DNA from: Acidobacteriaceae bacterium
Lineage (GTDB): Bacteria; Acidobacteriota; Terriglobia; Terriglobales; Acidobacteriaceae
Direction of reading: 5' to 3'
Assembly (NCBI GenBank): GCA_903642265.1
Contig: CAHJWN010000010.1
Coordinates: 1-64,000, forward strand
Length of the DNA: 64,000 nucleotides
The translations under genes were made by a program, and so were the position numbers. The first letter of the stretch is position 1, and each line of letters opens with the position of its first letter. The notes under the pieces were generated by a model. It saw nothing but the letters and a program-made list of their open reading frames with translations, was not told the origin of the DNA and did not search any database. Below, in pieces: positions 1-64,000 of this stretch.

Positions 1-72
1 CATGCAGAGATTCTAGCCGGGTTGGTTCGTCATTGTGGTCAAGGATTCACTCCAATGGGCAAAGATGCAAGA

Positions 73-103
73 AGCGGAGATCCTGGCTGCACTCAGAATG
101 ACG
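73..103. repeat. Degenerate intergenic repeat-like segment
   Basis: The stretch resembles a family of intergenic sequences of the form 'GGATTCTTCGCTGCGCTCAGAATGAC' type that I associate with acidobacterial genomes, here in degraded form upstream of the first gene. I see no gene in positions 1-181. The call rests on memory of the family and one degenerate copy, so it is weak. Confidence 0.2.
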
Positions 104-181
104 GCTTCACAAGATTTGCTCTATGGCAGCTGCGCTATGAAGGGCTGCAGACCCGATGTAGAGTCAGGTGACAGGAGTTTT

Positions 182-1219
182 ATGGGTCTGCGTTTCAAGG
201 TAGTTGTCGAGGCGATGTTAGCGGCCGTGCTTGTGCTCGCGCCGGGGGCGTTTAGTCTGGCGCAGGCAGGGCATGCGCATGCGGCGAAGCTGCCGCGGCG
301 AATCCATCTGATTCTGAAGGATGGCAGCTATCAGGTGGTTCTAAGCTACGAGGTGGTGGGAAAGATCGTGCGGTATGTGAGTGCGGAGCGGTCGGGAGAA
401 AAGGAAGAGGTTCCAGTCGAGCTGGTGGACCTTGATGCGACCCACAATTGGGAGAAGAACCCTACGCAGGTGACGGAGGATGAAGAGGGCAGGGCTCCGG
501 CAATCGACCCGGAGTTGCTGAAAGAAGAAGAGGAGCGGACGGCACTGAGTCCAGCGGTTGAGCCTGATCTCAGGCTGCCGTTTGAGGACAGTGTGGTGGC
601 GCTCGATGAATTCCATGGTGGGCCGGAGCTGGTTCCGCTGGTGCAGACGGATGGCGACCTGAACCATACGACCTCGCACAGCGTGGTGAAGAAGATCGTG
701 AACCCGAGGGCGGCGGCGCACGAGGTGATCGTGCTGAAGGGCGTGAAGAGCTACGTGCAGCTACATGTAAATACGCCGGTGTTTTTTGTGAGGGTGGGCG
801 AGGCGGCGTCAATGGGGAGCGCTCCGCTGGTGGTGGATACGCATGGGGCATCGAGCGCGAACAAGGATGTTGCTGACACGGCTGCTGACAGCAGGTACGT
901 GGTGGTGCGAACGGATGTGCGCGTGGATGCACGGGTGATCCGAAGCTTTCAGATCGCGGGGCTGGGTGAAGGCAGAACGATCGACGATGTGGTTGAGATG
1001 AAGCAGGAGACGCTTCGCGGAGGACACTGGCTGAAGCTGACTCCAGAGCGGCTGTTGGATTTTGGGGAGTATGCGGTGATGGAAGTGGTCTCAGACAAGG
1101 AGATCAACACGGCTGTATGGGACTTCGGGGTGCATCCGGCTGCTCCGGAGAACAGGGATGTGCTGAAGCCGGAGCCGAAGAAGCGGCTGGATCTCGAGCG
1201 CCGGAAGCGGGTTGAGTAA
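182..1219 (+). CDS. Secreted protein of unknown function
   Basis: A 345-residue protein with a clear N-terminal signal peptide: basic MGLRFK, then a hydrophobic run ending near the AQAG site. The rest is a soluble, acidic/basic mixed chain with no motif I recognise. A central acidic segment (about residues 85-125) is rich in Glu and Asp, and the C-terminus is strongly basic (EPKKRLDLERRKR). An upstream ATG at 35 is in frame, but the ATG at 182 is preferred because AGGAG lies about 6 bases before it and the signal peptide begins exactly there. It stands alone, convergent with the diguanylate cyclase gene. The function is unknown. Confidence 0.7.
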   Translation: MGLRFKVVVEAMLAAVLVLAPGAFSLAQAGHAHAAKLPRRIHLILKDGSYQVVLSYEVVGKIVRYVSAERSGEKEEVPVELVDLDATHNWEKNPTQVTEDEEGRAPAIDPELLKEEEERTALSPAVEPDLRLPFEDSVVALDEFHGGPELVPLVQTDGDLNHTTSHSVVKKIVNPRAAAHEVIVLKGVKSYVQLHVNTPVFFVRVGEAASMGSAPLVVDTHGASSANKDVADTAADSRYVVVRTDVRVDARVIRSFQIAGLGEGRTIDDVVEMKQETLRGGHWLKLTPERLLDFGEYAVMEVVSDKEINTAVWDFGVHPAAPENRDVLKPEPKKRLDLERRKRVE

Positions 1220-1600
1220 GGGCGCTTTCGCGGAGGATCGGGGTAGAGAGGTTCAGGCGCAAAAACTTCGCGGGTGCTTCGCTGCGCTCGTAACAATGGC
1301 ACGTATTGGGTGGAATGGTTGCACCCCTGGGGGACAGCGTTCGTGCTCTGCACGAAAGGCCATCTTAGGCACGATGAAGCTGCGCCGAAGATGGAGCACC
1401 CGCGTATTGGTGCTCGGCAAATTGGGAGACGTCGCGCGTGGTCTTGGCTGCGAGAGGATGATGGAGCCAGCGAAGCCAGGATGAAAGGACTTCTCGGTTG
1501 GGTCAGAATGAGCGGCTGATGCTAGGTTTTCGAGTCGTCCATCGGCTAGGATGACTTCAAAAAATCAACGTGGCATTTACGAGCGACCGCGTGGATTGGA
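1220..1600. other. 381-base convergent intergenic region with hairpins
   Basis: This region lies between two convergent genes. Short reading frames cross it but have no ribosome site and no family resemblance. It holds two perfect 7-bp hairpins, TTCGTGC/GCACGAA at 1340-1356 and GAGCACC/GGTGCTC at 1394-1415. Near 1270-1295 there is a segment resembling degenerate acidobacterial intergenic repeats. The hairpins could end transcription from either side, but neither is followed by a T-run. Confidence 0.45.
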
Positions 1601-2722
1601 CTAGCCTGTCTTGGGGCGATTCATCATCAACGGGGTCGGCATCGGCGGGTTCATGATGAGGCCTCGTCCAGCAACGGCGACATTGTCGCGGGAGGAATTC
1701 TTTACCTCGTACATCATCTTGTCTGCGGAGCGGAGAATGGCCGGTACGGAGTTGCCGTCTTCAGGATAGGTAGCAAGGCCGAAGCTGCCGGTGCAGTACA
1801 GCGAGAGTCCTCGGCTTTCGAGGAACCGGGCGTTGCGGAGACGCTTGCAGACTTCGATTGTGGCAGCCATGGCTGCGTCCTTGCCGACGCCGGGGAGCAG
1901 TGCAACAAATTCGTCGCCGCCGTACCGATAAGCGGAGTTCTCAGGACCAATGCAGCGTTTCAGCAGATCGCCGATCTCTGCAAGCAGGGCGCTGCCGATA
2001 AGGTGACCATGAGTATCGTTCACACTTTTGAAGCGGTCAAGATCCACGAATAGAAGACTAAACTGGCTCCGAGCACCATGGCCGGCAAGCTTCACCTGCT
2101 CTTCGAGCGAGACATAGAGATGGCGGGCGTTGTACAGGCCGGTGCAGTCGTCGGTGATGGTGAGTTCCTGGATGAGGTTCATCGAACGCGCATTCTGGAT
2201 AGCGATGGCGGCATAATCGCACAGAATGCGTAAGAACGAGATGGAAAACTCGCTCATTAAATCGAGCTTGCTGTTGAGCAGTTGAATGACGCCGAGGGTG
2301 CGATTGTTGGCACGTACCGGAAGACAGGCAATTGACTGAATATTGAGCTCGGGATGATTGCGCGAGAAATTTAGCCAGTGGGGATCGAGAGCGACATCCG
2401 GCACGACGAGGGTATTGCCTGTAGCTGCAACCCATCCCGCTACGCCTTCGCCGAGCGGAACACGCAGACCTTTGAGAGTCTGCTCGTTTTCACCGACTGC
2501 TATGGCATAGTAAAGCTCATTTGTGGCTTCATCGACCATCATGAGAGACCAGCGCTCGGGACCAAAGAACGAAGCCATCTTGTTCATGATGGTGTGGAGG
2601 ATCTCGTCCAGCTCGAGCGAAGAAGTGAGTGCGCGCGCAACATCATGAAAGACCCGCAGATGATCCATCTGGGAGCTATCTATCGCTTCGAAGTTACGCT
2701 TACCGCCTAGAAAGCCTCTCAC
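1601..2722 (-). CDS. GAF-GGDEF diguanylate cyclase
   Basis: A cytoplasmic two-domain protein that should make cyclic di-GMP from two GTP. A GAF sensor domain (about residues 25-180) is followed by a GGDEF catalytic domain with an intact YGGDEF signature near residue 268 and the VDLDRFKSVND metal/substrate motif. The usual RxxD inhibitory I-site, nine residues before GGDEF, reads GPEN here, so product inhibition at that site is probably lost. There is no EAL domain. I chose the GTG start at 2722 because TTGGAG sits 5 bases upstream; a TTG ten codons further out is possible. No neighbour explains its signal. It could control the exopolysaccharide locus 12 kb away, but that is inference. Confidence 0.9.
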   Translation of the reverse strand: MRGFLGGKRNFEAIDSSQMDHLRVFHDVARALTSSLELDEILHTIMNKMASFFGPERWSLMMVDEATNELYYAIAVGENEQTLKGLRVPLGEGVAGWVAATGNTLVVPDVALDPHWLNFSRNHPELNIQSIACLPVRANNRTLGVIQLLNSKLDLMSEFSISFLRILCDYAAIAIQNARSMNLIQELTITDDCTGLYNARHLYVSLEEQVKLAGHGARSQFSLLFVDLDRFKSVNDTHGHLIGSALLAEIGDLLKRCIGPENSAYRYGGDEFVALLPGVGKDAAMAATIEVCKRLRNARFLESRGLSLYCTGSFGLATYPEDGNSVPAILRSADKMMYEVKNSSRDNVAVAGRGLIMNPPMPTPLMMNRPKTG

Positions 2723-2825
2723 GTATGCTCCAATCTTAAACCGAATGAGCAATTTGTTCGAATGCGTAACGCGCTAAATGGCACCAAAGATGTACGAGGG
2801 CAATTCTCTCAGTGTCGCGTTGCGA

Positions 2826-3920
2826 CTACCCACCAATGTGTACCATGCTTCGCGAAGGCTTCTGGAAACCCGTCTCTCCGATGTGGTGGCGAGCTTCCTT
2901 GTACGAGATTACGTGACGGATGTACGCTGCGAGCTCCTCATCGGATTGGCCCTGGAGTAATTTTCCGTGAAGATTGTAATCAGTTTGCGAGAAGAGGCAG
3001 GTGCGTATCTTACCGTCGGAGGTAAGCCTCACACGGCTACAATGACCGCAGAAGGGTCGTGAGACTGGAGCGATGATGCCAATTTCGCCTACTCCGTCGT
3101 CGAAGGTGAAGCGGCGGGCAGTCTCGCTGGCCGCATTGGGTGCAAGGTCGATCAAGGGCCGGTAGGCATTAAGACGGCCGACTATCTCATCCATTGGCAC
3201 AACAGTTTCAGGAGCCCAGGTGCGGGATCCGGGCGCGGACGATGGTTCTTCGAGCGGCATCCATTCGATGAAACGCACTATGACGTTTTCACGTCTTGAG
3301 AAATCGGCAAAGCGCTCGATCTGATCGTCGTTAAAGCCACGGAGTAAAACACAATTGACTTTTACGGGGCCAAGACCGGCGTCGCGAGCCGCACGGATTC
3401 CGGCCAGGACCTTGTCGAAGCTACGCGGCACGCGGGTAATGCGCGAGAAGGTGTCTGAGTCGACGGCGTCCATGCTGACGGTGACCCGGTTCAGACCCGC
3501 AGCCTTGAGCGGAGCCGCGAGCTTTTCGAGAAGATGGCCGTTGGTAGTCAAGGCAATGTCAAGCGAGCGCTCAGAATAGGCCGGACGACTAGAGGCGAGT
3601 TCAGCGACCATGTCTACGAGACCAGTGCGAAGGAGCGGCTCCCCGCCGGTCAAGCGAATCTTTTCGATTCCGAGCGAGACAAAGATGCGGATCATGCGAA
3701 GGTAGTGCTCGATAGGTAACTCGGAGAAGCTAATGGCTTCCTCGCCGGTACGGCAGTAAACGCATTTGTAGTTGCAACGATCGGTTACAGAGATGCGAAG
3801 GTCAGTGATTGCACGACCGTGACTGTCGCGAAGACGACCTTCTTCGTTCACGGCGGCGTAATTACCGGAGAAGAACGGCATTGGTGGAGCAATCGAGATA
3901 AGGGGGGCACTCGCCATCAT
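2826..3920 (-). CDS. moaA: GTP 3',8-cyclase MoaA (molybdenum cofactor synthesis)
   Basis: A radical SAM enzyme converting GTP to 3',8-cyclo-7,8-dihydro-GTP, the first step of molybdopterin synthesis. The N-terminal SAM cluster motif CNYKCVYC (Cys49, 53, 56) is present. The LTGGEPL motif is near residue 91. The C-terminal cluster cysteines are C292, C295 and C309 in the CGHC...RTCLF segment. The C-terminus keeps the conserved Gly-Gly (HIGG), needed for activity in the family. At 364 residues it is slightly longer than usual because of an N-terminal extension of about 20 residues. No other molybdenum cofactor gene is in the window. It lies downstream of etfBA on the same strand but is separated by a hairpin and about 155 bases. 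Confidence 0.96.
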   Translation of the reverse strand: MMASAPLISIAPPMPFFSGNYAAVNEEGRLRDSHGRAITDLRISVTDRCNYKCVYCRTGEEAISFSELPIEHYLRMIRIFVSLGIEKIRLTGGEPLLRTGLVDMVAELASSRPAYSERSLDIALTTNGHLLEKLAAPLKAAGLNRVTVSMDAVDSDTFSRITRVPRSFDKVLAGIRAARDAGLGPVKVNCVLLRGFNDDQIERFADFSRRENVIVRFIEWMPLEEPSSAPGSRTWAPETVVPMDEIVGRLNAYRPLIDLAPNAASETARRFTFDDGVGEIGIIAPVSRPFCGHCSRVRLTSDGKIRTCLFSQTDYNLHGKLLQGQSDEELAAYIRHVISYKEARHHIGETGFQKPSRSMVHIGG

Positions 3921-4017
3921 TTGGTTAGATGCCCTTCACGGATGATGGATACAGCCGTGGGTCTCTGGATTGATCTTGCCTCAAAACTAAGTGGAATGTA
4001 TCGGCGGTGGAGTGAGG

Positions 4018-4051
4018 ATAACCTATGTCTTGGAAATTAGACATAGGTTAT
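4018..4051. terminator. 13-bp perfect hairpin between etfA and moaA
   Basis: ATAACCTATGTCT and its exact complement flank an 8-base loop (TGGAAATT). It sits 25 bases beyond the etfA stop on the minus strand and upstream of moaA. The stem is unusually AT-rich and neither strand has a T-run after it, so it may be a Rho-associated terminator, an mRNA-stabilising end, or a protein-binding palindrome. Confidence 0.5.
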
Positions 4052-4075
4052 TGAAGACTACGCGTGCTAAGTACG

Positions 4076-5065
4076 TTACGCTTTGGCGGCCAGTATGGCT
4101 TTCGTGAGGGCCGGAACGATTTCGAAAAGGTCCCCGACGATGCCGATGTCCGCCACTTCGAAGATGGGGGCATTTTCATCCTTGTTAATGGCGATGATGG
4201 ATCTTGAGCCTTTCATGCCAACAAGATGCTGAATCGCTCCGGAGATGCCAACGGCGAGGTAAAGCTTGGGGGTGACGGTCTGGCCAGAGCTGCCGACCTG
4301 GCGCTCCATGGGAAGCCAGCCGTTGTCACAGATGGGGCGTGAGGCGGCGAGTTCCGCACCGAGAGCGGTTGCAAGCTCTTCGATAATCGGAATGTTGTCC
4401 TGATCGCCGATGCCGCGACCAACGGAGACGATGATTGGCGCGGCGGTGAGGTCGACTGTGCTGGCGGACTCGCGGAAACGTTCGCCGGGCTGGTTGCGAA
4501 TCTGAGAGGCTTCAAGGTTAGGCGTAATGGTTGCCATGGAGGCAGTTCCGGTGGTGAGAGCGTCCCCGCGGAAGGTTCCGGCCTGGATGGAGATAAAAGT
4601 GGGCGCGTGGGCGCACTGCTTGTAGTCAGCGTTGAGCTTGCCCTGGAGCAGCTGCCGGACGAAGACGGGAGTTCCGGAATCCTGTGCGTGGATGGCGACG
4701 ACATCCGAGATGAGGACGCGACGAAAGCGGGTGGCGAGAGCCGGTGCAAAATCGCGGACCTGGTAGGTGTGGGGGAAGACGACGTACTGCGGAGCGATCT
4801 GCTTGACGAGCTGTTCGAGTGCGATGACGTAGGCGTCGGAGGTGTAGTCGGCGAGCAGCGCGTGATCGAGAAGGAAGACCTTTTCGAGCTGCTTGCTGGT
4901 AATGTCGGCTGCGAGCGGCACAATGGCGCTGCCTATTCCGACGATTGCTGCGGAGCAGGTGGTACCAGCCATGGCGGCCAGCTGCTGGCCGGCGGCGAGA
5001 GCTTCGAAGCTCATCCGGTTCCAGATGCCGGCGCGTTGTTCAAGGACAACAAGTACTCCGCTCAT
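4076..5065 (-). CDS. etfA: Electron transfer flavoprotein alpha subunit
   Basis: This subunit pairs with EtfB to carry electrons from acyl-CoA dehydrogenases to the membrane oxidoreductase encoded upstream. The 329-residue length is typical. The C-terminal FAD domain (about residues 205-325) shows GRGIGDQDN, the RQVGSSGQTV stretch, GISGAIQH and the AINKDENAPIF strand that holds FAD. The ATG overlaps the etfB stop by 4 bases (ATGA), so the subunits are translationally coupled. The order is Fe-S oxidoreductase, etfB, etfA. Confidence 0.96.
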   Translation of the reverse strand: MSGVLVVLEQRAGIWNRMSFEALAAGQQLAAMAGTTCSAAIVGIGSAIVPLAADITSKQLEKVFLLDHALLADYTSDAYVIALEQLVKQIAPQYVVFPHTYQVRDFAPALATRFRRVLISDVVAIHAQDSGTPVFVRQLLQGKLNADYKQCAHAPTFISIQAGTFRGDALTTGTASMATITPNLEASQIRNQPGERFRESASTVDLTAAPIIVSVGRGIGDQDNIPIIEELATALGAELAASRPICDNGWLPMERQVGSSGQTVTPKLYLAVGISGAIQHLVGMKGSRSIIAINKDENAPIFEVADIGIVGDLFEIVPALTKAILAAKA

Positions 5066-5823
5066 ATCACCCTCACTTCGAATTTCAGTTTTTCAACGAG
5101 CTGCGCGGCGATCTGCTCGGGTGTGCCGATGAGCATGGTGGTCTGCTTCTGCTTTTCGGGAAGGTAGACGCGGGTGAGTTCAAGGGCAGTTTCTGAAGCG
5201 GGGCCGGCGGCGACGGTGTTCGTCTCTTTAGACTTGGCTTTCTTGATGCCCATGAGTGTGGCGTAGCGGAGCTTGTTGCCGCCGGATTGAATGGTGAGCA
5301 GAGCGGGAAGGGGAATGTCGACATGCTGGAACCAGCCGTCCTCTAGCTCGCGCTTAACGCGAATACCGCCACTGGCTTTTTCGACCTGCATGATGATGGT
5401 AGCGTGCGGGATGCCAAGAAGTTCGGCGAGCACAACGCCGGTCTGGCCGAGGCCGAGATCATCAGACTGGAGGCCGGTAAGGATGAGGTCAGGGGCCTCG
5501 GATTTGATGGCGGAGGCGAGGAGCTCGGCGATGCTGAGCGTGTCGCGGTGGGCGAGGTCATCGGCTTCGATATGGATGGCGCGGTCGGCGCCCTTGGCAA
5601 GGGCCTCGCGGAGAGTGCTGGCGACGCGTTCGGGTCCGGCGCAGAGGACGATTACTTCTCCGCCGTTCTTTTCTTTCAGCTGGAGCGCCTCTTCGAGAGC
5701 GTAGGCATCAGGCTCGTTGATGGTGTAGTTGAGGTCGTCCTCGTCGATCCATCTGCTGTCCGGCGCGATATGAATCTGCGCGTCGCGTTCGGGAACCTGC
5801 TTGATCGCTACGATGATCTTCAT
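5062..5823 (-). CDS. etfB: Electron transfer flavoprotein beta subunit
   Basis: A 253-residue EtfB homologue that begins MKIIVAIKQVPERD, typical of the family. It carries the NEPDAYALEEAL motif and the nucleotide-binding segment DLAHRDTLSIAELL...LILTGLQSDD. The frame extends upstream to 5862, but the ATG at 5823 matches the family N-terminus and has GGGAG about 12 bases upstream. It ends in a 4-base overlap with etfA. Together with the upstream membrane protein it forms a fatty-acid/branched-acid oxidation electron route. Confidence 0.96.
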   Translation of the reverse strand: MKIIVAIKQVPERDAQIHIAPDSRWIDEDDLNYTINEPDAYALEEALQLKEKNGGEVIVLCAGPERVASTLREALAKGADRAIHIEADDLAHRDTLSIAELLASAIKSEAPDLILTGLQSDDLGLGQTGVVLAELLGIPHATIIMQVEKASGGIRVKRELEDGWFQHVDIPLPALLTIQSGGNKLRYATLMGIKKAKSKETNTVAAGPASETALELTRVYLPEKQKQTTMLIGTPEQIAAQLVEKLKFEVRVI

Positions 5824-5932
5824 GCTGTGTAGAACTCCCATGAGCGGCAAATGAATGCTCATTCAGTGGGAGAGTTTAGCCTAATGAAGGGTGGTTTGGC
5901 GAGACCTTATCCGGCCTCTGTTGAAAGCCTCG

Positions 5933-7996
5933 TCAAGAGCGTGTCACTGTATTGCTGTTGTGCGTGCCGGTCTTCGGCAGGGCACGCGCGGTGAGTTGGG
6001 CTATGTCATAGAGCTGCGGTGGGGTGTCGGTTACGGCCGAGAGCGCATCGCGAAACATGGTGTTGCAGAAGGGACAGGCGGTGCCAACGGTGGAAGCTCC
6101 AGTGTCGGCGAGTTCTTTTGCACGGACGTGACTGACGCGGTCGCCGGACTCTTCGCCGAGGAAGGCAAGTCCCCCGCCTGCTCCACAGCAGAAGCTGCGT
6201 TCGTGGCTGCGAGGAGCTTCAACGAGCGGGCCGGCGAGCGCTACGAGCTCGCGGGGCTGCTCGTAGACGTCGCGGTAACGGCCGAGATAACAGGGGTCGT
6301 GGTAGACGATGTCACCCCCGTCTGATTGCCTGGGTAGGCGGTCTTTGTGGCGGGCCATGAACTCCGAGTGGTGTTCGATTTCAGGAGCGATGCCGTACTC
6401 GCGCCAATCATTTGAGATGGTGCGGACACAGTGCGGGCAGATGGCGACGATCTTCTGGACCTTTGCGGTGGCGAGGGCCTTGAGGCCGTTTTCAGCAAGA
6501 GTCTGGAAGACAAGGTCGTTGCCGAGACGGCGAGCGGGGTCGCCGGTACACTTCTCTTTCTTGAGAACGCCAAAGGTGGTGCCGAGATAGTCCATAACGC
6601 GGGCAAAGTCGGCGATGATTTCGCGGCCTTTCGGATCGTAGCCGCCCATGCACCCGAGCCAGAGGCAGTACTCCTGGGTGCCATCGAAGATGGGGAAGCC
6701 TTGTTTGGCGATGAATTTATCCCGTTCGGTTACGCTGAGGCCGAGGGCGTTGCCGTTCTTTTCAAGGGCCAGGAAGAGCTTGGTGCCGTAGGTGTCTTCC
6801 CAGGCTCCGGTGTTGGTTGCCCCGCGGCGCAGGCCAACGATTATCGGAAGATGCTGGATGCCTACCGGGCATTGGAACTCGCAGGCGCCGCAGGTGGTGC
6901 ATTGAAAGGCCGCTTCCATCGAGAGGTAATTGGCCGGTGGGTTGTCAGGCGATTCTGCAGGACTCTCGACGAGCAAAGGCGAATCGGAGTTGGCGCCGAA
7001 GGTATTGAGATAGGTGCGGGTGCCGAGGATGATTTCCTTGGGGTTTAAAACCTTGCCGGTTGTAGCAGCGGGGCAATGTTCTGTACAGCGGCCGCACTCA
7101 ACGCAACTGTAGGCCTGGAGCGCGACGAGTTGCGTGACGTCTTTGCCGGTCACCAGACCGAAGTCTTCGTCGCCCTCAGCAGTGGACAGCGGCGGAATCT
7201 TCGAAAAGCCGTCGCGTTTCAGGAAGACGGTAAGTGGGCTGAGAATGAGGTGCAGGTGCTTGGTATGCGGAATCAGGGGAAGGAAGATAAGCAGGGCAAG
7301 GGTGTGCGTCCACCAGAGCGCCTTCACTGTAACGCTGCCATCCGGCGCGAAGAAGGCGGCGAGGTAAGTGACCATCAGCAGGAAGATGAGGAAGGAGATG
7401 AAGCCCGATTCGTAGGAGACTTTCTTGCCAAGCCAGACGGGACGGACAAGGAATCTCCGCACAAAAAGTCCGGCGATGGAGATGGCGACGAGCAGCGCCC
7501 AAAGTCCAGCGAAGATGAAGTAGAAGCGGCCAATAAGGCTTGCGGGTGGCAGAAAGCCAAGCGTTAGGCCGACGGCAAAGTGGTTGAGGCTGACCAGGGC
7601 GAAAGCGAGGAAGCCCCAGAAGACAAAAGCGTGGGCGATCCCCGGGGCGGGACGCTGCCCGACGACCTTGGCCTGGCAAAGGACCTCCCAGAAGAAGTCC
7701 CATACGCGGCGGCCGAGGGGATGGATGGAGAAGTCGGCGTCTTTTTTGGAGCGAAGGATGGTGCGGAGGATGGGGCCGAAGCGATAGAAGAAGAGTCCGC
7801 TCGAGGCAAGTATGCAAATGGCCAAAAGAACGGTCTCAAGCGCTGAAAAGCGTGTGGGCTCGGCGAATTTGCCGGGGAGAAAGGCCGCGAAGGGTATACG
7901 CCAACCTCCTGCTGGGATCCCAAGTAACTTGACAGGAGCATTTCGAAGCGGGGTGACACTTGACGTTACGACGTGTACGGCGGAGATCCAGATCAT
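5933..7996 (-). CDS. Membrane Fe-S oxidoreductase, ETF:menaquinone oxidoreductase type (EMO-like)
   Basis: A 687-residue protein. It has a membrane-embedded heme-b-type (NarI-like) domain of about five to six helices (residues 50-255) with several histidines. A ferredoxin-like domain follows with two [4Fe-4S] motifs, CVECGRCTEHC (298-308) and CTTCGACEFQC (366-376). Two CCG domains of the HdrD/GlpC kind follow; the first reads CLWLGC...KEKCTGD and the second ends in FCCGAGGG. Known relatives beside etfBA have been described as ETF:(methyl)menaquinone oxidoreductases in Geobacter and syntrophs. The position immediately upstream of etfBA, 110 bases away, supports that role: oxidise ETF and reduce menaquinone. 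In the first CCG domain the canonical Cys-Cys-Gly is replaced by KCTG, so that cluster may be altered. GGAGG about 11 bases before the ATG at 7996 supports the start. Confidence 0.85.
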   Translation of the reverse strand: MIWISAVHVVTSSVTPLRNAPVKLLGIPAGGWRIPFAAFLPGKFAEPTRFSALETVLLAICILASSGLFFYRFGPILRTILRSKKDADFSIHPLGRRVWDFFWEVLCQAKVVGQRPAPGIAHAFVFWGFLAFALVSLNHFAVGLTLGFLPPASLIGRFYFIFAGLWALLVAISIAGLFVRRFLVRPVWLGKKVSYESGFISFLIFLLMVTYLAAFFAPDGSVTVKALWWTHTLALLIFLPLIPHTKHLHLILSPLTVFLKRDGFSKIPPLSTAEGDEDFGLVTGKDVTQLVALQAYSCVECGRCTEHCPAATTGKVLNPKEIILGTRTYLNTFGANSDSPLLVESPAESPDNPPANYLSMEAAFQCTTCGACEFQCPVGIQHLPIIVGLRRGATNTGAWEDTYGTKLFLALEKNGNALGLSVTERDKFIAKQGFPIFDGTQEYCLWLGCMGGYDPKGREIIADFARVMDYLGTTFGVLKKEKCTGDPARRLGNDLVFQTLAENGLKALATAKVQKIVAICPHCVRTISNDWREYGIAPEIEHHSEFMARHKDRLPRQSDGGDIVYHDPCYLGRYRDVYEQPRELVALAGPLVEAPRSHERSFCCGAGGGLAFLGEESGDRVSHVRAKELADTGASTVGTACPFCNTMFRDALSAVTDTPPQLYDIAQLTARALPKTGTHNSNTVTRS

Positions 7997-8232
7997 CCGA
8001 AGCCATCCCTCCGAGCGACACCTAGGGGGCGGCGCTGGTATGGCAACGACTCTAGCAGGAGGGGTGGATGTTGGTCAGTAGTTGCGCTAATTCGCTTCTA
8101 TGGACGGGTCGCGAGATCGAGCCGAATTCAATGACCCTTCGCTTCGCCTCAAACGAGACCCTGGAACAATGTGCCTGACAATCGACAGCGGCAACCATGA
8201 GCCTACTAATGTGATGATTTAGAAGGATGTGC

Positions 8233-8517
8233 CTAGTAGCTGATGAACTCGGTGCTGCCGCGACGCAGGACAAGGCCCCGTAGACCGAAGAAGGCAGCCA
8301 GCAGCAGCGTGATCGCGTTCCAGTATGCGACGGGATGCATCCAGCCTGGAGAGTAGGTGAGGTCCTGACCTGTCCACAACGAAAGCAGCGTAGAGACAAC
8401 GACGCACTGCAGGCAGAGTATCAGGAAAAGCTGACCGCGGCGTCGCCGCTTGTCCAGCAACTCTACTTCGTCCGGTGTGAGGTTCCGTTCGGCGGGGCTG
8501 AGCAGCATGTTGGCCAT
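8233..8517 (-). CDS. Small two-helix membrane protein, unknown function
   Basis: A 94-residue protein with a charged N-terminus (LTPDEVELLDKRRRRG), then two predicted membrane helices (about residues 25-45 and 58-78) and a short polar tail. I do not recognise the family. The ATG at 8517 is preferred because CAGGAGAG lies upstream; a GTG 12 codons earlier lacks a ribosome site. The 236 bases between it and the Fe-S oxidoreductase gene contain nothing I can name. Confidence 0.6.
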   Translation of the reverse strand: MANMLLSPAERNLTPDEVELLDKRRRRGQLFLILCLQCVVVSTLLSLWTGQDLTYSPGWMHPVAYWNAITLLLAAFFGLRGLVLRRGSTEFISY

Positions 8518-8626
8518 CGGTCTTGGTCTCTCCTGCGTGTGGTCGGTACTCACTTATTAAATCACAGGTTAGCGTGAGGGTCGATGATTGGGCGCATCGT
8601 GCGTCGATTTGGGAGTGTTGATCAAA

Positions 8627-8654
8627 CCCCACATCTTTAACTCAAGATGTGGGG
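8627..8654. repeat. Dispersed hairpin repeat, copy A
   Basis: CCCCACATCTT and its exact complement flank a 6-base loop, giving an 11-bp stem followed by CAGCC. The same core, CCCACATCT...AGATGTGGGG followed by C-A-C/G-C-C, occurs again at 13569-13595. It lies between two minus-strand small genes. It resembles an REP-like hairpin I associate with acidobacterial genomes. No T-run follows, so intrinsic termination is not evident. Confidence 0.65.
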
Positions 8655-8704
8655 CAGCCGAATAAGCAAATTCATTCTGGGAAAGACAAATAGGTTCGAG
8701 GGGT

Positions 8705-8977
8705 CTAGATGAAGGCGACGGACTGGATGCTGGTGACGTCGAAGCGCTTGCGGCAGCGGATGTTCTTGCAGCCGACGAGGTCATCGCGTCGCACCATGTA
8801 GCTTTGGGCCTTGGCGAAGCGGGCACGGTCGCGATCGTCGGCTCCGCGGGGGAGTTGGGCCTTCTTGCGGCGGACGAGCCAGCTTACTTCGTACTCGCCG
8901 GGCTGACCGCAGTGCGGGCAGGTCATGGTGTGGGTGCGCTGCTCGGGCCGTTCGTCAAAAAAATCACGTTCTTCCAT
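8705..8977 (-). CDS. Small zinc-ribbon-like protein
   Basis: A 90-residue soluble protein with a CPHCG knuckle near residue 20 and a second CKNIRC pair near residues 70-75, the layout of a treble/zinc ribbon. The middle is basic (VRRKKAQLPRG, DRDRARFAKAQ). GGAGG sits 10 bases before the ATG, a strong ribosome site. It probably binds one zinc ion; nucleic-acid binding is possible but unproven. I do not recognise the family. It could be co-transcribed with the membrane protein at 8233, with the hairpin repeat between them. Confidence 0.7.
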   Translation of the reverse strand: MEERDFFDERPEQRTHTMTCPHCGQPGEYEVSWLVRRKKAQLPRGADDRDRARFAKAQSYMVRRDDLVGCKNIRCRKRFDVTSIQSVAFI

Positions 8978-9111
8978 GCGTGGGTGTCCTCCCCTTGAAC
9001 CAACTACAGTTACTCTGCGGCAAGCGTTTTACCGCGCCTTGAATATCTTAGGCCTTGTGTGCGCGGGAGTGAAGTAGGGGATAATGGCCACACTGCTGAA
9101 AGAAAATTCCT

Positions 9112-9294
9112 ATGAAGAAGGCAAAAAAGAGGGTGTTCTCGGTAGTTAAGGCGATCAAGTCCAATGCGCGTGACCGCGTCGGTTCGCCTCCCCCGGAAAA
9201 GGTGCTGCCGGACCCCAAGCAGAAGGCAGCTGCAAATCCGAAGCACAAAGAAACGTTGGCGGACTTGCTGCAAAAGCGTAATGGTGATGAGTAG
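9112..9294 (+). CDS. Small basic protein, unknown function
   Basis: A 60-residue lysine-rich chain (MKKAKKRVFSVVKAIKSNARD at the start), followed by a Pro/Lys-rich middle (SPPPEKVLPDPKQK) and a short amphipathic end. No membrane segment or cysteine is present. A GAAAG-like ribosome site is about 9 bases upstream. It precedes the SIMPL gene by 90 bases on the same strand. The composition suggests a nucleic-acid-binding or ribosome-associated role, but that is a guess, and the reading frame itself is only moderately supported. Confidence 0.5.
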   Translation: MKKAKKRVFSVVKAIKSNARDRVGSPPPEKVLPDPKQKAAANPKHKETLADLLQKRNGDE

Positions 9295-9384
9295 CCCGAT
9301 AGCAAAATTCGTTAAGGGCATCGGCTCCAGCCGTGCCGAAAGTGATGCATCCCAACGCGCGGCTTCAGCCGCAGAGGTACGTCC

Positions 9385-10119
9385 ATGAAGACTGTTCGAA
9401 TCATCGCCGCTACTCTTTTCGCAACCGCCCTGTCCACAACCAGCCTTATGGCGGGCGCGCAGACGATCCAGGTCAACAAGGACAATCGAACGATTGCGAT
9501 TACAACCACAGACGAGGCGCAGGCGGTGGCGGACCAGGCTAAGGTGTCGATCGGCTTCACGACCTATGGGGGGGATCAGGACGGAACCTATGCCGACGCT
9601 TCGAAGATATCGAACGCAATAATGAAGTCGTTGAACGATGCGGGTGTGAAGGCCGAGGCGATCGAGAGCACGGAGCAAAATCTTACGGCCATCGACGATA
9701 ACGATAAAGTCCGTTACAGCAAGGGGATTCGATTTGTGGCTTCGCAGGGATGGACGGTAACCGTGCCGGCCGGCGCAGCGGCTGAGACATTGCACGTTGC
9801 TGTGACAGCTGGAGCAAACAACAGCGGAAACATTGACTGGGAGATGGTGGACGATTCGAAGCTGGAGAGCGATGCGGCGGAAAAAGCGCTGATTCATGCA
9901 AGGCACATTGCGGAGCAGATGACCAAGGGGCTGAATGTGACTCTTGGGTCGCTTGTTTATGCGAGCAACCAGACGCCGCCGCGCGACGGGCCAATGCAGT
10001 TGGACCGGCCCGTCCCCTTCGCCATGATGAAAGCAAGGCAACCGCCGAAGCCGCTAGCGATCAGCGCGGCAAAGATATCGAGGTCGGCGACGGTGTATGC
10101 GGTGTTTTCGCTGCAGTAG
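9385..10119 (+). CDS. Secreted SIMPL-domain (DUF541) protein
   Basis: A 244-residue protein with a signal peptide (MKTVRIIAATLFATALSTTSLMAGAQT) and one SIMPL domain across most of the rest. The hallmarks are the alternating strand 'ADQAKVSIGF' segment, repeated 'DASKISNAIMKSLNDAGV' helix, and 'AEKALIHARHIAEQMTKGLNVTLG' near residue 170. Members are periplasmic or outer-membrane-associated and have been linked to stress and signalling, without a defined reaction. It is followed 23 bases later by the M50 homologue and may share a transcript with it, trpS and scpA. Confidence 0.85.
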   Translation: MKTVRIIAATLFATALSTTSLMAGAQTIQVNKDNRTIAITTTDEAQAVADQAKVSIGFTTYGGDQDGTYADASKISNAIMKSLNDAGVKAEAIESTEQNLTAIDDNDKVRYSKGIRFVASQGWTVTVPAGAAAETLHVAVTAGANNSGNIDWEMVDDSKLESDAAEKALIHARHIAEQMTKGLNVTLGSLVYASNQTPPRDGPMQLDRPVPFAMMKARQPPKPLAISAAKISRSATVYAVFSLQ

Positions 10120-10142
10120 AGCACATCCGATAAGCTGGACGT

Positions 10143-10838
10143 ATGAATCTGGAAGTAGCACTCGCGCTGTTTGAGTTTGTGGTTCTGTTGCTGGCGATAT
10201 CGATACACGACTCGGCGCAGGCGTGGATGGCGGCGCGGCTGGGTGATCCGACGGCGAAGATGCTGGGGCGGATCAGCTTGAATCCGATGAAGCATTACGA
10301 CATTCTGGGGACGCTGGTCTGGCCGGCGATTCTGCTGTTCCAAAGTCCGCTGGTGCTGGGCTGGGGCAAGCCAATACCGATTACGACGCGCAACCTGAAG
10401 CGCTACAAGGATGAGATGTTCATCTACTTGACCGGGCCGATTGCGCATCTGCTCGCGGCGGGTGTGTGCCTTATGGTGCTGGTGGTGATGAAGCACACTG
10501 TTCCTGGTGCGGCCACTTCGATCGGGATTGCGTCCCGCCTGGCGTTTCGCGATCCCATGGTGTCGACGCTTGATCTGCCGGCCATCTTTCCCGTGCTGTT
10601 GTTCTTCTACTACGGGATCCTGGTGAACCTGCTGCTGTTTGCGTTCAACCTGGTGCCTCTGCCCGCTCTTGATGGCGGAAAGGTTTTGCGATATTTTCTG
10701 CCGTACAACGCGCAGAAGACGTTCGACAACATGAGTTTCTATTTGATGATCGGGTTCTTTTTCCTTGGGTTTCGGATCATCTTTTTTATCCTTGGTCCGC
10801 TGCTGGCGATCTTCAACGGCATACTGAACGCTCTGTAG
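10143..10838 (+). CDS. Site-2 protease (M50) homologue with degenerate zinc site
   Basis: A 231-residue membrane protein with about five helices, of the small M50 type commonly found just before trpS in acidobacteria. The active-site helix should read HExxH, but residues 22-26 are HDSAQ: the catalytic Glu is Asp and the second zinc-binding His is Gln. The other conserved motif, NLVPLPALDGG (about 169-179), including the third ligand Asp, is intact, as are GRISLNPMKH and the TGPIAH turn. As read, it probably cannot bind zinc normally and may be an inactive pseudoprotease. The position upstream of trpS and scpA is conserved. It has no PDZ domain. Confidence 0.88.
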   Translation: MNLEVALALFEFVVLLLAISIHDSAQAWMAARLGDPTAKMLGRISLNPMKHYDILGTLVWPAILLFQSPLVLGWGKPIPITTRNLKRYKDEMFIYLTGPIAHLLAAGVCLMVLVVMKHTVPGAATSIGIASRLAFRDPMVSTLDLPAIFPVLLFFYYGILVNLLLFAFNLVPLPALDGGKVLRYFLPYNAQKTFDNMSFYLMIGFFFLGFRIIFFILGPLLAIFNGILNAL

Positions 10839-10875
10839 TGACGGGACCTGCCAGCAACGCCGTCATTTAGCATGG

Positions 10876-12543
10876 ATGGTTGAGGCTTCTTGGCAGGGAA
10901 TGACTGATCCGGACGTGAGTTTAGAGCACAGTGCAGGAAAGACACTTGAGCGGCCGCGCGTGTTGAGCGGCATGCGGCCGACCGGCAGACTGCATCTCGG
11001 CAATTACATGGGAGCGCTGTACAACTGGGTGAAGCTGCAGCATGAGTATGAATGCTACTTCTTTATCGCGGACTGGCATGCGCTGACGACGGATTATGCA
11101 GACCCTTCGCGTTTGAAGCAGAACGTCTATGATCTCGCGCTCGACTTTCTAGCTGGAGGACTCGATCCCGATCATTGCACGATCTTCGTACAGTCACATG
11201 TTCCGCAACATGCAGAGTTGAATCTTCTGTTCAGCATGTTCACGCCCTTGAGCCTGCTTGAGCGAGTGCCTACTTATAAGGATCAGCAGGAGCAATTGCG
11301 CGAAAAGGATCTGGCGACTTATGGATTTTTGGGTTATCCGTTGCTGCAGTCAGCAGACATTCTCCTCTACAAGCCAGATTATGTTCCCGTAGGTCAAGAC
11401 CAGGAATCCCATGTCGAGCTAACCAGAGAAGTGGCCCGCAAGTTCAATTTCTTATACGGGCCAAAAGGCACCCCCAGTGTTACGCCCGATAACAATTCGT
11501 TCAATCAGAATGATGTGGACTACGCAAGAAACATTGACGATCTTTTGCACACCAGGACCATTCTTCCTGATCCGCAGGTCCTCCTAACTCCTTCTCCGAA
11601 GCTTCCAGGCATCGATGGTCGCAAAATGTCCAAAAGTTATGGCAATGCGATCCTGATGACCGACCCATTCTCCGTCGTGATGGAGAAGACGCACAGCATG
11701 AGCAACGGGGGGCAGCGGCCAACACAATACGATCCAGGCAATCCTGAGATTTGCCCTGTTGGCGATCTGCATCGCATCTTTTCTGAACCATCTGTAGATG
11801 CGCATATCAGGACTGGCTGTCTGACAGCCACTATCCGTTGCGACGAATGCAAGCACCTGCTTGGCTCGGCAATTGGCAGTAAAACTCACGGCATCCTGGA
11901 TCGCCGTTTGAGACTAGAGGAAGACCCCGACCGGGTATGGGGGATTCTCGAAGAGGGGACTAGGAACGCGACAAGACGAGCAGAAGAAACGATGCGAGAG
12001 ATCCGCAACGTGACTGGTTTGTCTAGAGATCGCTCAGGCGTTCGCGTCGCAACTCCAACCTACGGTCCTGGTTCACAGACAAATGTTCGTGATCTGACCA
12101 TTATGAAGGCATGGTGGGACCTCGACTCGCCGACTTTGCTGCGCAACATGCGCGAGCAATGGCGGGCCGACCTTGTGCCGACAGAAACGGCACTGAAGAA
12201 AGACACGGAAGGAGTTTGGCTGACCAGAAACAACCGGCGCGTCTTCTCGACTGCATCGACCGAACACGAAGGCGTAGATGGTCTATGGAAGTTCTCGGTC
12301 AAGCCGAAATCATACGAAATCCTTGTTCTTCTGTGCTGGGGAAAGGACTTTCTGATGCATGACTTCGTGGTTCCGCAAAAGCTTTACGTCAGTCAGTGGA
12401 CTGCTGCAAAGAAAGCGGCAGGAAAGAACGACATCCTCTTCTCTGTTGAGCGTGAAGACGGCCGATACGCCCTTCGCCTGCCTCTCTCGGAAGCGATTGA
12501 CATTACCGCTACAGAATCAGACTACGCAATCCTTGGTACATAG
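10876..12543 (+). CDS. trpS: Tryptophanyl-tRNA synthetase with unusual C-terminal extension
   Basis: It charges tRNA-Trp with tryptophan. The class I signatures are intact: GRLHLGNY (HIGH equivalent, residues 37-44) and KMSKS (250-254). Family segments such as PTGQ-like MRPTG, LLTPSPKLPGIDGRK and DPGNPEICPV are also present. Two features depart from the family. One is an insertion of about 30 residues before the KMSKS loop (roughly 196-228). The other is a C-terminal extension of about 170 residues (386-555) after the normal end, containing YEILVLLCWGKDF and HDFVVPQKLYV strands that belong to no TrpRS I know. The total, 555 aa, compares with about 330-390 normally. The start at 10876 is uncertain; the ATG at 10900 is an alternative. 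scpA begins 10 bases after the stop. Confidence 0.9.
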   Translation: MVEASWQGMTDPDVSLEHSAGKTLERPRVLSGMRPTGRLHLGNYMGALYNWVKLQHEYECYFFIADWHALTTDYADPSRLKQNVYDLALDFLAGGLDPDHCTIFVQSHVPQHAELNLLFSMFTPLSLLERVPTYKDQQEQLREKDLATYGFLGYPLLQSADILLYKPDYVPVGQDQESHVELTREVARKFNFLYGPKGTPSVTPDNNSFNQNDVDYARNIDDLLHTRTILPDPQVLLTPSPKLPGIDGRKMSKSYGNAILMTDPFSVVMEKTHSMSNGGQRPTQYDPGNPEICPVGDLHRIFSEPSVDAHIRTGCLTATIRCDECKHLLGSAIGSKTHGILDRRLRLEEDPDRVWGILEEGTRNATRRAEETMREIRNVTGLSRDRSGVRVATPTYGPGSQTNVRDLTIMKAWWDLDSPTLLRNMREQWRADLVPTETALKKDTEGVWLTRNNRRVFSTASTEHEGVDGLWKFSVKPKSYEILVLLCWGKDFLMHDFVVPQKLYVSQWTAAKKAAGKNDILFSVEREDGRYALRLPLSEAIDITATESDYAILGT

Positions 12544-12552
12544 ACCCACATC

Positions 12553-13494
12553 ATGGCTGAAGAGATAGACACCACCAACATCGAAGCGGCGCCAGCTGGA
12601 CCAAACGAATCGGCCGGAAGCTCGGAACCGTTTGTGTTAGAGCCAAGGCCGGTGGCTGAGCCTGCTCCAGAGCCAAGGAAGAGCGCCTCCGCAAAGGATG
12701 CGGCCAGGGAAGAGGCTTCGCAATCCCCATTTTCGGTGACCGTGGGGCAGGTGTATGACGGCCCATTTGACCTGCTGCTCGATCTGATTCGCAAGCAAAA
12801 TATAGATATCTACGACATACCGATTGCGCGGATTACGTCTCAGTTCCTGGAATACACGCACCATCTGAAGCAGACGGATGTGGATGCGGCGGGTGAATTT
12901 ATCTACATGGCTTCGCTGCTGATCCATATCAAGAGCAAGACGCTGCTGCCGCGCGACCCAAGTGATGTTGCGGGCGCTGACTCTGAAGACCCGCGGCGGG
13001 AACTGGTGGAGCGGCTGCTGGAGCATGAGCGGTTCAAGGCAGCAGCCCAGATGCTGATGCAGAAGCAGCAGATTGAAGAGGCGACGTGGTCGAACCCGGG
13101 GATGCGCGAATTTCGCGATGATGCGGGGACGGAGCGCGAGATTGCCGCCGACACGGTTGACCTGGTCCGGGTATTTCAGGATGTGCTGAGCCGCCTTCGG
13201 GAAAGGCCGGTGCTGAACGTCGATGAAGAGTCTGTGACGGTGGCCCAGATGATCGACTATGTAAAGCGCCGTCTGCTGATGGAGGACAAGCCCGTTTCAT
13301 TGAGACGGTTGCTCCAGAAGACACATACCGAGAGAGCAGTGATATGCATGTTTTTAGCGATGCTGGAGCTGGTGCGATTGCAGGCAGTGCTGCTGCATCA
13401 GCAGGCGGTGATGGGGGACATCTTGATCAAGAAGACTGACAATTTCGATTCGGTCTTTGAAGACCAGGCGCAGGCAAGGGATGACTGGCAGTAG
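12553..13494 (+). CDS. scpA: Segregation and condensation protein A
   Basis: The kleisin subunit of the SMC-ScpA-ScpB condensin that compacts and segregates the chromosome. After a disordered acidic/proline-rich extension (about residues 1-55), the ScpA core begins with the FDGPFDLLL-like motif VYDGPFDLLLDLIRKQNIDIYDI. It continues through IARITSQFLEY and IHIKSKTLLPRD. The C-terminal winged helix, which binds the other SMC head, includes VTVAQMIDYVKRRLL. The length of 313 exceeds the usual ~250 because of the N-terminal tail. In relatives scpB usually follows directly; here it lies 40 kb away on the other strand. Confidence 0.93.
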   Translation: MAEEIDTTNIEAAPAGPNESAGSSEPFVLEPRPVAEPAPEPRKSASAKDAAREEASQSPFSVTVGQVYDGPFDLLLDLIRKQNIDIYDIPIARITSQFLEYTHHLKQTDVDAAGEFIYMASLLIHIKSKTLLPRDPSDVAGADSEDPRRELVERLLEHERFKAAAQMLMQKQQIEEATWSNPGMREFRDDAGTEREIAADTVDLVRVFQDVLSRLRERPVLNVDEESVTVAQMIDYVKRRLLMEDKPVSLRRLLQKTHTERAVICMFLAMLELVRLQAVLLHQQAVMGDILIKKTDNFDSVFEDQAQARDDWQ

Positions 13495-13568
13495 GAAAGG
13501 GTTCTTCGCATCCACCGCAATGAAGCTGCGGTGGGTTGCCGCCTTCAGGTTCGTGACTGAGTGAAGAT

Positions 13569-13595
13569 CCCACATCTCAGAATCGAGATGTGGGG
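13569..13595. repeat. Dispersed hairpin repeat, copy B
   Basis: CCCACATCTC/GAGATGTGGG forms a 10-bp stem around a 6-base loop, followed by GCACCC. It shares its core with the hairpin at 8627-8654. It lies between the convergent scpA and DUF2911 genes, where it could stop transcription from both sides, although T-runs are absent. Confidence 0.65.
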
Positions 13596-13619
13596 CACCC
13601 AGGCTTCGAAGGTAGAAGA

Positions 13620-14177
13620 CTACTTGGTGATCTTGACGTAGCGGTCGGTGGTTTCCCAACGGATGTGGAGCTCAGTGCTGGTGGGCGTTGAGTGCTCGAA
13701 GGTGAGTGACATGACTTCCTGTGGCGAGGAGACGGGCTTCGACATCATCGGGACGCGGCCGAGGTCCTGGTCCATGCTGTACTCGGTGCCCCACTGTCCA
13801 GTCTGTTTGTTAATGATGAGGAGCCACTTGTCTGCGCCCGGCAGAGAGTAGATGGTGTGGGTGCCTGCGGGCACGAGCAGGTCCCCAAAGTGCAGGTCGG
13901 CGGAGGTGGTGAGGGTCGTGGCTGGGTTCGCGCCGGTGCGCCAGACCTGTCCGTAAGGTACGAGGCCGCCCATGATCTTGCGGCCGCGCATCGACGGCTT
14001 GTTGTAGGCAATGTTGATCTTGGCATCGCCCAGAGTTGCCGAGACGGTTGCGGCTGGGCTCGGCAGCGGCTTCTTACTGTCAGGCTTCATGTTGTCCATC
14101 TGGGCAAAGCTGATTGCAGGCAGGGCGAAGGTGGCGGTGGCGAGGAGCAGGGTACAGGCGGCTTTGCGCAGGAACAT
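13620..14177 (-). CDS. DUF2911 domain secreted protein
   Basis: A 185-residue protein with a signal peptide (MFLRKAACTLLLATATFALPAISFAQ) and a DUF2911 domain. Diagnostic segments are IAYNKPSMRGRKI, GLVPYGQVWRTGANPATTL, LLVPAGTHTIYSLP and WLLIINKQTGQWG. The domain is a beta-rich periplasmic fold with no established reaction, common in acidobacteria and Bacteroidetes. The ATG at 14177 is chosen because the signal peptide begins there; the frame runs on upstream without a ribosome site. It is convergent with scpA and divergent from the tRNA gene. Confidence 0.9.
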   Translation of the reverse strand: MFLRKAACTLLLATATFALPAISFAQMDNMKPDSKKPLPSPAATVSATLGDAKINIAYNKPSMRGRKIMGGLVPYGQVWRTGANPATTLTTSADLHFGDLLVPAGTHTIYSLPGADKWLLIINKQTGQWGTEYSMDQDLGRVPMMSKPVSSPQEVMSLTFEHSTPTSTELHIRWETTDRYVKITK

Positions 14178-14293
14178 AGTGAGGTGTCTCGCTTTCTTGT
14201 AACGTTCTGATGGTCGAGGCTGGAGCACCCCGTGTCAACCACGGGTGTGTGCAGGATGGAAGAGCGGAACGCGTCGTGCTAGGCTTAAGCTAT

Positions 14294-14370
14294 GCACCCG
14301 TAGCTCAGCTGGATAGAGCGGCAGCCTCCGAAGCTGTAGGTCAGAAGTTCGAATCTTCTCGGGTGCACCA
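14294..14370 (+). tRNA. tRNA-Arg (anticodon CCG)
   Basis: The 77-base cloverleaf includes an encoded CCA end. The acceptor stem is GCACCCG/CGGGTGC with discriminator A. The D arm contains AGCTCAGCTGGATAGAGC. The anticodon stem GCAGC/GCTGT encloses the loop CTCCGAA, giving anticodon CCG (Arg, codon CGG). The T arm is AGAAG-TTCGAAT-CTTCT. No integrated element follows its 3' end. Confidence 0.97.
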
Positions 14371-14453
14371 TCTCCCCCTTACATCTGTATGAAGTCAACC
14401 TTCGATTCCGATCTTTTGCGGGCTTGCCAAGGATTGGGTCGAGGATAGCTACG

Positions 14454-15002
14454 TCAGGATGCAGTATCGAGCTTGGGCTCTGCGATGGCCGGCACAGCCT
14501 TTAGCTGGCGGGGACGAATCTTTGCGGGCACGCCGATCGCAATGGAGTTGGATGGGACGTCCGTGATGACGACGGCGTTTGCGCCAATGGCCACATCGTC
14601 GCCGATGTGAATGGGACCGAGAATTTTTGCTCCTGCTCCGATGTCGCAGCGATGGCCGATCACGGGCGAGCCGCGCTGCAGGCGATGGCGGAGGCCTATC
14701 GTGACGCCATTGCGGAGGACGACGTCGTCGCCAAGAACGGCATCGCCGGAGATGACGATGTCGAAGGCATGCTCGATAATCAGGCGCCGACCTACAACTG
14801 CTTCGCAGGGGAGTTCGACGCCGGTGACCATCTCGCTAAAAACTTTCAGGAGTTTGTAGAGGAGTGAGAATGGCTTGCGCAGGAGCGGCGGCTTGATGGT
14901 GTACCGCCACTGGCCGAACCGATAGGTTGCCATGGCCCAGAGGCCGCGGTTGCCGATGTTGCCGTGATAGGTGGCCCAGTCTTCTCTGAAGTCTTTGAAC
15001 AT
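14454..15002 (-). CDS. Serine O-acetyltransferase-like hexapeptide transferase of the polysaccharide locus
   Basis: A 182-residue left-handed beta-helix acyltransferase. An N-terminal helical part (FREDWATYHGNIGNRGLWAM) matches the shortened CysE relatives found in exopolysaccharide clusters. The hexapeptide repeats run from about residue 65 to 155 (VVGRRLIIEHAFDIVISGDAVLG, VIGHRCDIGAGAKILG) and end in IAIGVPAKI. It probably transfers an acetyl group from acetyl-CoA to a sugar or to serine. It is the last gene of the minus-strand polysaccharide block, after a 22-base tandem repeat. No clear ribosome site precedes the ATG. Confidence 0.82.
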   Translation of the reverse strand: MFKDFREDWATYHGNIGNRGLWAMATYRFGQWRYTIKPPLLRKPFSLLYKLLKVFSEMVTGVELPCEAVVGRRLIIEHAFDIVISGDAVLGDDVVLRNGVTIGLRHRLQRGSPVIGHRCDIGAGAKILGPIHIGDDVAIGANAVVITDVPSNSIAIGVPAKIRPRQLKAVPAIAEPKLDTAS

Positions 15003-15013
15003 GGCGGTTTAAG

Positions 15014-15057
15014 CTTACGTCGTAGTTTTGTATTCCTTACGTCGTAGTTTTGTATTC
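15014..15057. repeat. 22-base perfect tandem duplication across a stop codon
   Basis: Two adjacent identical 22-base units (15014-15035 and 15036-15057). On the minus strand each unit encodes GAATACAAAACTACGACG followed by TAA. The upstream copy supplies the last codons and stop of the glycosyltransferase gene; the downstream copy is untranslated and lies just before the acyltransferase start. Confidence 0.9.
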
Positions 15058-16089
15058 AATGATGGCGGCGTTGCCGCCTTGCCTGCGCTGCTTGCGGTAA
15101 CGAATCTGGCCGAAGAGAATGGGAATTTGCTGCAGGTGTGAGTGCAGGCTGTACGCGATGATGAGCTTAATTGAACTGGCGCGATGGCGTGTTTTCAGGG
15201 CGGTTCGCGCAAAGAGGGCGAAAGCCGCAAGCAGGAAAAACGCAAGAGGCATGATCGAGTGGACCAGGATGGAAATGAAGACCGCGAGGATCGGTCCCCA
15301 CCACCAGAAGATGCCACGGACAATGTTGCTCCTGCTTTCTGCAAGCCAGAGCGGATCGGTGGTCGTGGCGTACTTGCTGGAGATCTCGGCGTACGCATAA
15401 CCCGTGCGAACGGAGCGGCGCCAGTATTGGTTGAAGGTAAACATAGCTAGGTCGTGGAGGGTCATCGGCTCGTCCACATGAACGATGCGGTTGCCCAGAC
15501 CGCGCATACGGCGGCAGAGATCCGGCTCTTCGCCGGCGATGAGAAGCGGATTGTAGCCGCCTACTGAGCTGAGGGCTTCGCGACGGACGAGGGCGTCACC
15601 GCCAAAGAAGAGCGAGTCGCCGGGCGCGGCATTCCAGTCGAGATCAAAAATCGCATTGTAAATGGAGTCGGCGGTTCGGGTCTCGCGGCGGTTGCCATAT
15701 ACGCCGGCAATCAGTTTGGTGTGCTCAGGGTCGTTGTCTGATGAATTCTGCAAGTGTGCGACGGCTCGTGAGACGAAGTCGGCATGGAGAAGGGTGTCGC
15801 CATCAAGAAAGAGCACGAACGGTGCCTGGGTATGTGTCCAGCCGGCATTGCGGCCGCGGGCTGCGGTGGTTGGTCCGGTAAGGACGATGGTTGTCACGCC
15901 CATGTTTCTTGCGAGCTCGACGGAGTCATCAGTCGAGGATGAATCGACGTAAATGACCTCGACCAGCTCGCGGGGATAGTTCATGGTAAGAACAGAAGTG
16001 AGGCATGCGCGCAGGCGCTCGCCTTCGTTGCGGCCGATGATGACCACCGCGATGGCCGGCAGGACGAGGGCTGCGGCGCTGTCACTCAT
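15037..16089 (-). CDS. Family 2 glycosyltransferase, membrane-associated
   Basis: A 350-residue GT2 protein. The GT-A domain (about residues 10-240) begins AIAVVIIGRNEGERL and shows VDSSSTDDS, the LFLDGDTLL DxD-type metal site, and FFGGDALVRREAL followed by GEEPDLCRRMR. Two hydrophobic helices lie near residues 265-310, with a basic tail. It should move a nucleotide sugar onto a lipid-linked or growing glycan at the inner membrane. The ATG at 16089 overlaps the stop of the upstream acyltransferase by 4 bases (ATGA), so the in-frame extension to 16212 is not used. Confidence 0.88.
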   Translation of the reverse strand: MSDSAAALVLPAIAVVIIGRNEGERLRACLTSVLTMNYPRELVEVIYVDSSSTDDSVELARNMGVTTIVLTGPTTAARGRNAGWTHTQAPFVLFLDGDTLLHADFVSRAVAHLQNSSDNDPEHTKLIAGVYGNRRETRTADSIYNAIFDLDWNAAPGDSLFFGGDALVRREALSSVGGYNPLLIAGEEPDLCRRMRGLGNRIVHVDEPMTLHDLAMFTFNQYWRRSVRTGYAYAEISSKYATTTDPLWLAESRSNIVRGIFWWWGPILAVFISILVHSIMPLAFFLLAAFALFARTALKTRHRASSIKLIIAYSLHSHLQQIPILFGQIRYRKQRRQGGNAAIIEYKTTT

Positions 16090-16712
16090 ATCGTGCCATT
16101 TTGCTGCGAGTCTTGCGCTTGACCGAAGAAGTAGGCGACACGGCGGGCTACGAGTTCGGGTTCCATCTCGGGGTCGAAGCCGGAGCCGCGGCGGGCGATC
16201 ATGTCGGCCCATGGGAGGGTCGCAGAGAGAGCAACACGGCGCGCGAGCAGGTCGTCGACAGTACAGATAAACTTCGCTGGAATGCCACCGACAACTGAAT
16301 TCTCAGGCACATCTTTGACGACAACAGCACCCGCGGCGACGATCACGTTTGAGCCAATCGTGACGTTGGCCATGATAATCGCGTTGTAACCAATGAAGAC
16401 GTTGTCCTTGATCCGCACAGGACCGACGGTCTCAACAGCTGTGCCGTAAGCAAGGTTGAGCATGGCATCGGATCCGTCATGACCAAGGATGGTGCAGCTC
16501 GAAAACTGGACGTTGTTACCGATCTCGACATACTTCGGGTCGGTAAAGTTTGTGGTCGGCAGGATACTGCAGTTCTCGCCTTGAGCACGCAAGAATTTGT
16601 GGATGCGTAGGAACTTTGCATACTCAGGGCCGCCGGGCTTGCAAAGTCGCAAGTAGACTGCCTGCAGTCTGCCGGTCTTGAAAGCAATGGAGCGGATAAT
16701 TTTCTTGAGCAT
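16086..16712 (-). CDS. Hexapeptide-repeat acyltransferase (sugar O-acetyltransferase-like)
   Basis: A 208-residue left-handed beta-helix acyltransferase. Helical N-terminus, then isoleucine-patch hexapeptides from about residue 55 to 150 (YVEIGNNVQFSSCTILGHDG, VRIKDNVFIGYNAIIMANVTIG) and the closing NSVVGGIPAKFI. It resembles transferases that O-acetylate polysaccharide sugars using acetyl-CoA. The ATG at 16712 is preferred; a GTG five codons upstream is possible. It is coupled to the following glycosyltransferase by an ATGA overlap. Confidence 0.83.
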   Translation of the reverse strand: MLKKIIRSIAFKTGRLQAVYLRLCKPGGPEYAKFLRIHKFLRAQGENCSILPTTNFTDPKYVEIGNNVQFSSCTILGHDGSDAMLNLAYGTAVETVGPVRIKDNVFIGYNAIIMANVTIGSNVIVAAGAVVVKDVPENSVVGGIPAKFICTVDDLLARRVALSATLPWADMIARRGSGFDPEMEPELVARRVAYFFGQAQDSQQNGTI

Positions 16713-16766
16713 CGATTTGTTCCGCACCCCGTTTGGCTTGTTCTATTCAATGTTGACCATCGACCG

Positions 16767-18179
16767 CTAGGCAATCACCCGTTTGAGGAAGAATCCGCTT
16801 GCAAGCAGCACGAGGAACATTCCGGTGGCGAGCAGGTCCTGGCGCCAGGTTCCGACCTTCTCTCGCTGTGCACCGTAGGTAAGAACGAGATAGAAGGGAA
16901 AGTCGCCAGCCGCAATGCCGATAACCGCGCCGCGAAGACCGCCCAGATACATATATCCGAGCGGAATGAGCACGAACATGGTGATGGCATATGAGGCGGT
17001 GCCGACGGCGTTGTAGCGAGCATTGCCGAGTGCGATGAGAATGTCGCCAGTCGTGGAGTAGAGCAAGGTGTGCCAGAGCCCAAGTGCAAGGATGGGAACG
17101 ATCCAACCGGCATCGGCATACCGCTTGTCGTAGATATGAAGAAGAATAGGTCCGCCAGCGTTGATTACCGTGCTCAGAATGAAGGCTCCGCCGCAGAGGA
17201 CGTAAAAGCGATAGTGGAGACACTTGGCGCGGAACTCAGCTCGCGGCAAATAGGCCATTTTTGCGATGAACGGCAGACCGACGCGATAGGAGAATTGCTG
17301 GATTACCTGGCGTGGTATGTCGGCGAAGGTGAAGGCTACACCGTAGACACCAAGTTCGGTGAACGAGATAAGGCGACCGAGAATGAGGCGGTCTGCTTGC
17401 GAAGCAAGTGCGTAGAAGGCAGTACCGATGAGGATCCACTTGCCGAAGTTGATCAGCGAGTGAATAGCGTTTCGATCCCAGGCGAAGCGATTCCGAATTC
17501 CCGGTAGAACCGCCGGTATGTGGGTGACGATCACGCGGAAGACAGAGGCGAAGAGCGTACCCACAACAAGCGCCCACACGCTCGGGAAGAAGTGGGCCCA
17601 GGCGATGGTGACCAGTATGGTGAGGATCTGCTGAATGAGATCGATGGTGAGCAGTCGGCGCACACCGATGTGGCGCGCGGCGGTCATGGTGTTGCTGCTG
17701 ACCAGGCCATCGAGGACGCAGCCGAACCCAAGAGCGGCCATAATAGCGTACAGCCGGGCGTCATGATAAAAGTGCACGGCCGGTATGCTGAGCAGCATGA
17801 TGACAAACCACAGCGCAAAGCCGCGAACGATGCCGATGGTCCAAGCAGTGTTAAGGAAAAGCGGTTCATCGCCGCGTGGCGAGTTGATGACTCCGGGTAG
17901 CAGGCCGATGTCGGAGAGCAGGCGAACGCCGAGGAGCAGGGTTGAGGCCAGGGCCATGATGCCGAAGAATTCCGGCAGCAACATGTGCGTGAGCACGACG
18001 TTGTTAACCATGCGCAGCGACTGCGAGACACCGTAGGCGCCTACCGTCCAGAGGGTGCCGGTGATTGCCTTACCTTCAAGGGCCTTATGGTCGATCTCCG
18101 CAAGCACCTGCACCGGCACTGCTCCACCTTCGATCTCTTCGGTGGTGAGGAGAGGGAGAACGTCTTCAGTGGTCGGCAT
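16767..18179 (-). CDS. Polysaccharide flippase, Wzx/oligosaccharide transporter family
   Basis: An inner-membrane protein of about 470 residues with roughly 12 to 14 hydrophobic helices, preceded by a 45-residue acidic cytoplasmic N-terminus. The helix pattern and segments such as LWTVGAYGVSQSLRMVNNVVLTHML (start of helix 1-2), SQADRLILGRLISFTELGVYGVAF and the C-terminal paired helices fit the MATE/PST flippase superfamily. It should flip undecaprenyl-linked repeat units to the periplasm. The N-terminal tail is longer than usual. AAGGAG lies only 3 to 4 bases before the ATG at 18179, so the exact start is unsure. Confidence 0.88.
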   Translation of the reverse strand: MPTTEDVLPLLTTEEIEGGAVPVQVLAEIDHKALEGKAITGTLWTVGAYGVSQSLRMVNNVVLTHMLLPEFFGIMALASTLLLGVRLLSDIGLLPGVINSPRGDEPLFLNTAWTIGIVRGFALWFVIMLLSIPAVHFYHDARLYAIMAALGFGCVLDGLVSSNTMTAARHIGVRRLLTIDLIQQILTILVTIAWAHFFPSVWALVVGTLFASVFRVIVTHIPAVLPGIRNRFAWDRNAIHSLINFGKWILIGTAFYALASQADRLILGRLISFTELGVYGVAFTFADIPRQVIQQFSYRVGLPFIAKMAYLPRAEFRAKCLHYRFYVLCGGAFILSTVINAGGPILLHIYDKRYADAGWIVPILALGLWHTLLYSTTGDILIALGNARYNAVGTASYAITMFVLIPLGYMYLGGLRGAVIGIAAGDFPFYLVLTYGAQREKVGTWRQDLLATGMFLVLLASGFFLKRVIA

Positions 18180-18230
18180 AGGCTCCTTCGCGGCTACTGA
18201 TGATTGCCGCACGACTGTTTACTGAACGCT

Positions 18231-20303
18231 TCAGGCAGCGCTCCGTTTGTAGTCCGCGATCTGACGAGCGACGTCTTCCTCGGCACGCCTCTCGGTGATG
18301 CCGTTCAAAACGATAGCAATGCCGGCGATCTTGAGCCGTTCGAGCAAGCGGGCGGCGCGGACAAGCTCTTCCTTCTTGGTTTCGCCGGAGTCGACGATGA
18401 GGACGGTACCATCGGCGGTCCGGGCGAAATGCTCGGTATAGGCCGAGGTGAAGAGCGGATCGGCGGCGACAAGGATGGTGTTGTAGTAGCTGCGAGAGCG
18501 GCGGAGAAGCTCTGCGACCTCAGCTGCGGGCAGGCTGATGATGCGGTATGGCTCCTTATCGACCTCGCTTGAGAGCTGCGATGAGCCATCAGTGACGGTC
18601 AGCAGACGTGGGCTGAGCGCTGAAGTCTCGACGAAGGGGCTGGGCCGCTCAGACCGGTCACGCCCCGAGGCGTTCTGGACATTGACGACCAGTACGCGAA
18701 GGCCATTCGTCGCCAGCTCGGCGCCAAGCCGCTCGACGATCTCGCTTGAGCTGCGGCGACCTACAGATGGAAATACGAAGGTGCGGGCACCGGTGCGACG
18801 GTGGGCCTGGTCCAGGCCGCCTGCCAGCCTGAGGAAGTACTCTTTCTGCAAGTCCGGAGCGAACTCCCTGCTGAGCAGGAGACCCATCGGTGGAAAGCCG
18901 ACAAGGCGGCGGACGTCTGTGCTGGTGTAGATATGCGGGTCGAGCTTGTCCGCAAGATAGGCGGCGCCAAAGCCGGTGAGCAGGCTGGCGAGGACCACGG
19001 CGCCATAGGCGATGGCCGTCTTGCGTTTGACGGGCATACTTGGTGGCAGCGCAGATGAGAAAAGATGGATCGAACCTGGGGAGTCGCCTTCAAGAGATAC
19101 ATCCTGAATGCGCTTTTCGACGACACCCATAAGGGCCTGGATGCGATCGACCTTCCCGGACAGCACCTGTGCCTGCTGCAGCCTGGGAGCCGCAGTGGTG
19201 GCCTGGTTGGTGGTGCGTGCTACGTCGGCGTTTAGTTCGCTTTCGAGACCGGCGGCGCGCGCCTTGGCGGAGATCAGACGCTGCTGAATGCGAACAGCGG
19301 TTTTCCTGATTGCATCTCGATTAAGCTGTTCGAGGCGCTGATCGATTTCTAGATTGTCGGCCGTCAGTTGGACGAGCAGCGGATTGCCAGCCCTTAAACC
19401 GGTCATCTGGGCCATATTGGCGGCTTTCTTGGTTTGAAGGCCACTGTTCGCAGCCTGGAGGGCGAGATCGCTCTTAACTTCTTCTGCGGCGGCTTGCTGG
19501 AGTGCCGGGCTGGACAGGTTGCCGGAGCCCATGGACCGGAGTTCCGCGTCGGCCTCCTCGTTCTTCTCACGCGCTTCGCCCTGCTGTTCGCGCAGTTTCA
19601 CAAGACCATCGTCGTACGGATTCGCGCCGCTGCCACCATCGAAGTGCGCCATCCCTACATCGTGCAGGAGCTGGTTCTGCTCCTGAAAGGCAGTATCGAG
19701 CTGCTTCTGAAGGTCGGCTTTCTCCTGGGTCAGCGTTGCCAGCTTCTGGTCGCGGCCGTAGACTTCTTCGTTGCGAGCATCGTCAAGATAGTTAGCGGTA
19801 ATCTGGTTGACAAAATCGGCGACGTGCGCCTGCTCTTCACTCTCAAGGGAGATGGAGACCTCGTAGCTGTGGCCAATCTCTTCAACCTTCAGCGCTTTTT
19901 GCAGCCGGGTCACCTGGCTCTGTTCGGTCTCGGTAGGGAAGAGCCGGGGCCACGCATCAGGGTAAGCGCGGACTGCTTTGAGCAGTGTCTCGTAGCGCGT
20001 TGCGGCTGTGATCTGCTGCTCGAGGAAGGATTCATACTGGCGATCGTGATCGTGATCATCCGCAAGGGCAGTAGGAAAGAGCGGCGAGACGTAGACGATC
20101 GCACTGGCTTCGTAGAGCGGCTTCATGCGCGCATGCACGGCGAGGAAGCCGCAGGCGGCCACGGTGAACGCCGCGATGCCGGCGACTTTCGCGTTGCGCT
20201 TGATGAGCTGCAGCGGCTGGATGCCGACCCGGACCGGTTCACCGGCAGAGGTGGGAGTTCCGTGCTGTGAAGCAATAGGGGCGAGCTCGCTGGTCGAGGG
20301 CAT
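18231..20303 (-). CDS. Wzz/Wzc-like polysaccharide co-polymerase with degenerate kinase domain
   Basis: A 690-residue inner-membrane protein that sets chain length and couples polymerisation to export. Layout: cytoplasmic N-terminus, TM1 about 40-57, Wzz-type periplasmic part, long coiled coil about 185-400, TM2 about 430-450, then a BY-kinase-like domain (about 460-690). The Walker A position reads PSVGRRSSS (512-520) with no Gly-Lys-Thr/Ser. The Walker A' Asp pair is replaced by LVVNVQNAS (538-546). The terminal tyrosine cluster is absent. The domain therefore keeps the fold (DVRRLVGFPPMGLL, VLIVDSGETKKEELV) but probably not ATPase or kinase activity. It lies between the flippase and the Wza-like gene. 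Confidence 0.9.
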   Translation of the reverse strand: MPSTSELAPIASQHGTPTSAGEPVRVGIQPLQLIKRNAKVAGIAAFTVAACGFLAVHARMKPLYEASAIVYVSPLFPTALADDHDHDRQYESFLEQQITAATRYETLLKAVRAYPDAWPRLFPTETEQSQVTRLQKALKVEEIGHSYEVSISLESEEQAHVADFVNQITANYLDDARNEEVYGRDQKLATLTQEKADLQKQLDTAFQEQNQLLHDVGMAHFDGGSGANPYDDGLVKLREQQGEAREKNEEADAELRSMGSGNLSSPALQQAAAEEVKSDLALQAANSGLQTKKAANMAQMTGLRAGNPLLVQLTADNLEIDQRLEQLNRDAIRKTAVRIQQRLISAKARAAGLESELNADVARTTNQATTAAPRLQQAQVLSGKVDRIQALMGVVEKRIQDVSLEGDSPGSIHLFSSALPPSMPVKRKTAIAYGAVVLASLLTGFGAAYLADKLDPHIYTSTDVRRLVGFPPMGLLLSREFAPDLQKEYFLRLAGGLDQAHRRTGARTFVFPSVGRRSSSEIVERLGAELATNGLRVLVVNVQNASGRDRSERPSPFVETSALSPRLLTVTDGSSQLSSEVDKEPYRIISLPAAEVAELLRRSRSYYNTILVAADPLFTSAYTEHFARTADGTVLIVDSGETKKEELVRAARLLERLKIAGIAIVLNGITERRAEEDVARQIADYKRSAA

Positions 20304-20369
20304 GCTGATGTATCTCCGGTTCTATTTGCGTCAGGTAGTGCCGTTCATCTGCGCTAACGTATCGGCTGC

Positions 20370-21410
20370 TTAGTGGGCAACGGTAAAGAGTGTGGCCATG
20401 CCCGTTATGGGCGCAATCTGCTGAACAAGAAAGCCAGCCTTGGCGAGGCCGCTGCGTGGCACGAAGACTATGTCGCCGTCGTGAAGTGTGACATCGCTGC
20501 CGCCGTGCAAGGTAAGCAGTTCTTTGAACTTGATTGTCTGCACTCTTCCGGTTGTAGGCTCGACAATCTGGATGACAGGATTGCCTGCCTTTTCAGTAAC
20601 GCCGCCGGCCTCGGCCAGAAGCGAGATCAGGGTCGAGTTCTGCTGGAGACGCACCGGGCCCGGCCGGGTCACTTCACCAAGGACCGAAATCAGGCTTTCC
20701 TGATTTTCCGGAATGTAGACGATGTCGTTGCGGCGCAGGCGGATGTCGTTCAGGGCACGGCGCCCGTCGAAACGTTCGCTGATGTTCACGTTCATCACCT
20801 GGTTGTCGCCGCGATAAATAATGCACTTGCGCGCAGTCTGGACCGACTTGTCGGGGTTCAGCACAGGGCCACCTCGAGTGATGGCCTCGAGCAGCGACGG
20901 CGGCTGGTCAAAGGTGATAACACCGGGCTTTTCAATGGCTCCGAGCAGCAGAATATGGTTGGAGCCGTACTTCAGAACCTCAACGGTGGAGCTCATCGAG
21001 CCGCTGTAGTACTTGCCTAAGGTTTCGTCAATGTTATGAGCAGCATCGTCGCGGCTCTTTTCGCCCACCATCACGCTGCCGACAACAGGAAGTGTGATTC
21101 TGCCATCGGGACCGACGGTGTGGGTCCCTGAGAGCTCCGGACGAGCAGCGACGGAGACGGTGATCTCGTCGCCAGCGCCAAGGAGGTACTCCTCATGCAC
21201 GTCAGGCTGGGAGTCCTCAATGCCGAGCGGATGGCGCTGTAGCGATGTCCCCTGAAGTGGCGCTGGCGTAGTCGCCGGAGTAGACGTTGTCGTCTGGGCC
21301 GTTGCGCAGCAGAATGACAATCCAAAGCAGAGCGGAAGCAGAATTCCAAGTTTGGCAGAGGTGTGCGACAGCGTTGAAAGCCTGCGTGGAACGGTTATGG
21401 TGTTCATCAT
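20370..21410 (-). CDS. Polysaccharide export protein, Wza-like with SLBB domains
   Basis: A 346-residue secreted protein with a signal peptide (up to about residue 38). The polysaccharide export domain (YLLGAGDEITVSV to VEVLKYGS, about 75-150) is followed by two SLBB domains (HILLLGAIEKPGVI and LISVLGEVTRPGPV). It lacks an evident C-terminal amphipathic outer-membrane helix, ending in LVQQIAPITGMATLFTVAH. The signal region has Cys-Cys, so a lipoprotein is possible but no good lipobox is visible. It forms the periplasmic/outer-membrane channel for the polymer. Its ATG overlaps the stop of the upstream glycosyltransferase by 4 bases. Confidence 0.93.
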   Translation of the reverse strand: MMNTITVPRRLSTLSHTSAKLGILLPLCFGLSFCCATAQTTTSTPATTPAPLQGTSLQRHPLGIEDSQPDVHEEYLLGAGDEITVSVAARPELSGTHTVGPDGRITLPVVGSVMVGEKSRDDAAHNIDETLGKYYSGSMSSTVEVLKYGSNHILLLGAIEKPGVITFDQPPSLLEAITRGGPVLNPDKSVQTARKCIIYRGDNQVMNVNISERFDGRRALNDIRLRRNDIVYIPENQESLISVLGEVTRPGPVRLQQNSTLISLLAEAGGVTEKAGNPVIQIVEPTTGRVQTIKFKELLTLHGGSDVTLHDGDIVFVPRSGLAKAGFLVQQIAPITGMATLFTVAH

Positions 21411-22663
21411 GAGCTCTCCTGCGAGCTGTTTACGGTGGTCGGGGCAAGAAGATCGTGGGAGACAATGTCCGATGAAGCGTCGCGGCCGGTGCGAACCCAG
21501 GCAGCGCCTTTGCTGGAGGCGCGAACCACGGAGCTGACCTTGGTGATACGACCGAAGAGATACAGGGGCGCAAGCAAGAGATTGCGCATGCTCTGCTTGC
21601 GGTCCGGGCTGGCGTGGACGATTACGACAAGGTGCAAAAAGATGATTCCGAAAGCCGCGGCGACATAGTAGCGCGTTAGCGGCGTGGGAAAAAGAAGCAG
21701 GACGCAGAGAGCAAAGACTCCCAGCGCAAGAGGTAAGCCGAGAAGATCGATGAGTGGCTCGGCAAGATTGAGTTTGCCTCTGAATACTTTGCCGAGGAGT
21801 GGAAGGCCCCAGTCAGACAGCAGGCGAAAGCGTCCACCCTCCCAGCGATTATGCTGCGTGGCCGATGCAGCCTTCGAAAGCGGCATATCGGCAAGCACAA
21901 GTGCGTCCTGAAGGAATCGAACCTTGTAGCCATGACTTACAAGAGAAAGGTGAAATTCCATGTCTTCTACGATGGAGTGGGCGTCATAGGGAACCTTCTC
22001 AAGCACGTCCTTTCGCATGGCGAATCCATTGCCGAAGATGCCGCAGGATAGCCCAAGCCGGTCTCGGCCGCGGGGACGGATTACGTTCATTCCAAGAAAA
22101 GCAAGAGCGGTAACGCCAGCCCGCCAGGATGCGGCATGATTGCGGACCTGGTAGCGACACTGTACTACCGGATAGGTGGCCAAACGCTTCGAGACTTCCA
22201 TGGTGATATTGGCTGAGACGGTGGAGTCGGCATCGACGATCATGACGGCGTCGGCACCACATACGCTGAACGCATAGTCAAAGCCGTGCTGTAAAGCATG
22301 CCCCTTGCCTGCAAGCGATGGGTCGTTCACGATTTCAACGTGAGCACCAGTTCTCCGAGCGATCTCTGCGGTCGAGTCGGTGCAATTGTGAGCGATGACG
22401 ATAACGTTCTCGGCGGAGCCTGAGGCTGCCGCAATGCTTTCGACGCAGCGGGCGATATTCAGCTCTTCATTATGGCTGGGCACGATGATCATCAGCCGTC
22501 TCATGGGTAAGGCGGCGGGGCCTGTATTGTCACTGTCCTGATCAAAACCCGCACCTGGCAGGATCGCTCCCAGCGTAAGGCCGAGAAGCTCCACCAGTAG
22601 CGGAAGAGTGATAAGCACCAGCGAAAATTGCAGAAGATGAGCCAATGCCACGATTAATGCCAT
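21407..22663 (-). CDS. Family 2 glycosyltransferase, processive membrane type
   Basis: A 418-residue inner-membrane GT2. An N-terminal helix is followed by the catalytic domain with MIIVPSHNEELNIARCVESI, the VDADS metal site near residue 145, EDMEFHLSLVSHGY as the acceptor ED motif, and QHNRWEGGR as the QxxRW motif. Two or more helices follow near residues 310-370. The QxxRW motif is typical of polymerising or hyaluronan/cellulose-synthase-like GT2s. It should add a sugar to the repeat unit or extend a polymer. AGG lies 7 bases before the ATG. Confidence 0.88.
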   Translation of the reverse strand: MALIVALAHLLQFSLVLITLPLLVELLGLTLGAILPGAGFDQDSDNTGPAALPMRRLMIIVPSHNEELNIARCVESIAAASGSAENVIVIAHNCTDSTAEIARRTGAHVEIVNDPSLAGKGHALQHGFDYAFSVCGADAVMIVDADSTVSANITMEVSKRLATYPVVQCRYQVRNHAASWRAGVTALAFLGMNVIRPRGRDRLGLSCGIFGNGFAMRKDVLEKVPYDAHSIVEDMEFHLSLVSHGYKVRFLQDALVLADMPLSKAASATQHNRWEGGRFRLLSDWGLPLLGKVFRGKLNLAEPLIDLLGLPLALGVFALCVLLLFPTPLTRYYVAAAFGIIFLHLVVIVHASPDRKQSMRNLLLAPLYLFGRITKVSSVVRASSKGAAWVRTGRDASSDIVSHDLLAPTTVNSSQESS

Positions 22664-22851
22664 GTGCGCCTGCGTTCTGGAAAGAGGTACTCTGTCTCAA
22701 CCATAAGCACTGAACAATAGTCTTTCAATGACGAAATTGGGTGAGCAACTCCGCCCGGAACGGTTGCATAAGATTTCTGATTCGAAGTCGAGCTTCCAGT
22801 CTGCCGCCATGACATTGCGGCACTCGCGCATGGAACTTTTGCGCGCTTCAT
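22654..22851 (-). CDS. Possible small protein between wecG-type and GT2 genes
   Basis: A 65-residue frame fills the gap between the WecG-STAS gene (ATGA overlap at 22848-22851) and the GT2 gene (10-base overlap at 22654-22663). That arrangement is what translational coupling would look like. The sequence has no recognisable motif and unremarkable composition, and the frame may be chance. Confidence 0.25.
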   Translation of the reverse strand: MKRAKVPCASAAMSWRQTGSSTSNQKSYATVPGGVAHPISSLKDYCSVLMVETEYLFPERRRTWH

Positions 22852-24044
22852 TGGCTGACTTCTTCCTTCAGGAAGCTCCCAGGCAGTGATGCGGTGACGT
22901 CGGTGATGGGCGAGACTGGATCTAATGCGATGGCATCAATACGCCTGAGAGCGTCGGCAACCTTGGGAGCAAGGCGGAATAAGCGTTCGTGTAGAAAGGC
23001 ACTGCGGAAAAGACGGCGAAGGCTGGGCCTCATGCCGACAAGCCAGATGTCATTCCCATGATCGCGCATCCTGATGCTCAGGTCTACGAGGATCCCCATC
23101 GCGTCTGCGCCGATTGAGGTGGTGAGGTGGAGATCAAGGACAAGCGCATAGCTCTCGTCGATCTCAGACAAAGCATCTTCAAAATCAGCAACCAGCGGGC
23201 CGGTAAATTGACCGACCAGGGTGACCACAAGGGCGTGGTCTTCCTGAAAAAGTGAAATGCGGGACAAAGCAGAGCTTCGCGGCTGAGTAGAGACCGCTAG
23301 CATTTGCAGCGACAGGTGACGTAACACCCCGAGAGCATTGTTGGTGTAGCGGCTGCCAAGCCGGCGCGGCTCCTTGTAGAAACGGTGGATCCACTCAAGC
23401 CCGGACCGCTGCATCCACTCCGGGGCGCGAGCATGCGTGCCTGAAAGGAAGTCGAGTGAAGCTCCAACTCCGATGCAGAGCGGGACCTGGAGACGACTTC
23501 GGTGCATAGCAAGCCATTTCTCCTGCTTCGGGTTGCCGAAGGCCACAAGGAGGATGTCTACACTCGCTTCCTTGATGAGATCAAGGATGTAATCGTGGTC
23601 CATGTCGTCGATGGACCCAAAAGGCGGAGAGTAGCGGCCGGCTATCTGGGCACCAGGATAGTGCGACATGATCCACTTGGCGGCTGCCGAGGAGTGTTGT
23701 TCGGTCGCGCCGAGGAGGAACAGCCGACGCTGTTTGCGCTGCGATAATTCTGCGAGGCGAGGCAGCAGGTCAGCTCCGGTGACACGCTCTTTCAGCGGGG
23801 TGCCCATAAAACGCGACGCCCAGACGAGGGGCATTCCATCAGGAAGCACAAGTTCGCACCGGTGGAGGATATCCATCAGTTCGTTGTCCCCAATCGCCTT
23901 CATCAGGAAATCTACATTGGCGGTCGCCACCTGATGGAAGCCTTCGGTCTCGATTAAACGATCCATTGCCTCGATAGTCTCGTCCATGGACAAGTTGTCG
24001 ATCGGTACGCCGAGGATCGCGATTCGTCTGAGTCCGACACCCAT
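22848..24044 (-). CDS. WecG/TagA/CpsF glycosyltransferase fused to a STAS domain
   Basis: A 398-residue cytoplasmic or membrane-peripheral protein. Residues 1 to about 245 are a complete WecG/TagA/CpsF transferase, with VATANVDFLMKA, LVLPDGMPLVWASRF, VTGADLL, FLLGA, VAFGNPKQEKWL and GVGASLDFLSG. This family adds the second sugar (for example N-acetylmannosamine) to an undecaprenyl-linked sugar. Residues about 265-375 are a STAS domain (VVTLVGQFTGPL, YALVLDLHL, IWLVGMRPSLRRLF). The site that normally reads Asp-Ser, phosphorylated in anti-sigma antagonists, is Gly-Ala (SIGADAMG). AGGAA is 7 bases before the ATG at 24044. The fusion suggests regulation by, or docking to, a partner protein. Confidence 0.87.
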   Translation of the reverse strand: MGVGLRRIAILGVPIDNLSMDETIEAMDRLIETEGFHQVATANVDFLMKAIGDNELMDILHRCELVLPDGMPLVWASRFMGTPLKERVTGADLLPRLAELSQRKQRRLFLLGATEQHSSAAAKWIMSHYPGAQIAGRYSPPFGSIDDMDHDYILDLIKEASVDILLVAFGNPKQEKWLAMHRSRLQVPLCIGVGASLDFLSGTHARAPEWMQRSGLEWIHRFYKEPRRLGSRYTNNALGVLRHLSLQMLAVSTQPRSSALSRISLFQEDHALVVTLVGQFTGPLVADFEDALSEIDESYALVLDLHLTTSIGADAMGILVDLSIRMRDHGNDIWLVGMRPSLRRLFRSAFLHERLFRLAPKVADALRRIDAIALDPVSPITDVTASLPGSFLKEEVSQ

Positions 24045-24230
24045 GATTATTCCTGCTTCCAGGATCCTCCGCATTCCATCGCGATGTGATCAGTACTTCC
24101 GGTGCTATAGAAGTACGATTTTGATGAAGTCTTAGATCTGTTCATCGCTGCCGGCGTTTCGTGCCTGCCTGTCGCAATGCATACCAGACGTTCATCCTTC
24201 CAGCGCCTTTAGACACTTCCGGTAAACCCA

Positions 24231-24248
24231 TAACTACATGAACAGTTA
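24231..24248. promoter_or_regulatory. Inverted repeat, possible operator
   Basis: TAACT and AGTTA flank an 8-base spacer about 190 bases upstream of the WecG-STAS start. AT-rich sequence with a TAATAC-like box lies next to it. The size and placement fit a dimeric regulator site, but the match is short and no regulator is known. Confidence 0.25.
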
Positions 24249-24511
24249 CGGATTGTTTAGTTAAAGGGAAGTTAGGGGCATAATACACCGGGCCATACCC
24301 GCCTTCAATGACGGAAACAGGGCTCTTCGTCTGCCTTACTTGCCGTCCCGATTTGGCGAGCCGCTCTAAAGTAGCAGCCCAGCTTCGTGCAACCTGCTGC
24401 TCCCTGGCAGATGGCTCCCTGTGAAGGATGGATCTGCAAGGGTGCCATGCCTTGACCAGGCGGTTGATGTCGCCCCCGGACAGTAACGATCCAAGCTCCG
24501 GAGATGGCCTG

Positions 24512-24540
24512 AAACCCGCTTCGACGATCGAAACGGGCTT
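24512..24540 (-). terminator. Terminator-like hairpin downstream of the rhamnosyltransferase-like gene
   Basis: A 13-bp stem with a 3-base loop. On the plus strand it has two mismatches, but on the minus strand both become G-U pairs, which points to function in minus-strand RNA. It lies about 140 bases beyond the stop of the GT2 gene at 24678. Only three Ts follow, within the stem base. Confidence 0.5.
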
Positions 24541-24677
24541 CCTTAAGAATGTATGTACGAGCTTGGCCAGTCCATGCGTCTTTGGAGGCGGGAAGTACCA
24601 CGTTTATGTAAGAACCCGGTATGGCCGGACACCGAAGGAGTGCTTATGGGTAAGGCACTGCTCCCTTTCGGGCATGT

Positions 24678-25688
24678 TTACCAGGGCTGCGGGGGCGAGG
24701 TCCTTCCGCCGTCAGTCTCAACCCATGCCTTGCTCATCAAGGCCGCCAAACGCGCCTGATTGCGAACTTCCGCCTGAGCGGTCTCACTGGCGCGAAAACG
24801 GTTGCGCCAGCCCCGCAGCATGTACCAGATCTCCTCAAGCCAGCGAACCGTGGCTGCCATCGATCCGCTGTGTTTCCGGTAGTACATAAGCGTGCTTCTC
24901 ATGCGCCAAAGGCTGAGTTGAGCACCTGTCTGCGACATCTCGACCGTCTTTACCTGTCGCGACGACTCGCCCCCCACGTGAACCACACAGATTTCAGGCC
25001 AGTACATGATCTTGAAACCTGCGTTCTGAATTCGCAGGCAGAGATCGACCTCTTCGTAGTAGAGGAAGAAACGAGGATCAAAAAAACCATGCTCATGAAG
25101 AATGCTGGCGGGAATGATGGAATATGCGCCGGGTACCCAGTCGACCTCGGCCGCCTGCATCGGGTCGGCCCAGGTACGATCAGCCTGGCCGAAGAAGCGG
25201 CTTTTTGGGTATTTGTCCGCAAGGCCCGAGATCACCAGAAGTTGCCGCGTCGGGCTGGGGAACATGCGCGCTGAAGGCTGCAGGATACCGTCGCGGCCAA
25301 CTAAACGCCCGCTTGCCAGGCCCACCGCGGGATCCGCCTGCATCTTCTGAAGCGAAAGCGAAAGCGTGTTTGCCTGCAGAAAAGCGTCTGAATTGAGCAG
25401 GACTATGTAGCGACCCCGGGCGGCTTCAAATGCGAGGTTATTGGCACGGCCAAATCCTAGATTTTCGTGACTTTCAATCACCCGGACCCAGGGAAATTCG
25501 TCTCGAACCATTCCAACAGAATCGTCTTTCGAATGGTTGTCGACAACAATAGTTTCGACAGCCAGGCCCTTGCTGGACAATGCAACCGATTGCAGGCACT
25601 CGCGCAGAACATCCTTCGTGTTAAACGACACGATGAGGATGGAGATTGACGGCGAAGTTGACGCGGTCTCTGGAGTGTCGCTGTGCAT
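24678..25688 (-). CDS. Family 2 glycosyltransferase (rhamnosyltransferase-like)
   Basis: A 336-residue cytoplasmic GT2 of the WbbL/rhamnosyltransferase kind. It carries ISILIVSFNTKDVLRECLQSV, VVDNHSKDDS, ENLGFGRANNLA, a LLNSDAFL metal motif, PGAYSIIPASIL, and FFLYYEEVDLCLR with the usual paired acidic residues. The neighbouring rmlDAB genes make dTDP-rhamnose precursor, so rhamnose transfer is plausible. The ATG at 25688 is favoured over an upstream TTG; AGGAG lies 13 bases before it. Confidence 0.88.
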   Translation of the reverse strand: MHSDTPETASTSPSISILIVSFNTKDVLRECLQSVALSSKGLAVETIVVDNHSKDDSVGMVRDEFPWVRVIESHENLGFGRANNLAFEAARGRYIVLLNSDAFLQANTLSLSLQKMQADPAVGLASGRLVGRDGILQPSARMFPSPTRQLLVISGLADKYPKSRFFGQADRTWADPMQAAEVDWVPGAYSIIPASILHEHGFFDPRFFLYYEEVDLCLRIQNAGFKIMYWPEICVVHVGGESSRQVKTVEMSQTGAQLSLWRMRSTLMYYRKHSGSMAATVRWLEEIWYMLRGWRNRFRASETAQAEVRNQARLAALMSKAWVETDGGRTSPPQPW

Positions 25689-25754
25689 TCCCTTGAGTGC
25701 TGCTCCTGATGTTCTTGGCAAAAATGAAGCGACTGCCCGGTGTTTGTACCTATC

Positions 25755-27044
25755 CTAAATGCCCGATTGTACCGAAGCGGACAGAGCTGTCTGGCGTGTC
25801 AGGACGGGCATAAGGTCCTGCTGTTCAAAGACGGAGATGAAGCGATTGATGTTGGTTGAAAGATTGTAGGTCGAGAGGACCTTTTGCCGGCCTGCTGCAG
25901 CCAGTCTGCCGCGCTGTTGGTGATCAAGGAGCAGGGTTGCCATCGCGTCGGTCAACGCCTCTGTTGACGATGGCGGCACGAGGAGACCTTGCTCACCCGA
26001 TTCGATTAGCTCGGGAATACCAGCAACATAGGTGCTGACGCAGGCGATCTCCATGGACATGGCCTCCATTAGGGCGACGGGAACGCCTTCTGCAAAGCTC
26101 GGCAGAACAAAGAGGTCGCAGGTGCCGAGGAGCTGGCGGGTCGCAGGATGGCTGAGAGCGCCGTGGAGAGTAACGAGGTCCTGCAAATCGTTTCGGCGGA
26201 TATATTCGCGGAGGGAGTCGATGCCGGCGCCATCGCCTACTATGCTGAGGCGCGCCGGAATACGGCGGCGATGTAATTCAAGGAATGACTCCAGGAGAAC
26301 CATCTGGCCTTTGGCAGGGTGGAGCCGTCCAACATTGACGATATGGAGGATGTCCCTCGGAGCGGATAGTACGGGGACGAAGACATCGGTTCTGACACCG
26401 AGGCGGCACACATGAAATTTCGGCCAGCCGGACACTGGAGATATCTTGAGCAACTGGCTGCGGCAGTAATCGCTGATGCAGGTCACGAAGGCCGCCGCTT
26501 CGATCTTCTGCTCCAGAAATGATGAGCCAACATCATAGAACTCCTCTGGGCCGTGAATGGTAAGCGAGTAAGGAATCTTCCACGCGATAGAAGTGAGCAT
26601 ACCTACGGTCGCAACCGCGCCGCCGAAGTGAACGTGCAGATGGCTGCATCCCTTACGCAACATCCATTCTCCGAGAATGATAGCTTCGACAAGGTAGAAA
26701 AGTGCATACCCCGTTCCGGGGATGTCCCACGGGCGTAGCGTCAGAGCCGCTGACAGACCTCGTAGAAGAACGTCTGGACGCGTAAACAGCGTCCTTATGA
26801 GCGTTCGAAGAATTGCAAGCTTGGGTGCCTGCTTAACGTAAAACGTATGCGCCGCTTCCCGCATCTCGGTGTCGGGAAAGCCGGCGGCTGGCGGCTGTAG
26901 TCCGTTGATAGAGGCGGTCTCGATGAGGAAGCCATGTGCGCGCATGGCCAGCACTTCATTCAGAAAAAACGTATGGGAGATTGCCGGGTATTGACTCAGC
27001 AGGTAAGCGATCCGCGTCACGTTGCTGGTGCGGGTGGTCACCAC
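25755..27044 (-). CDS. Family 4 glycosyltransferase of polysaccharide synthesis
   Basis: A 429-residue GT-B protein. The N-terminal half binds acceptor (YLLSQYPAISHTFFLNEVLAM, HLHVHFGG). The C-terminal half is the nucleotide-sugar domain: NVGRLHPAKGQ, ARLSIVGDG, VTLHGALSHPATRQLL, and the EX7E motif in FAEGVPVALMEAMS. It is a retaining transferase, probably at the inner membrane face. It starts with GTG at 27044. Part of a minus-strand run with the rhamnose genes upstream. Confidence 0.9.
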   Translation of the reverse strand: MVTTRTSNVTRIAYLLSQYPAISHTFFLNEVLAMRAHGFLIETASINGLQPPAAGFPDTEMREAAHTFYVKQAPKLAILRTLIRTLFTRPDVLLRGLSAALTLRPWDIPGTGYALFYLVEAIILGEWMLRKGCSHLHVHFGGAVATVGMLTSIAWKIPYSLTIHGPEEFYDVGSSFLEQKIEAAAFVTCISDYCRSQLLKISPVSGWPKFHVCRLGVRTDVFVPVLSAPRDILHIVNVGRLHPAKGQMVLLESFLELHRRRIPARLSIVGDGAGIDSLREYIRRNDLQDLVTLHGALSHPATRQLLGTCDLFVLPSFAEGVPVALMEAMSMEIACVSTYVAGIPELIESGEQGLLVPPSSTEALTDAMATLLLDHQQRGRLAAAGRQKVLSTYNLSTNINRFISVFEQQDLMPVLTRQTALSASVQSGI

Positions 27045-27283
27045 GTCAGTCTATCGCTTCCACGAACGAAGCTCCGCCAGGGTCTGCAGTGAGGTTTTTG
27101 CTCTTGCACGGGCAGGACTATGTATCGTTCGATCATAAGTAGAAACCTGTAGCAAAAATTTATAAGTCCGCAGAGGCAAACCGCGGACACCCAGTCGACG
27201 GATCTTGAAACCTACGAGGAAGTCTGTGGCTGTCGTCTGGTTGCGAGTGGAGCCAGCGCACGGCAATCCTGTGCCGCACGTGT

Positions 27284-28174
27284 TCAGAATTTTGCCATCA
27301 CCTGGCGGCATGATTCCTGCCACTCCATCATCTTCCAACCAAAGGTGGTTCCAAGCTTGCTGCAGTTGAGGCGGGAATTTGGCGGTCTGGCGGCGGGAGT
27401 GGGATATTCGGAAGTAGGGATGCCGGTAATGGTGGCGAACCGCACGCCTGGTTCCCGCTGAGATGCCTGGTGGACGGCCTCTTCAGCGAATCCGGCCCAG
27501 GTAGTTTCGCCGGCTCCGGATGCGTGGTAGACACCGGTAAGCTGCGAATCGTGAAGCTCAGGATGTCCAATGACGTGTGCGGCAAGTCGGGCTAGATCGC
27601 GACTCCAGGTCGGGGCGCCGTGTTGATCGCTAACGACGCGGAGCTCTTCCCGCTCTCGAGCGAGTTTAAGAATGGTGCGCAGAAAATTTTTTCCCGTTGC
27701 GCCGTAGACCCAGCTGGTACGAAAGATGAAGGCGGTTGCGCCTCCGCTCAAGAGAGCGTGCTCTCCCGCAAGCTTGCTTGCGCCGTAGACGCCAAGCGGA
27801 CCTGTGGGATCCGTCTCGACATACGGCGTTGAACCCTGGCCGCCAAAGACGTAGTCGGTCGAGAAGTGAATCACGGAGGCGCCTAGAGCTTTTGCTTCGA
27901 TGCCGATGGCCTCGGGTGCTTCGGTATTGATCCTGTAGGCGAGGTCAGGCTCAGACTCTGCCTTATCGACGGCGGTGTAGGCTCCGGCATTGATGATCCA
28001 ATGCGGCTTGGTATGGCGTATAAGGTTGCGGACGGAAGACGGGTCAGCCAGGTCCATTTCGGCTCGTGTGGGCGCAATGACCGTCCCAAGGGAAGGGAGG
28101 AGAGCAGCAAGTTCGCCGCCAACCTGGCCTGAAGAACCCGTCACCAGGAGTCGTAGGGGTCTGTTTTGGTGCAC
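27284..28174 (-). CDS. rmlD: dTDP-4-dehydrorhamnose reductase
   Basis: The last step of dTDP-L-rhamnose synthesis, NAD(P)H-dependent reduction. The 296-residue short-chain reductase has the TGSSGQVG nucleotide loop near residue 12, STDYVFGG, and a YGASK catalytic Tyr-Lys pair. The HASGAGETTWAGFA segment near residue 220 is family-specific. It starts with GTG one base after the rmlA stop, so the two are tightly coupled. Between its stop and the GT4 start are about 240 bases with no gene. Confidence 0.95.
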   Translation of the reverse strand: MHQNRPLRLLVTGSSGQVGGELAALLPSLGTVIAPTRAEMDLADPSSVRNLIRHTKPHWIINAGAYTAVDKAESEPDLAYRINTEAPEAIGIEAKALGASVIHFSTDYVFGGQGSTPYVETDPTGPLGVYGASKLAGEHALLSGGATAFIFRTSWVYGATGKNFLRTILKLAREREELRVVSDQHGAPTWSRDLARLAAHVIGHPELHDSQLTGVYHASGAGETTWAGFAEEAVHQASQREPGVRFATITGIPTSEYPTPAARPPNSRLNCSKLGTTFGWKMMEWQESCRQVMAKF

Positions 28175-28175
28175 G

Positions 28176-29051
28176 CTAGTAGACCGTCTCTTCGAGCAGG
28201 CGAATCAGGTACTTTCCATAGCTGCTCTTTCCCATGCTCGACCCCAACGTCTTGAGTTCATCGGCGTTGATGTAGCCAAGGCGGTAGGCGATCTCCTCCG
28301 GACAGGCGACTTTCAGGCCCTGACGCTGCTCAATAGTGTGGATGAAGATAGAGGCTTCGAGGAGGGAGTCATGGGTGCCGGTGTCGAGCCAGGCTAGACC
28401 GCGCCCGAGGACCTGGGTGCGGAGTTCGCCATGGTTCAGATACCAGATGTTTACATCGGTAATTTCTAACTCGCCACGAGGGGAAGGCTTCAGGTTTTTA
28501 GCGATCTCAACCACGCGGTTGTCGTAGAAGTACACGCCTGTGACCGCATAACGGGACTTAGGCTTGGCCGGCTTCTCCTCAAGCGAAACAGCGACGCGCT
28601 GGGCGTTAAACTCGACAACGCCATAGCGCTCGGGGTCAGTGACGGGATAGGCAAACACGGTCGCGCCAGTTGTGTGCGCAGCAGCTTCGCGGAGGGTCTT
28701 CGCAAACTCATGCCCGTAGAAAATATTGTCGCCGAGGACCAGGCAGCAGCCTTCGCCAGCGAGGAAGTCTTCTCCAATCAGGAATGCCTGGGCCAGGCCA
28801 TCGGGCGATGGCTGGACAGCGTACTGAATCTTGAGCCCCCACTTTTCGCCCGTGCCAAGAAGCTGCTCAAAACGTGGCGTGTCGGATGGAGTGGAGATGA
28901 TGAGGATGTCGCGCACGCCAGCGAGCATGAGCACGGAAAGCGGATAGTAGATCATCGGCTTGTCGTAGACAGGCAGCAACTGCTTCGACACCGCCTGAGT
29001 GACGGGATGCAGCCGGGTCCCGGAGCCGCCGGCGAGGATGATGCCCTTCAT
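28176..29051 (-). CDS. rmlA: Glucose-1-phosphate thymidylyltransferase
   Basis: It makes dTDP-glucose from dTTP and glucose-1-phosphate. The 291-residue protein starts [16 protein letters not shown], the nucleotidyltransferase signature. [27 protein letters not shown] and [15 protein letters not shown] are also present, all canonical. The frame extends upstream, but the ATG at 29051 gives the family N-terminus and overlaps the rmlB stop by 4 bases (ATGA). Confidence 0.97.
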
Positions 29052-30175
29052 TTTGCACCTGCTTCGACAGGCGCGACGGCGTAATCGCCGGTAGCGGCCT
29101 CGGTGCGAGCGGCGTAGTTCTTCGTGACCCACTGCTGGTAGGCACCGCTGGTTACGTTGTCGAGCCAGTCGGGATGATTCAGGTACCACTGCACGGTCTT
29201 GCGCAGTCCGGTCTCGAAGCTTTCTGCGGCATGCCATCCGAGTTCAGACTCGATCTTCCGGGCATCGATGGCGTAGCGGCGGTCGTGGCCGGGGCGATCC
29301 TGAACATAGGTGATGAGCTGGCCATGAGGGACAAACGGCGAGTCGGGGCGAAGCTCGTCGAGCAGGGCACAGACCGTATTTACTACGTCCAGGTTGGCGC
29401 GCTGGTTGCCGCCGCCAACGTTGTAGGTCTCACCAATTTGGCCGTTCTCGAGGACGGCGCTGATTGCCGTGCAGTGGTCGGTAACGAAAAGCCAATCGCG
29501 GACCTGCTGACCATCACCATAGACGGGCAGCGGCTTTCCGGCGAGCGCATTCAGGATCATCAATGGGATCAGCTTCTCAGGGAATTGAAACGGGCCGTAG
29601 TTGTTCGAACAGTTCGTGATGAGCGCGGGAAGCTTGTAGGTGTGCACCCAGGCTCGAACGAGCATGTCAGAGGCAGCTTTCGACGCAGCGTACGGTGAGT
29701 TCGGGGCATAAGGCGTCTTCTCGTGGAAGGCTGGATCTTCGGGAGCCAGGGTGCCATAAACCTCGTCAGTCGAGACGTGCAGGAATCGGAAGCCCATCCT
29801 GGCTTCCGGGGCAAGCGATTCGTAGTAGGCACGAGCAGCGCGGAGCAGTGTAAACGTGCCATCAATATTGGTCTTCAGGAACGCTTCAGGCCCCGCGATT
29901 GACCGATCGACGTGGCTCTCTGCAGCGAAGTGAACTATCGCAGAAGGGTGGTGCTCTGAGAGCAGCCGTTCTACCAGGTCACGATCATTGATGTTGCCCT
30001 GAACGAAGATGTGATTCGGATTCGACTCGATAGAGGAGAGATTGCCGAGATTGCCGGCATACGTCAAGGCATCGAGGTTCACAACCCTGTGACCCTGAGC
30101 GATGGCGGAGAGGACGAAGTTTGAGCCTATAAATCCGGCACCGCCGGTGATCAGCAAGGTGTGATGTGAACTCAT
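29048..30175 (-). CDS. rmlB: dTDP-glucose 4,6-dehydratase
   Basis: It converts dTDP-glucose to dTDP-4-keto-6-deoxyglucose. The protein has 375 residues with the NAD loop TGGAGFIGS (10-18), [29 protein letters not shown], the YAASKAASD Tyr-Lys pair, and [20 protein letters not shown] is 6 bases before the ATG. It is the first gene of the rmlBAD set; the epimerase gene rmlC is absent here. A short C-terminal tail ([17 protein letters not shown]) extends beyond the usual end. Confidence 0.97.
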
Positions 30176-30299
30176 AATCTATCCTTCAAGTCTTTCATAC
30201 CTCACGCGATTTGCACTATGAAGCCAAGCGTACAGATCTCCAGGCCAAACCAGAGTAACGAAATTGTTGTATGCGGGTGTTTTCCGGAATGACGATGCT

Positions 30300-31673
30300 T
30301 TAAGCGAAGACACGCTCAAAGGCGAAACGTCCTACTGTCGCAGAAGTTTGAGCATCATCGGCGCTCATGGTTGGACGAATCGAGACCGACCAGCCCATCA
30401 TTAGGAACCACACTTGTTGCATTGGATCGGCGAGGGAGACGGTACTTGCGCTAAACGCCATCGCAAGGACCGAACCCAGCATGCAGTAGGCAAACAGGAT
30501 GTCGTCGCGATTTCGTAGCGTGCCGCAAAGCCGGATCAAGTGAATCCCGGTGATCGCAATCATCCCGACGAACAGCACAAAGCCGGCCCAGCCCTGCCAC
30601 ATTGCGACCATGATGTATTCGTTGTCGATTGAAGACTGTGCATTGCTATAGCCAGCTGTCCCGTTCTTTAGGGGCTGGGGCGAACCCCATCCCCAAAGGC
30701 CGCCCTGCTCGATGAGGGGAGTATAGGTGGCGATAAGCTCGCGACGGTAGCTGGCATTCAACTGGTCCCGGTCCGTAGTCTTGGTATCGTCCACGGCGGT
30801 GTATTTGTCCAGGACAACGTAGGTGAGGGAGCCGGCAATTGCAAGCGTAGTAAGGGCAATCGTGGCCGCCCGGCGTCGGTCCCGGGCAAAGCCGATGGAG
30901 GCCACGACCGCCCCAAATCCGCAGCCTATCCAGGGACCGCGGGATTGCGTCATGAATAGACCAAGGCCAACGGTGAGCGTGATGAGCAGTGGTTTGCGGC
31001 CTGACCTGATGAACTTGAGGAACTTCGATGAGTTCCAACTCTTGGTGCCTACCAGCCAGAGTTGCAGCAGCAGGCCCGTCGAAAAGATCATGCCGGCAAC
31101 GATGGCGTGGCCATAAGGGCCCGCGATGCGCGCAAACCCCCAGCGCGTCTGGCGCGGCCATGCGACCCAGGTATTCAGCAGTCTCTCGACATATTTCTGA
31201 AAGAGATTCTGAAGGGTTCCATACTCCCAGATGCTGATAACGGCAATGACCGTAAGACAGATGACGAAGACCTTTGCAAACTCCTTGCGCATGCTGGTCT
31301 GCTCAATCAGAGTGCGTCCGATCAGGTAGGGACACATGCACTTTGAGAAGAAGAGGAGAAAGGCGTAGAAGCCAAGCTTGGCGTCGTGCCGCTGCGCGTC
31401 AGATGGGAACGCGCTGATTGTGTACAGCAGGATGAACGCATCCAGCATGGTAAAGCGGAGCGTATGGGACCACGTGTAGAGGCCAATAATGGCGAGAAAC
31501 AGCGAGAGAAAAGTAGTCACGCTTACGATCAAGCCGCCCATATTGAAGGCGAGGTACATGGGCACGATAAGCATGCACGGCAGGTACACCCTAAGGGCGA
31601 CGCGAGCCGCCGAAGACGAGTTGAACATCGCCAGGGCGATCAGTGCGGGAAGTAGGATAAGAGTTTGGTACAT
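30300..31673 (-). CDS. O-antigen polymerase/ligase family protein (Wzy-like)
   Basis: A 457-residue inner-membrane protein with about ten to twelve helices and one large periplasmic loop (about residues 305-365). The FMTQSRGPWIGCGFG segment near residue 245 matches the conserved 'TxSRGxW' motif of the Wzy/WaaL family. The loop contains the GLWGWGSPQP and SIDNEYIM segments seen in such proteins. It probably polymerises flipped repeat units or ligates the glycan. No good ribosome site is visible before the ATG. Its start faces the GT87 gene. Confidence 0.87.
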   Translation of the reverse strand: MYQTLILLPALIALAMFNSSSAARVALRVYLPCMLIVPMYLAFNMGGLIVSVTTFLSLFLAIIGLYTWSHTLRFTMLDAFILLYTISAFPSDAQRHDAKLGFYAFLLFFSKCMCPYLIGRTLIEQTSMRKEFAKVFVICLTVIAVISIWEYGTLQNLFQKYVERLLNTWVAWPRQTRWGFARIAGPYGHAIVAGMIFSTGLLLQLWLVGTKSWNSSKFLKFIRSGRKPLLITLTVGLGLFMTQSRGPWIGCGFGAVVASIGFARDRRRAATIALTTLAIAGSLTYVVLDKYTAVDDTKTTDRDQLNASYRRELIATYTPLIEQGGLWGWGSPQPLKNGTAGYSNAQSSIDNEYIMVAMWQGWAGFVLFVGMIAITGIHLIRLCGTLRNRDDILFAYCMLGSVLAMAFSASTVSLADPMQQVWFLMMGWSVSIRPTMSADDAQTSATVGRFAFERVFA

Positions 31674-31890
31674 ACCAGGGAGCGATTGGCCTCAGCCAAG
31701 ACGGTAAGAGAAGAGCTGCAACAACTCCAAGGATCACATGCTTGTTTCTGCTATGCCAGTGACCAGAAGTGGCATGGGAATGACCCAATCGGTACAGGGC
31801 GAACATGCCGTAAACAGGCCAGATCGCATGCTAGACTGGGCCTGCCATTTTGGAAAATACTAACATACCCATGCACGCGCGAACCTTCCA
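31674..31890. promoter_or_regulatory. Divergent intergenic region, likely promoters
   Basis: About 217 bases separate the divergent Wzy-like and GT87-type genes, so promoters for both directions should lie here. I cannot place -35/-10 boxes with confidence. Confidence 0.4.
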
Positions 31891-33276
31891 TTGCCACTAA
31901 ACCACAGAGTCTCGAAGGGACTGGCCTGGGTGGCTGTCGCCTTGGGTGCGCTGGAGTTCGCCATCCGCGCAATCATCCGGACAAACAGCAACTGGGTTTG
32001 CGATCTGGTTCCGCCCTATGTGAGCGCAAGATTATGGCTTGCTGGGATCAACCCCTACGACACGTCCATCTCACTCAAGACCTGGTATGCAAGTGGGGCA
32101 TCACTAGCGGACAGCGGCATGGCATTCAGTGTGGGCTCGGTCTATCCTCCGCCTACACTGCTACTTATGGTGCCTCTTGCCACACTCCGCTGGCACCCAG
32201 CGTTCTATCTCTTCATGGCGACCGGGTTGCTGCTCTATGCCGCCGTGGTTTACATGCTGGTTCGCCTGGGCTGGCCAGAGCACCAAAGCCTCTCCAGCCT
32301 GTTGCACGACACCAAGGCAACGCTCTTCCTGGCATTCTGTCTAGGTTTTGCGCCGGTCCATACCGCCTTCCATTCGGTCAACATTGTCCTTGTGGCGTGT
32401 TGCGCAGCCATCCTTGCCCTCTTGATCACGGCAAAATCGACGGCACCGCTCAATAAGTTGACACGAGCATCCCGGTCCGGAAGCTTGCCCGGGATCCTCG
32501 CAGGTGCAGGCGTTGCGGCAGCGATCCTCATAAAGCCGACGACCGGCATTTTTCTCCTGCCGTGGCTTGTTCGCGAACGACGTTGGCGATGCCTTATCGG
32601 GGTGATCGTGGCTTGTACGGTAGTTACAGCGCTGTCACTTGCGCCGATGCTCGCACATCAAGGGCTCACATGGCTTCCAACTTACAGGCAGAATGTGACC
32701 GCCCTGTTCACCCACGGCGGCAATGCCGATGTGTCAGCTGAAAATCCAGAGAATACCGATCGTATCGATCTTCAGATGATCGCCTTCGCGGCGCTTGGCG
32801 ACCGTACCCTGGCCTCTGCTGCGGCTGCGGCTGTGTACCTCTGCCTGATGGCAGCGTTCCTGCGACGGGCAGGCTGGCGGAAGCGAAGCGAACTGGCGAG
32901 CGACTCGCTTGGATTGCCAATGCTGATAGCGGCGGGATGTCTCACACTCGGATTGCTGCCGAGCTACTCGCGTATGTATTCAGCGATAGTGCTGCTGCCG
33001 TTGGTCCTCTGGTGCTTCCGTCATCTACATCTCCGCTCGGCACGCTGGCTTATGTTGTTGCTCCTGGACTTTCTGGTAAACACCAGCGCTCTCGTTAGAA
33101 TCTGCGGGCAAAAGGCAGGGTTGATCTCACACTCTCCTCGACTTTGGGACCTTACAATCGGCGGGCATACCTGTTGGCTGCTGCTTGCTATTGGCTGTCT
33201 GCTGGTTTATGCCGTCTATCAGCAAACAGCAGACGATGAACTCCGCAGCGTTCCAATCAGCCCTGCGACTTCGTGA
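31891..33276 (+). CDS. GT87/DUF2029-type membrane glycosyltransferase
   Basis: A 461-residue polytopic membrane protein of about ten helices. The first periplasmic loop carries the family acidic region (VPPYVSARLWLAGINPYDTS), and SVYPPPTLLLMVPLA follows. KPTTGIFLLPWLVRERRW is the typical Lys-Pro segment in the middle. This matches the C-fold, polyprenyl-phosphate-sugar-dependent GT87 (DUF2029) family, which acts on the periplasmic side. The start is a TTG and not firmly set. It is the first gene of a short plus-strand pair within a mostly minus-strand locus. Confidence 0.82.
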   Translation: MPLNHRVSKGLAWVAVALGALEFAIRAIIRTNSNWVCDLVPPYVSARLWLAGINPYDTSISLKTWYASGASLADSGMAFSVGSVYPPPTLLLMVPLATLRWHPAFYLFMATGLLLYAAVVYMLVRLGWPEHQSLSSLLHDTKATLFLAFCLGFAPVHTAFHSVNIVLVACCAAILALLITAKSTAPLNKLTRASRSGSLPGILAGAGVAAAILIKPTTGIFLLPWLVRERRWRCLIGVIVACTVVTALSLAPMLAHQGLTWLPTYRQNVTALFTHGGNADVSAENPENTDRIDLQMIAFAALGDRTLASAAAAAVYLCLMAAFLRRAGWRKRSELASDSLGLPMLIAAGCLTLGLLPSYSRMYSAIVLLPLVLWCFRHLHLRSARWLMLLLLDFLVNTSALVRICGQKAGLISHSPRLWDLTIGGHTCWLLLAIGCLLVYAVYQQTADDELRSVPISPATS

Positions 33277-33280
33277 CGCG

Positions 33281-34393
33281 ATGACAATGTTTTCCAAATC
33301 GATTGCTGTGAAACCAGAGAACGAAGTGGTTGCCGCAGCAGCGAGCTCCAGACCGAAGCAGGGCTATCTGCCAGCCCTTGATGGCTGGCGCGCCATTGCA
33401 ATCTTCGCCGTCATCCAATTTCATGATGGGCTTTACCACGCTGGACCATTCTCAAACCGATGGCTGCACGATTGGGGATACCTGGGCGTCGATCTGTTCT
33501 TTGCGATCAGCGGCTTTCTCATCTGTTCAAAGCTCATGGAAGAGCAACGCCGAACTGGCGCTATCTCGCTGCGCGGATTCTATGTGCGGCGAACCTTCCG
33601 CATCATGCCGGCTGCGCTGCTGTTCCTTGGTGTTTGTGCATTGCTATCACTGGCAAAGGTGCTGCCGCGCGACTGGGGCGGGTTGGTGACCTCGGTGCTG
33701 ATGCTGAGGAACTTCTGGGTTGCTCATGCTGGAGACACGCCAGCGCATTGGTACACAATCCATTTCTGGTCGCTCTCGGTGGAGGAGCACTTCTACCTGA
33801 TCCTGCCCGGCTTGCTGGTTTTGCTGGCGCGCAAGAGGCAGTTGCTGGTGATAGGGGTCTTCGCAGCGATCACACTGCTCTGGACCCTCGCGATCTACCG
33901 TTTTTCGTACCTGCAGGTCACCGATGTGTGGCTGCGGACCGATGAGCGGCTCTGCCAACTGATGGTGCCGGCATTCTTGGCAATTCTTCTAGTGAAGGAC
34001 AATGTGCGCGAGGCAGTGACGCGGCGGCTGTATCCCTGGGTCGCGGTACTCTTTGCTGTAATGATGAGGCTGGCTGGGCTGTATATCCGCACTCTTGGTC
34101 CGCTTGCGATCATCATCGGCTTTCCGCTGATCGTAATTGCAACTATTTATCATCCAAAATCTTGGACCACCAGGATGCTCGAACTACCATGGCTGAAATA
34201 TGTAGGGCGGATCTCCTACAGCCTCTATCTCTGGCAGGAGTTGTTCTTCATTATGGGCCATGATCGTGCGGGATGGCCGCTCTCCGTGCTGCAATACGCG
34301 CCGTGGAGCTATCTCGCGGCCCTGGCAATGGCGCTGGCAAGTTTCTATCTAGTCGAGAAGCCGATGATCAGGCTTGGGCACAAGCTCGCATAA
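33281..34393 (+). CDS. Acyltransferase family 3 (OafA/YrhL-like)
   Basis: An inner-membrane protein of about 370 residues with ten or so helices. It carries the family start LPALDGWRAIAIFAVIQFHD, then GYLGVDLFFAISGFLI and FYVRRTFRIMPA, with HFWSLSVEEHFYLILP containing the catalytic region and a late YVGRISYSLYLWQ. It probably O-acylates the polysaccharide, with acyl donor from the cytoplasm. The start is not certain: the frame overlaps the GT87 gene, and the ATG at 33281, five bases after that stop, is preferred over 33236. It is convergent with the glycosidase gene, with only 8 bases between stops. Confidence 0.9.
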   Translation: MTMFSKSIAVKPENEVVAAAASSRPKQGYLPALDGWRAIAIFAVIQFHDGLYHAGPFSNRWLHDWGYLGVDLFFAISGFLICSKLMEEQRRTGAISLRGFYVRRTFRIMPAALLFLGVCALLSLAKVLPRDWGGLVTSVLMLRNFWVAHAGDTPAHWYTIHFWSLSVEEHFYLILPGLLVLLARKRQLLVIGVFAAITLLWTLAIYRFSYLQVTDVWLRTDERLCQLMVPAFLAILLVKDNVREAVTRRLYPWVAVLFAVMMRLAGLYIRTLGPLAIIIGFPLIVIATIYHPKSWTTRMLELPWLKYVGRISYSLYLWQELFFIMGHDRAGWPLSVLQYAPWSYLAALAMALASFYLVEKPMIRLGHKLA

Positions 34394-34401
34394 GAGTCTG
34401 C

Positions 34402-36843
34402 TTACCTTTCTGGAACGCAGCTGTGGTTGCTGGAAGAGAAGGCTGTCATCGAAAAGGGCGGGAGCGAGAACCTAGCGTTTGCAGCAACGCCGTGTTCTTC
34501 GCGAGTTAAGGTCCTCACGTTCTCCTGAAGCTCGTTCGAGTCCGTGATGTTCTTTGAGGTGAGGGTCTTGACCGTCACCTCGCCCTGTGGAGCGCACGCG
34601 CCGGAGAGGCCGATGGAATGCGCTGAAGTTCGGCTCAGGTTTACGATGATGAGCGTTGTGCTTGTTGCATCACTGAAAGCAAAGCTTTGAAGCTCGTGCA
34701 CCTCGTCCAGCTTGATCTTGTCGTTGGCGCTCAGTGGCTGGTTCCACTCTGGATCATCACCGTGAATCACGGTCTTTACCATGGTGGGGCGAATTGCGTC
34801 GTTCACAAGCTGCTCTGCAAGAAAAGAAGGCCGGACTCGATTTGTAGCGCCACCCATGTCGAGGACCGTTCCCCAAATTGGTGAGGTCTCGTTCTTGTCC
34901 GTGCCAGCGGTGTTGTTGAAGTGGTAGCTTGCGCCACCGAGGGAGAATGTGTTCTGAACCGTGACACCGAGGTCACGCAGCATGAGGATTTCATCCTCGA
35001 TGGCAGCAATGCCCGCGCCAACTGAGGGCACCGTGGAGTTAATGCTCGCCTGGCTGGCGGTGCCGTCAGTGGTGCCGATGTTGGCCTCGTACACGGCAAG
35101 ATGTACAGGATTAGCGGCTTTAGCCACGGCCTGTGCCTGCTGATGGATATAGCCATCAGCGGTGTCGACGAGGAACTGCGGCTCTGCAAACATGGGTCCA
35201 AAGATGTGTTCAAGAGAGCTCTCATCGGCAAACGTGTTGAACGTGTAAGGCGCGATATCAATGGAGTCGGCGCCTTGCATGGTCTTGAGAATCTGTTCGG
35301 TCCGTCCTGCCCATACGGCTTGCGAATCGGCGATGAGGTTGAAGTGGTTGGACTGATACGACTTCGAGGTCCGCATTGCCTGGAAGATGGTCGTAGCGCG
35401 ACCGGCGTAAGACGCTGGATCGTCCATCGAAGCGCCCGCAAACGCGGTGTTCCACGACTCGTTGCCGTATTCAAGATGGATTATGGGAAAGGTCTCGGTC
35501 CAGGGAACGGGATGACCAAGAGCGGCGCGGACTGCGCCGTATTTAGTAGATACGGGACCGCCAAGGTAATCCATGATGTCTGAAGCTTCCTGCGTGCTCA
35601 TGCCAAGCTGCATGGTGTACCAAGGCTGAGCTTTTAGCTTTTCGCATAGAACGAGGAAGTCGTGCAGACCGATGGCTGGTGAGCTGGGTTCAGTAGCGTA
35701 CCGGTTGAACCCAGAACGGCGGCGAGCCATGGCTGGGGCAAGCATCTCGTCAAGGGTGTCGCCGAAGTTCTGGCCACTGTCCATGTAGCGCAGTACGCCA
35801 GGGTTAAGGCGCTGCAGGGTAGAGACGACATCGTTGCGAAAGGCAGTGCCGTTCGAAGTGGCTTCTTCAAGGCTCACGTCGTCGAGCAGCACATCGCAGC
35901 CGCCGACGCTGAAAGCCAGGCTTACGCTGCCTACGCTGCTGGCTGGTTCGGATGCAGTCAGGTTAAGCGAGTAGTCCTGCCAGTTGCCAGAAAGAATCAC
36001 GTTCTGGTCGAACAGGGTAATGTCTCCGTTGTGGGTGATACGCGAGAGCTTCACCCGGATTGCCTTGTTGCCGCCGATGCCCTTTGCCCGAAAACGAATG
36101 GTGTAGGGCCCACGGAGTTGAACGTAAGAGGGGCCGTTTGCGGTGTCGAAGAACGTCGCGATCCCGGCGAATGCGCCAGGATTTGAAGCGTTGATTCGAA
36201 GCGCCTGCTTGCCGGGACTTCGAGGTGAAAGGTCCTTCAATTCCGTAGCGATGGTTGCGCCGTTGACGTAGACGCTCCATCCGTCGGTTCCATGGCCGGT
36301 GGCGGTGTTGCGGACAACAATGTAGTCATTGTCGGCGAGCGGTTTGCCGCCTGGGGCAATCTGGATAGTAGTCCCAGTCTGATTTCCAGCAGCGGTACTG
36401 TGCAGGATCGCGCCAGTGCGACCAGCGGCGGCTCCGGTGATCACTTCAAAGGTGCCGCCATCAAGAAATCCTTCAGGCCAACTGCCGGAGTTTGCACCAT
36501 CGGTGCAGGAGTCTGGAGTTACTCGACCGCAGCGCAGGACACTTTGCCATTGCCGTCCCTCGAAGCCAGGATTTTGGCTAATGAGGTTCTTGAGGATCTG
36601 CTGAGAGTCGTAATAGCTCTCGCCTCCGAGGTTCATGCCAAGGCGGATCACGTTTTCGTGGAGCACCGTTTGGCTCACGTCGATGACGGTCGGCCCCTGG
36701 GCTCCGGCGGCATGTAACGCTGGGGAGGCGGCCATCATGGTAACGAGAGGCCAGCGCAGCCTGCGATGTGCAAAAAGGAGCGTAGTAAGCAGGAGCGCGC
36801 CAAGCAACGCCGCCATACCGGATTTCGTCAATCTGGTCTTCAA
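34402..36843 (-). CDS. Secreted clan GH-A-like glycoside hydrolase
   Basis: About 813 residues. A signal peptide or anchor (KTRLTKSGMAALLGALLLTTLLF) is followed by an N-terminal part and a beta-sandwich with a carbohydrate-binding look (GPYTIRFRAKGIGGNKAI). The (beta/alpha)8-like catalytic domain contains HLEYGNESWN, the 'NE' acid/base motif, and VYEANIG as a candidate nucleophile strand. A C-terminal beta domain follows. The layout is closest to arabinofuranosidase-like GH families, but the exact family is not clear. The TTG start at 36843 has GGAGG 4 bases upstream. It is paralogous to the next gene and probably secreted or surface-held, acting on the locus' own or an environmental polymer. 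Confidence 0.82.
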   Translation of the reverse strand: MKTRLTKSGMAALLGALLLTTLLFAHRRLRWPLVTMMAASPALHAAGAQGPTVIDVSQTVLHENVIRLGMNLGGESYYDSQQILKNLISQNPGFEGRQWQSVLRCGRVTPDSCTDGANSGSWPEGFLDGGTFEVITGAAAGRTGAILHSTAAGNQTGTTIQIAPGGKPLADNDYIVVRNTATGHGTDGWSVYVNGATIATELKDLSPRSPGKQALRINASNPGAFAGIATFFDTANGPSYVQLRGPYTIRFRAKGIGGNKAIRVKLSRITHNGDITLFDQNVILSGNWQDYSLNLTASEPASSVGSVSLAFSVGGCDVLLDDVSLEEATSNGTAFRNDVVSTLQRLNPGVLRYMDSGQNFGDTLDEMLAPAMARRRSGFNRYATEPSSPAIGLHDFLVLCEKLKAQPWYTMQLGMSTQEASDIMDYLGGPVSTKYGAVRAALGHPVPWTETFPIIHLEYGNESWNTAFAGASMDDPASYAGRATTIFQAMRTSKSYQSNHFNLIADSQAVWAGRTEQILKTMQGADSIDIAPYTFNTFADESSLEHIFGPMFAEPQFLVDTADGYIHQQAQAVAKAANPVHLAVYEANIGTTDGTASQASINSTVPSVGAGIAAIEDEILMLRDLGVTVQNTFSLGGASYHFNNTAGTDKNETSPIWGTVLDMGGATNRVRPSFLAEQLVNDAIRPTMVKTVIHGDDPEWNQPLSANDKIKLDEVHELQSFAFSDATSTTLIIVNLSRTSAHSIGLSGACAPQGEVTVKTLTSKNITDSNELQENVRTLTREEHGVAANARFSLPPFSMTAFSSSNHSCVPER

Positions 36844-36948
36844 GTTCCCTCCGGAGGTGAGGCCGATCACTCGATCTTGCCACAATCCTTCAACTGCGCA
36901 GCCGCATTCATGAACAAGACTGAAGCGGAGTTCTGACTCGCCTGCGCG

Positions 36949-36980
36949 AAGATGCCTCCGCGATTAGACGGAGGCATCTT
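36949..36980. terminator. 12-bp perfect hairpin between the two glycosidase genes
   Basis: AAGATGCCTCCG and its complement flank an 8-base loop. It sits about 90 bases past the stop of the 1662-residue glycosidase and before the second glycosidase on the minus strand. It lacks a T-run, so its role as terminator is likely but not certain. Confidence 0.6.
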
Positions 36981-37066
36981 GGCTAACGGAACCTTGATTA
37001 GAGAAACCTGGGGTTAGAGAAACGTGGGTTTACAGGACGTCGGGTGCGTAGAGGTGCGCAGTGCTG

Positions 37067-40000
37067 CTATTTTGCAGTGGTGACAACGATTGGGTAGACT
37101 GCGATTCCCGCTGCCGTTTGAGAGACCAGTTCACCCATGTAGGTTGTTCCTGGAAGAAGGCCAGTGAAGGTGAAGCTGGGATTGGTGATGAGAGCGGTCT
37201 TCGCCGTCTGTGCACCGTAGGATAGATTTACCCCATACTTCACTGAGCTGTATGCTGGTTGGCTAACCGTCCAGGATACCACGATAGTTGTAGAGGTCAC
37301 TGAAATAATTGGCTGGCTAATTGTGACATCGTTTGCTACCGCGACTGTGGTGGTCGCGTACTTGGTGGGATCCTGAACGCTTGTCGCCGTTACGGATACT
37401 GACGAGCCGGTAGTTGGAGCGGTGAGCAGGCCGGCCGTGTTGATCGACCCTGCCGATGCGGACCAGGTGACTGCGGAGGAGTAGTCGCCTGTTCCCGTGA
37501 CAGTTGCGGAGCAGTTGGTGGTACCGGTTGGTTGGAGCGTGCCTCCAGGGCATGCCACCGTCACGCCGCTGATGGTAGGCAGCGGGGTGACGGTGATGGT
37601 CTTGGTGGCGTACTTGGTTGCGTCTTCGACGCTGGTGACTTTGACGACGACCGAACTGCCGGTCTTCGGAGCGGTGAGCAGGCCGGCGGGAGTGATGCTT
37701 CCACCGGACACAGACCAGGTGACTGCTGAGGAGTAGCTGCCCGTACCGTCAACGCTATCCGAGCAGGAGAGAGAGTGGCCAGCCTGGATCATGCTGGAGC
37801 TGCAATTGACCGATACGCTGGTTACCGAGGCTGCCTTTGAGGCGGTGGTCGTGGACAGGCTCATCGAGACTGACTGACCGTTTGCAAGCCACGATTGGAT
37901 GACCATCGTTACTGGCGTCGAGGCAGGGAAGCCGGTCAGTGTGAACGATGGAGATGCAGTCTCCTTAGGGTCGTATGGGGTGATACTTGAGATCTTGCCC
38001 GACGCACCGTAGCTGACTGCGCTGCTTGCCATGGAGTTGTTGACCGTCCAGGACACGGTCACTGAGGAAGTAGTGACCGTGATCTTCGGGCTGCTGATTG
38101 CAAGTCCTGCTGAGAGGCTGATCACGGCCGTGCCGGAGATGGTGGGATCCTCCGTGCTGGTCGCTTTGACGGTCACCGATGATCCGGTGGACGGGGCAGT
38201 AAGGACACCGGCGGACGTGATGCTTCCGCCAGAGGTGGACCAGGTGACTGCCGGGGTGAAGTTTCCGTTTCCAGCCACCGATGAAGCGCACTGGGTGCTA
38301 CCACCGGAGGACAGGCTGGTTGCCTGGCAGGTGACCATGACCTTGGTGATAGCAGGCAGGGGAGTGAGCTTGATGACCATCGATCCCGATTTTGCCGGGT
38401 TCACGATGCTGGTTGCAGTCACGGTGATGGACGTTCCGGTCTTTGGCGCAGTCAGGACACCCGCCGAGGTGATCGAGCCCGCAGAGGCCTTGAAAGTGAC
38501 TGCCTTCGAGATCTTTCCGCTGGCAGTTACGTTCGGGGAGCAGCTGGTGGAGCCACCCTGCGGCAGTGGGTTCTCTGCGCAGGTGAGGGCCACAGCCGTA
38601 ATCTCGGGTACCGAGCTGAGCGTCAGGGTGATGGTGCCCGACTTGGACGGGTCTGCAACGCTGGTTGCCTTCACTGTGATGGTCGAGAACAGCAGGTTCA
38701 GGGGCGCGCTGAGTACGCCTGTCGAACCGATTGAGCCGACCGACGTCGACCATGTAACTGCTGAGGAGTAGCTGCCGGTACCGGATACGGTTGCTGCGCA
38801 TCCGGTTGATCCGCCCAGCAGGAGTGAAAGCACCGAGCAGTTGACCGAGACGCCTGTCACAGCGCTGGAGCCGTTGCTGGTCGTCAAGGTGACCTGCTGC
38901 GTAGGAGTCTGGCCATCGATCATCGAATAAGCAGCCAGGTAATACGTGGTGCTGGGCTGCAGTCCGGTAAGCGTAAGGCTAGGCGAGGTGGACAAGCTTC
39001 CGCTATAGGGGGTGTTCAGGCCGCCTGCAGGCGTGGTGCCGTAGGCGATCGCGCTCGTTGCCGGCCGGTTCAGCTTCCAGTTGACGGTTGCCGTGGAGCC
39101 GGTCACGGAGTAGGTCAGATTACTGATAACAAGCACAGTGCTTACGGAAAGCGTAACCCTTGCCGACTTGCTGGTGTCCTGAGTGCTGGTTGCGGTCAGG
39201 GTAACGGTGTCTCCAGTCGTCGGGGCCGTCAGGCTGCCGGCAGAAGTGATGGAGCCAGCAGTTGTCGACCATGTGTAGCTATTGTCGAAGCTGCCCGAGC
39301 CCTGAACGGTGGCAGAGCAGGCGATTACCTGGCCTTGACCGACCGAGGAGGCAGGGCAGGTTGCAGTGATGCCGGTGATGGTATCGGCCGCAAGCGCAAT
39401 CGTGAAGCTGGCACTCTTTGATTGGTCTGCTACCGAGGTTGCGGTGATGACTGCGTTTCTACTGGAAGGCAGGCTTGCTGGAGCAGTATAGGTGCCGTCT
39501 TTCGAGATGCTGCCTGTGCTTGCTGACCAGGTGAAGGCGTTGCTGTACTTGCCCTGTCCGGCCACGCTGGCGGTGCAGACTGTGGTGTCGTTCGGAGACA
39601 GCGTGGACTGGGCGCAGGTGTCAGCTACGCTGGTGACCGTTGACGCGATGTTGGGTGCCGGCACGCTGAGAACCGTCATGGAGAAGGGCGGAAGTGAGAC
39701 GATCGCACCCGCACCGAGCGACTGCGAAGAAGTCGAGATCGCGACGTTCTCCTGTGCTTCGTTATTGGCGGTAATAGTCTGAGCAGTAAGCGTGTTGACA
39801 GTCGCGTTGCCCCTGGGCGTGTTCAGACCGTCGAAGTTGACTGGAAGCGCGCTGGTACGGCTCAAATTGAAGAGCACGATGTTTAGCGTCGTGCCGTCGG
39901 AGTAGGCCATGCTCTGGATGTAGTGAGCATTTGCCAGCGAGAAGTTATCGTTGCTGGTGAGCGGCTGGTTCCAGGTAGGGTTCGTGCCCCCCTGCGAGGT

Positions 40001-42055
40001 TGCGAACATGGTCGGCAGAATTGCCATGTTGGCGAGCTGCTCTGAAAGAAAGGTCGGCCGACGTAGGTCGGTTGCGCCGCCCATATCGATCGTCGCGCCC
40101 CAGATAGGACTTGTCGTTGCTGAGCCGGAGCCGCTGCCGTTGAAGCCGACATCCAGCCCTTCAAGTGCGAACATGTTCTGCACGGTCACATTGTCATCGC
40201 GCTGCGCGAGCAGCATGTTCGCGGCAACAGACAAGCCGGCTCCAAGCGACGGAATCGCCTGGTTGACAGCCGCCTGTGAGACTGATCCCTGGTTCGCATC
40301 GACATTCACTTCGTAGACTGCGAGTTTAGCGGGTGTAGGCCCGGACGAGGTGGCAACTGCAGCGTTGGCAGCGGTCCATCCGGCCGGGTCATTGTTCATC
40401 CACTCCGGCTGAGCGAGCATGGGCCCAAAGATCTTTTCTGAAGATCCAGCGTCATTGAAGATGTTGAAGTTATAAGGAGCGATGTCGACCGTGTCGTAGC
40501 CTGAGCTCGCAGCGAGCGCAGCTTTTGTCCAGAAGGAGACCGCCGCGAAGCCATCAAGAACAAGGTCAATTTTTTTGGCAGAATAACTTGGCGATGCTTT
40601 AGCAGCTGCGAAGATGGTGGCAGCACGCGTTCCGTACGCAGTAGCATCGCTCATATTCGCGCCCGGGTTGCCGGTGTTCCAGACTTCGTTGCCAAACTCA
40701 AGATGGATCTGGGTGAAAACGCTCGTCCAGGGGTCGGACTGACCCATCGCGGCGCGCTTCGCACCGTAAGTGGTTGTGGAGGCGCCGCCAAGATACTCCA
40801 TCAGGTTTGTCATCTCCTGGGTCGTCATACCGGTTGGCATGGTGTACCAGGGTTCTGCACCGATTGTCTGACAGAGGACCAGGAAATCGTGCAGGCCCAT
40901 AGCCATATCGTCCTGCTCGGAATTATGCGGGCTGTATCCAGTTCTCATACGCGCGAAGTCAGGCGCAAGAATGTTGTCGATTGAGCTGCCCCAGTTGATG
41001 CCGGAGTCCATGTAGCGGAGTGTCCCGGGATGGAGCGTCTGCAAGGTTGAGACAACGGCGTTCCGGTATGCAGTCGGGTTATCCGATGCGGCTGCTTCGG
41101 TGAAGGCGACGTCGTCGATCAGCATCCCGCTCTGGTTGAGAGCAAAACTGAGAGCGATTGCACCCCCGCTGGTCACGTCGTTATGAATTGAGAACGTGTA
41201 GCTGTAGTCCTGCCAGTTGTTGGTCAGATTGACAGTCTGGTTCCAGAACGGGACCGTGCCGCTGGCTGCGTTGCGCACAAGGTTGAGGGCGACCTGATTA
41301 GTGCCACCAAGCCCCTTGGCCCGGAACGAGACGGTATAGTTGCCGCTCATCTTGAGGAAGATTCGGCCATCGGTGCCGTCGTTATAGTTGCTGAGTCCTG
41401 CCTGCTGGCCGCTGCCGGTGGCGTCGAGGCTAAGTGCCTGCTTGCCCGGAGTGTTTGGCGAAAGGTCGGTCGTGTCCGTTGCAATGGTGGCGCCGCCGCT
41501 GGCAGACGTCCACCAGCCAGCCTGGGCGTTCCCAGGAACGCTAAGGCGTACGACCACGTAATCGCCTACCGTGGGTGCTTTGCTCGCTCCTGAGAGATGG
41601 ACAGTAACGCCGGTGGCACCGATTACCGCTGCGGTGCTGCTGGTGACTGTAGCTTCGGCCCCGGTTGCAGGTCCGTAGATGAATGATGCATTGCCGCCCT
41701 TCAGAAAGTTAGCGGGCCAATAGTTATAAAGGTTGTCATCGGTGCAGGAGGTAGCTGTGACTGTCTGGCAATGCAGGATGGTCTGCCAGGTCTCGGCCTC
41801 AAAGCCGGGATTGCGGAAGGACAGGTTCCGCATAATGATGCCTGAGTCCCAGAAGTCCTGTGTGCCCAGATTCATGCCCAGGCGCTTGGCATTGGTAGTG
41901 ATGGGTGTGTCGGAGACTGTGATGGTAGTCGGTGTGGTCGTATTCGACTGTGCCAAAGCGATCGAAGTAGAAGCGGCGCCCATCAAGAAAAGGGCAGTAC
42001 CTAATACTCCAAGTCGGGCATATTGTGTTCTTGCGGTCTTTCTAGAAGTCAGCAT
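37067..42055 (-). CDS. Giant secreted glycoside hydrolase with Ig-like and Fn3-like tail
   Basis: A 1662-residue protein. Signal peptide to about residue 36; then a catalytic unit of about 800 residues colinear with the neighbouring 813-residue glycosidase (HLEFGNEVWN acid/base motif, VYEVNVD nucleophile candidate). From about residue 835 to the end, ten beta-sandwich modules follow. Seven are Ig-like, about 80 residues each with a Cys near each end of the first third, and the phrase AVTWSxSxGSI and GxLTAP. Three are Fn3-like (VxVSWTVxxxxxSxVxYG, PSFTLTGLxPxTTY). The order is Ig2-Fn3, Ig3-Fn3, Ig2-Fn3. No membrane anchor, sortase or PEP-CTERM signal is visible. GGAG is 8 bases before the ATG. 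It probably reaches out from the cell surface and binds glycan while the head hydrolyses it. Confidence 0.87.
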   Translation of the reverse strand: MLTSRKTARTQYARLGVLGTALFLMGAASTSIALAQSNTTTPTTITVSDTPITTNAKRLGMNLGTQDFWDSGIIMRNLSFRNPGFEAETWQTILHCQTVTATSCTDDNLYNYWPANFLKGGNASFIYGPATGAEATVTSSTAAVIGATGVTVHLSGASKAPTVGDYVVVRLSVPGNAQAGWWTSASGGATIATDTTDLSPNTPGKQALSLDATGSGQQAGLSNYNDGTDGRIFLKMSGNYTVSFRAKGLGGTNQVALNLVRNAASGTVPFWNQTVNLTNNWQDYSYTFSIHNDVTSGGAIALSFALNQSGMLIDDVAFTEAAASDNPTAYRNAVVSTLQTLHPGTLRYMDSGINWGSSIDNILAPDFARMRTGYSPHNSEQDDMAMGLHDFLVLCQTIGAEPWYTMPTGMTTQEMTNLMEYLGGASTTTYGAKRAAMGQSDPWTSVFTQIHLEFGNEVWNTGNPGANMSDATAYGTRAATIFAAAKASPSYSAKKIDLVLDGFAAVSFWTKAALAASSGYDTVDIAPYNFNIFNDAGSSEKIFGPMLAQPEWMNNDPAGWTAANAAVATSSGPTPAKLAVYEVNVDANQGSVSQAAVNQAIPSLGAGLSVAANMLLAQRDDNVTVQNMFALEGLDVGFNGSGSGSATTSPIWGATIDMGGATDLRRPTFLSEQLANMAILPTMFATSQGGTNPTWNQPLTSNDNFSLANAHYIQSMAYSDGTTLNIVLFNLSRTSALPVNFDGLNTPRGNATVNTLTAQTITANNEAQENVAISTSSQSLGAGAIVSLPPFSMTVLSVPAPNIASTVTSVADTCAQSTLSPNDTTVCTASVAGQGKYSNAFTWSASTGSISKDGTYTAPASLPSSRNAVITATSVADQSKSASFTIALAADTITGITATCPASSVGQGQVIACSATVQGSGSFDNSYTWSTTAGSITSAGSLTAPTTGDTVTLTATSTQDTSKSARVTLSVSTVLVISNLTYSVTGSTATVNWKLNRPATSAIAYGTTPAGGLNTPYSGSLSTSPSLTLTGLQPSTTYYLAAYSMIDGQTPTQQVTLTTSNGSSAVTGVSVNCSVLSLLLGGSTGCAATVSGTGSYSSAVTWSTSVGSIGSTGVLSAPLNLLFSTITVKATSVADPSKSGTITLTLSSVPEITAVALTCAENPLPQGGSTSCSPNVTASGKISKAVTFKASAGSITSAGVLTAPKTGTSITVTATSIVNPAKSGSMVIKLTPLPAITKVMVTCQATSLSSGGSTQCASSVAGNGNFTPAVTWSTSGGSITSAGVLTAPSTGSSVTVKATSTEDPTISGTAVISLSAGLAISSPKITVTTSSVTVSWTVNNSMASSAVSYGASGKISSITPYDPKETASPSFTLTGFPASTPVTMVIQSWLANGQSVSMSLSTTTASKAASVTSVSVNCSSSMIQAGHSLSCSDSVDGTGSYSSAVTWSVSGGSITPAGLLTAPKTGSSVVVKVTSVEDATKYATKTITVTPLPTISGVTVACPGGTLQPTGTTNCSATVTGTGDYSSAVTWSASAGSINTAGLLTAPTTGSSVSVTATSVQDPTKYATTTVAVANDVTISQPIISVTSTTIVVSWTVSQPAYSSVKYGVNLSYGAQTAKTALITNPSFTFTGLLPGTTYMGELVSQTAAGIAVYPIVVTTAK

Positions 42056-42309
42056 GGGGAAGGCTCCGAGAGAACATGGTTAGTGAATCAGCCTTAGTGC
42101 TCAGAACCTTGATCGTCTTATGCTTCATGACTGATCGGAACCGCAGAGAACTAAGATCTGGTAAGGATGTCGTTCGGTCTCTTCCAGAATGCTAAGTTCC
42201 ATGTGGGTCGCAGTGATATGACTCGTTGGTCTGCGAAGGTGGCTGAATAGAGTTTGGTTTCGAACGAAAGTAATGTTTGTCGTGACTGCTTGCTGAATAT
42301 TTGTCGCAA

Positions 42310-42337
42310 ACAGGTAACCTGTAAACGAAGCTTTTAC
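42310..42337. promoter_or_regulatory. Two overlapping inverted repeats, possible operator
   Basis: ACAGGT-A-ACCTGT is immediately followed, sharing two bases, by GTAAA-N7-TTTAC. They lie about 260-280 bases upstream of the giant glycosidase. No matching second copy was noticed by eye. Confidence 0.3.
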
Positions 42338-42824
42338 GCGGAACTTTCCCTGAAATCCCGAAGGATCTTTTGCACGCGTACTCCTCTTTGCCTTACTAGC
42401 GACTTAGAGAGAGTGCTTCAACTTGCAGACTGTTAGGGCTTGCGGCGGATACACATGTGGCTCGGGGTTGCCCGCGGCAGCTCGGTGGAAGTGGCTAGTT
42501 ATGTTTGTCTGTACTAACGCTAGAGTCAGAGGCAACCTATAACAATAGGCAAATATTTCCTAAATGCCGAAGTTTTGCCCGTCCGAGCCGTAAGGTGCAT
42601 CGCTACGTGGCCTATTTACTTCAAGATACCGACTTACAAGCTCGAGCTGAGGATCGATCAATAAAGAATGAATTCTGCCGAATACGGGAGATCGAATCCG
42701 TTCTAGACGATAGTGCGATCACATCTTAGCTTCCGACAAGCACCAAGCAGACCAGCATGCATGTCGCTGGGGACCTTTCCCCACTCTTTGTAGTAAGGTG
42801 CAGTACCTCAGCGTCGCGGGTGAA

Positions 42825-42842
42825 AGCCCGTAGAAACGGGCT
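42825..42842 (-). terminator. Hairpin downstream of the DUF2237 gene
   Basis: AGCCCG/CGGGCT around a 6-base loop, about 15 bases beyond the DUF2237 stop on the minus strand, followed there by TTTC. It probably marks the transcript end. Confidence 0.45.
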
Positions 42843-42856
42843 CCCAATCTGGCGGA

Positions 42857-43258
42857 CTACTGAAGTTGGTCTGGAATTACGGCGTACTGAATGAGCAGCT
42901 CAAAAGGAACTATTTTCAGAGTGTTCTCATGTGTCGCTTCGAGTACCACCGGGCAGGCTGCCCCTGCCTGCTGGACCTGCAACCATCGCGCAGCGCAGAC
43001 GCACCAGCGATCGCCCGGCTTGAGGCCGGGAAATCCATAGGCGGGCATAGGCGTGGAGAGATCGTTGCCGAATGCCTTCGAGGCCTTCAGGAAAGCAGCA
43101 TCAACGATGCAGCAGACAGTGTGAACGCCTAAATCGTCCGGACCGGTCTCACAACATCCTGTGCGATAAAAGCCGGTCATAGGATCGCAGCTGCAAGTGG
43201 TAATCGGCTGACCGAGGACGTTCTTTCCGCGCGAGGGTTCCTGATCTGTCTTAGGCAT
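42857..43258 (-). CDS. DUF2237 family protein
   Basis: A 133-residue soluble protein that matches the DUF2237 family closely: NVLGQPITTCSCDPMTGFYR, GCCETGPDDLGVHTVC, SKAFGNDLSTPMP, FPGLKPGDRWCVCAARW and LEATHENTL. It has several conserved cysteines but no known activity. The ATG lacks a good ribosome site but no better start exists. It lies 100 bases upstream of nothing on its strand and is followed by a hairpin, so it is probably monocistronic, or co-transcribed from the ABC-F gene 100 bases upstream. Confidence 0.92.
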   Translation of the reverse strand: MPKTDQEPSRGKNVLGQPITTCSCDPMTGFYRTGCCETGPDDLGVHTVCCIVDAAFLKASKAFGNDLSTPMPAYGFPGLKPGDRWCVCAARWLQVQQAGAACPVVLEATHENTLKIVPFELLIQYAVIPDQLQ

Positions 43259-43359
43259 GAGTAACTCGATCCTTTGGGCTTGGCAGTAAGGTCATACGCA
43301 TGGTGTCGGCTGCAATCGACATCAGGGTTCACGAGAATGGAACGAGGCAAGGGTCTGCG

Positions 43360-44997
43360 CTACTTCGACACCATGGCAAGCTGCTGCTGGTATTCCTCGT
43401 ATGGTCCTTTGTGGTCGGTGATGGTGAAGCTGGAAGGACCGCCTTCGAAATGCCAGATGCGGGTGCCTGCCTCTTCGATCAGGTCCTGGTCATGGGTGAC
43501 AAGGAAGACCGTGCCCTCGTACTTCTGAATGGCCTGATTGAGCGCGTTAATGCTTTCGAGGTCAAGGTGATTCGTCGGTTCATCCAGCACCAGAACGTTG
43601 GGCTTCTGCAGCATGATCTTGCAGAAGAGCAGACGCGCCGCTTCGCCGCCCGAGAGTGCGTCTGTCTTCTTCAGGCCTTCGTCACCCTTGAAGAGCATCT
43701 GGCCAAGGATGCCGCGAATGTCTTCTTTGGTCGCTGCCGGATCGAACTGATGCAGCCAGTCTGAGGCTGTCATGCCGAGTTGAATAGAGCCTTTGTGATC
43801 CTGCGCAAAGTAACCGATCTGCGCCTCGTGGCCCCACTTCACGCTGCCTGAATCGATCGACACATCCTTCTCGTCGATACCAGGGCCGTTTGCAAGAAGC
43901 GCCTTAAGCAGCGTGGTCTTGCCCTGGCCGTTACGGCCCATCAGGATCACTTTATCTCCACGCGAAATAGAGGCGGAGAAGTCATTGATGACATGCTCTA
44001 CCTTGCCATCTTTCTGCTCGTAGGATTTGTTTACATGCTCGAACTCGAGAACGTTCTTGCCTGAAGGTCGCTCCATCTTGAACGCGATGTAGGGGCGCGC
44101 GATATTTGAGCGGGCGAGTTCGCTGGTGGCGAGGCGTTCCACTTCCTTCTTGCGCGAGTTCACTTGCGATGAACGCGTGCCGGCAGAGAATCGAGCGATG
44201 AAGTCGTTGAGTTGTGCAATCTTCTTTTCGCGCTGCTCGTTCTGCGATTCGATCCGGGTGCGGACACTGGTCTTCTGGAAGACCATGTCATCGTAGCCAC
44301 CGTTGTACGTAATGATGGTCTCGTAATCGATGTCTGCGATGTGGGTGCACACGTTATTGAGGAAGTGACGATCGTGCGAGATTGTAATGACGGTGCCGTT
44401 ATAGCGGTTCAGAAAGTCTTGCAGCCAATGAATTGATTCAAGGTCTAGATAGTTCGTGGGCTCGTCAAGCAGCAGGGCTTGTGGATTACCGAAAAGCGCC
44501 TGCGCGAGCAGGACGCGAACTTTTTGCCCGCCCTGGAGCTCTGACATCTTGCGATCGTGAAGTTCGTCGGGGATGTCGAGACCTTGCAGCAGCACCGCGG
44601 CATTTGACTCGGCTTCATAACCATCTTCATCGCCAACTGTGCCTTCAAGTTCGCCGAGGCGTGAACCGTCCTCGTCAGTCATCTCGGGCTTGTTGTAGAT
44701 AATCTCGCGTTCCTCAAGAGCAGCCCAGAGCGCTTTGTTTCCCATGATGACTGTGTCGATGACGCGGTAAGCGTCGAAAGCGTACTGGTCCTGCGAAAGG
44801 ACGCCGATCTTACGAGGGCGAACGACAGTGCCTTTCTGCGGATCGATCTCTCCGGTAAGGCACTTCATGAACGTCGATTTGCCTGCGCCATTTGGCCCGG
44901 TGAGGCCGTAGCGACGGCCTGTGGTGAAAGTGACAGATACGTCTTCGAAGAGAAGCTTCGAGCCGTAGCGCATCGTGACGTTTGAGACGGAGATCAT
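43360..44997 (-). CDS. ABC-F ATPase (YbiT/Uup-type ribosome-associated protein)
   Basis: A cytoplasmic protein of about 545 residues with two ATPase domains and no membrane part. Domain 1 has GPNGAGKST, LQGGQKVR and LLLDEPTNYLDLES; domain 2 has GRNGQGKTT, LSGGEAAR and LVLDEPTNHLDLES. The ABC-F linker between them is rich in charged helix (QREKKIAQLNDFIARF). ABC-F proteins bind the ribosomal E site and ease stalled translation; antibiotic resistance is possible but the domain pattern is closer to housekeeping YbiT. The ATG at 44997 is preferred over one 7 codons earlier because AGGAAAC is 9 bases upstream. Confidence 0.93.
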   Translation of the reverse strand: MISVSNVTMRYGSKLLFEDVSVTFTTGRRYGLTGPNGAGKSTFMKCLTGEIDPQKGTVVRPRKIGVLSQDQYAFDAYRVIDTVIMGNKALWAALEEREIIYNKPEMTDEDGSRLGELEGTVGDEDGYEAESNAAVLLQGLDIPDELHDRKMSELQGGQKVRVLLAQALFGNPQALLLDEPTNYLDLESIHWLQDFLNRYNGTVITISHDRHFLNNVCTHIADIDYETIITYNGGYDDMVFQKTSVRTRIESQNEQREKKIAQLNDFIARFSAGTRSSQVNSRKKEVERLATSELARSNIARPYIAFKMERPSGKNVLEFEHVNKSYEQKDGKVEHVINDFSASISRGDKVILMGRNGQGKTTLLKALLANGPGIDEKDVSIDSGSVKWGHEAQIGYFAQDHKGSIQLGMTASDWLHQFDPAATKEDIRGILGQMLFKGDEGLKKTDALSGGEAARLLFCKIMLQKPNVLVLDEPTNHLDLESINALNQAIQKYEGTVFLVTHDQDLIEEAGTRIWHFEGGPSSFTITDHKGPYEEYQQQLAMVSK

Positions 44998-45091
44998 GAA
45001 GTTGTTTCCTAATTGCACCCTAAGTTCGGGGCGAGATGGGTCGGCGATTTGGCCTAAGCACTAGTTTATGGGATTTGTCGGCCCAATGCGA

Positions 45092-45131
45092 AAAACCCCG
45101 GTTCGCCTTTATGGTGTAGGCGAGCCGGGGC
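45092..45131 (-). terminator. Strong intrinsic terminator of the DEAD-box helicase gene
   Basis: A 12-bp stem (CCCCGGTTCGCC paired with GGCGAGCCGGGG, one G-U type mismatch) with an 11-base loop, and a run of five Ts on the minus strand (45092-45096). It lies 16 bases past the helicase stop. Confidence 0.85.
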
Positions 45132-45146
45132 TACGTTCACGAACGA

Positions 45147-46640
45147 TTATTGGCCGCGACGAGCTGGGCCGGAGCGGCTGCTGCTTGGACGACTGCTGTT
45201 GGAGCGGCCGAAGTTGCTTGGTCCACGTCCACCGGAGTTGCGTCCGCCGGCGAAGCCGCCGCCCCCGCTGCCAGAGCGGCCGCGAGGAGCATTGCCATAG
45301 TTATTGGTCGGCGTGGTCATCGGGGTGACAGGCTCGTTACCCTTCCATGAACGCGTCTCCATCTGCATAAGATCGTTTGTGCCACGTGAGGTGAGGTCAA
45401 CAGGCTTGTTGCGCTCTTCCTTCTCAAGGTTCTTGTCGGCCTCGCGCCATTCAAACTTGATCTTCAGTTCGCGCTCAAGCTTGCGAGCGTCAGACTTCTC
45501 CTGCGGCATAACAAAGGTCGTAGCGACGCCCTTCTTGCCGGCGCGTCCGGTACGGCCAATGCGGTGAACGAAATCGTCCGATGCATTGGGCAGATCGTAA
45601 TTGACCACATGTGCGATGTCGTTGACGTCAATGCCACGCGCGGCTACGTCGGTGGCTACGAGAACACGGTGCTTACCGTTCGCAAAGCCTTTCAGCGCGG
45701 CAGTGCGCTGCGACTGCGAGCGGTCGCCGTGGATTACGTCCGCATCATGACCAAGCTTTTCGAGCTTCTTCGAGATGCGGTCCGCACCATGCTTGGTACG
45801 GGAAAACACGAGGAACGTTCCTTCTTCCTGGCGCAGCATCTGGTCGAGCAGGCCAAGCTTCTGGTCCTGCATCACGGTATAGACGCGGAGCTCAACACGG
45901 TCGGAAGGTTTCGAGGTGGTACCGATCTCGACGCGAACTGGCTTATTGACGTAGTCGCGAACGATCTCGCGAATGTTAGCGTCCAGGGTCGCCGAGTAGC
46001 ACATCGTCTGGCGGGTCTTCGGAATCGCGCCAACAATGCGGCGGATGGCGGGAAGGAAGCCCATGTCGAGCATGCGATCGACTTCGTCCAGAACGAACAT
46101 CTCCACGCTTGAAAGGTTCACGCTGCGGCGGCGGAGGAAGTCTTCGAGGCGGCCAGGGGTGGCAACGACGAGTCGAGGGCCACGGTCAAGCTGATCAAGC
46201 TGCGTGTTCTCGGAAAGACCACCGCATACCAGCACAGCGTCTCCCTTTGAGTTGGGAACAAGCTTGTTGTAAGCCTCGAGAACCTGCATCGCGAGCTCAC
46301 GGGTGGGTAGCAGGATAAGCGAACGGATCGGGCCGCGTTTGCCGCGAGTACTGGGCACGGAAGTAGCATCCATGCGCTCGATCATCGGAATCAGGAAGCT
46401 GAGGGTCTTGCCGGTGCCTGTCGAAGCGGTGGCGAGGATGTCAGCACCCTCAAGCGCCGGCGGAATGGCCTTGGCCTGGACTGGGGTCGGCAGGGTAAAG
46501 CCAGCCGCAGTGAGGCGGGTCTTTAAGGAGTCGGAGATCTTGAAATCGGTGAAGTGAACATCAGCGACGAGGGGAAGACCGGTCGGAGAGAGGAGCAACT
46601 CAGGGGAATCATTCATTGGGGCGGCGGAGGCTTCCATCAT
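45147..46640 (-). CDS. DEAD-box ATP-dependent RNA helicase
   Basis: A helicase of about 497 residues that unwinds RNA duplexes in ribosome assembly or cold adaptation. Motifs in order: Q motif region FTLPTPVQAKAIP, ASTGTGKT, PTRELAMQV, TPGRLEDFL, DEVD (in place of DEAD), SATL, FSRTKHGADRI, ATDVAARGIDV and HRIGRTGRAG. The C-terminus (about 70 residues) is Gly/Arg/Ser-rich (RGRSGSGGGGFAGGRNSGGRG), typical of RhlE-like RNA-binding tails. The start is not fixed: the ATG at 46640 is one of several in-frame candidates (46721, 46637, 46616), none with a strong ribosome site. Confidence 0.9.
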   Translation of the reverse strand: MMEASAAPMNDSPELLLSPTGLPLVADVHFTDFKISDSLKTRLTAAGFTLPTPVQAKAIPPALEGADILATASTGTGKTLSFLIPMIERMDATSVPSTRGKRGPIRSLILLPTRELAMQVLEAYNKLVPNSKGDAVLVCGGLSENTQLDQLDRGPRLVVATPGRLEDFLRRRSVNLSSVEMFVLDEVDRMLDMGFLPAIRRIVGAIPKTRQTMCYSATLDANIREIVRDYVNKPVRVEIGTTSKPSDRVELRVYTVMQDQKLGLLDQMLRQEEGTFLVFSRTKHGADRISKKLEKLGHDADVIHGDRSQSQRTAALKGFANGKHRVLVATDVAARGIDVNDIAHVVNYDLPNASDDFVHRIGRTGRAGKKGVATTFVMPQEKSDARKLERELKIKFEWREADKNLEKEERNKPVDLTSRGTNDLMQMETRSWKGNEPVTPMTTPTNNYGNAPRGRSGSGGGGFAGGRNSGGRGPSNFGRSNSSRPSSSRSGPARRGQ

Positions 46641-46756
46641 TGGTTCTAGCGTTGCAGTCGTCAAGATAGTCCTTATATTTCTGTCGTTCTGGTTGCTCAG
46701 CTCGCTTGTGGCGCACGACATTGTCGTTACTTCTATCAAGCGGCAGACCAAACCAA

Positions 46757-47008
46757 TCAGGCCTTGTGGCCCAGGTATGCAGTCATGGATTTCTTTGTGT
46801 CAGCATTGCTGTACCAGATGGCGAGCGCTGCTGCTGCACGGCGAGACTTGTCCTGTGACAAGCCTTCCAGCCAGAGCAACCAGCGCGGCTTCTGAGCTTC
46901 AAGGCTCATATAGAAGGTTTGCGGTGGAAGAGGCGATTCGCAGTCTCTGGCCAGATCCCAAATCCACACGGAGTCTTTGCCTGCGAAGCCTGCGCCAGTT
47001 TTGACCAA
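46757..47008 (-). CDS. Possible small protein, unknown function
   Basis: A frame of up to 83 residues ending in SLEAQKPRWLLWLEGLSQDK and further ADTKKSMTAYLGHKA. The codon third positions are G/C-rich and the sequence looks protein-like in its second half (from an ATG at 46909). No ribosome site is seen and the longer start is a TTG. It could be a real short gene, or a decayed end of a larger one. Confidence 0.35.
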   Translation of the reverse strand: MVKTGAGFAGKDSVWIWDLARDCESPLPPQTFYMSLEAQKPRWLLWLEGLSQDKSRRAAAALAIWYSNADTKKSMTAYLGHKA

Positions 47009-47090
47009 CGCAAGAAAAGAATAGCATAGATAGCGGATGTTGGCGAAGGACTTCCGCCCGCCGAGTCGTACGAAGCATCCAGTCGGTCAG

Positions 47091-49478
47091 TTAGAAGCTT
47101 CTTGCCAGTGCAAATCGAATCTGGATCGGTTCTACAGGATGGAAGACGTTTGTAAAGGCCGGAGCAGCAGTCGGCGTACTCCGTGACGAATAGGCATAGT
47201 CAATGTCGTGATCGTGCCGGTTTAGCAGGTTGAGCAACTCGGCTGATACGTGCCACCTCTCGCCAATCTGGTAACCAGCTTCGGCGTTCAGCAGAACCGT
47301 CGCTTTCGAGCGGTAGAGTGAGTCTGAGGTCAAATCTCTCGGGCCAAAGTTACGCAAACGCATCGTCGCCAATAATCCTTTGTAGTTGTGCAGTGTCACG
47401 CCCGATGAAATCACTAGGCCGACCGCTTCTGGCACACGCTTTCCGCCATGACTACCCGGTGCAGCATCGCCGTCGTCCGTTGTGGTGAACAGTGCTCGCG
47501 AGTCTGCCATGTCGAAGTCAAGGACCAGGTGATCGAGAGGTGTGTAGTAGTTCGCCCATTCAACACCGTACCGGTTGCTCGGCTGCGCTGAAGCAATGGT
47601 GCTTCCGGTATCGCCATCCTGCTGAAGTTCCGAAGCACTGTGCAGATACCAGGTCGAGACAGTGCTCTGTAAATGTGGGATTGCAGTTGTTCTCGTGCCT
47701 ACCTCGCCGCCCTTCGTTGGAACCAGGGCTGGGATTCTCGCAACGGCGGTATTGGGGAAGGGATTGTCCGCCGAGATTGGCTGCACGGTCTGCGTCGCGC
47801 CACGTGCGTCGTTGCTATGCAAACTAAAGCCGCTCTGCGCATAAAACTCCGTGTTGAACCAGGGACCGAAGATCAGGCTTACCTTCGGGCTGGGAAGGAA
47901 TTTCGAGGCTGTGCCAGTGTTAGCCGGGGTGACCAGACTGGTGACGTTGAAGTATTCCAGGTCGCCGCGCAAGGCCGCGACCGAGCGAATCTTTCCTGCC
48001 CACTGAACTTTGTTTTCCGCGTAGAAGCCGACCTGCGTGTCGGTGAATCGGTCCGCCTGCGTTGTCGCGGGCAAGGTGTTGCCAGTGGCTAAGTCTGTTT
48101 TATCGACGCGTACACGACCAGACGATTGGAAGAGTGCGTTGTGGATCCAGTCGCTGCGTACCTGCAATCCAAACGTATTTTCTACCTTGTGTTTAGACCA
48201 ATTGCCGTAGATCGAATGACGCGCATCCAGCCCAGTCACCCACCGCCGGTCCTGCTGCTCGAATTGATCGCCGAGCTTCGGGTCCGTAAGGAAGTAAGTA
48301 AAGTCTGAGAATAGGTTGAGGTCGTAATAGAACCCATAGCCTGCAATCGTCGATTCGGAGTTCGCGCCTCGGCGATGCCATTCCGGCTGCATGCTATAGC
48401 GCTGTGAGTGGCCGCCATCGGTCGAATTCAATGCGCCGAAGAGACCAACGAGCGAAACGGCGTCATTCGGAAGCTGGTCGCTCGAGTGCCATGTGCCGTG
48501 ATACCCGCGCGCGGTGACGCTGAAGCCGTTGCCGTCTTCTCCTTCGCTGTAAGTCGTCAGGCCATTGAATTTGTAGTAATTATCAGGGTGCGTCCAGGGC
48601 CCGTCATCGTGGTATGCCTCTCCGCCATATAGCAGAGTACCGGCGCCAAGCTTTTCGGATGCTCCAATGACAGCCCGCCCGTAGCCGTACATGCCGCCTT
48701 CCACATGAACGAAGTTCCGGGGCAGGGTCTTGAAGAACTCCAGGTGGGCTGATCCTGCCGAACCGTAGTTACCAACATCTGCATAGTAAGGACCTTTCTC
48801 GAAGTTCACGCGCTCTACAAACTCCGGGATCACGATGTTCATATCCGCATATCCTTCGCCATGTGCGTGTGAGGGCAGATTGAGCGGCATGTCGTCGAGG
48901 AAGATCGCGAAGTCTGTGCCGTGGTCCAGGTTGAAGCCGCGAAGAAAATACTGGTTGGCTTTGCCGCCGCCGGCGTGCTGCGTGATGATGAGACCGGGAA
49001 CGGTTTCAAGGACCTCTCCTGCGCGTAGGATTGGCCGGTCCTGGATCTCTGCTGCACCAACTGTTCCCTGAGTGGCAGAGTCGGCAATACCTATGAGGTC
49101 ACCTTCCCGGCCCTGCACGTCCATGATGGTGCTCACTGCACCTATGTTCAGAGAAATACGCAGGGACACCCCAGAGTTATCTAGAAGGACAGCCACTTCT
49201 TTCGATTCAAAACCGGAACTGGATACTTCAATCGAGTAGCTTCCGCTGGGGAGTTTAGAAAGCGTAAAGAAGCCGTGCGTGTCGGCCCGTGTCGTCCTCT
49301 GCAACGTGCCGTTCGCGTGATGAAGCAGCACATTAGCTCCCGCAATAGCTGCGCCGGCTTGATCAACGATGGTTCCTGACAGCTGGGACTTGTCGCCGGT
49401 GCTGACGGCCGACGTTTCCTGCGCGCTGGTAAGCATCGGAGCGACGATCAGGATCAAGGCCAGAAAAAAACACTTCAT
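47091..49478 (-). CDS. TonB-dependent receptor with N-terminal carboxypeptidase-regulatory-like domain
   Basis: A 795-residue outer-membrane transporter. Signal peptide (to about residue 19), a CarboxypepD_reg-like beta domain (SGTIVDQAGAAIAGANVLL, about 32-110), a plug (VLETVPGLIITQHAGGGKANQYFLRGF, about 140-235), then a 22-strand type barrel. It ends in the terminal Phe of an outer-membrane barrel (ALARSF). It imports an unknown ligand with energy from TonB. The plug loop has HAHGEGYADMN. No TonB-partner or iron gene is nearby. AGGAG is 5 to 6 bases before the ATG. The 5' region shows no B12-riboswitch motif. Confidence 0.93.
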   Translation of the reverse strand: MKCFFLALILIVAPMLTSAQETSAVSTGDKSQLSGTIVDQAGAAIAGANVLLHHANGTLQRTTRADTHGFFTLSKLPSGSYSIEVSSSGFESKEVAVLLDNSGVSLRISLNIGAVSTIMDVQGREGDLIGIADSATQGTVGAAEIQDRPILRAGEVLETVPGLIITQHAGGGKANQYFLRGFNLDHGTDFAIFLDDMPLNLPSHAHGEGYADMNIVIPEFVERVNFEKGPYYADVGNYGSAGSAHLEFFKTLPRNFVHVEGGMYGYGRAVIGASEKLGAGTLLYGGEAYHDDGPWTHPDNYYKFNGLTTYSEGEDGNGFSVTARGYHGTWHSSDQLPNDAVSLVGLFGALNSTDGGHSQRYSMQPEWHRRGANSESTIAGYGFYYDLNLFSDFTYFLTDPKLGDQFEQQDRRWVTGLDARHSIYGNWSKHKVENTFGLQVRSDWIHNALFQSSGRVRVDKTDLATGNTLPATTQADRFTDTQVGFYAENKVQWAGKIRSVAALRGDLEYFNVTSLVTPANTGTASKFLPSPKVSLIFGPWFNTEFYAQSGFSLHSNDARGATQTVQPISADNPFPNTAVARIPALVPTKGGEVGTRTTAIPHLQSTVSTWYLHSASELQQDGDTGSTIASAQPSNRYGVEWANYYTPLDHLVLDFDMADSRALFTTTDDGDAAPGSHGGKRVPEAVGLVISSGVTLHNYKGLLATMRLRNFGPRDLTSDSLYRSKATVLLNAEAGYQIGERWHVSAELLNLLNRHDHDIDYAYSSRSTPTAAPAFTNVFHPVEPIQIRFALARSF

Positions 49479-49674
49479 CTAACTCCTCTTGCAAGGGTCT
49501 TGCCAGGACCCCAGGATCTAACTCCATCTTCATGGCAGCAGCGTGAAGGCAGGCAGCAATCACAGAATTGCCTAAGTAGGAGACCAGGGCGACACCCAGG
49601 TCACTCACTCATGCCATTATGGCGCTACCGTTATCGCGGATGCAGAGCAGCGAAGTAAGAGTTCTAAGAGAGCA

Positions 49675-49700
49675 AAGGCGGCAGATAAATCTGCCGCCTT
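49675..49700 (-). terminator. Terminator hairpin of msrA
   Basis: A 12-bp perfect stem AAGGCGGCAGAT/ATCTGCCGCCTT with a 2-base loop, 28 bases after the msrA stop on the minus strand, followed by TTTGCTCTCTT. The perfect GC-rich stem makes it a likely intrinsic terminator, with a weak T tail. Confidence 0.75.
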
Positions 49701-49727
49701 CATTGAATCGAGTGTCGACCAAAAGGG

Positions 49728-50267
49728 CTAGATGTGGCAGCTAACCATGCCACGCTTTTCCAGATAACGCTGGTGGTATTCTTCTGCCTTCCAGAAAGTC
49801 GTTGCGGGGAGGACCTGGGTAGCGATGGGTTTGCGGAATGCGCCTGAAGCACTCAACTCATCGATCTTGGCCTGAGCCACGCGGATCTGATCTTCAGTAG
49901 TGGCGAAGATGGCGCTGCGGTACTGCGATCCCCAGTCGGGACCCTGGCGATTGACCTGTGTGGGGTCGTGAAGTGCAAAGAAGGTATCGAGCAGCGTGTC
50001 ATAGCCCAGGCGAGAGGAATCAAACGTGACTTCTACGACCTCTGCGTGACCGGTGCGGTCGGTACACACTTCCTTATAGGTAGGGTGCTCCAGTGTGCCG
50101 CCTTCATATCCGACTGCGGTATCAAGGACGCCTGGAAGTTCACTGAATCGTGCTTCGACGCCCCAAAAACATCCGGCGCCAAGTACTGCTTTTTCAATTG
50201 CCACAGGTGGTGCTCCTTCATGTTGCTGCATGACACGGATTGGATGCTCGCGGGAGGATTTTGTCAT
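49728..50267 (-). CDS. msrA: Peptide-methionine (S)-S-oxide reductase
   Basis: It repairs methionine-S-sulfoxide in proteins using a reductant. It has the catalytic GAGCFWG motif near the N-terminus, GYEGGTLEHPTYKEVCTDRTGHAEVVEV, and HDPTQVNRQGPDWGSQYRSAIF. The C-terminal Cys (VSCHI) could be a resolving cysteine. The start at 50267 gives 179 residues; a later ATG at 50231 is possible. It is convergent neither side; the TonB receptor lies downstream on the same strand beyond a terminator. Confidence 0.93.
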   Translation of the reverse strand: MTKSSREHPIRVMQQHEGAPPVAIEKAVLGAGCFWGVEARFSELPGVLDTAVGYEGGTLEHPTYKEVCTDRTGHAEVVEVTFDSSRLGYDTLLDTFFALHDPTQVNRQGPDWGSQYRSAIFATTEDQIRVAQAKIDELSASGAFRKPIATQVLPATTFWKAEEYHQRYLEKRGMVSCHI

Positions 50268-50426
50268 CCGCCAATCATCCGATCCTGTGTGAAAACCTGA
50301 CGTAGCATCCTCCTTTGCAAGGACAAGCGTCAAGTGCAAACGCCGATGTCAGGGCGATACGCTGAACAATGTGGAGCCGCTATGGAAGCGCGGTAGACCT
50401 CGCGGGCAATCCTCAAGGAGGTTTTC

Positions 50427-51191
50427 ATGCAGCTGGAAAGGGTGTTGCTGGCATTGACTATGGCCACTGCCGGGACAGCGGTAGCGCAGGATCCCTTCGT
50501 GGGAACGTGGGTTTATAACGCGAAGAACAGCTCAAAGCCGACGATCACATACGGCATCAAGGACCTGGGCAGCGACCGCTATGCGCTGACTGGAAGCTTA
50601 GGTGAGACGACCGAGATAAAGCCGATGGAGTCTCGATCAAATCTCCGTCTGGGCGACAGTGTCCTTCAAGAAGCTGGACGGCCATACATGGCAGATGAAC
50701 AGAGTTAAGGAGCAGACCATGGTGCGGACCTATACAGTGTCTGCGGACGACAAAAACCTCACACTGATCGACAAGTTTACGGCTACGGATGGCAGTCACA
50801 GTAAGCTGACGACCACCTACGCGAGGACCGGGCCAGGCAGGAGCATCTTCGGGGAATGGAGTTCTCCCTCAATGGATGAAGTCGAAGAAGTCATCGATAT
50901 CCAGCCTTATGGAAACGCAGGCATCACGGTTCTTTTTCCAGCCAGCAAGCACCGGATGGACCTTGAACTCGACGGAAAACAGTACCCGGACAAAGATTCG
51001 TCATCGACTCAAGTCGAAAGTACGTCAGGAACGCGTCGGGACGTGAACCATATGCACTTCGAAGATGAGGTTGATGGCGGGCCCATTACAACAGAGGATT
51101 ATCAGGTCTCTGGTGATGCCAAGACATTAACAATCGTGAGTACAGCCTTGAAACTTCGGCCTTGTATACGGCTGTGTTCGTCAAGAAATAA
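50427..51191 (+). pseudogene. Frameshifted gene for a secreted beta-rich protein
   Basis: AAGGAGG sits 6 bases before an ATG encoding a signal peptide (MQLERVLLALTMATAGTAVAQD) and then DPFVGTWVYNAKNSS. The frame breaks near 50624-50662 and resumes as SFKKLDGHTWQMNRVKEQTM. It runs to about 51141, where a missing base (AGT-ACAGCC for AGT-TACAGC) moves it again. The last frame reads YSLETSALYTAVFVKK and stops at 51191, 6 bases before the convergent rluB stop. The open frame at 50659-51414 overlaps rluB and is not the true 3' end. Three pieces in three frames make one 255-residue protein, so this is a decayed gene, or at least two sequencing errors. Confidence 0.8.
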
Positions 51192-51197
51192 TCGCTG

Positions 51198-52151
51198 TCA
51201 GCTGGAACGGCGGGTCGGTTTCGACTTTGAGGCAAAAGTTCGGCGAGGCGGGGATGAGCGTTTCTTGACCGGCGCCTTTAGCTGTGCAAACTCAGGGACT
51301 TTCTTCTTGGGAACGACCTTCTTACCGCTGGCGGCACGGGAGAGTGCCATGACCTCGCCGGGTGTGAGCTCACGAAATTCACCGGGAGGTACGTCAAGGC
51401 GAAGCGCTCCGTAGCCAATGCGACGGATCTTCTCAACATGGTGGCCAATCTCTTCGAACATCTTGCGAAGCTGGCGATTGCGGCCTTCGGTCAGGGTGAG
51501 CTGATACCACGGGTTATCGCCACCTCGGACAAGTTCAAGCTGTGCTGGCGCGGTGATAATGCGGTCGCGGCGACCTGCACGGACTTCATCCAAACGGCCA
51601 CGATCGATCATAATGCCGCGCCGGATCTGGTCGATGCCGGAGGCGGGCGGAACCCCGCTCACCTTGACGAGATAAGTCTTCTCCACACCGGCAGCTGCTT
51701 TCGACAGCGAGTTGGCAAGTTCGCCGTCGTTGGTCATCAACAGCAGGCCTTCTGAGAGGTAGTCGAGGCGGCCAACGGGATAAAGGCGAACTCTGTCGCC
51801 ATGCGGGCCTGACTTGGGAGTCATGAGGTCCATAACGGTCGGGCGCTTCTGCGGATCGGTCAGCGTGGTGACGTAGCCGCGTGGCTTGTTCAGCATGTAA
51901 TAGCGCTGCTCCTCCGGTCCCTGGAGCAGTTTGCCATCGACGCGAATGTGATCGCGAGCAGCGTCGGCGCGGGTGCCAAGCTCGGTAATGGTAGTGCCGT
52001 TTACCTGGACGCGCCCTTCGAGGATGATCTCCTCAGCCTTGCGGCGGGAGGCGATGCCGGCCTTCGCAAGAATCTTCTGGAGGCGGTCGCCCTTGGGTTC
52101 GTCGGCTTCAGGGGCATTCTTGGAGGTGGAAGAGTTCGGTGTCTTCGGCAT
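51198..52151 (-). CDS. Ribosomal large-subunit pseudouridine synthase (RluB-like)
   Basis: It converts a uridine of 23S rRNA to pseudouridine. An S4 RNA-binding domain (LQKILAKAGIASRRKAEEIILEGRVQVNG, about 24-85) is followed by the RsuA/RluB catalytic domain with the Asp in PVGRLDYLSEGLLLMTNDGE. EGRNRQLRKMFEEIGHHV also fits. The C-terminus (about 45 residues) is basic (KKKVPEFAQLKAPVKKRSSPPRRTF), probably for rRNA binding. RluB, RluE and RluF cannot be told apart here; RluB is most likely. Confidence 0.93.
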   Translation of the reverse strand: MPKTPNSSTSKNAPEADEPKGDRLQKILAKAGIASRRKAEEIILEGRVQVNGTTITELGTRADAARDHIRVDGKLLQGPEEQRYYMLNKPRGYVTTLTDPQKRPTVMDLMTPKSGPHGDRVRLYPVGRLDYLSEGLLLMTNDGELANSLSKAAAGVEKTYLVKVSGVPPASGIDQIRRGIMIDRGRLDEVRAGRRDRIITAPAQLELVRGGDNPWYQLTLTEGRNRQLRKMFEEIGHHVEKIRRIGYGALRLDVPPGEFRELTPGEVMALSRAASGKKVVPKKKVPEFAQLKAPVKKRSSPPRRTFASKSKPTRRSS

Positions 52152-52341
52152 GGCGTCTGCTTTCTGACTGCGGAGCTGCTCATCGCGGTCGGGTGATACG
52201 GTGCTACTGCCTTTATTGTATGTGCTGCGTGTGCGTGGCCCCCAACTGCTCTAAATTACAGCACCAAGCAGCGCGGCTTAGTGACTTCACATCCATGCGA
52301 GAGGTGGTGCGAAACAATCAACATCCGCCCATGAGGTAGAC

Positions 52342-53013
52342 GTGGTCAAGGCAGTGCTATGCGACATTGATGGAACGCTGGTGGAAAGTAACTGGTTGCA
52401 TGCAGCGGCGTGGAAAGATGCGTTGCAGGTTGCGGATCTCACGGTCGAGCTTGAAGAGGTCCGGCGCCAGATCGGCAAGGGCGGTGACGAGCTGATCCCT
52501 GTCTTTGTGCCTTGGTGGAAGCGCGCCGCAATCGAGGAGCCGCTGAAGGCGTACCGCAAACAGCTGTTTCTTATCAAGTATCTCGACCAGGTAAAGCCGT
52601 TCCCACACGTACGCGACTTGATGCTTCGCATGCAGCATCAGGGCATTCGTATCTCGCTCGCCTCTTCTGCCGATCAGGAGCAGCTTGAGGCATATAAGAA
52701 GATTGCGAACATCGATGACCTTGTGGAGAAGAGCACCTCGGCTGACGATGCTGACAAGTCAAAGCCACATCCAGATATCTTTCAGGCAGCGCTCAAGAAG
52801 CTTGATCTGAATCCAAACGATGTCCTTGCCCTAGGAGACACGCCCTACGATGCTGAGGCTGCAGGAAAAGCAGGCATCTGGACCGTAGGCGTGACTACCG
52901 GAGGGTGGAGCAAACAGGACCTGAAATTTGCCGGGTGCGTTGAGGTGTACAAGGACGTGGCAGAACTACTTGCGAACTTCGAATCAAGCCCGTTCTGCCG
53001 CAAGGACGCTTAG
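52342..53013 (+). CDS. HAD superfamily hydrolase (phosphoglycolate phosphatase/phosphoglucomutase-like)
   Basis: A 223-residue cytoplasmic enzyme with a Rossmann-like HAD core. The nucleophile motif is CDIDGTLVES (Asp8, Asp10), motif II is SLASSADQ, motif III Lys is in DKSKPHPDIF, and motif IV is ALGDTPYDAEAAGKAG. A helical cap (about 17-80) makes it a C1-type phosphatase or mutase. The substrate is unknown. It starts with GTG after a GAGGTAG ribosome site. Divergent from rluB, with 190 bases between. Confidence 0.88.
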   Translation: MVKAVLCDIDGTLVESNWLHAAAWKDALQVADLTVELEEVRRQIGKGGDELIPVFVPWWKRAAIEEPLKAYRKQLFLIKYLDQVKPFPHVRDLMLRMQHQGIRISLASSADQEQLEAYKKIANIDDLVEKSTSADDADKSKPHPDIFQAALKKLDLNPNDVLALGDTPYDAEAAGKAGIWTVGVTTGGWSKQDLKFAGCVEVYKDVAELLANFESSPFCRKDA

Positions 53014-53201
53014 AGGTTGTTGGTGTCAATGGCCGGAGTTCTCTGCAAGCCATCCGGAGCGGGCTTCAACGGCTGATCTGGCGCGTATTCGTTATCCCCT
53101 TCAGGCGTCGCGACTGTGCTGGGCTCATTATCCTGGGGGTTGTTTGGTGAGTCTTTTGTGTTGGGCGCTGGATCGAGGTTCAAGTTAAGTTCGTTGGTCA
53201 T
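53010..53201 (-). CDS. Small acidic protein downstream of scpB
   Basis: A 63-residue Pro/Asn/Asp-rich, low-complexity chain (MTNELNLNLDPAPNTKDSPNN start). Its ATG overlaps the scpB stop by 4 bases (ATGA), which suggests translational coupling. It has no family I recognise and is probably disordered. It overlaps the end of the HAD gene on the other strand by 4 bases. Confidence 0.5.
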   Translation of the reverse strand: MTNELNLNLDPAPNTKDSPNNPQDNEPSTVATPEGDNEYAPDQPLKPAPDGLQRTPAIDTNNL

Positions 53202-54328
53202 AATGGCCGATTGGATTCAGCGGCCTCTTCTTCGGTTTGCTCGCGCTGCAACTCCGCGTCCATGGCAGGAGAATCGAAGGGAGTTTCTTCACCCGCCGCC
53301 TGCGAGTAGTCGGGAGGTAAGCCGGTAATGCGACCGTCAGTGATGACTTCATCGGCGAGTGTTTCGCCGGGAACGCCGATGGATGATCGGTCGGATTCTT
53401 CGAGCGGCATGCTGTTGCCGTCGGATTGTGGCTCTACTTCGCTGCTTTCCACTTCGAGGTCGTTCGGTGATTCTGGAATCTCTCGTGGCATGGGAATCTC
53501 CTCCTGGACAGGCTCTGAGAAGGTGTCGGCGAGTTCGCCCGCCATCTTCTCAAATTCTTCGATGCTAGGCAGCTCGGAGACGTCTTTGAGGCCGAAGCGA
53601 AGAAGGAAGTCGCGGGTGGTTTTATAAAGGATTGGCCGACCAATCACCTGCTTCCGGCCGGCAGTGGTAATCAGCTTCCTTGCCATCAAGGATCCGAGGA
53701 CGCCACCGGAGTCGACCCCGCGGATCTCGGAGATCTCAGGAGCGGTAACGGGTTGTTTGTAAGCCACAACGGCAAGAGTCTCGAGCGCTTGAAGCGAAAG
53801 CTTGAGCGGCGGTTTGAGTGACTTCACAAAGCCACGAACAGCGTCGTGGTATTCGGGCTTGGTGGCGAGGCGATATCCGCTTGCGACTTCGCGAATCTCT
53901 AAGCCGCGGTCAGAGGTGGCGTAATCGGCTATGAGCTCTTCGAGAATGGAGCGAAAGTATTCGCGCAGGCGGCGATCGCGTGCTTTTTCATCCTGCCTCG
54001 CTGTCTTTGGGTCAGGCGCTCCTGGATGTTCAGGAAGGGGCGAGTCTTCGGTGGGTTCCGGCTCTCCGGTAGATACGGTGTCTGTCGGTGCTGGCTCCTC
54101 CGGTGCAAGGTGGCTCGGCTGCGGAGGCGCAGACGAGCCCTGAATGTCAGCTTCGGGCAATGGAGCAGCTTCGGGCATTTCAATGTCGAGCGCCAGAAAC
54201 TGCTGGGCGGAGTCCATATGGTCGAGCTCAGCTTGCCCCTCCTGGCCGAGCAAGCCTGCTAGCTGGGCGAGCGTTACAGGTTCTTCTGACGCGTAGATGA
54301 CTGCTTCGATCTTTGCTTTAAGGCTCAT
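53198..54328 (-). CDS. scpB: Segregation and condensation protein B with long disordered inserts
   Basis: The winged-helix partner of ScpA in bacterial condensin. The first winged helix starts MSLKAKIEAVIYASEEPVTLAQLAGLLG. The second includes SGYRLATKPEYHDAVRGF, LSLQALETLAVVAYKQPVTAPEISEIRGV, and GRPILYKTTRDFLLRFGL. Between them is an acidic/Pro-rich insert of roughly 65-80 residues (about 55-125) not found in typical ScpB. After the domain there is a C-terminal acidic tail of about 110 residues. The total of 376 compares with about 180-200 normally. The position far from scpA is unusual. Confidence 0.92.
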   Translation of the reverse strand: MSLKAKIEAVIYASEEPVTLAQLAGLLGQEGQAELDHMDSAQQFLALDIEMPEAAPLPEADIQGSSAPPQPSHLAPEEPAPTDTVSTGEPEPTEDSPLPEHPGAPDPKTARQDEKARDRRLREYFRSILEELIADYATSDRGLEIREVASGYRLATKPEYHDAVRGFVKSLKPPLKLSLQALETLAVVAYKQPVTAPEISEIRGVDSGGVLGSLMARKLITTAGRKQVIGRPILYKTTRDFLLRFGLKDVSELPSIEEFEKMAGELADTFSEPVQEEIPMPREIPESPNDLEVESSEVEPQSDGNSMPLEESDRSSIGVPGETLADEVITDGRITGLPPDYSQAAGEETPFDSPAMDAELQREQTEEEAAESNRPL

Positions 54329-54421
54329 GGGTGTCAGGTGTAAGCATACCAACCGGCCGGGAACTGAGTACCTAGCGATTCGGATCCAGCGCGGAAACTG
54401 CAGAAGAAACTCCTTAAATGG

Positions 54422-54467
54422 AAATCCCCCGTTCTCAGGCCCCGGCGCCAGGAGAACAGGGGATTTT
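54422..54467 (-). terminator. Terminator-like hairpin after the phosphate transporter gene
   Basis: AAATCCCC-GTTCTC-type stem paired with GAGAACAGGGGATTT around a GC-rich loop, 13 bases beyond the PiT stop on the minus strand. The stem ends in an A/T pairing with limited T tail. Confidence 0.6.
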
Positions 54468-54479
54468 CGGTTTAGGAGG

Positions 54480-56111
54480 CTACTTAGCGATTAGATTGAA
54501 GAGCCAGAAGAGACAGCCGGATAGCAGGGCCGCGACCGGAAGGGTGAAAACCCATGCGAGTGCAATGTCCCGCAAAGTCGACATCTGCAGACCGCTTTTG
54601 TTCGCCGCCATGGTTCCGGCCACGCCTGAGGAGAGCACGTGCGTGGTTGAGACCGGAAGTCCGTAGGTATCGGCTGCCAGGATGGTGCACATGGCGACGA
54701 GCTCTGCAGATGCGCCCTGCGCGTAGGTGAGGTGCGTTTTGCCGATCTTCTCACCAACTGTTACAACGATGCGCTTCCAGCCAACCATCGTGCCAAGACC
54801 AAGCGCGAGCGCCACCGCAACCTTGACCCAGGTCGGGATGAAGCGCGTCGACTTGTCCAGAAAGCCCTTGTAGTTGCCGATGATCTTTGTATCGGCAGCG
54901 GAAAGCTTTGGGGCGTCCTTTGCTTTGCCAAGGATGCGGAAGGTCTCGCTGGTCAGATACATTTCATTACGCACGTTGGACTGCATATCTGCCGGTACGC
55001 TACCGAGAGAACCGTAGCGGGTGGCCTCGTTGTTGATGTTGTTCACCATCTGCTGCAGCGCAGGCATGACGCTGGTGTCGTACTTCTTGGTGCTGACAAA
55101 CCTCTCGAGCTCCGGACCGGGATCCTGGATGACGGCGGCGGGCTCAATGTAGTTCGAGAGCGCTCCGGCAACCTGCGTCGAGACAGCGGCAAAGGTCTGC
55201 ACTTCCTTTGCATTCACGGTGTGATTCAGCGCATAAGCGGTGGGGACGGTGCCGACGAGGATCAGCATGATGAGGCCCATGCCCTTCTGCCCGTCGTTCG
55301 AACCATGCGCGTAGGAGACACCGCCGCAGGTAAGAATCAGCAGGCAGCGGATATAGAACGGCGGTGGTGCAGAACCTTCTGGAGCCTGATAGAGACGAGG
55401 GTCTCGAGCGACCAGCTTGAAGAGGAGGAAGACCAGCGCGGCACAAACGAACCCGACAACGGGCGAGATCAGCAGTGCCTTGAAAACCTTGGTGACCTGC
55501 TCCCAATCAACGCCAGCAGTACCGGAGTTGCCCTGCATCAACTGATTGGCGATGCCGACTCCGAGGATCGAGCCGATCATGGTGTGTGAGCTGGACGCCG
55601 GAAGACCGCGCCACCAGGTAGCTAGATTCCATAGGATGGCCGCGACCAGAAGCGCAAAGACCATGGAGAAGCCAGAACCTTTAGAGACCTTAAGGATCAG
55701 CTCGACAGGAAGGAGCGTAATAATCGAGAAGGCGACGGTCCCGGAGCTAAGCAGGACCCCAATGAAATTCATAATTCCGGAGTAGACCACCGCAATGTGG
55801 GGCTCGAGCGAATGCGTGTAGATGCACGTTGCGACGGCATTTGCGGTGTCGTGGAAGCCGTTGACGAACTCAAACCCTAGAGCAATGAAGAGAGCAAGTC
55901 CGAGAAGGACGAACGGGAAGACCGAGGCGTTATGGACGATTGAGAGATCTTTCGCCAGCTTGGTCCAGATGTAAGCTACGCCTGCAACAAGCATGATCCC
56001 GAAGACTATGCCGCCGATTTTACCGGGCGAGGATTTCTTAAGTTTTTCGTCTAGGAGCGAGCCAGTAGAGGTTGCAATAGGAGCGGTGTAGCTGCGTGTG
56101 GGGGTTGCCAT
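54480..56111 (-). CDS. Inorganic phosphate transporter, PiT family
   Basis: A 543-residue inner-membrane protein with about ten to twelve helices and the duplicated PiT signatures: GFHDTANAVATCI (about 85-97) and GVSYAHGSNDGQKGMG (about 265-280). It imports phosphate, probably metal-phosphate, with proton coupling. A longer soluble loop of about 100 residues (330-430) lies between the halves. AAGGC is 9 bases before the ATG. No pho-box regulator or PhoU-like gene is adjacent. Confidence 0.93.
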   Translation of the reverse strand: MATPTRSYTAPIATSTGSLLDEKLKKSSPGKIGGIVFGIMLVAGVAYIWTKLAKDLSIVHNASVFPFVLLGLALFIALGFEFVNGFHDTANAVATCIYTHSLEPHIAVVYSGIMNFIGVLLSSGTVAFSIITLLPVELILKVSKGSGFSMVFALLVAAILWNLATWWRGLPASSSHTMIGSILGVGIANQLMQGNSGTAGVDWEQVTKVFKALLISPVVGFVCAALVFLLFKLVARDPRLYQAPEGSAPPPFYIRCLLILTCGGVSYAHGSNDGQKGMGLIMLILVGTVPTAYALNHTVNAKEVQTFAAVSTQVAGALSNYIEPAAVIQDPGPELERFVSTKKYDTSVMPALQQMVNNINNEATRYGSLGSVPADMQSNVRNEMYLTSETFRILGKAKDAPKLSAADTKIIGNYKGFLDKSTRFIPTWVKVAVALALGLGTMVGWKRIVVTVGEKIGKTHLTYAQGASAELVAMCTILAADTYGLPVSTTHVLSSGVAGTMAANKSGLQMSTLRDIALAWVFTLPVAALLSGCLFWLFNLIAK

Positions 56112-56252
56112 AGGTATTTGCCTTGTAGTTTCAATGGATGGGCGTTGACTACAAAGCTAGGCGAAGTTTGCGAACGGAGTGTTACGGGAGTGTGAAGTGT
56201 GAGCGAGTTACTAAAGACTTGTTCTTGGCGCAAATGCGACTTCCCGGGGAGA

Positions 56253-56591
56253 TCAAAACTCCTGGAAGTCTCCGCCAGAGGAGTACTGGCCTGCGACTGG
56301 GGTCTCAACGTCTTCCTCGCGAACCGAGGCACGCAGGATGATGCCGCTCTCGAACTCGATCTCAATGGCCTCTCCTTCTTCAAGAGTTGCGGCGGTTACA
56401 TCTTCGGCGATGATGCCGCAGAGATGATTGCGGTACTCCGGCTCACCGAAGGCGTAGGACCCCTCTTCGCGGAAAACATCGGGCCACGCAAAGAAGGTGA
56501 GGGTAGGACCATCGAAATGGAGGATCAGGTGGTCCTGAATGAACTCGACCGAGGTGAGTTCCTGGCCGACGAGAGCGCTAAGGTCAGGCAT
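56253..56591 (-). CDS. Hypothetical protein, 112 residues
   Basis: A small soluble, acidic, beta-rich protein beginning MPDLSALVGQELTSVEFIQDH. It contains LHFDGPTLTFFAWPDVFR and IEFESGIILRASVREED, the pattern of a small immunity-like or DUF6188-type beta domain, but no family can be assigned firmly. The in-frame extension to 56711 is rejected because GAGG lies about 9 bases before the ATG at 56591. It lies between the PiT gene and gcvH, on the same strand. Confidence 0.6.
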   Translation of the reverse strand: MPDLSALVGQELTSVEFIQDHLILHFDGPTLTFFAWPDVFREEGSYAFGEPEYRNHLCGIIAEDVTAATLEEGEAIEIEFESGIILRASVREEDVETPVAGQYSSGGDFQEF

Positions 56592-56664
56592 GGTGCGTCG
56601 CCTCATATTGCACGTGTATAGGTTCTTCGCTGAGCTCAGAAGGACGGCAACAGCGAGGTGCGGC

Positions 56665-57054
56665 CTAGTGGCCAGTCTCTTCGCTGGTAAAGGCTTCGTA
56701 GGCGGCCGCATCGAGCAGAGCCTCAGCCTGCGATGGGTCCGAGATGGTCAGCTTCATGATCCAGGTGGTGTTGGCGTCGGCATTGATGGTCTCGGGCGCG
56801 GAGGTGAGGGCTTCGTTGATCTCGGTGACGATGCCTGAGACCGGGGTGTAGATGTCAGAGACAGATTTGACCGATTCAATGGAGCCGAAGGTAGATCCGG
56901 CTTCGAGGGTGTCACCTACCTTGGGAAGCTCGACGAAGACGATATCGCCGAGGGAGTGCTGGGCGTAGTCGGTAATGCCGATCGAGCCGGTCGTGCCCTC
57001 GATCGAGAGCCACTCGTGCTGCTTGGTGTACTTATAGGTTGCCGGGTAGGACAT
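56665..57054 (-). CDS. gcvH: Glycine cleavage system H protein
   Basis: The lipoyl-carrying shuttle of the glycine cleavage system. The 129-residue chain starts MSYPATYKYTKQHEWLSI, then ITDYAQHSLGDIVFVELPKVG. The lipoyl Lys lies in IESVKSVSDIYTPVSG. GGAG is about 11 bases before the ATG at 57054. The upstream frame extension is not used. gcvT is encoded 3 kb away with two unrelated genes between, and gcvP is outside the window. Confidence 0.96.
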   Translation of the reverse strand: MSYPATYKYTKQHEWLSIEGTTGSIGITDYAQHSLGDIVFVELPKVGDTLEAGSTFGSIESVKSVSDIYTPVSGIVTEINEALTSAPETINADANTTWIMKLTISDPSQAEALLDAAAYEAFTSEETGH

Positions 57055-57201
57055 GATCTTGGTTATCTCCAACTGAGATTGTAGCGTCTGGCAGCAGATC
57101 GGACGTAAGACGCGCTGACCCGCTTTGTTGCGACCCATCCCAGGGTGCTGTTCGGCCAATGGTAAGACGTGTTAGCGTTGGCGGCTGGGAGACCCACATC
57201 G

Positions 57202-58260
57202 ATGACACGTTTGATCCCAAAGCGGATGTCGTATTTGGTATTACTTTCGGTTTGTGCCGGGAGCGGATTGGCACAGGAGCCGAAGATGAAAAATAGCAGC
57301 ACGATTGGACCGGATGGGACGGCTTATGTGACGCGAGTCGTCCCGGTGCCGATGACCATCAGCCCGGAGGCGCAGAAGCAACTGGCGCAGGTGACGTCGG
57401 ACACTGAGGTGCCGACGACGCTGGAGCAGCGACGCACAGGAACCGACAAGTGGCAGGCGGGAGCGGGCGAACTTTCCAAGCGGATGTATCCGGCGAACGT
57501 TGAGCCAGGGACGATTGCAGGTGTGCCGGTGCGGTTTGTCAATCCGCTAACCATGGCTGAGGAAAAGCGCGATCGGGTGCTGATCAACCTTCATGGCGGC
57601 GGATTCAACTCAGACTCTGGTTCGCTTACAGAGACCATACCCATTGCAAATCTGACGGGAATTAAGGTGGTGGCGGTGCTCTACCGCCTTGCGCCGGAGC
57701 ACCCGTTTCCGGCGGCGCTTGACGATGCTGTAGCGGTCTATAAGGAGCTGCTGAAGACGTACAAGCCGAGCCACATTGGCATCTATGGAACCTCGGCGGG
57801 GGCGATCCTTACGGCGGAAGTAACGGTGAAGCTGAAGCAGTCAGGGCTGCCGCTGCCGGGGGTGACGGGCATCTTCTCCGGCATGGGAGACTTCAGCCGG
57901 ACGGGCGACTCGATTGCGCTCTATGCGTTGAACGGCTTTTCAGGGCATCTCGATCCACCCAAGCCGGTCAGCACCGGCGGTGAATATACGGGGAGCACGG
58001 ACAAGAAAGATCCGGTGCTGTCGCCGATCTTTGCCGACCTGTCGGGACTTCCACCAACGTTGTTTGTGACAAGCGGGCGAGACCTGCTGGTAAGCGGGAC
58101 GACGACGCTGCACCGGGCTTATTTGCGGGCCGGGGTGGACGCGCACCTGGTGGAGTTCGAAGGTCTGCCTCACGCCTTCTGGAACAATCCGGAACTGCCT
58201 GAGTCGAAGGAAGCAGACCAGATCATGGCCAGATTTCTGGAAGGGCATCTCGGGCGATAG
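57202..58260 (+). CDS. Secreted alpha/beta hydrolase, hormone-sensitive-lipase-like esterase
   Basis: A 352-residue protein with a signal peptide (MTRLIPKRMSYLVLLSVCAGSGLAQ). The HGGGF oxyanion motif is near residue 135, the nucleophile Ser is in GTSAG, an Asp lies in SGRDLLVSGTT and the His in EGLPHAFW. These are the HSL (family IV) signatures. It probably cleaves short-chain esters in the periplasm or outside. The ATG at 57202 is preferred: GGGAGA lies 11 bases upstream and it begins the signal peptide. Confidence 0.9.
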   Translation: MTRLIPKRMSYLVLLSVCAGSGLAQEPKMKNSSTIGPDGTAYVTRVVPVPMTISPEAQKQLAQVTSDTEVPTTLEQRRTGTDKWQAGAGELSKRMYPANVEPGTIAGVPVRFVNPLTMAEEKRDRVLINLHGGGFNSDSGSLTETIPIANLTGIKVVAVLYRLAPEHPFPAALDDAVAVYKELLKTYKPSHIGIYGTSAGAILTAEVTVKLKQSGLPLPGVTGIFSGMGDFSRTGDSIALYALNGFSGHLDPPKPVSTGGEYTGSTDKKDPVLSPIFADLSGLPPTLFVTSGRDLLVSGTTTLHRAYLRAGVDAHLVEFEGLPHAFWNNPELPESKEADQIMARFLEGHLGR

Positions 58261-58321
58261 TGCGCCGAGCTTAGTGGCACAAACGGGCGACAGTTTGCAG
58301 TGGTTTGCCCATCAATCATCT

Positions 58322-58366
58322 GCCCACCAGGAGTTGCGCAGCGCCTGGATCAACGACCTGGTGGGC
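58322..58366. terminator. Hairpin between convergent esterase and MATE genes
   Basis: A 10-bp perfect stem GCCCACCAGG/CCTGGTGGGC around a 25-base loop, in the 164-base convergent gap. It could stop transcription from both sides, though a long T-run is absent. Confidence 0.5.
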
Positions 58367-58424
58367 TTGTGACTTTCGTTTCTGGCCACAAGGCGCCCGC
58401 TCTTTAAGGCGTGGAGAGCTCAAT

Positions 58425-59840
58425 TTAGATTTTCTGCTTCGCCCAACTGCCTCTGCGGAACAGGTACAGGCTGGTGAGAACGACGGTGAACTGTGCAACC
58501 ACGACGGACCAATAGACTCCATTGACTTGCATGGCGGTGTGCATCGCGAGAAACCATGCCAGCGGGATTTCAAGGATCCAGAAGCCGAAGAGGTTGACGT
58601 ACGTCGGCGTAAGTGTGTCGCCGGAGCCGTTGAACGCCGCCATCAGCACCATTCCATAAGCGAAGGCGATGTTGCCGCAGCTGAAGATGCGCAGGCAGGG
58701 AACTGCGGTACGCAGGACCTCCGGATCGGAGGTAAACAGGCGAAGGATGAAAGGCGCAAAGGCGATGAAAACGACGCCCACTGAGCCAAGGAAGACCATG
58801 TTCCACAAGCCGGTGCGCCAGACCGCGTTGCGGGCGCGGTCAGTATGGCCAGCGCCGAGGTTCTGGCCGACGAGAGTGGCTGCGGCGTTGCTCAGCCCCC
58901 ATGACGGCAGGATGGCGAAGATGACGATGCGGATTGCAATGGTGTAGGCGGCAAGCGCCGGCGCTCCGAAGAGGCTGACAATGCGGACAAGAGCGATCCA
59001 GCTCGCCTGCCCGACAAGAAATTGCAGAATTCCAGTAATAGAGACTTTCAGCAATCGCCACATCACGGCAACGTTGAGCCGGAGATGGCAGGCAAGGATG
59101 CAGAGGCGTTCCGTACCGCGGAAGAGCCGGTAGAACTGGTAGAGGACACCGATGCCGCGACCGGTGAAGGTGGCGAGCGCGGCACCGGTGACTCCCATGT
59201 GTGGAATAGGTCCGAGACCAAAGATGAAGATAGGGTCGAGGATGAGGTTGAGGATGTTCGAAACCCAGAGCAGACGCATGGCGATTGCTGCGTCTCCCGT
59301 GCCGCGAAAGATTGCGTTGTTGAGGAAAAGCATCAGCACGACGCCCGAGCCGCCGAGCGCAATGCGCATATAACTGGTGCCGCTCGCGATGATGGCGGGT
59401 GTCGCGCCCATGGCGGCGAGGAGCTTTGGGGCAAGAAAGAAGAACGGCAAACCGAGGACGACGGAAGCAAGAAGGCCGAGGATGATCGCCTGGACTGCGG
59501 AGATGGCCGCGCCATCGGCATCTTTTTCACCGATTCTCCGCGCGACCATGGCGGTTGTGGACATGCTGAGCCCAAGGCCGACGGCGAAGACGAGAGTCAG
59601 TATGGATTCAGTAAGCCCGACGGTGGCGATGGCATTCGGACCAAGGCGGCTGACCCAGAAAACATCCACGACAGCGAAAAGCGATTCAAGCACCATCTCC
59701 AACACCATGGGAATGGCGAGCAGGAGAATAGACCGGTTGAGACTGCCGGTGGTGTAGTCCTGGTGGCTGCCGCGCAATGCCTCTTTGATGGATTGCCAGA
59801 GAGTCGGCGCAGGCGCTGCAATCGAGGCTTGTTCAGTCAT
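58425..59840 (-). CDS. MATE family multidrug/cation antiporter
   Basis: A 471-residue inner-membrane protein with twelve predicted helices, in the MATE fold of two six-helix bundles. LLLAIPMVLEMVLESLFAVVDVFWVSRLG at the first bundle, the internal repeat at ILQFLVGQASWIALVRIVSLFG, and VGQNLGAGHTDRARNAV are family features. It should export drugs, cations or metabolites in exchange for H+ or Na+. The substrate is unknown. Confidence 0.92.
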   Translation of the reverse strand: MTEQASIAAPAPTLWQSIKEALRGSHQDYTTGSLNRSILLLAIPMVLEMVLESLFAVVDVFWVSRLGPNAIATVGLTESILTLVFAVGLGLSMSTTAMVARRIGEKDADGAAISAVQAIILGLLASVVLGLPFFFLAPKLLAAMGATPAIIASGTSYMRIALGGSGVVLMLFLNNAIFRGTGDAAIAMRLLWVSNILNLILDPIFIFGLGPIPHMGVTGAALATFTGRGIGVLYQFYRLFRGTERLCILACHLRLNVAVMWRLLKVSITGILQFLVGQASWIALVRIVSLFGAPALAAYTIAIRIVIFAILPSWGLSNAAATLVGQNLGAGHTDRARNAVWRTGLWNMVFLGSVGVVFIAFAPFILRLFTSDPEVLRTAVPCLRIFSCGNIAFAYGMVLMAAFNGSGDTLTPTYVNLFGFWILEIPLAWFLAMHTAMQVNGVYWSVVVAQFTVVLTSLYLFRRGSWAKQKI

Positions 59841-60006
59841 CGGGTGAGGCTATGGTAGCGCGAGGCAATGAAATCTGCTTCAGGCAGTGGAGGCGTCGAC
59901 ACAAAAGCGTCCACGGAAGACCTGATAGCCTTCGGTCTTGTCGCAAGAAGGGAAGTGTGGATCTATGAAGAAAGCAACTCCCCGCGCGCGGTGGAAGCGT
60001 GACAAG

Positions 60007-61158
60007 CTAAGCAACTTTCTTCTGCCGCTTGTAAAAGGGCAATGGGACTACCTTTGCGGTGACTAATTGACCGCGAATTTCAACAGTCAGTTCGGTGTCG
60101 AATGTGGCGAACTCGGGGGTAACAAAGGCCATGGCAATAGCCTTCTTAAGGAAGGGCGAAGGGCCGCCGCTGGTGATCTCGCCGATGCGGACGCCTTCTG
60201 TGTTGCAGACGGGATACCCATCTCGGCCAAATCCTCGCCCGGTGATTTCAAGGCCAACCAGCTTGCGCTCAGGCCCGCGAGCTTCCTGGATTGCAAGTAA
60301 CGCGTCACGACCAACGAACTGGCCCTTGTCGAGCTTGGCGTAGCGACCAAGATTGGCTTCGAAGACGTTGATTGTGTCTGAGATCTCGTGGCCGTAGAGT
60401 GCCATGCCGGCTTCAAGACGAAGGGTGTTGCGTGCGCCAAGGCCGCAGGGCATGATGCCGAACTCAGCACCGGCAGCGAGGACTTCGCCCCAGACTCGGC
60501 TGCTGGTGGGCTCGTCGGCAGGTATGTAGATCTCAAAGCCATCTTCGCCGGTGTAGCCGGTGCGGGCAATCATCACGTTGTGGATGCCGCATACCTGGCC
60601 CCAGGTGAACCGATAGTTCTTGATCATGGAGAGATCGGTGGACGTCAGCTTCTCCAGCGTCTCCGCCGCACGCGGACCCTGGATGGCAAGCTGTGTGTAG
60701 TAGTCGGAGAAGTCATTAATGTGCACGCCCGGCATATGGCCGATGGTCTTGCGGACCCATTGAACGTCCTTCTCACGCGTCCCGGCATTGATGACGATCA
60801 AATAGTCATTATCGGAAAGCTTGTGGACGATCACATCATCCACAAACGCCCCGTCAGGGTGAAGCATGGCCGAGTACTGGGCCTGGCCAACGGCGAGCTT
60901 CGAGGCATCATTCATGCAGAGCTGTTGGATGGCAGCGAGCGAGCCGGGTCCGCGAAGCTGGATATCGCCCATGTGCGACACATCGAAGAGGCCAACGGCG
61001 GTGCGCACGGCCATGTGCTCGGCGATGAGGCCGGAGTATTCGACGGGCATGTCCCAGCCGCCGAAGTCGACCATTTTGGCGCGGGCGGCACGGTGCGTCA
61101 CGTTGAGAGAGGTCTGTCGGAGAAGCTGGCGAGGGGTAGGAGTGGCAAGGGTTTCCAT
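60007..61158 (-). CDS. gcvT: Aminomethyltransferase (glycine cleavage T protein)
   Basis: It transfers the methylene group from lipoyl-H protein to tetrahydrofolate, releasing ammonia. The 383-residue protein has VDFGGWDMPVEYSG, DVSHMGDIQLRGPG, VDDVIVHKLSDNDYLIVINAG, YTGEDGFEIYIP and LEAGMALYGHEI. The C-terminal domain ends in RKKVA. AGAAGGA is 6 bases before the ATG. The gene is read in the same direction as gcvH but separated from it by esterase and MATE genes, so it probably has its own promoter. Confidence 0.96.
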   Translation of the reverse strand: METLATPTPRQLLRQTSLNVTHRAARAKMVDFGGWDMPVEYSGLIAEHMAVRTAVGLFDVSHMGDIQLRGPGSLAAIQQLCMNDASKLAVGQAQYSAMLHPDGAFVDDVIVHKLSDNDYLIVINAGTREKDVQWVRKTIGHMPGVHINDFSDYYTQLAIQGPRAAETLEKLTSTDLSMIKNYRFTWGQVCGIHNVMIARTGYTGEDGFEIYIPADEPTSSRVWGEVLAAGAEFGIMPCGLGARNTLRLEAGMALYGHEISDTINVFEANLGRYAKLDKGQFVGRDALLAIQEARGPERKLVGLEITGRGFGRDGYPVCNTEGVRIGEITSGGPSPFLKKAIAMAFVTPEFATFDTELTVEIRGQLVTAKVVPLPFYKRQKKVA

Positions 61159-61306
61159 GTGGTTCCTTCTCCCGTAGCCGGGATCTTAAGGGTAGCACTT
61201 TGTAAATGTGCGTCGCCGCGAAGGTACGCAACGCAGGACTTGGTAGATGACCTTGCTCCCGGCATCTGTGCGTGCTCAGCCCTCAAGAATGTGCTGGCTC
61301 CTCGCG

Positions 61307-62968
61307 CTACTTCAACCTGGGTTGGACGCTGCGCGAGTCTGCATCGGGCTTTATTGCTTCGGTCAAGACGCGCCCGACTGCGGCGCTTGGACGGTTGATC
61401 CGCAGCAGGGAAGCGAAGGTCGCTGCGATGTCTACCGGTGCTACGACGCCGTGATACGTTCCAGGAACAAACGGCTCGCCGTACAGTTCCAGAGGGACAT
61501 GGCGATCGTAGCTGTTCGCAGAGAAGTGGGTTGTTCCGGAGCCGTGCCATGGAAACTGGTAAGGACCGAAGTTTATGTGGAGCGCCCAGCCGACATAGGT
61601 TGAATAACTGTGGGCGATCAGCCTTCCATATTGGGTGTCCGGTAGCTTACCGTCGCGCATCTGCTTAATCGTGAAGATGTGGGTAATGGCTGCCGGTTCC
61701 AGTTGCCGGCCCGTAGTTGTGCCTGGTGTGGACGCAAATCCGGCAAAGATTTCTTCGACCATCAACTTCGTCGTGTTCTCCGCCTCTTCTTCGCTGACCC
61801 CTGCCGCCTCAAATGAGGCCCGGTTCAGAAGCAGGTAGGGGCTGTCCATCTGCAATACGTATTTGCCCGTAGCTTTCAGCGGATATTTCGCATCAAGCAT
61901 CTCTTCCAGCGGTTTGGTGAATTGCTCAGCTGGGAAACCCAGCACCGGCATACCGACCGAATCGCCGGCCTGTTGGGTTGTTGCAACTCCGTGGTCTCCA
62001 CTCATGGCGACGATCACATTCTTCAGGCCAATGGTCTGATCGATGTAACCAAAGAAATTGTCGAGAGCGATGTCGGACTGATCGATCAAGGTTTTTTGCG
62101 AAGGATCGTCCGGGCCGAACGCATGACCGTTGATGTCCGTGGAAGAGATCGAGATCGTGATCATGTCAGTTACGTTTGATGGATTGCGTCCCAACTTCTC
62201 TGCCGAGATCAAGGCCTTTGCGAAATCCAATTGATAGGAGACGCTTGCGGCAGTCTTTCCCACTTTTTCATAAAAGCTGCCATCGGGTATGCCGCTTTCG
62301 GAGCGCGCACGGGCTGCCCGGGTGCTTGCGTTAAACTCCTTCGCCCAGGCTGGAAGTTCCGCCATCCAGTAAGTAGATGTCTCCCAGGCTCCCGAATCGT
62401 GATCAACCCAGAACGCACCTTTTGAAGCGTGGCCACTGGTAAGAACTGCAGCCCTGTCCTTCATCGAAACGCCAAAGACTTTGGAGCGGCCGCCGGTTGC
62501 CAGCACAAGCTCGTCGCCAAGCGTTGTAGCCATTTCACGATGCGGTGAGACGCCTGTTAGATCCTTGGTGCCAGCGGGCGCTCCAACCAGCTTGTAACGA
62601 TCATCCATCACGGAGCTCACCTGGCGCAGCTTGCCGTCTGGCCCATTCTCGTACCACTCGTTCAGAGGGATGTTGTGGCCATCGGTGTAAGCGCCGGTAC
62701 CGATCGTCGCGTGACCGGCTGCGGTCACGAGGTTCGCATAGTCGTAGTAGCAGTCAGTGAAGTGCGCACCTTGCTTGAGAAAAAGGTTCCAGCCGTTCTT
62801 TGCCTTGAAGTCGGCGCGGTAGCGGTCAAGATAATCACCGCGAAACTGATCGAACACAAGAAGTATCACCAGCTTTGGACGACCATCGTAGGAGTCCGCA
62901 CGGAGAGGGGAGGCGTCCAGAAGGCCAAGAGCCAACAACACCATCACTAGACGCTTCATCATGAACAT
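61307..62968 (-). CDS. Secreted PafA-like alkaline phosphatase
   Basis: A 553-residue periplasmic or secreted protein of the alkaline phosphatase/NPP superfamily. Signal peptide (MMKRLVMVLLALGLLDASPLRA). LVILLVFDQFRGDYL gives the first metal-binding Asp. LVTAAGHATIGTG contains the nucleophile Thr. SMKDRAAVL matches the Lys-x-Arg-type substrate site of PafA. SSTDINGHAFGPD and SGDHGVA supply other metal ligands. It should hydrolyse phosphomonoesters. The ATG at 62968 is preferred since AGAGGT lies 9 bases before it. Confidence 0.88.
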   Translation of the reverse strand: MFMMKRLVMVLLALGLLDASPLRADSYDGRPKLVILLVFDQFRGDYLDRYRADFKAKNGWNLFLKQGAHFTDCYYDYANLVTAAGHATIGTGAYTDGHNIPLNEWYENGPDGKLRQVSSVMDDRYKLVGAPAGTKDLTGVSPHREMATTLGDELVLATGGRSKVFGVSMKDRAAVLTSGHASKGAFWVDHDSGAWETSTYWMAELPAWAKEFNASTRAARARSESGIPDGSFYEKVGKTAASVSYQLDFAKALISAEKLGRNPSNVTDMITISISSTDINGHAFGPDDPSQKTLIDQSDIALDNFFGYIDQTIGLKNVIVAMSGDHGVATTQQAGDSVGMPVLGFPAEQFTKPLEEMLDAKYPLKATGKYVLQMDSPYLLLNRASFEAAGVSEEEAENTTKLMVEEIFAGFASTPGTTTGRQLEPAAITHIFTIKQMRDGKLPDTQYGRLIAHSYSTYVGWALHINFGPYQFPWHGSGTTHFSANSYDRHVPLELYGEPFVPGTYHGVVAPVDIAATFASLLRINRPSAAVGRVLTEAIKPDADSRSVQPRLK

Positions 62969-63115
62969 GTGCAATGCACCTCTTTGATGCAGTCCGGGAT
63001 GAGTCGATCAAGATCGACTGTCTCCAACCCTTTGCAGGGATTGAACCACTCTCAAGGAGAATACTGAATTTTCGCCGCACATCCCATCCGGTGCTGGCGA
63101 CAGCCACCTTTATGA

Positions 63116-63685
63116 CTAACGTGATCTTAGATTTTCGACCTCACGCTTGAGGTTCGCATAGACGGCATCGGTCGGAGACCCATGCGCCTGCCAGAGGATA
63201 GCGCCCTGGCCGTCAACCAGGAGAACGTATGGATCGTCTGGCTCGTTGTAATGGGTAAGGTTGCGCCACTGGGGTTCGTCGTCGGTGATCGGCAGGAAGT
63301 GGGGTCTACCGCGGTCTGAAACCGAAGACTTGATGCGGCCTGCAACGAATCCACGCATGAATTTCGGCACCGAGGCGAGCATTGGCATCTCGTAGTAGAG
63401 GACGTTGGGCGAGTCATAGTAATCAGCGGCGAGCTTCTTACCCCAGACAGTAACGGCTTCGCGAGAGCCTTGGCTAAACCCCACGACGAGAATGCCAACC
63501 TTACCGTGTAGAGCGTCAGGCAAGTCAACGCGTGTATCCGAGAAGGTAGTCCCATGCAAGGCAGGTATGTGAGCCTGTGCGAGTGCGGTGCCGGAGGTGA
63601 CCAGCCAAATGGTAATGATTGCTGCCCGCCGCAGGGCTGGTGCTTGGCTGGACTTGCGGTCACGGTCGTTCGTCGCTGAGGTCAT
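63116..63685 (-). CDS. Secreted thioredoxin-fold-like protein without CxxC
   Basis: A 189-residue protein with a signal peptide or anchor (RRAAIITIWLVTSGTALAQAH). VGILVVGFSQGSREAVTVWGKKL, VLYYEMPMLASVPKFMRGF, RPHFLPITDD and DPYVLLVDGQGAILWQAHG have the pattern of a thioredoxin/ATP10-like fold, but no redox CxxC pair is present. The function is unknown. It starts 6 bases after the stop of the methylmalonyl-CoA mutase gene, so it is probably co-transcribed with it. AAGGTGGG is just before the ATG. Confidence 0.7.
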   Translation of the reverse strand: MTSATNDRDRKSSQAPALRRAAIITIWLVTSGTALAQAHIPALHGTTFSDTRVDLPDALHGKVGILVVGFSQGSREAVTVWGKKLAADYYDSPNVLYYEMPMLASVPKFMRGFVAGRIKSSVSDRGRPHFLPITDDEPQWRNLTHYNEPDDPYVLLVDGQGAILWQAHGSPTDAVYANLKREVENLRSR

Positions 63686-63691
63686 CCCACC

Positions 63692-64000
63692 TTAGACGAC
63701 AACCGACTCCCGGTATTCTCCGAATACGCAACGAAGGGCATCAGCAATTTCACCTACAGTGGAATCGCTTTCGACGGCATGCACAATGTGGGGCATCACG
63801 TTGCTTTTGTCTCGGGCCGCGTCAGTAAGGCGACGAAGGGATTCAGCATGACGTAGGGGATCGCGCCGGAGACGAATGGCGCGAACACGTTCGACCTGCT
63901 GCGGTTCGAGGGCGGGATCGATGCGCTGTGTCGGAATGGGTACAGGGTCGGAAGCTTCGCCGATGAAGGAATTAACGCCAACGACAATCGCTTCCTTCGA
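63692..64000 (-). CDS. Methylmalonyl-CoA mutase large/catalytic subunit, 3' end only (partial)
   Basis: Reading the minus strand from the right edge without a start codon gives 102 residues ending in a stop at 63692. The segments SKEAIVVGVNSFIGE, IPTQRIDPALEPQQVERV, NVMPHIVHAV and STVGEIADALRCVFGEYRE match the end of the catalytic domain of methylmalonyl-CoA mutase (or a related acyl-CoA mutase large subunit). The enzyme interconverts (R)-methylmalonyl-CoA and succinyl-CoA with B12. The 5' part lies beyond the window. The C-terminus stops at the catalytic domain end, with no B12 domain seen here. Confidence 0.9.
   Translation of the reverse strand, partial: SKEAIVVGVNSFIGEASDPVPIPTQRIDPALEPQQVERVRAIRLRRDPLRHAESLRRLTDAARDKSNVMPHIVHAVESDSTVGEIADALRCVFGEYRESVVV

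Follow-up and report, generated by a model that had tools for sequence, protein, structure and literature searches.

A predicted PD-(D/E)XK-fold tail on the tryptophanyl-tRNA synthetase of some Acidobacteriaceae, with a possible role in holding tRNA-Trp

In the window, by which we mean the whole stretch of 64,000 nucleotides from an Acidobacteriaceae contig that was analyzed, the tryptophanyl-tRNA synthetase (TrpRS) encoded by trpS ends in a long C-terminal tail for which a PD-(D/E)XK nuclease fold is predicted. Lacking a conserved active site, a domain of this fold would have become an appended nucleic-acid-binding domain, tethered by a flexible linker to the end of the native TrpRS. Its likeliest work would be to help hold tRNA-Trp where the enzyme's own anticodon loop is altered, and we consider the chances about even that the appended domain serves a remodelled TrpRS in this way. 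We infer that the domain binds nucleic acid, that its ligand is tRNA and that it makes up for the change in the loop. The tailed gene also appears to behave as an allele that is swapped in place with ordinary trpS by recombination among Acidobacteriaceae.

The trpS gene is a single uninterrupted frame (Table 1), and its translation agrees with the preliminary description of this DNA, which had reported a full catalytic core with GRLHLGNY and KMSKS followed by a 170-residue tail. The start codon is unproven, with another in-frame ATG 8 codons further on. The protein scores 253.3 bits against TIGR00233, above the cut-off of 176.75 for a bacterial tryptophan--tRNA ligase. Among PDB sequences, the closest solved homologue of the core is the T. 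maritima enzyme 2g36 (E 1.4e-94), to which it can be aligned as far as residue 381; about 170 residues remain. The cysteine pattern in the window is Cys293-x21-Cys315-x6-Cys322-x2-Cys325, and the motif, with a first spacer of 21-23 residues, is present in all 80 of the 80 TrpRS rows. Excerpts from the work on T. maritima TrpRS describe a C-x22-C-x6-C-x2-C [4Fe-4S] motif, placed in the anticodon domain (PMC2954223). The core and the four-Cys motif are common to both enzymes, while 2g36 differs in having no tail, in keeping the Thr-Asp loop and in a first spacer of 22 residues against 21 here. By its sequence, the window TrpRS is otherwise complete and probably contains a [4Fe-4S] cluster.

Table 1. 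Features of the tailed trpS locus, in window coordinates
Feature	Residues	Position	Strand	Basis
Upstream neighbour, presumed M50-type protease		10143..10838	+	ORF; flank of swapped allele
trpS, tailed TrpRS, 555 aa		10876..12543	+	ORF and translation; TIGR00233; PDB 2g36
TrpRS core	26-385	10951..12030	+	phmmer against 2g36, residues 27-195 and 229-381 covered
HIGH-type motif GRLHLGNY	37-44	10984..11007	+	sequence
Length-variable insertion	about 197-229	11464..11562	+	gap between two 2g36-aligned stretches
KMSKS	250-254	11623..11637	+	sequence
Altered anticodon loop MSNGGQRPTQ	275-284	11698..11727	+	ungapped alignment to 2g36
Probable [4Fe-4S] cysteine motif	Cys293, 315, 322, 325	11752..11850	+	four Cys invariant in alignment of relatives
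Predicted flexible linker	386-401	12031..12078	+	pLDDT <50 in full-length model; tail residues 1-5 and 12-16 <50 in tail model
Predicted PD-(D/E)XK-fold domain	about 406-555	12091..12540	+	AlphaFold model, fold searches; active-site motif not conserved
Downstream neighbour, presumed ScpA-type protein		12553..13494	+	ORF; control gene tree

The statement that TrpRS usually ends after 330-390 residues is right. Measured from the start of KMSKS, TrpRS length is bimodal, with tailless relatives stopping after 133-151 residues and tailed ones after 287-329. An internal insertion had also been noted near residues 196-228. It is real, appearing as a gap against 2g36, and it is nothing unusual: the region separates the Rossmann core from the KMSKS segment and spans 28-84 residues, motif to motif, across relatives (28-59 in 42 tailed rows and 30-84 in 67 tailless rows, the longest being tailless). 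The insertion of about 30 residues is ordinary length variation. The sole tRNA gene found in the window is tRNA-Arg (anticodon CCG) at 14294-14370.

At the level of sequence, the tail is an extra domain that fits no curated family, in line with the preliminary description, which could match it to no tRNA-binding domain: residues 386-555 have no match in Pfam, NCBIfam, PDB sequences or PHROGs, and no defence family was matched in PADLOC. Among 25 tails, nine Pfam families were each matched by a single tail (best E 0.0025, Phage_gp53), and a PDB profile search with the same number of tails gave a best E of 0.16; both were taken as chance.

The tail was modelled by AlphaFold2 from an alignment of 16 related tails plus that of the window, giving a mean pLDDT of 90.5 and a pTM of 0.84. 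The full-length TrpRS model was weak (pLDDT 79.8, pTM 0.58), with a weak core and with residues 386-401 disordered; as this stretch is disordered in the model, the domain would be tethered. Structure prediction, which the preliminary description had proposed, thus returned a compact domain, and its leading structural matches are PD-(D/E)XK nucleases. Foldseek against the PDB gave five matches at E <=0.001, all NhoI, the best at 9e-5. Ranks 1-20 were all restriction endonucleases (NhoI, Eco15I, DpnI and PvuII), with unrelated proteins from rank 21, and the TM-scores of these first 20 rows were low, at 0.29-0.42 by query length. VIA-align, a re-examination of Foldseek's own list, placed I-Ssp6803I first (2ost; Z 9.8, 116 residues, rmsd 3.2), followed by restriction enzymes from Z 7.9 downward, a range (Z <8) in which, by the tool's own warning, a score can reflect a common arrangement. 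MepB, Hjc and SPARDA chains were also among the VIA-align matches listed; we take the best 50 rows to be nucleases or nuclease-like proteins of the same fold class, MepB being an unsure member. Because Foldseek and VIA-align agree on one fold class, the predicted assignment of the tail domain to the PD-(D/E)XK alpha-beta nuclease fold is well supported. No viral fold matched the tail at E <=0.001, the best being a Phormidium phage protein at E 0.003.

The nearest fold to the tail is therefore that of I-Ssp6803I, a PD-(D/E)XK homing endonuclease. The two share 9% identity, and the tail differs in having no conserved nuclease motif and in being fused to an aminoacyl-tRNA synthetase. The N-terminal domain of NhoI and Eco15I, together with DpnI and PvuII, is alike in fold (Foldseek E 9e-5 for NhoI, VIA-align Z 7-8); these proteins act on or read DNA, and they show no sequence-level match to the tail.

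Across 27 tail sequences there is no conserved acidic/Lys catalytic pair of the form D...(D/E/Q)xK, as judged by conservation rather than by superposition on a solved structure. The loose pattern D-x(5,25)-[DEQ]-x-K is present in 8 of the 27, at scattered positions. Since no catalytic motif is conserved, we take the tail to be a probably non-cutting descendant, a domain of PD-(D/E)XK fold. Basic positions are conserved in the same set: Arg454 and Arg455 (K/R in 85% and 96%), Lys478 (K/R in 96%) and Lys502 (K in 81%), as are Trp471 and Pro500. Over 41 tailed rows, counting duplicates, the tail has a median pI of 8.6 and the core one of 6.1; the net charge of the tail is barely positive, with a median of +2, a range of -4 to +6 and a value of +1 in the window. 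Of 16 pairs compared, 6 gave a tail dN/dS, which lies at 0.085-0.17; three of these six values are rough, their synonymous distance exceeding 2, and the other 10 pairs yield no value, mostly through saturation. Core dN/dS is 0.03-0.113 in 14 pairs. The tail is under purifying selection, weaker than that on the core.

We searched 298 genomes of the order for the tail and obtained matches in 27, comprising 24 TrpRS tails, one tail on an aspartyl-tRNA synthetase (AspRS, in G014) and two weak matches (G133 and G231); the weak matches and a second match in G085 were dropped. Other acidobacterial TrpRS thus carry the tail, a point that the preliminary description had put forward for testing. It had also named two outcomes that would refute its observation, namely a tail common to all TrpRS of the family and a frameshift joining two genes. 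Most of the searched genomes yielded no tail. As a tailed trpS with an intact reading frame turns up in 24 of the 298 genomes, neither a frameshift nor a chance fusion explains it, and we ruled out such an artefact. Sixteen contigs of named genomes have the tailed architecture too, and ten of these, going by length, are already present in the 298-genome set; Bryocella elongata DSM 22489 is among the named carriers, as are metagenome-assembled genomes labelled Granulicella sapmiensis, Edaphobacter sp. and Terracidiphilus sp. At the level of the phylum, where distant members may escape a first look, the tail profile matched 8 of 396 genomes, all of the same family, and a search for the stand-alone domain matched 3 of 297. 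That the tail is a minority trait of TrpRS is well supported.

The domain is also found outside TrpRS. A second domain search, with its frames read, placed a divergent tail on the AspRS of G012. Its matches below rank 20 were dropped except for G012 and G085, the latter lying inside the tailed trpS of that genome; a match in G071, on the trpS frame and not in a tailed trpS, was dropped as well, and six other low-rank matches that we read proved by eye to be unrelated (TetR-like and others). A stand-alone protein of 232 aa in G225 carries the tail domain at its C-terminus (L123:1823-2521), in a gene that presumably sits between TrmFO-like and Der-like genes. The G225 and G014 domains matched no Pfam family. 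Of 200 genomes of the family, 190 yielded an AspRS, and the AspRS C-termini were read for a chosen part of them (17 loci, G012 and four more). Frames with a length above 690 numbered 13 among the matches listed, and 12 were read (all except G047): two have the tail domain (G014 and G012), two another extension (G135 and G189) and eight ordinary C-termini. The extension in G135 (L169) and G189 (L174) is different and longer, reaching about 235 residues beyond the usual end. Synthetase C-termini in this family seem prone to domain gain.

The presence of tails on two unrelated synthetases, TrpRS and AspRS, would point to a role in tRNA handling. The tailed AspRS show no visible accompanying change in the remainder of the enzyme, which weakens a general model of compensation. 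Presence on AspRS and in a stand-alone protein would equally suit a general adaptor, so the tail might instead bind DNA, such as its own promoter, or a protein partner, and so provide TrpRS with a further function that has nothing to do with charging. Most familiar examples of the fold act on DNA, as such a role would lead one to expect. It leaves the change in the loop that accompanies the tail unexplained, and we judge it quite unlikely.

That loop change is what singles out tRNA-Trp in the reading we prefer, of a tail that helps TrpRS hold its tRNA. In the passages of PMC12135181 on the E. coli TrpRS-tRNA complex, the anticodon is read by the loop Arg222-Ser227: C35 is contacted by Thr225 and Asp226 (with Lys274), and A36 by Ser227 and the main chain of Thr225. 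The authors call these loop residues conserved in bacteria (same passages). The E. coli enzyme belongs to the same family and has Thr225-Asp226 in its loop, and it differs in being 334 residues long with no C-terminal extension. In an ungapped alignment, Thr-Asp-Pro of 2g36 falls opposite Asn277-Gly278-Gly279 of the window. The three window residues would be the equivalents of E. coli Thr225-Asp226-Ser227, an equivalence reached via 2g36 rather than by direct alignment to the E. coli sequence.

Thr-Asp is kept in all tailless rows (39/39, 28/28 and 7/7, which make 73 genomes after one duplicate is removed). Tailed TrpRS fall into two clades, A and B. In clade A, none of the 34 rows, which represent 24 distinct records when contigs in common are counted once, retains the Asp, and a Terracidiphilus-like subgroup keeps Thr before Asn, Ser or Gly. 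In clade B, Thr-Asp is kept in 7 of 7 rows, and in the same seven the segment from Thr-Asp to the first cysteine is shortened. With the G227 fragment left out of these counts, tail and altered loop occur together in every tailed row that covers the loop, an association that rests on two clades and not on many events. Two separate tailed clades, each with a changed anticodon loop, would point to tRNA as the target. The preliminary description had left the tail free to bind tRNA, another protein or DNA; that choice is now narrowed, with tRNA favored by the predicted nuclease fold, the occurrence on TrpRS and AspRS and the altered loop, while tRNA binding itself is a step that we infer.

An altered loop does not require a tail: T. 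thermophilus TrpRS (2el7, 337 residues) is tailless and has Asp-Asp-Pro in the loop in place of Thr-Asp. By this sequence comparison, the T. thermophilus enzyme counts against the tail being necessary for an altered loop. It would also suit a tail that adds only stability or solubility, with the loop change being an unrelated clade marker. Loop and tail may then have been inherited together within each clade, of which there are only two, and the faster evolution of the tail relative to the core, by the dN/dS ranges given above, is in keeping with a mild structural add-on. The compactness of the domain and its conserved basic and aromatic positions speak against this account, as does the presence of the altered loop in both of two separate tailed clades. 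We regard it as very unlikely, the least probable of the alternatives that we weighed.

The tRNA itself shows no matching change. We aligned 28 tRNA-Trp sequences, drawn from 28 genomes out of the 30 in which NusG was sought, and found no difference that tracks the tail. All 14 members seen from the genus of the window (6 tailed, 8 tailless) have an identical tRNA-Trp. In genus g6, the tailed G155 and G291 differ from the third tailed member and from the tailless ones. No second or suppressor tRNA-Trp was found: one gene is present in 14 of 15 genomes, and G010 has no match. A 17-base tRNA-Trp match in G006 was taken as chance. An altered tRNA-Trp as the reason for the tail is not supported, since the sequence does not change with the tail.

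The history of the gene was followed on trees of the TrpRS core (68 rows) and of ScpA (56 rows); the TrpRS trees omit identical cores and fragments shorter than 250 residues, and the ScpA tree also omits short ScpA matches. The downstream neighbour, which we take to be an ScpA-type protein, adjoins trpS at 79 of 85 loci examined by tblastn, and the upstream neighbour, presumably an M50-type protease, was matched at 54 of 85, many with short flanks. On the TrpRS core tree, tailed enzymes form two groups, clade A with 23 rows and clade B with 7, the latter lying within tailless ones, and the tail label changes twice. On the ScpA tree, which mixes tailed and tailless species, it changes 9 times, with at least 8 of these changes forced by supported branches. 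The tree of the tails is short and long-branched, and it keeps clades A and B separate; it would suit two independent gains of the tail as well as its passage from one clade to the other.

G033, which is tailed, and G006, which is not, are a sister pair whose ScpA proteins are nearly alike. Outside trpS, the DNA of the two is mostly 81-95% identical, and lower in a few gapped blocks. Within trpS, the opening two blocks of 100 bases are 93% and 89% identical and the remainder of the shared part is at 46-82%; downstream, identity returns to 77-94%. This drop inside trpS between similar flanks indicates that one allele took the place of the other on at least one occasion; in this one pair, in-place allele exchange by recombination is observed. 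The pairs G141/G083, G085/G244 and G091/G028 are compatible with exchange and less clear, with more diverged flanks. Ancient duplication with repeated loss may account for the wider pattern of tailed and tailless genes.

In-place swaps between close relatives are also what would be expected of a resistance-type allele. The tailed TrpRS might evade a poison of the enzyme, such as an indolmycin-like antibiotic or a toxin kinase, with the tail shielding the enzyme or supporting an altered core. Indolmycin-resistant TrpRS copies are known (PMC9437257), and a paper on HipA-type kinases mentions trpS. Each tailed genome listed gave a single TrpRS match and no second copy, apart from G227, where trpS sits at the edge of a contig and no match was obtained. 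The DxHA motif has a His that is linked to indolmycin, and tailed and tailless types both have it. Both observations weigh against escape from a poison, which we consider unlikely.

The exchange could also be the trace of a homing event, in which a PD-(D/E)XK homing enzyme would have entered the 3' end of trpS (and aspS) in the reading frame and then spread by cleaving alleles that lacked it, carrying the core along by co-conversion, before it lost its activity. We find this doubtful and rank it below both poison escape and a second, DNA- or partner-binding job. It would suit the homing enzyme I-Ssp6803I being the best structural match, the 5' breakpoint within trpS of the replacement in G033/G006 and the patchy spread among genomes, but the active site is not conserved and the tail is under purifying selection. 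The window tail has no phage or plasmid match by sequence, and the stand-alone relative of the tail gives a single weak plasmid match (E 0.4). Nor is there a link to a group I intron: RF00028 is above its cut-off in 0 of 12 genomes, and the tail is an in-frame fusion, not intron-encoded. A role for the tail in group I intron splicing was rejected on the same count, with matches below the cut-off in one tailed and one tailless genome. These sub-threshold matches, at 42-45 bits against a cut-off of 50, lie in G033 (tailed; L189) and G028 (tailless; L190 and L191).

Appended synthetase domains are already known, and Plasmodium falciparum TrpRS reportedly carries one; the likeness lies in an extra domain on TrpRS, and the difference in its being a eukaryotic enzyme. 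As far as sequence comparison goes, a nuclease-fold domain on a bacterial TrpRS was not found in Pfam, NCBIfam, PHROGs, PADLOC, PDB sequences or the open-licence literature searched; among the titles and abstract openings listed from that literature there was likewise no aminoacyl-tRNA synthetase with a nuclease-fold tail and no TrpRS C-terminal extension like that of the window. Extending the preferred reading of a tRNA-holding tail, we put forward a wider picture only tentatively. The standard anticodon-reading loop may have been dismantled and its task passed to a C-terminal dead nuclease domain, with the rebuilt TrpRS a swappable allele of an essential gene that moves between genera while the tRNA stays constant. 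The family of dead-nuclease tails, small and lineage-restricted so far, may have joined a class I and a class II synthetase on separate occasions.

If the tail does help to hold or read the tRNA, recognition in a well-conserved enzyme-tRNA pair would be rebuildable with no change in the tRNA. Natural tailed and tailless relatives with identical tRNA-Trp make this idea directly testable. The in-place exchange of trpS is a clear case of recombination inside an essential translation gene.
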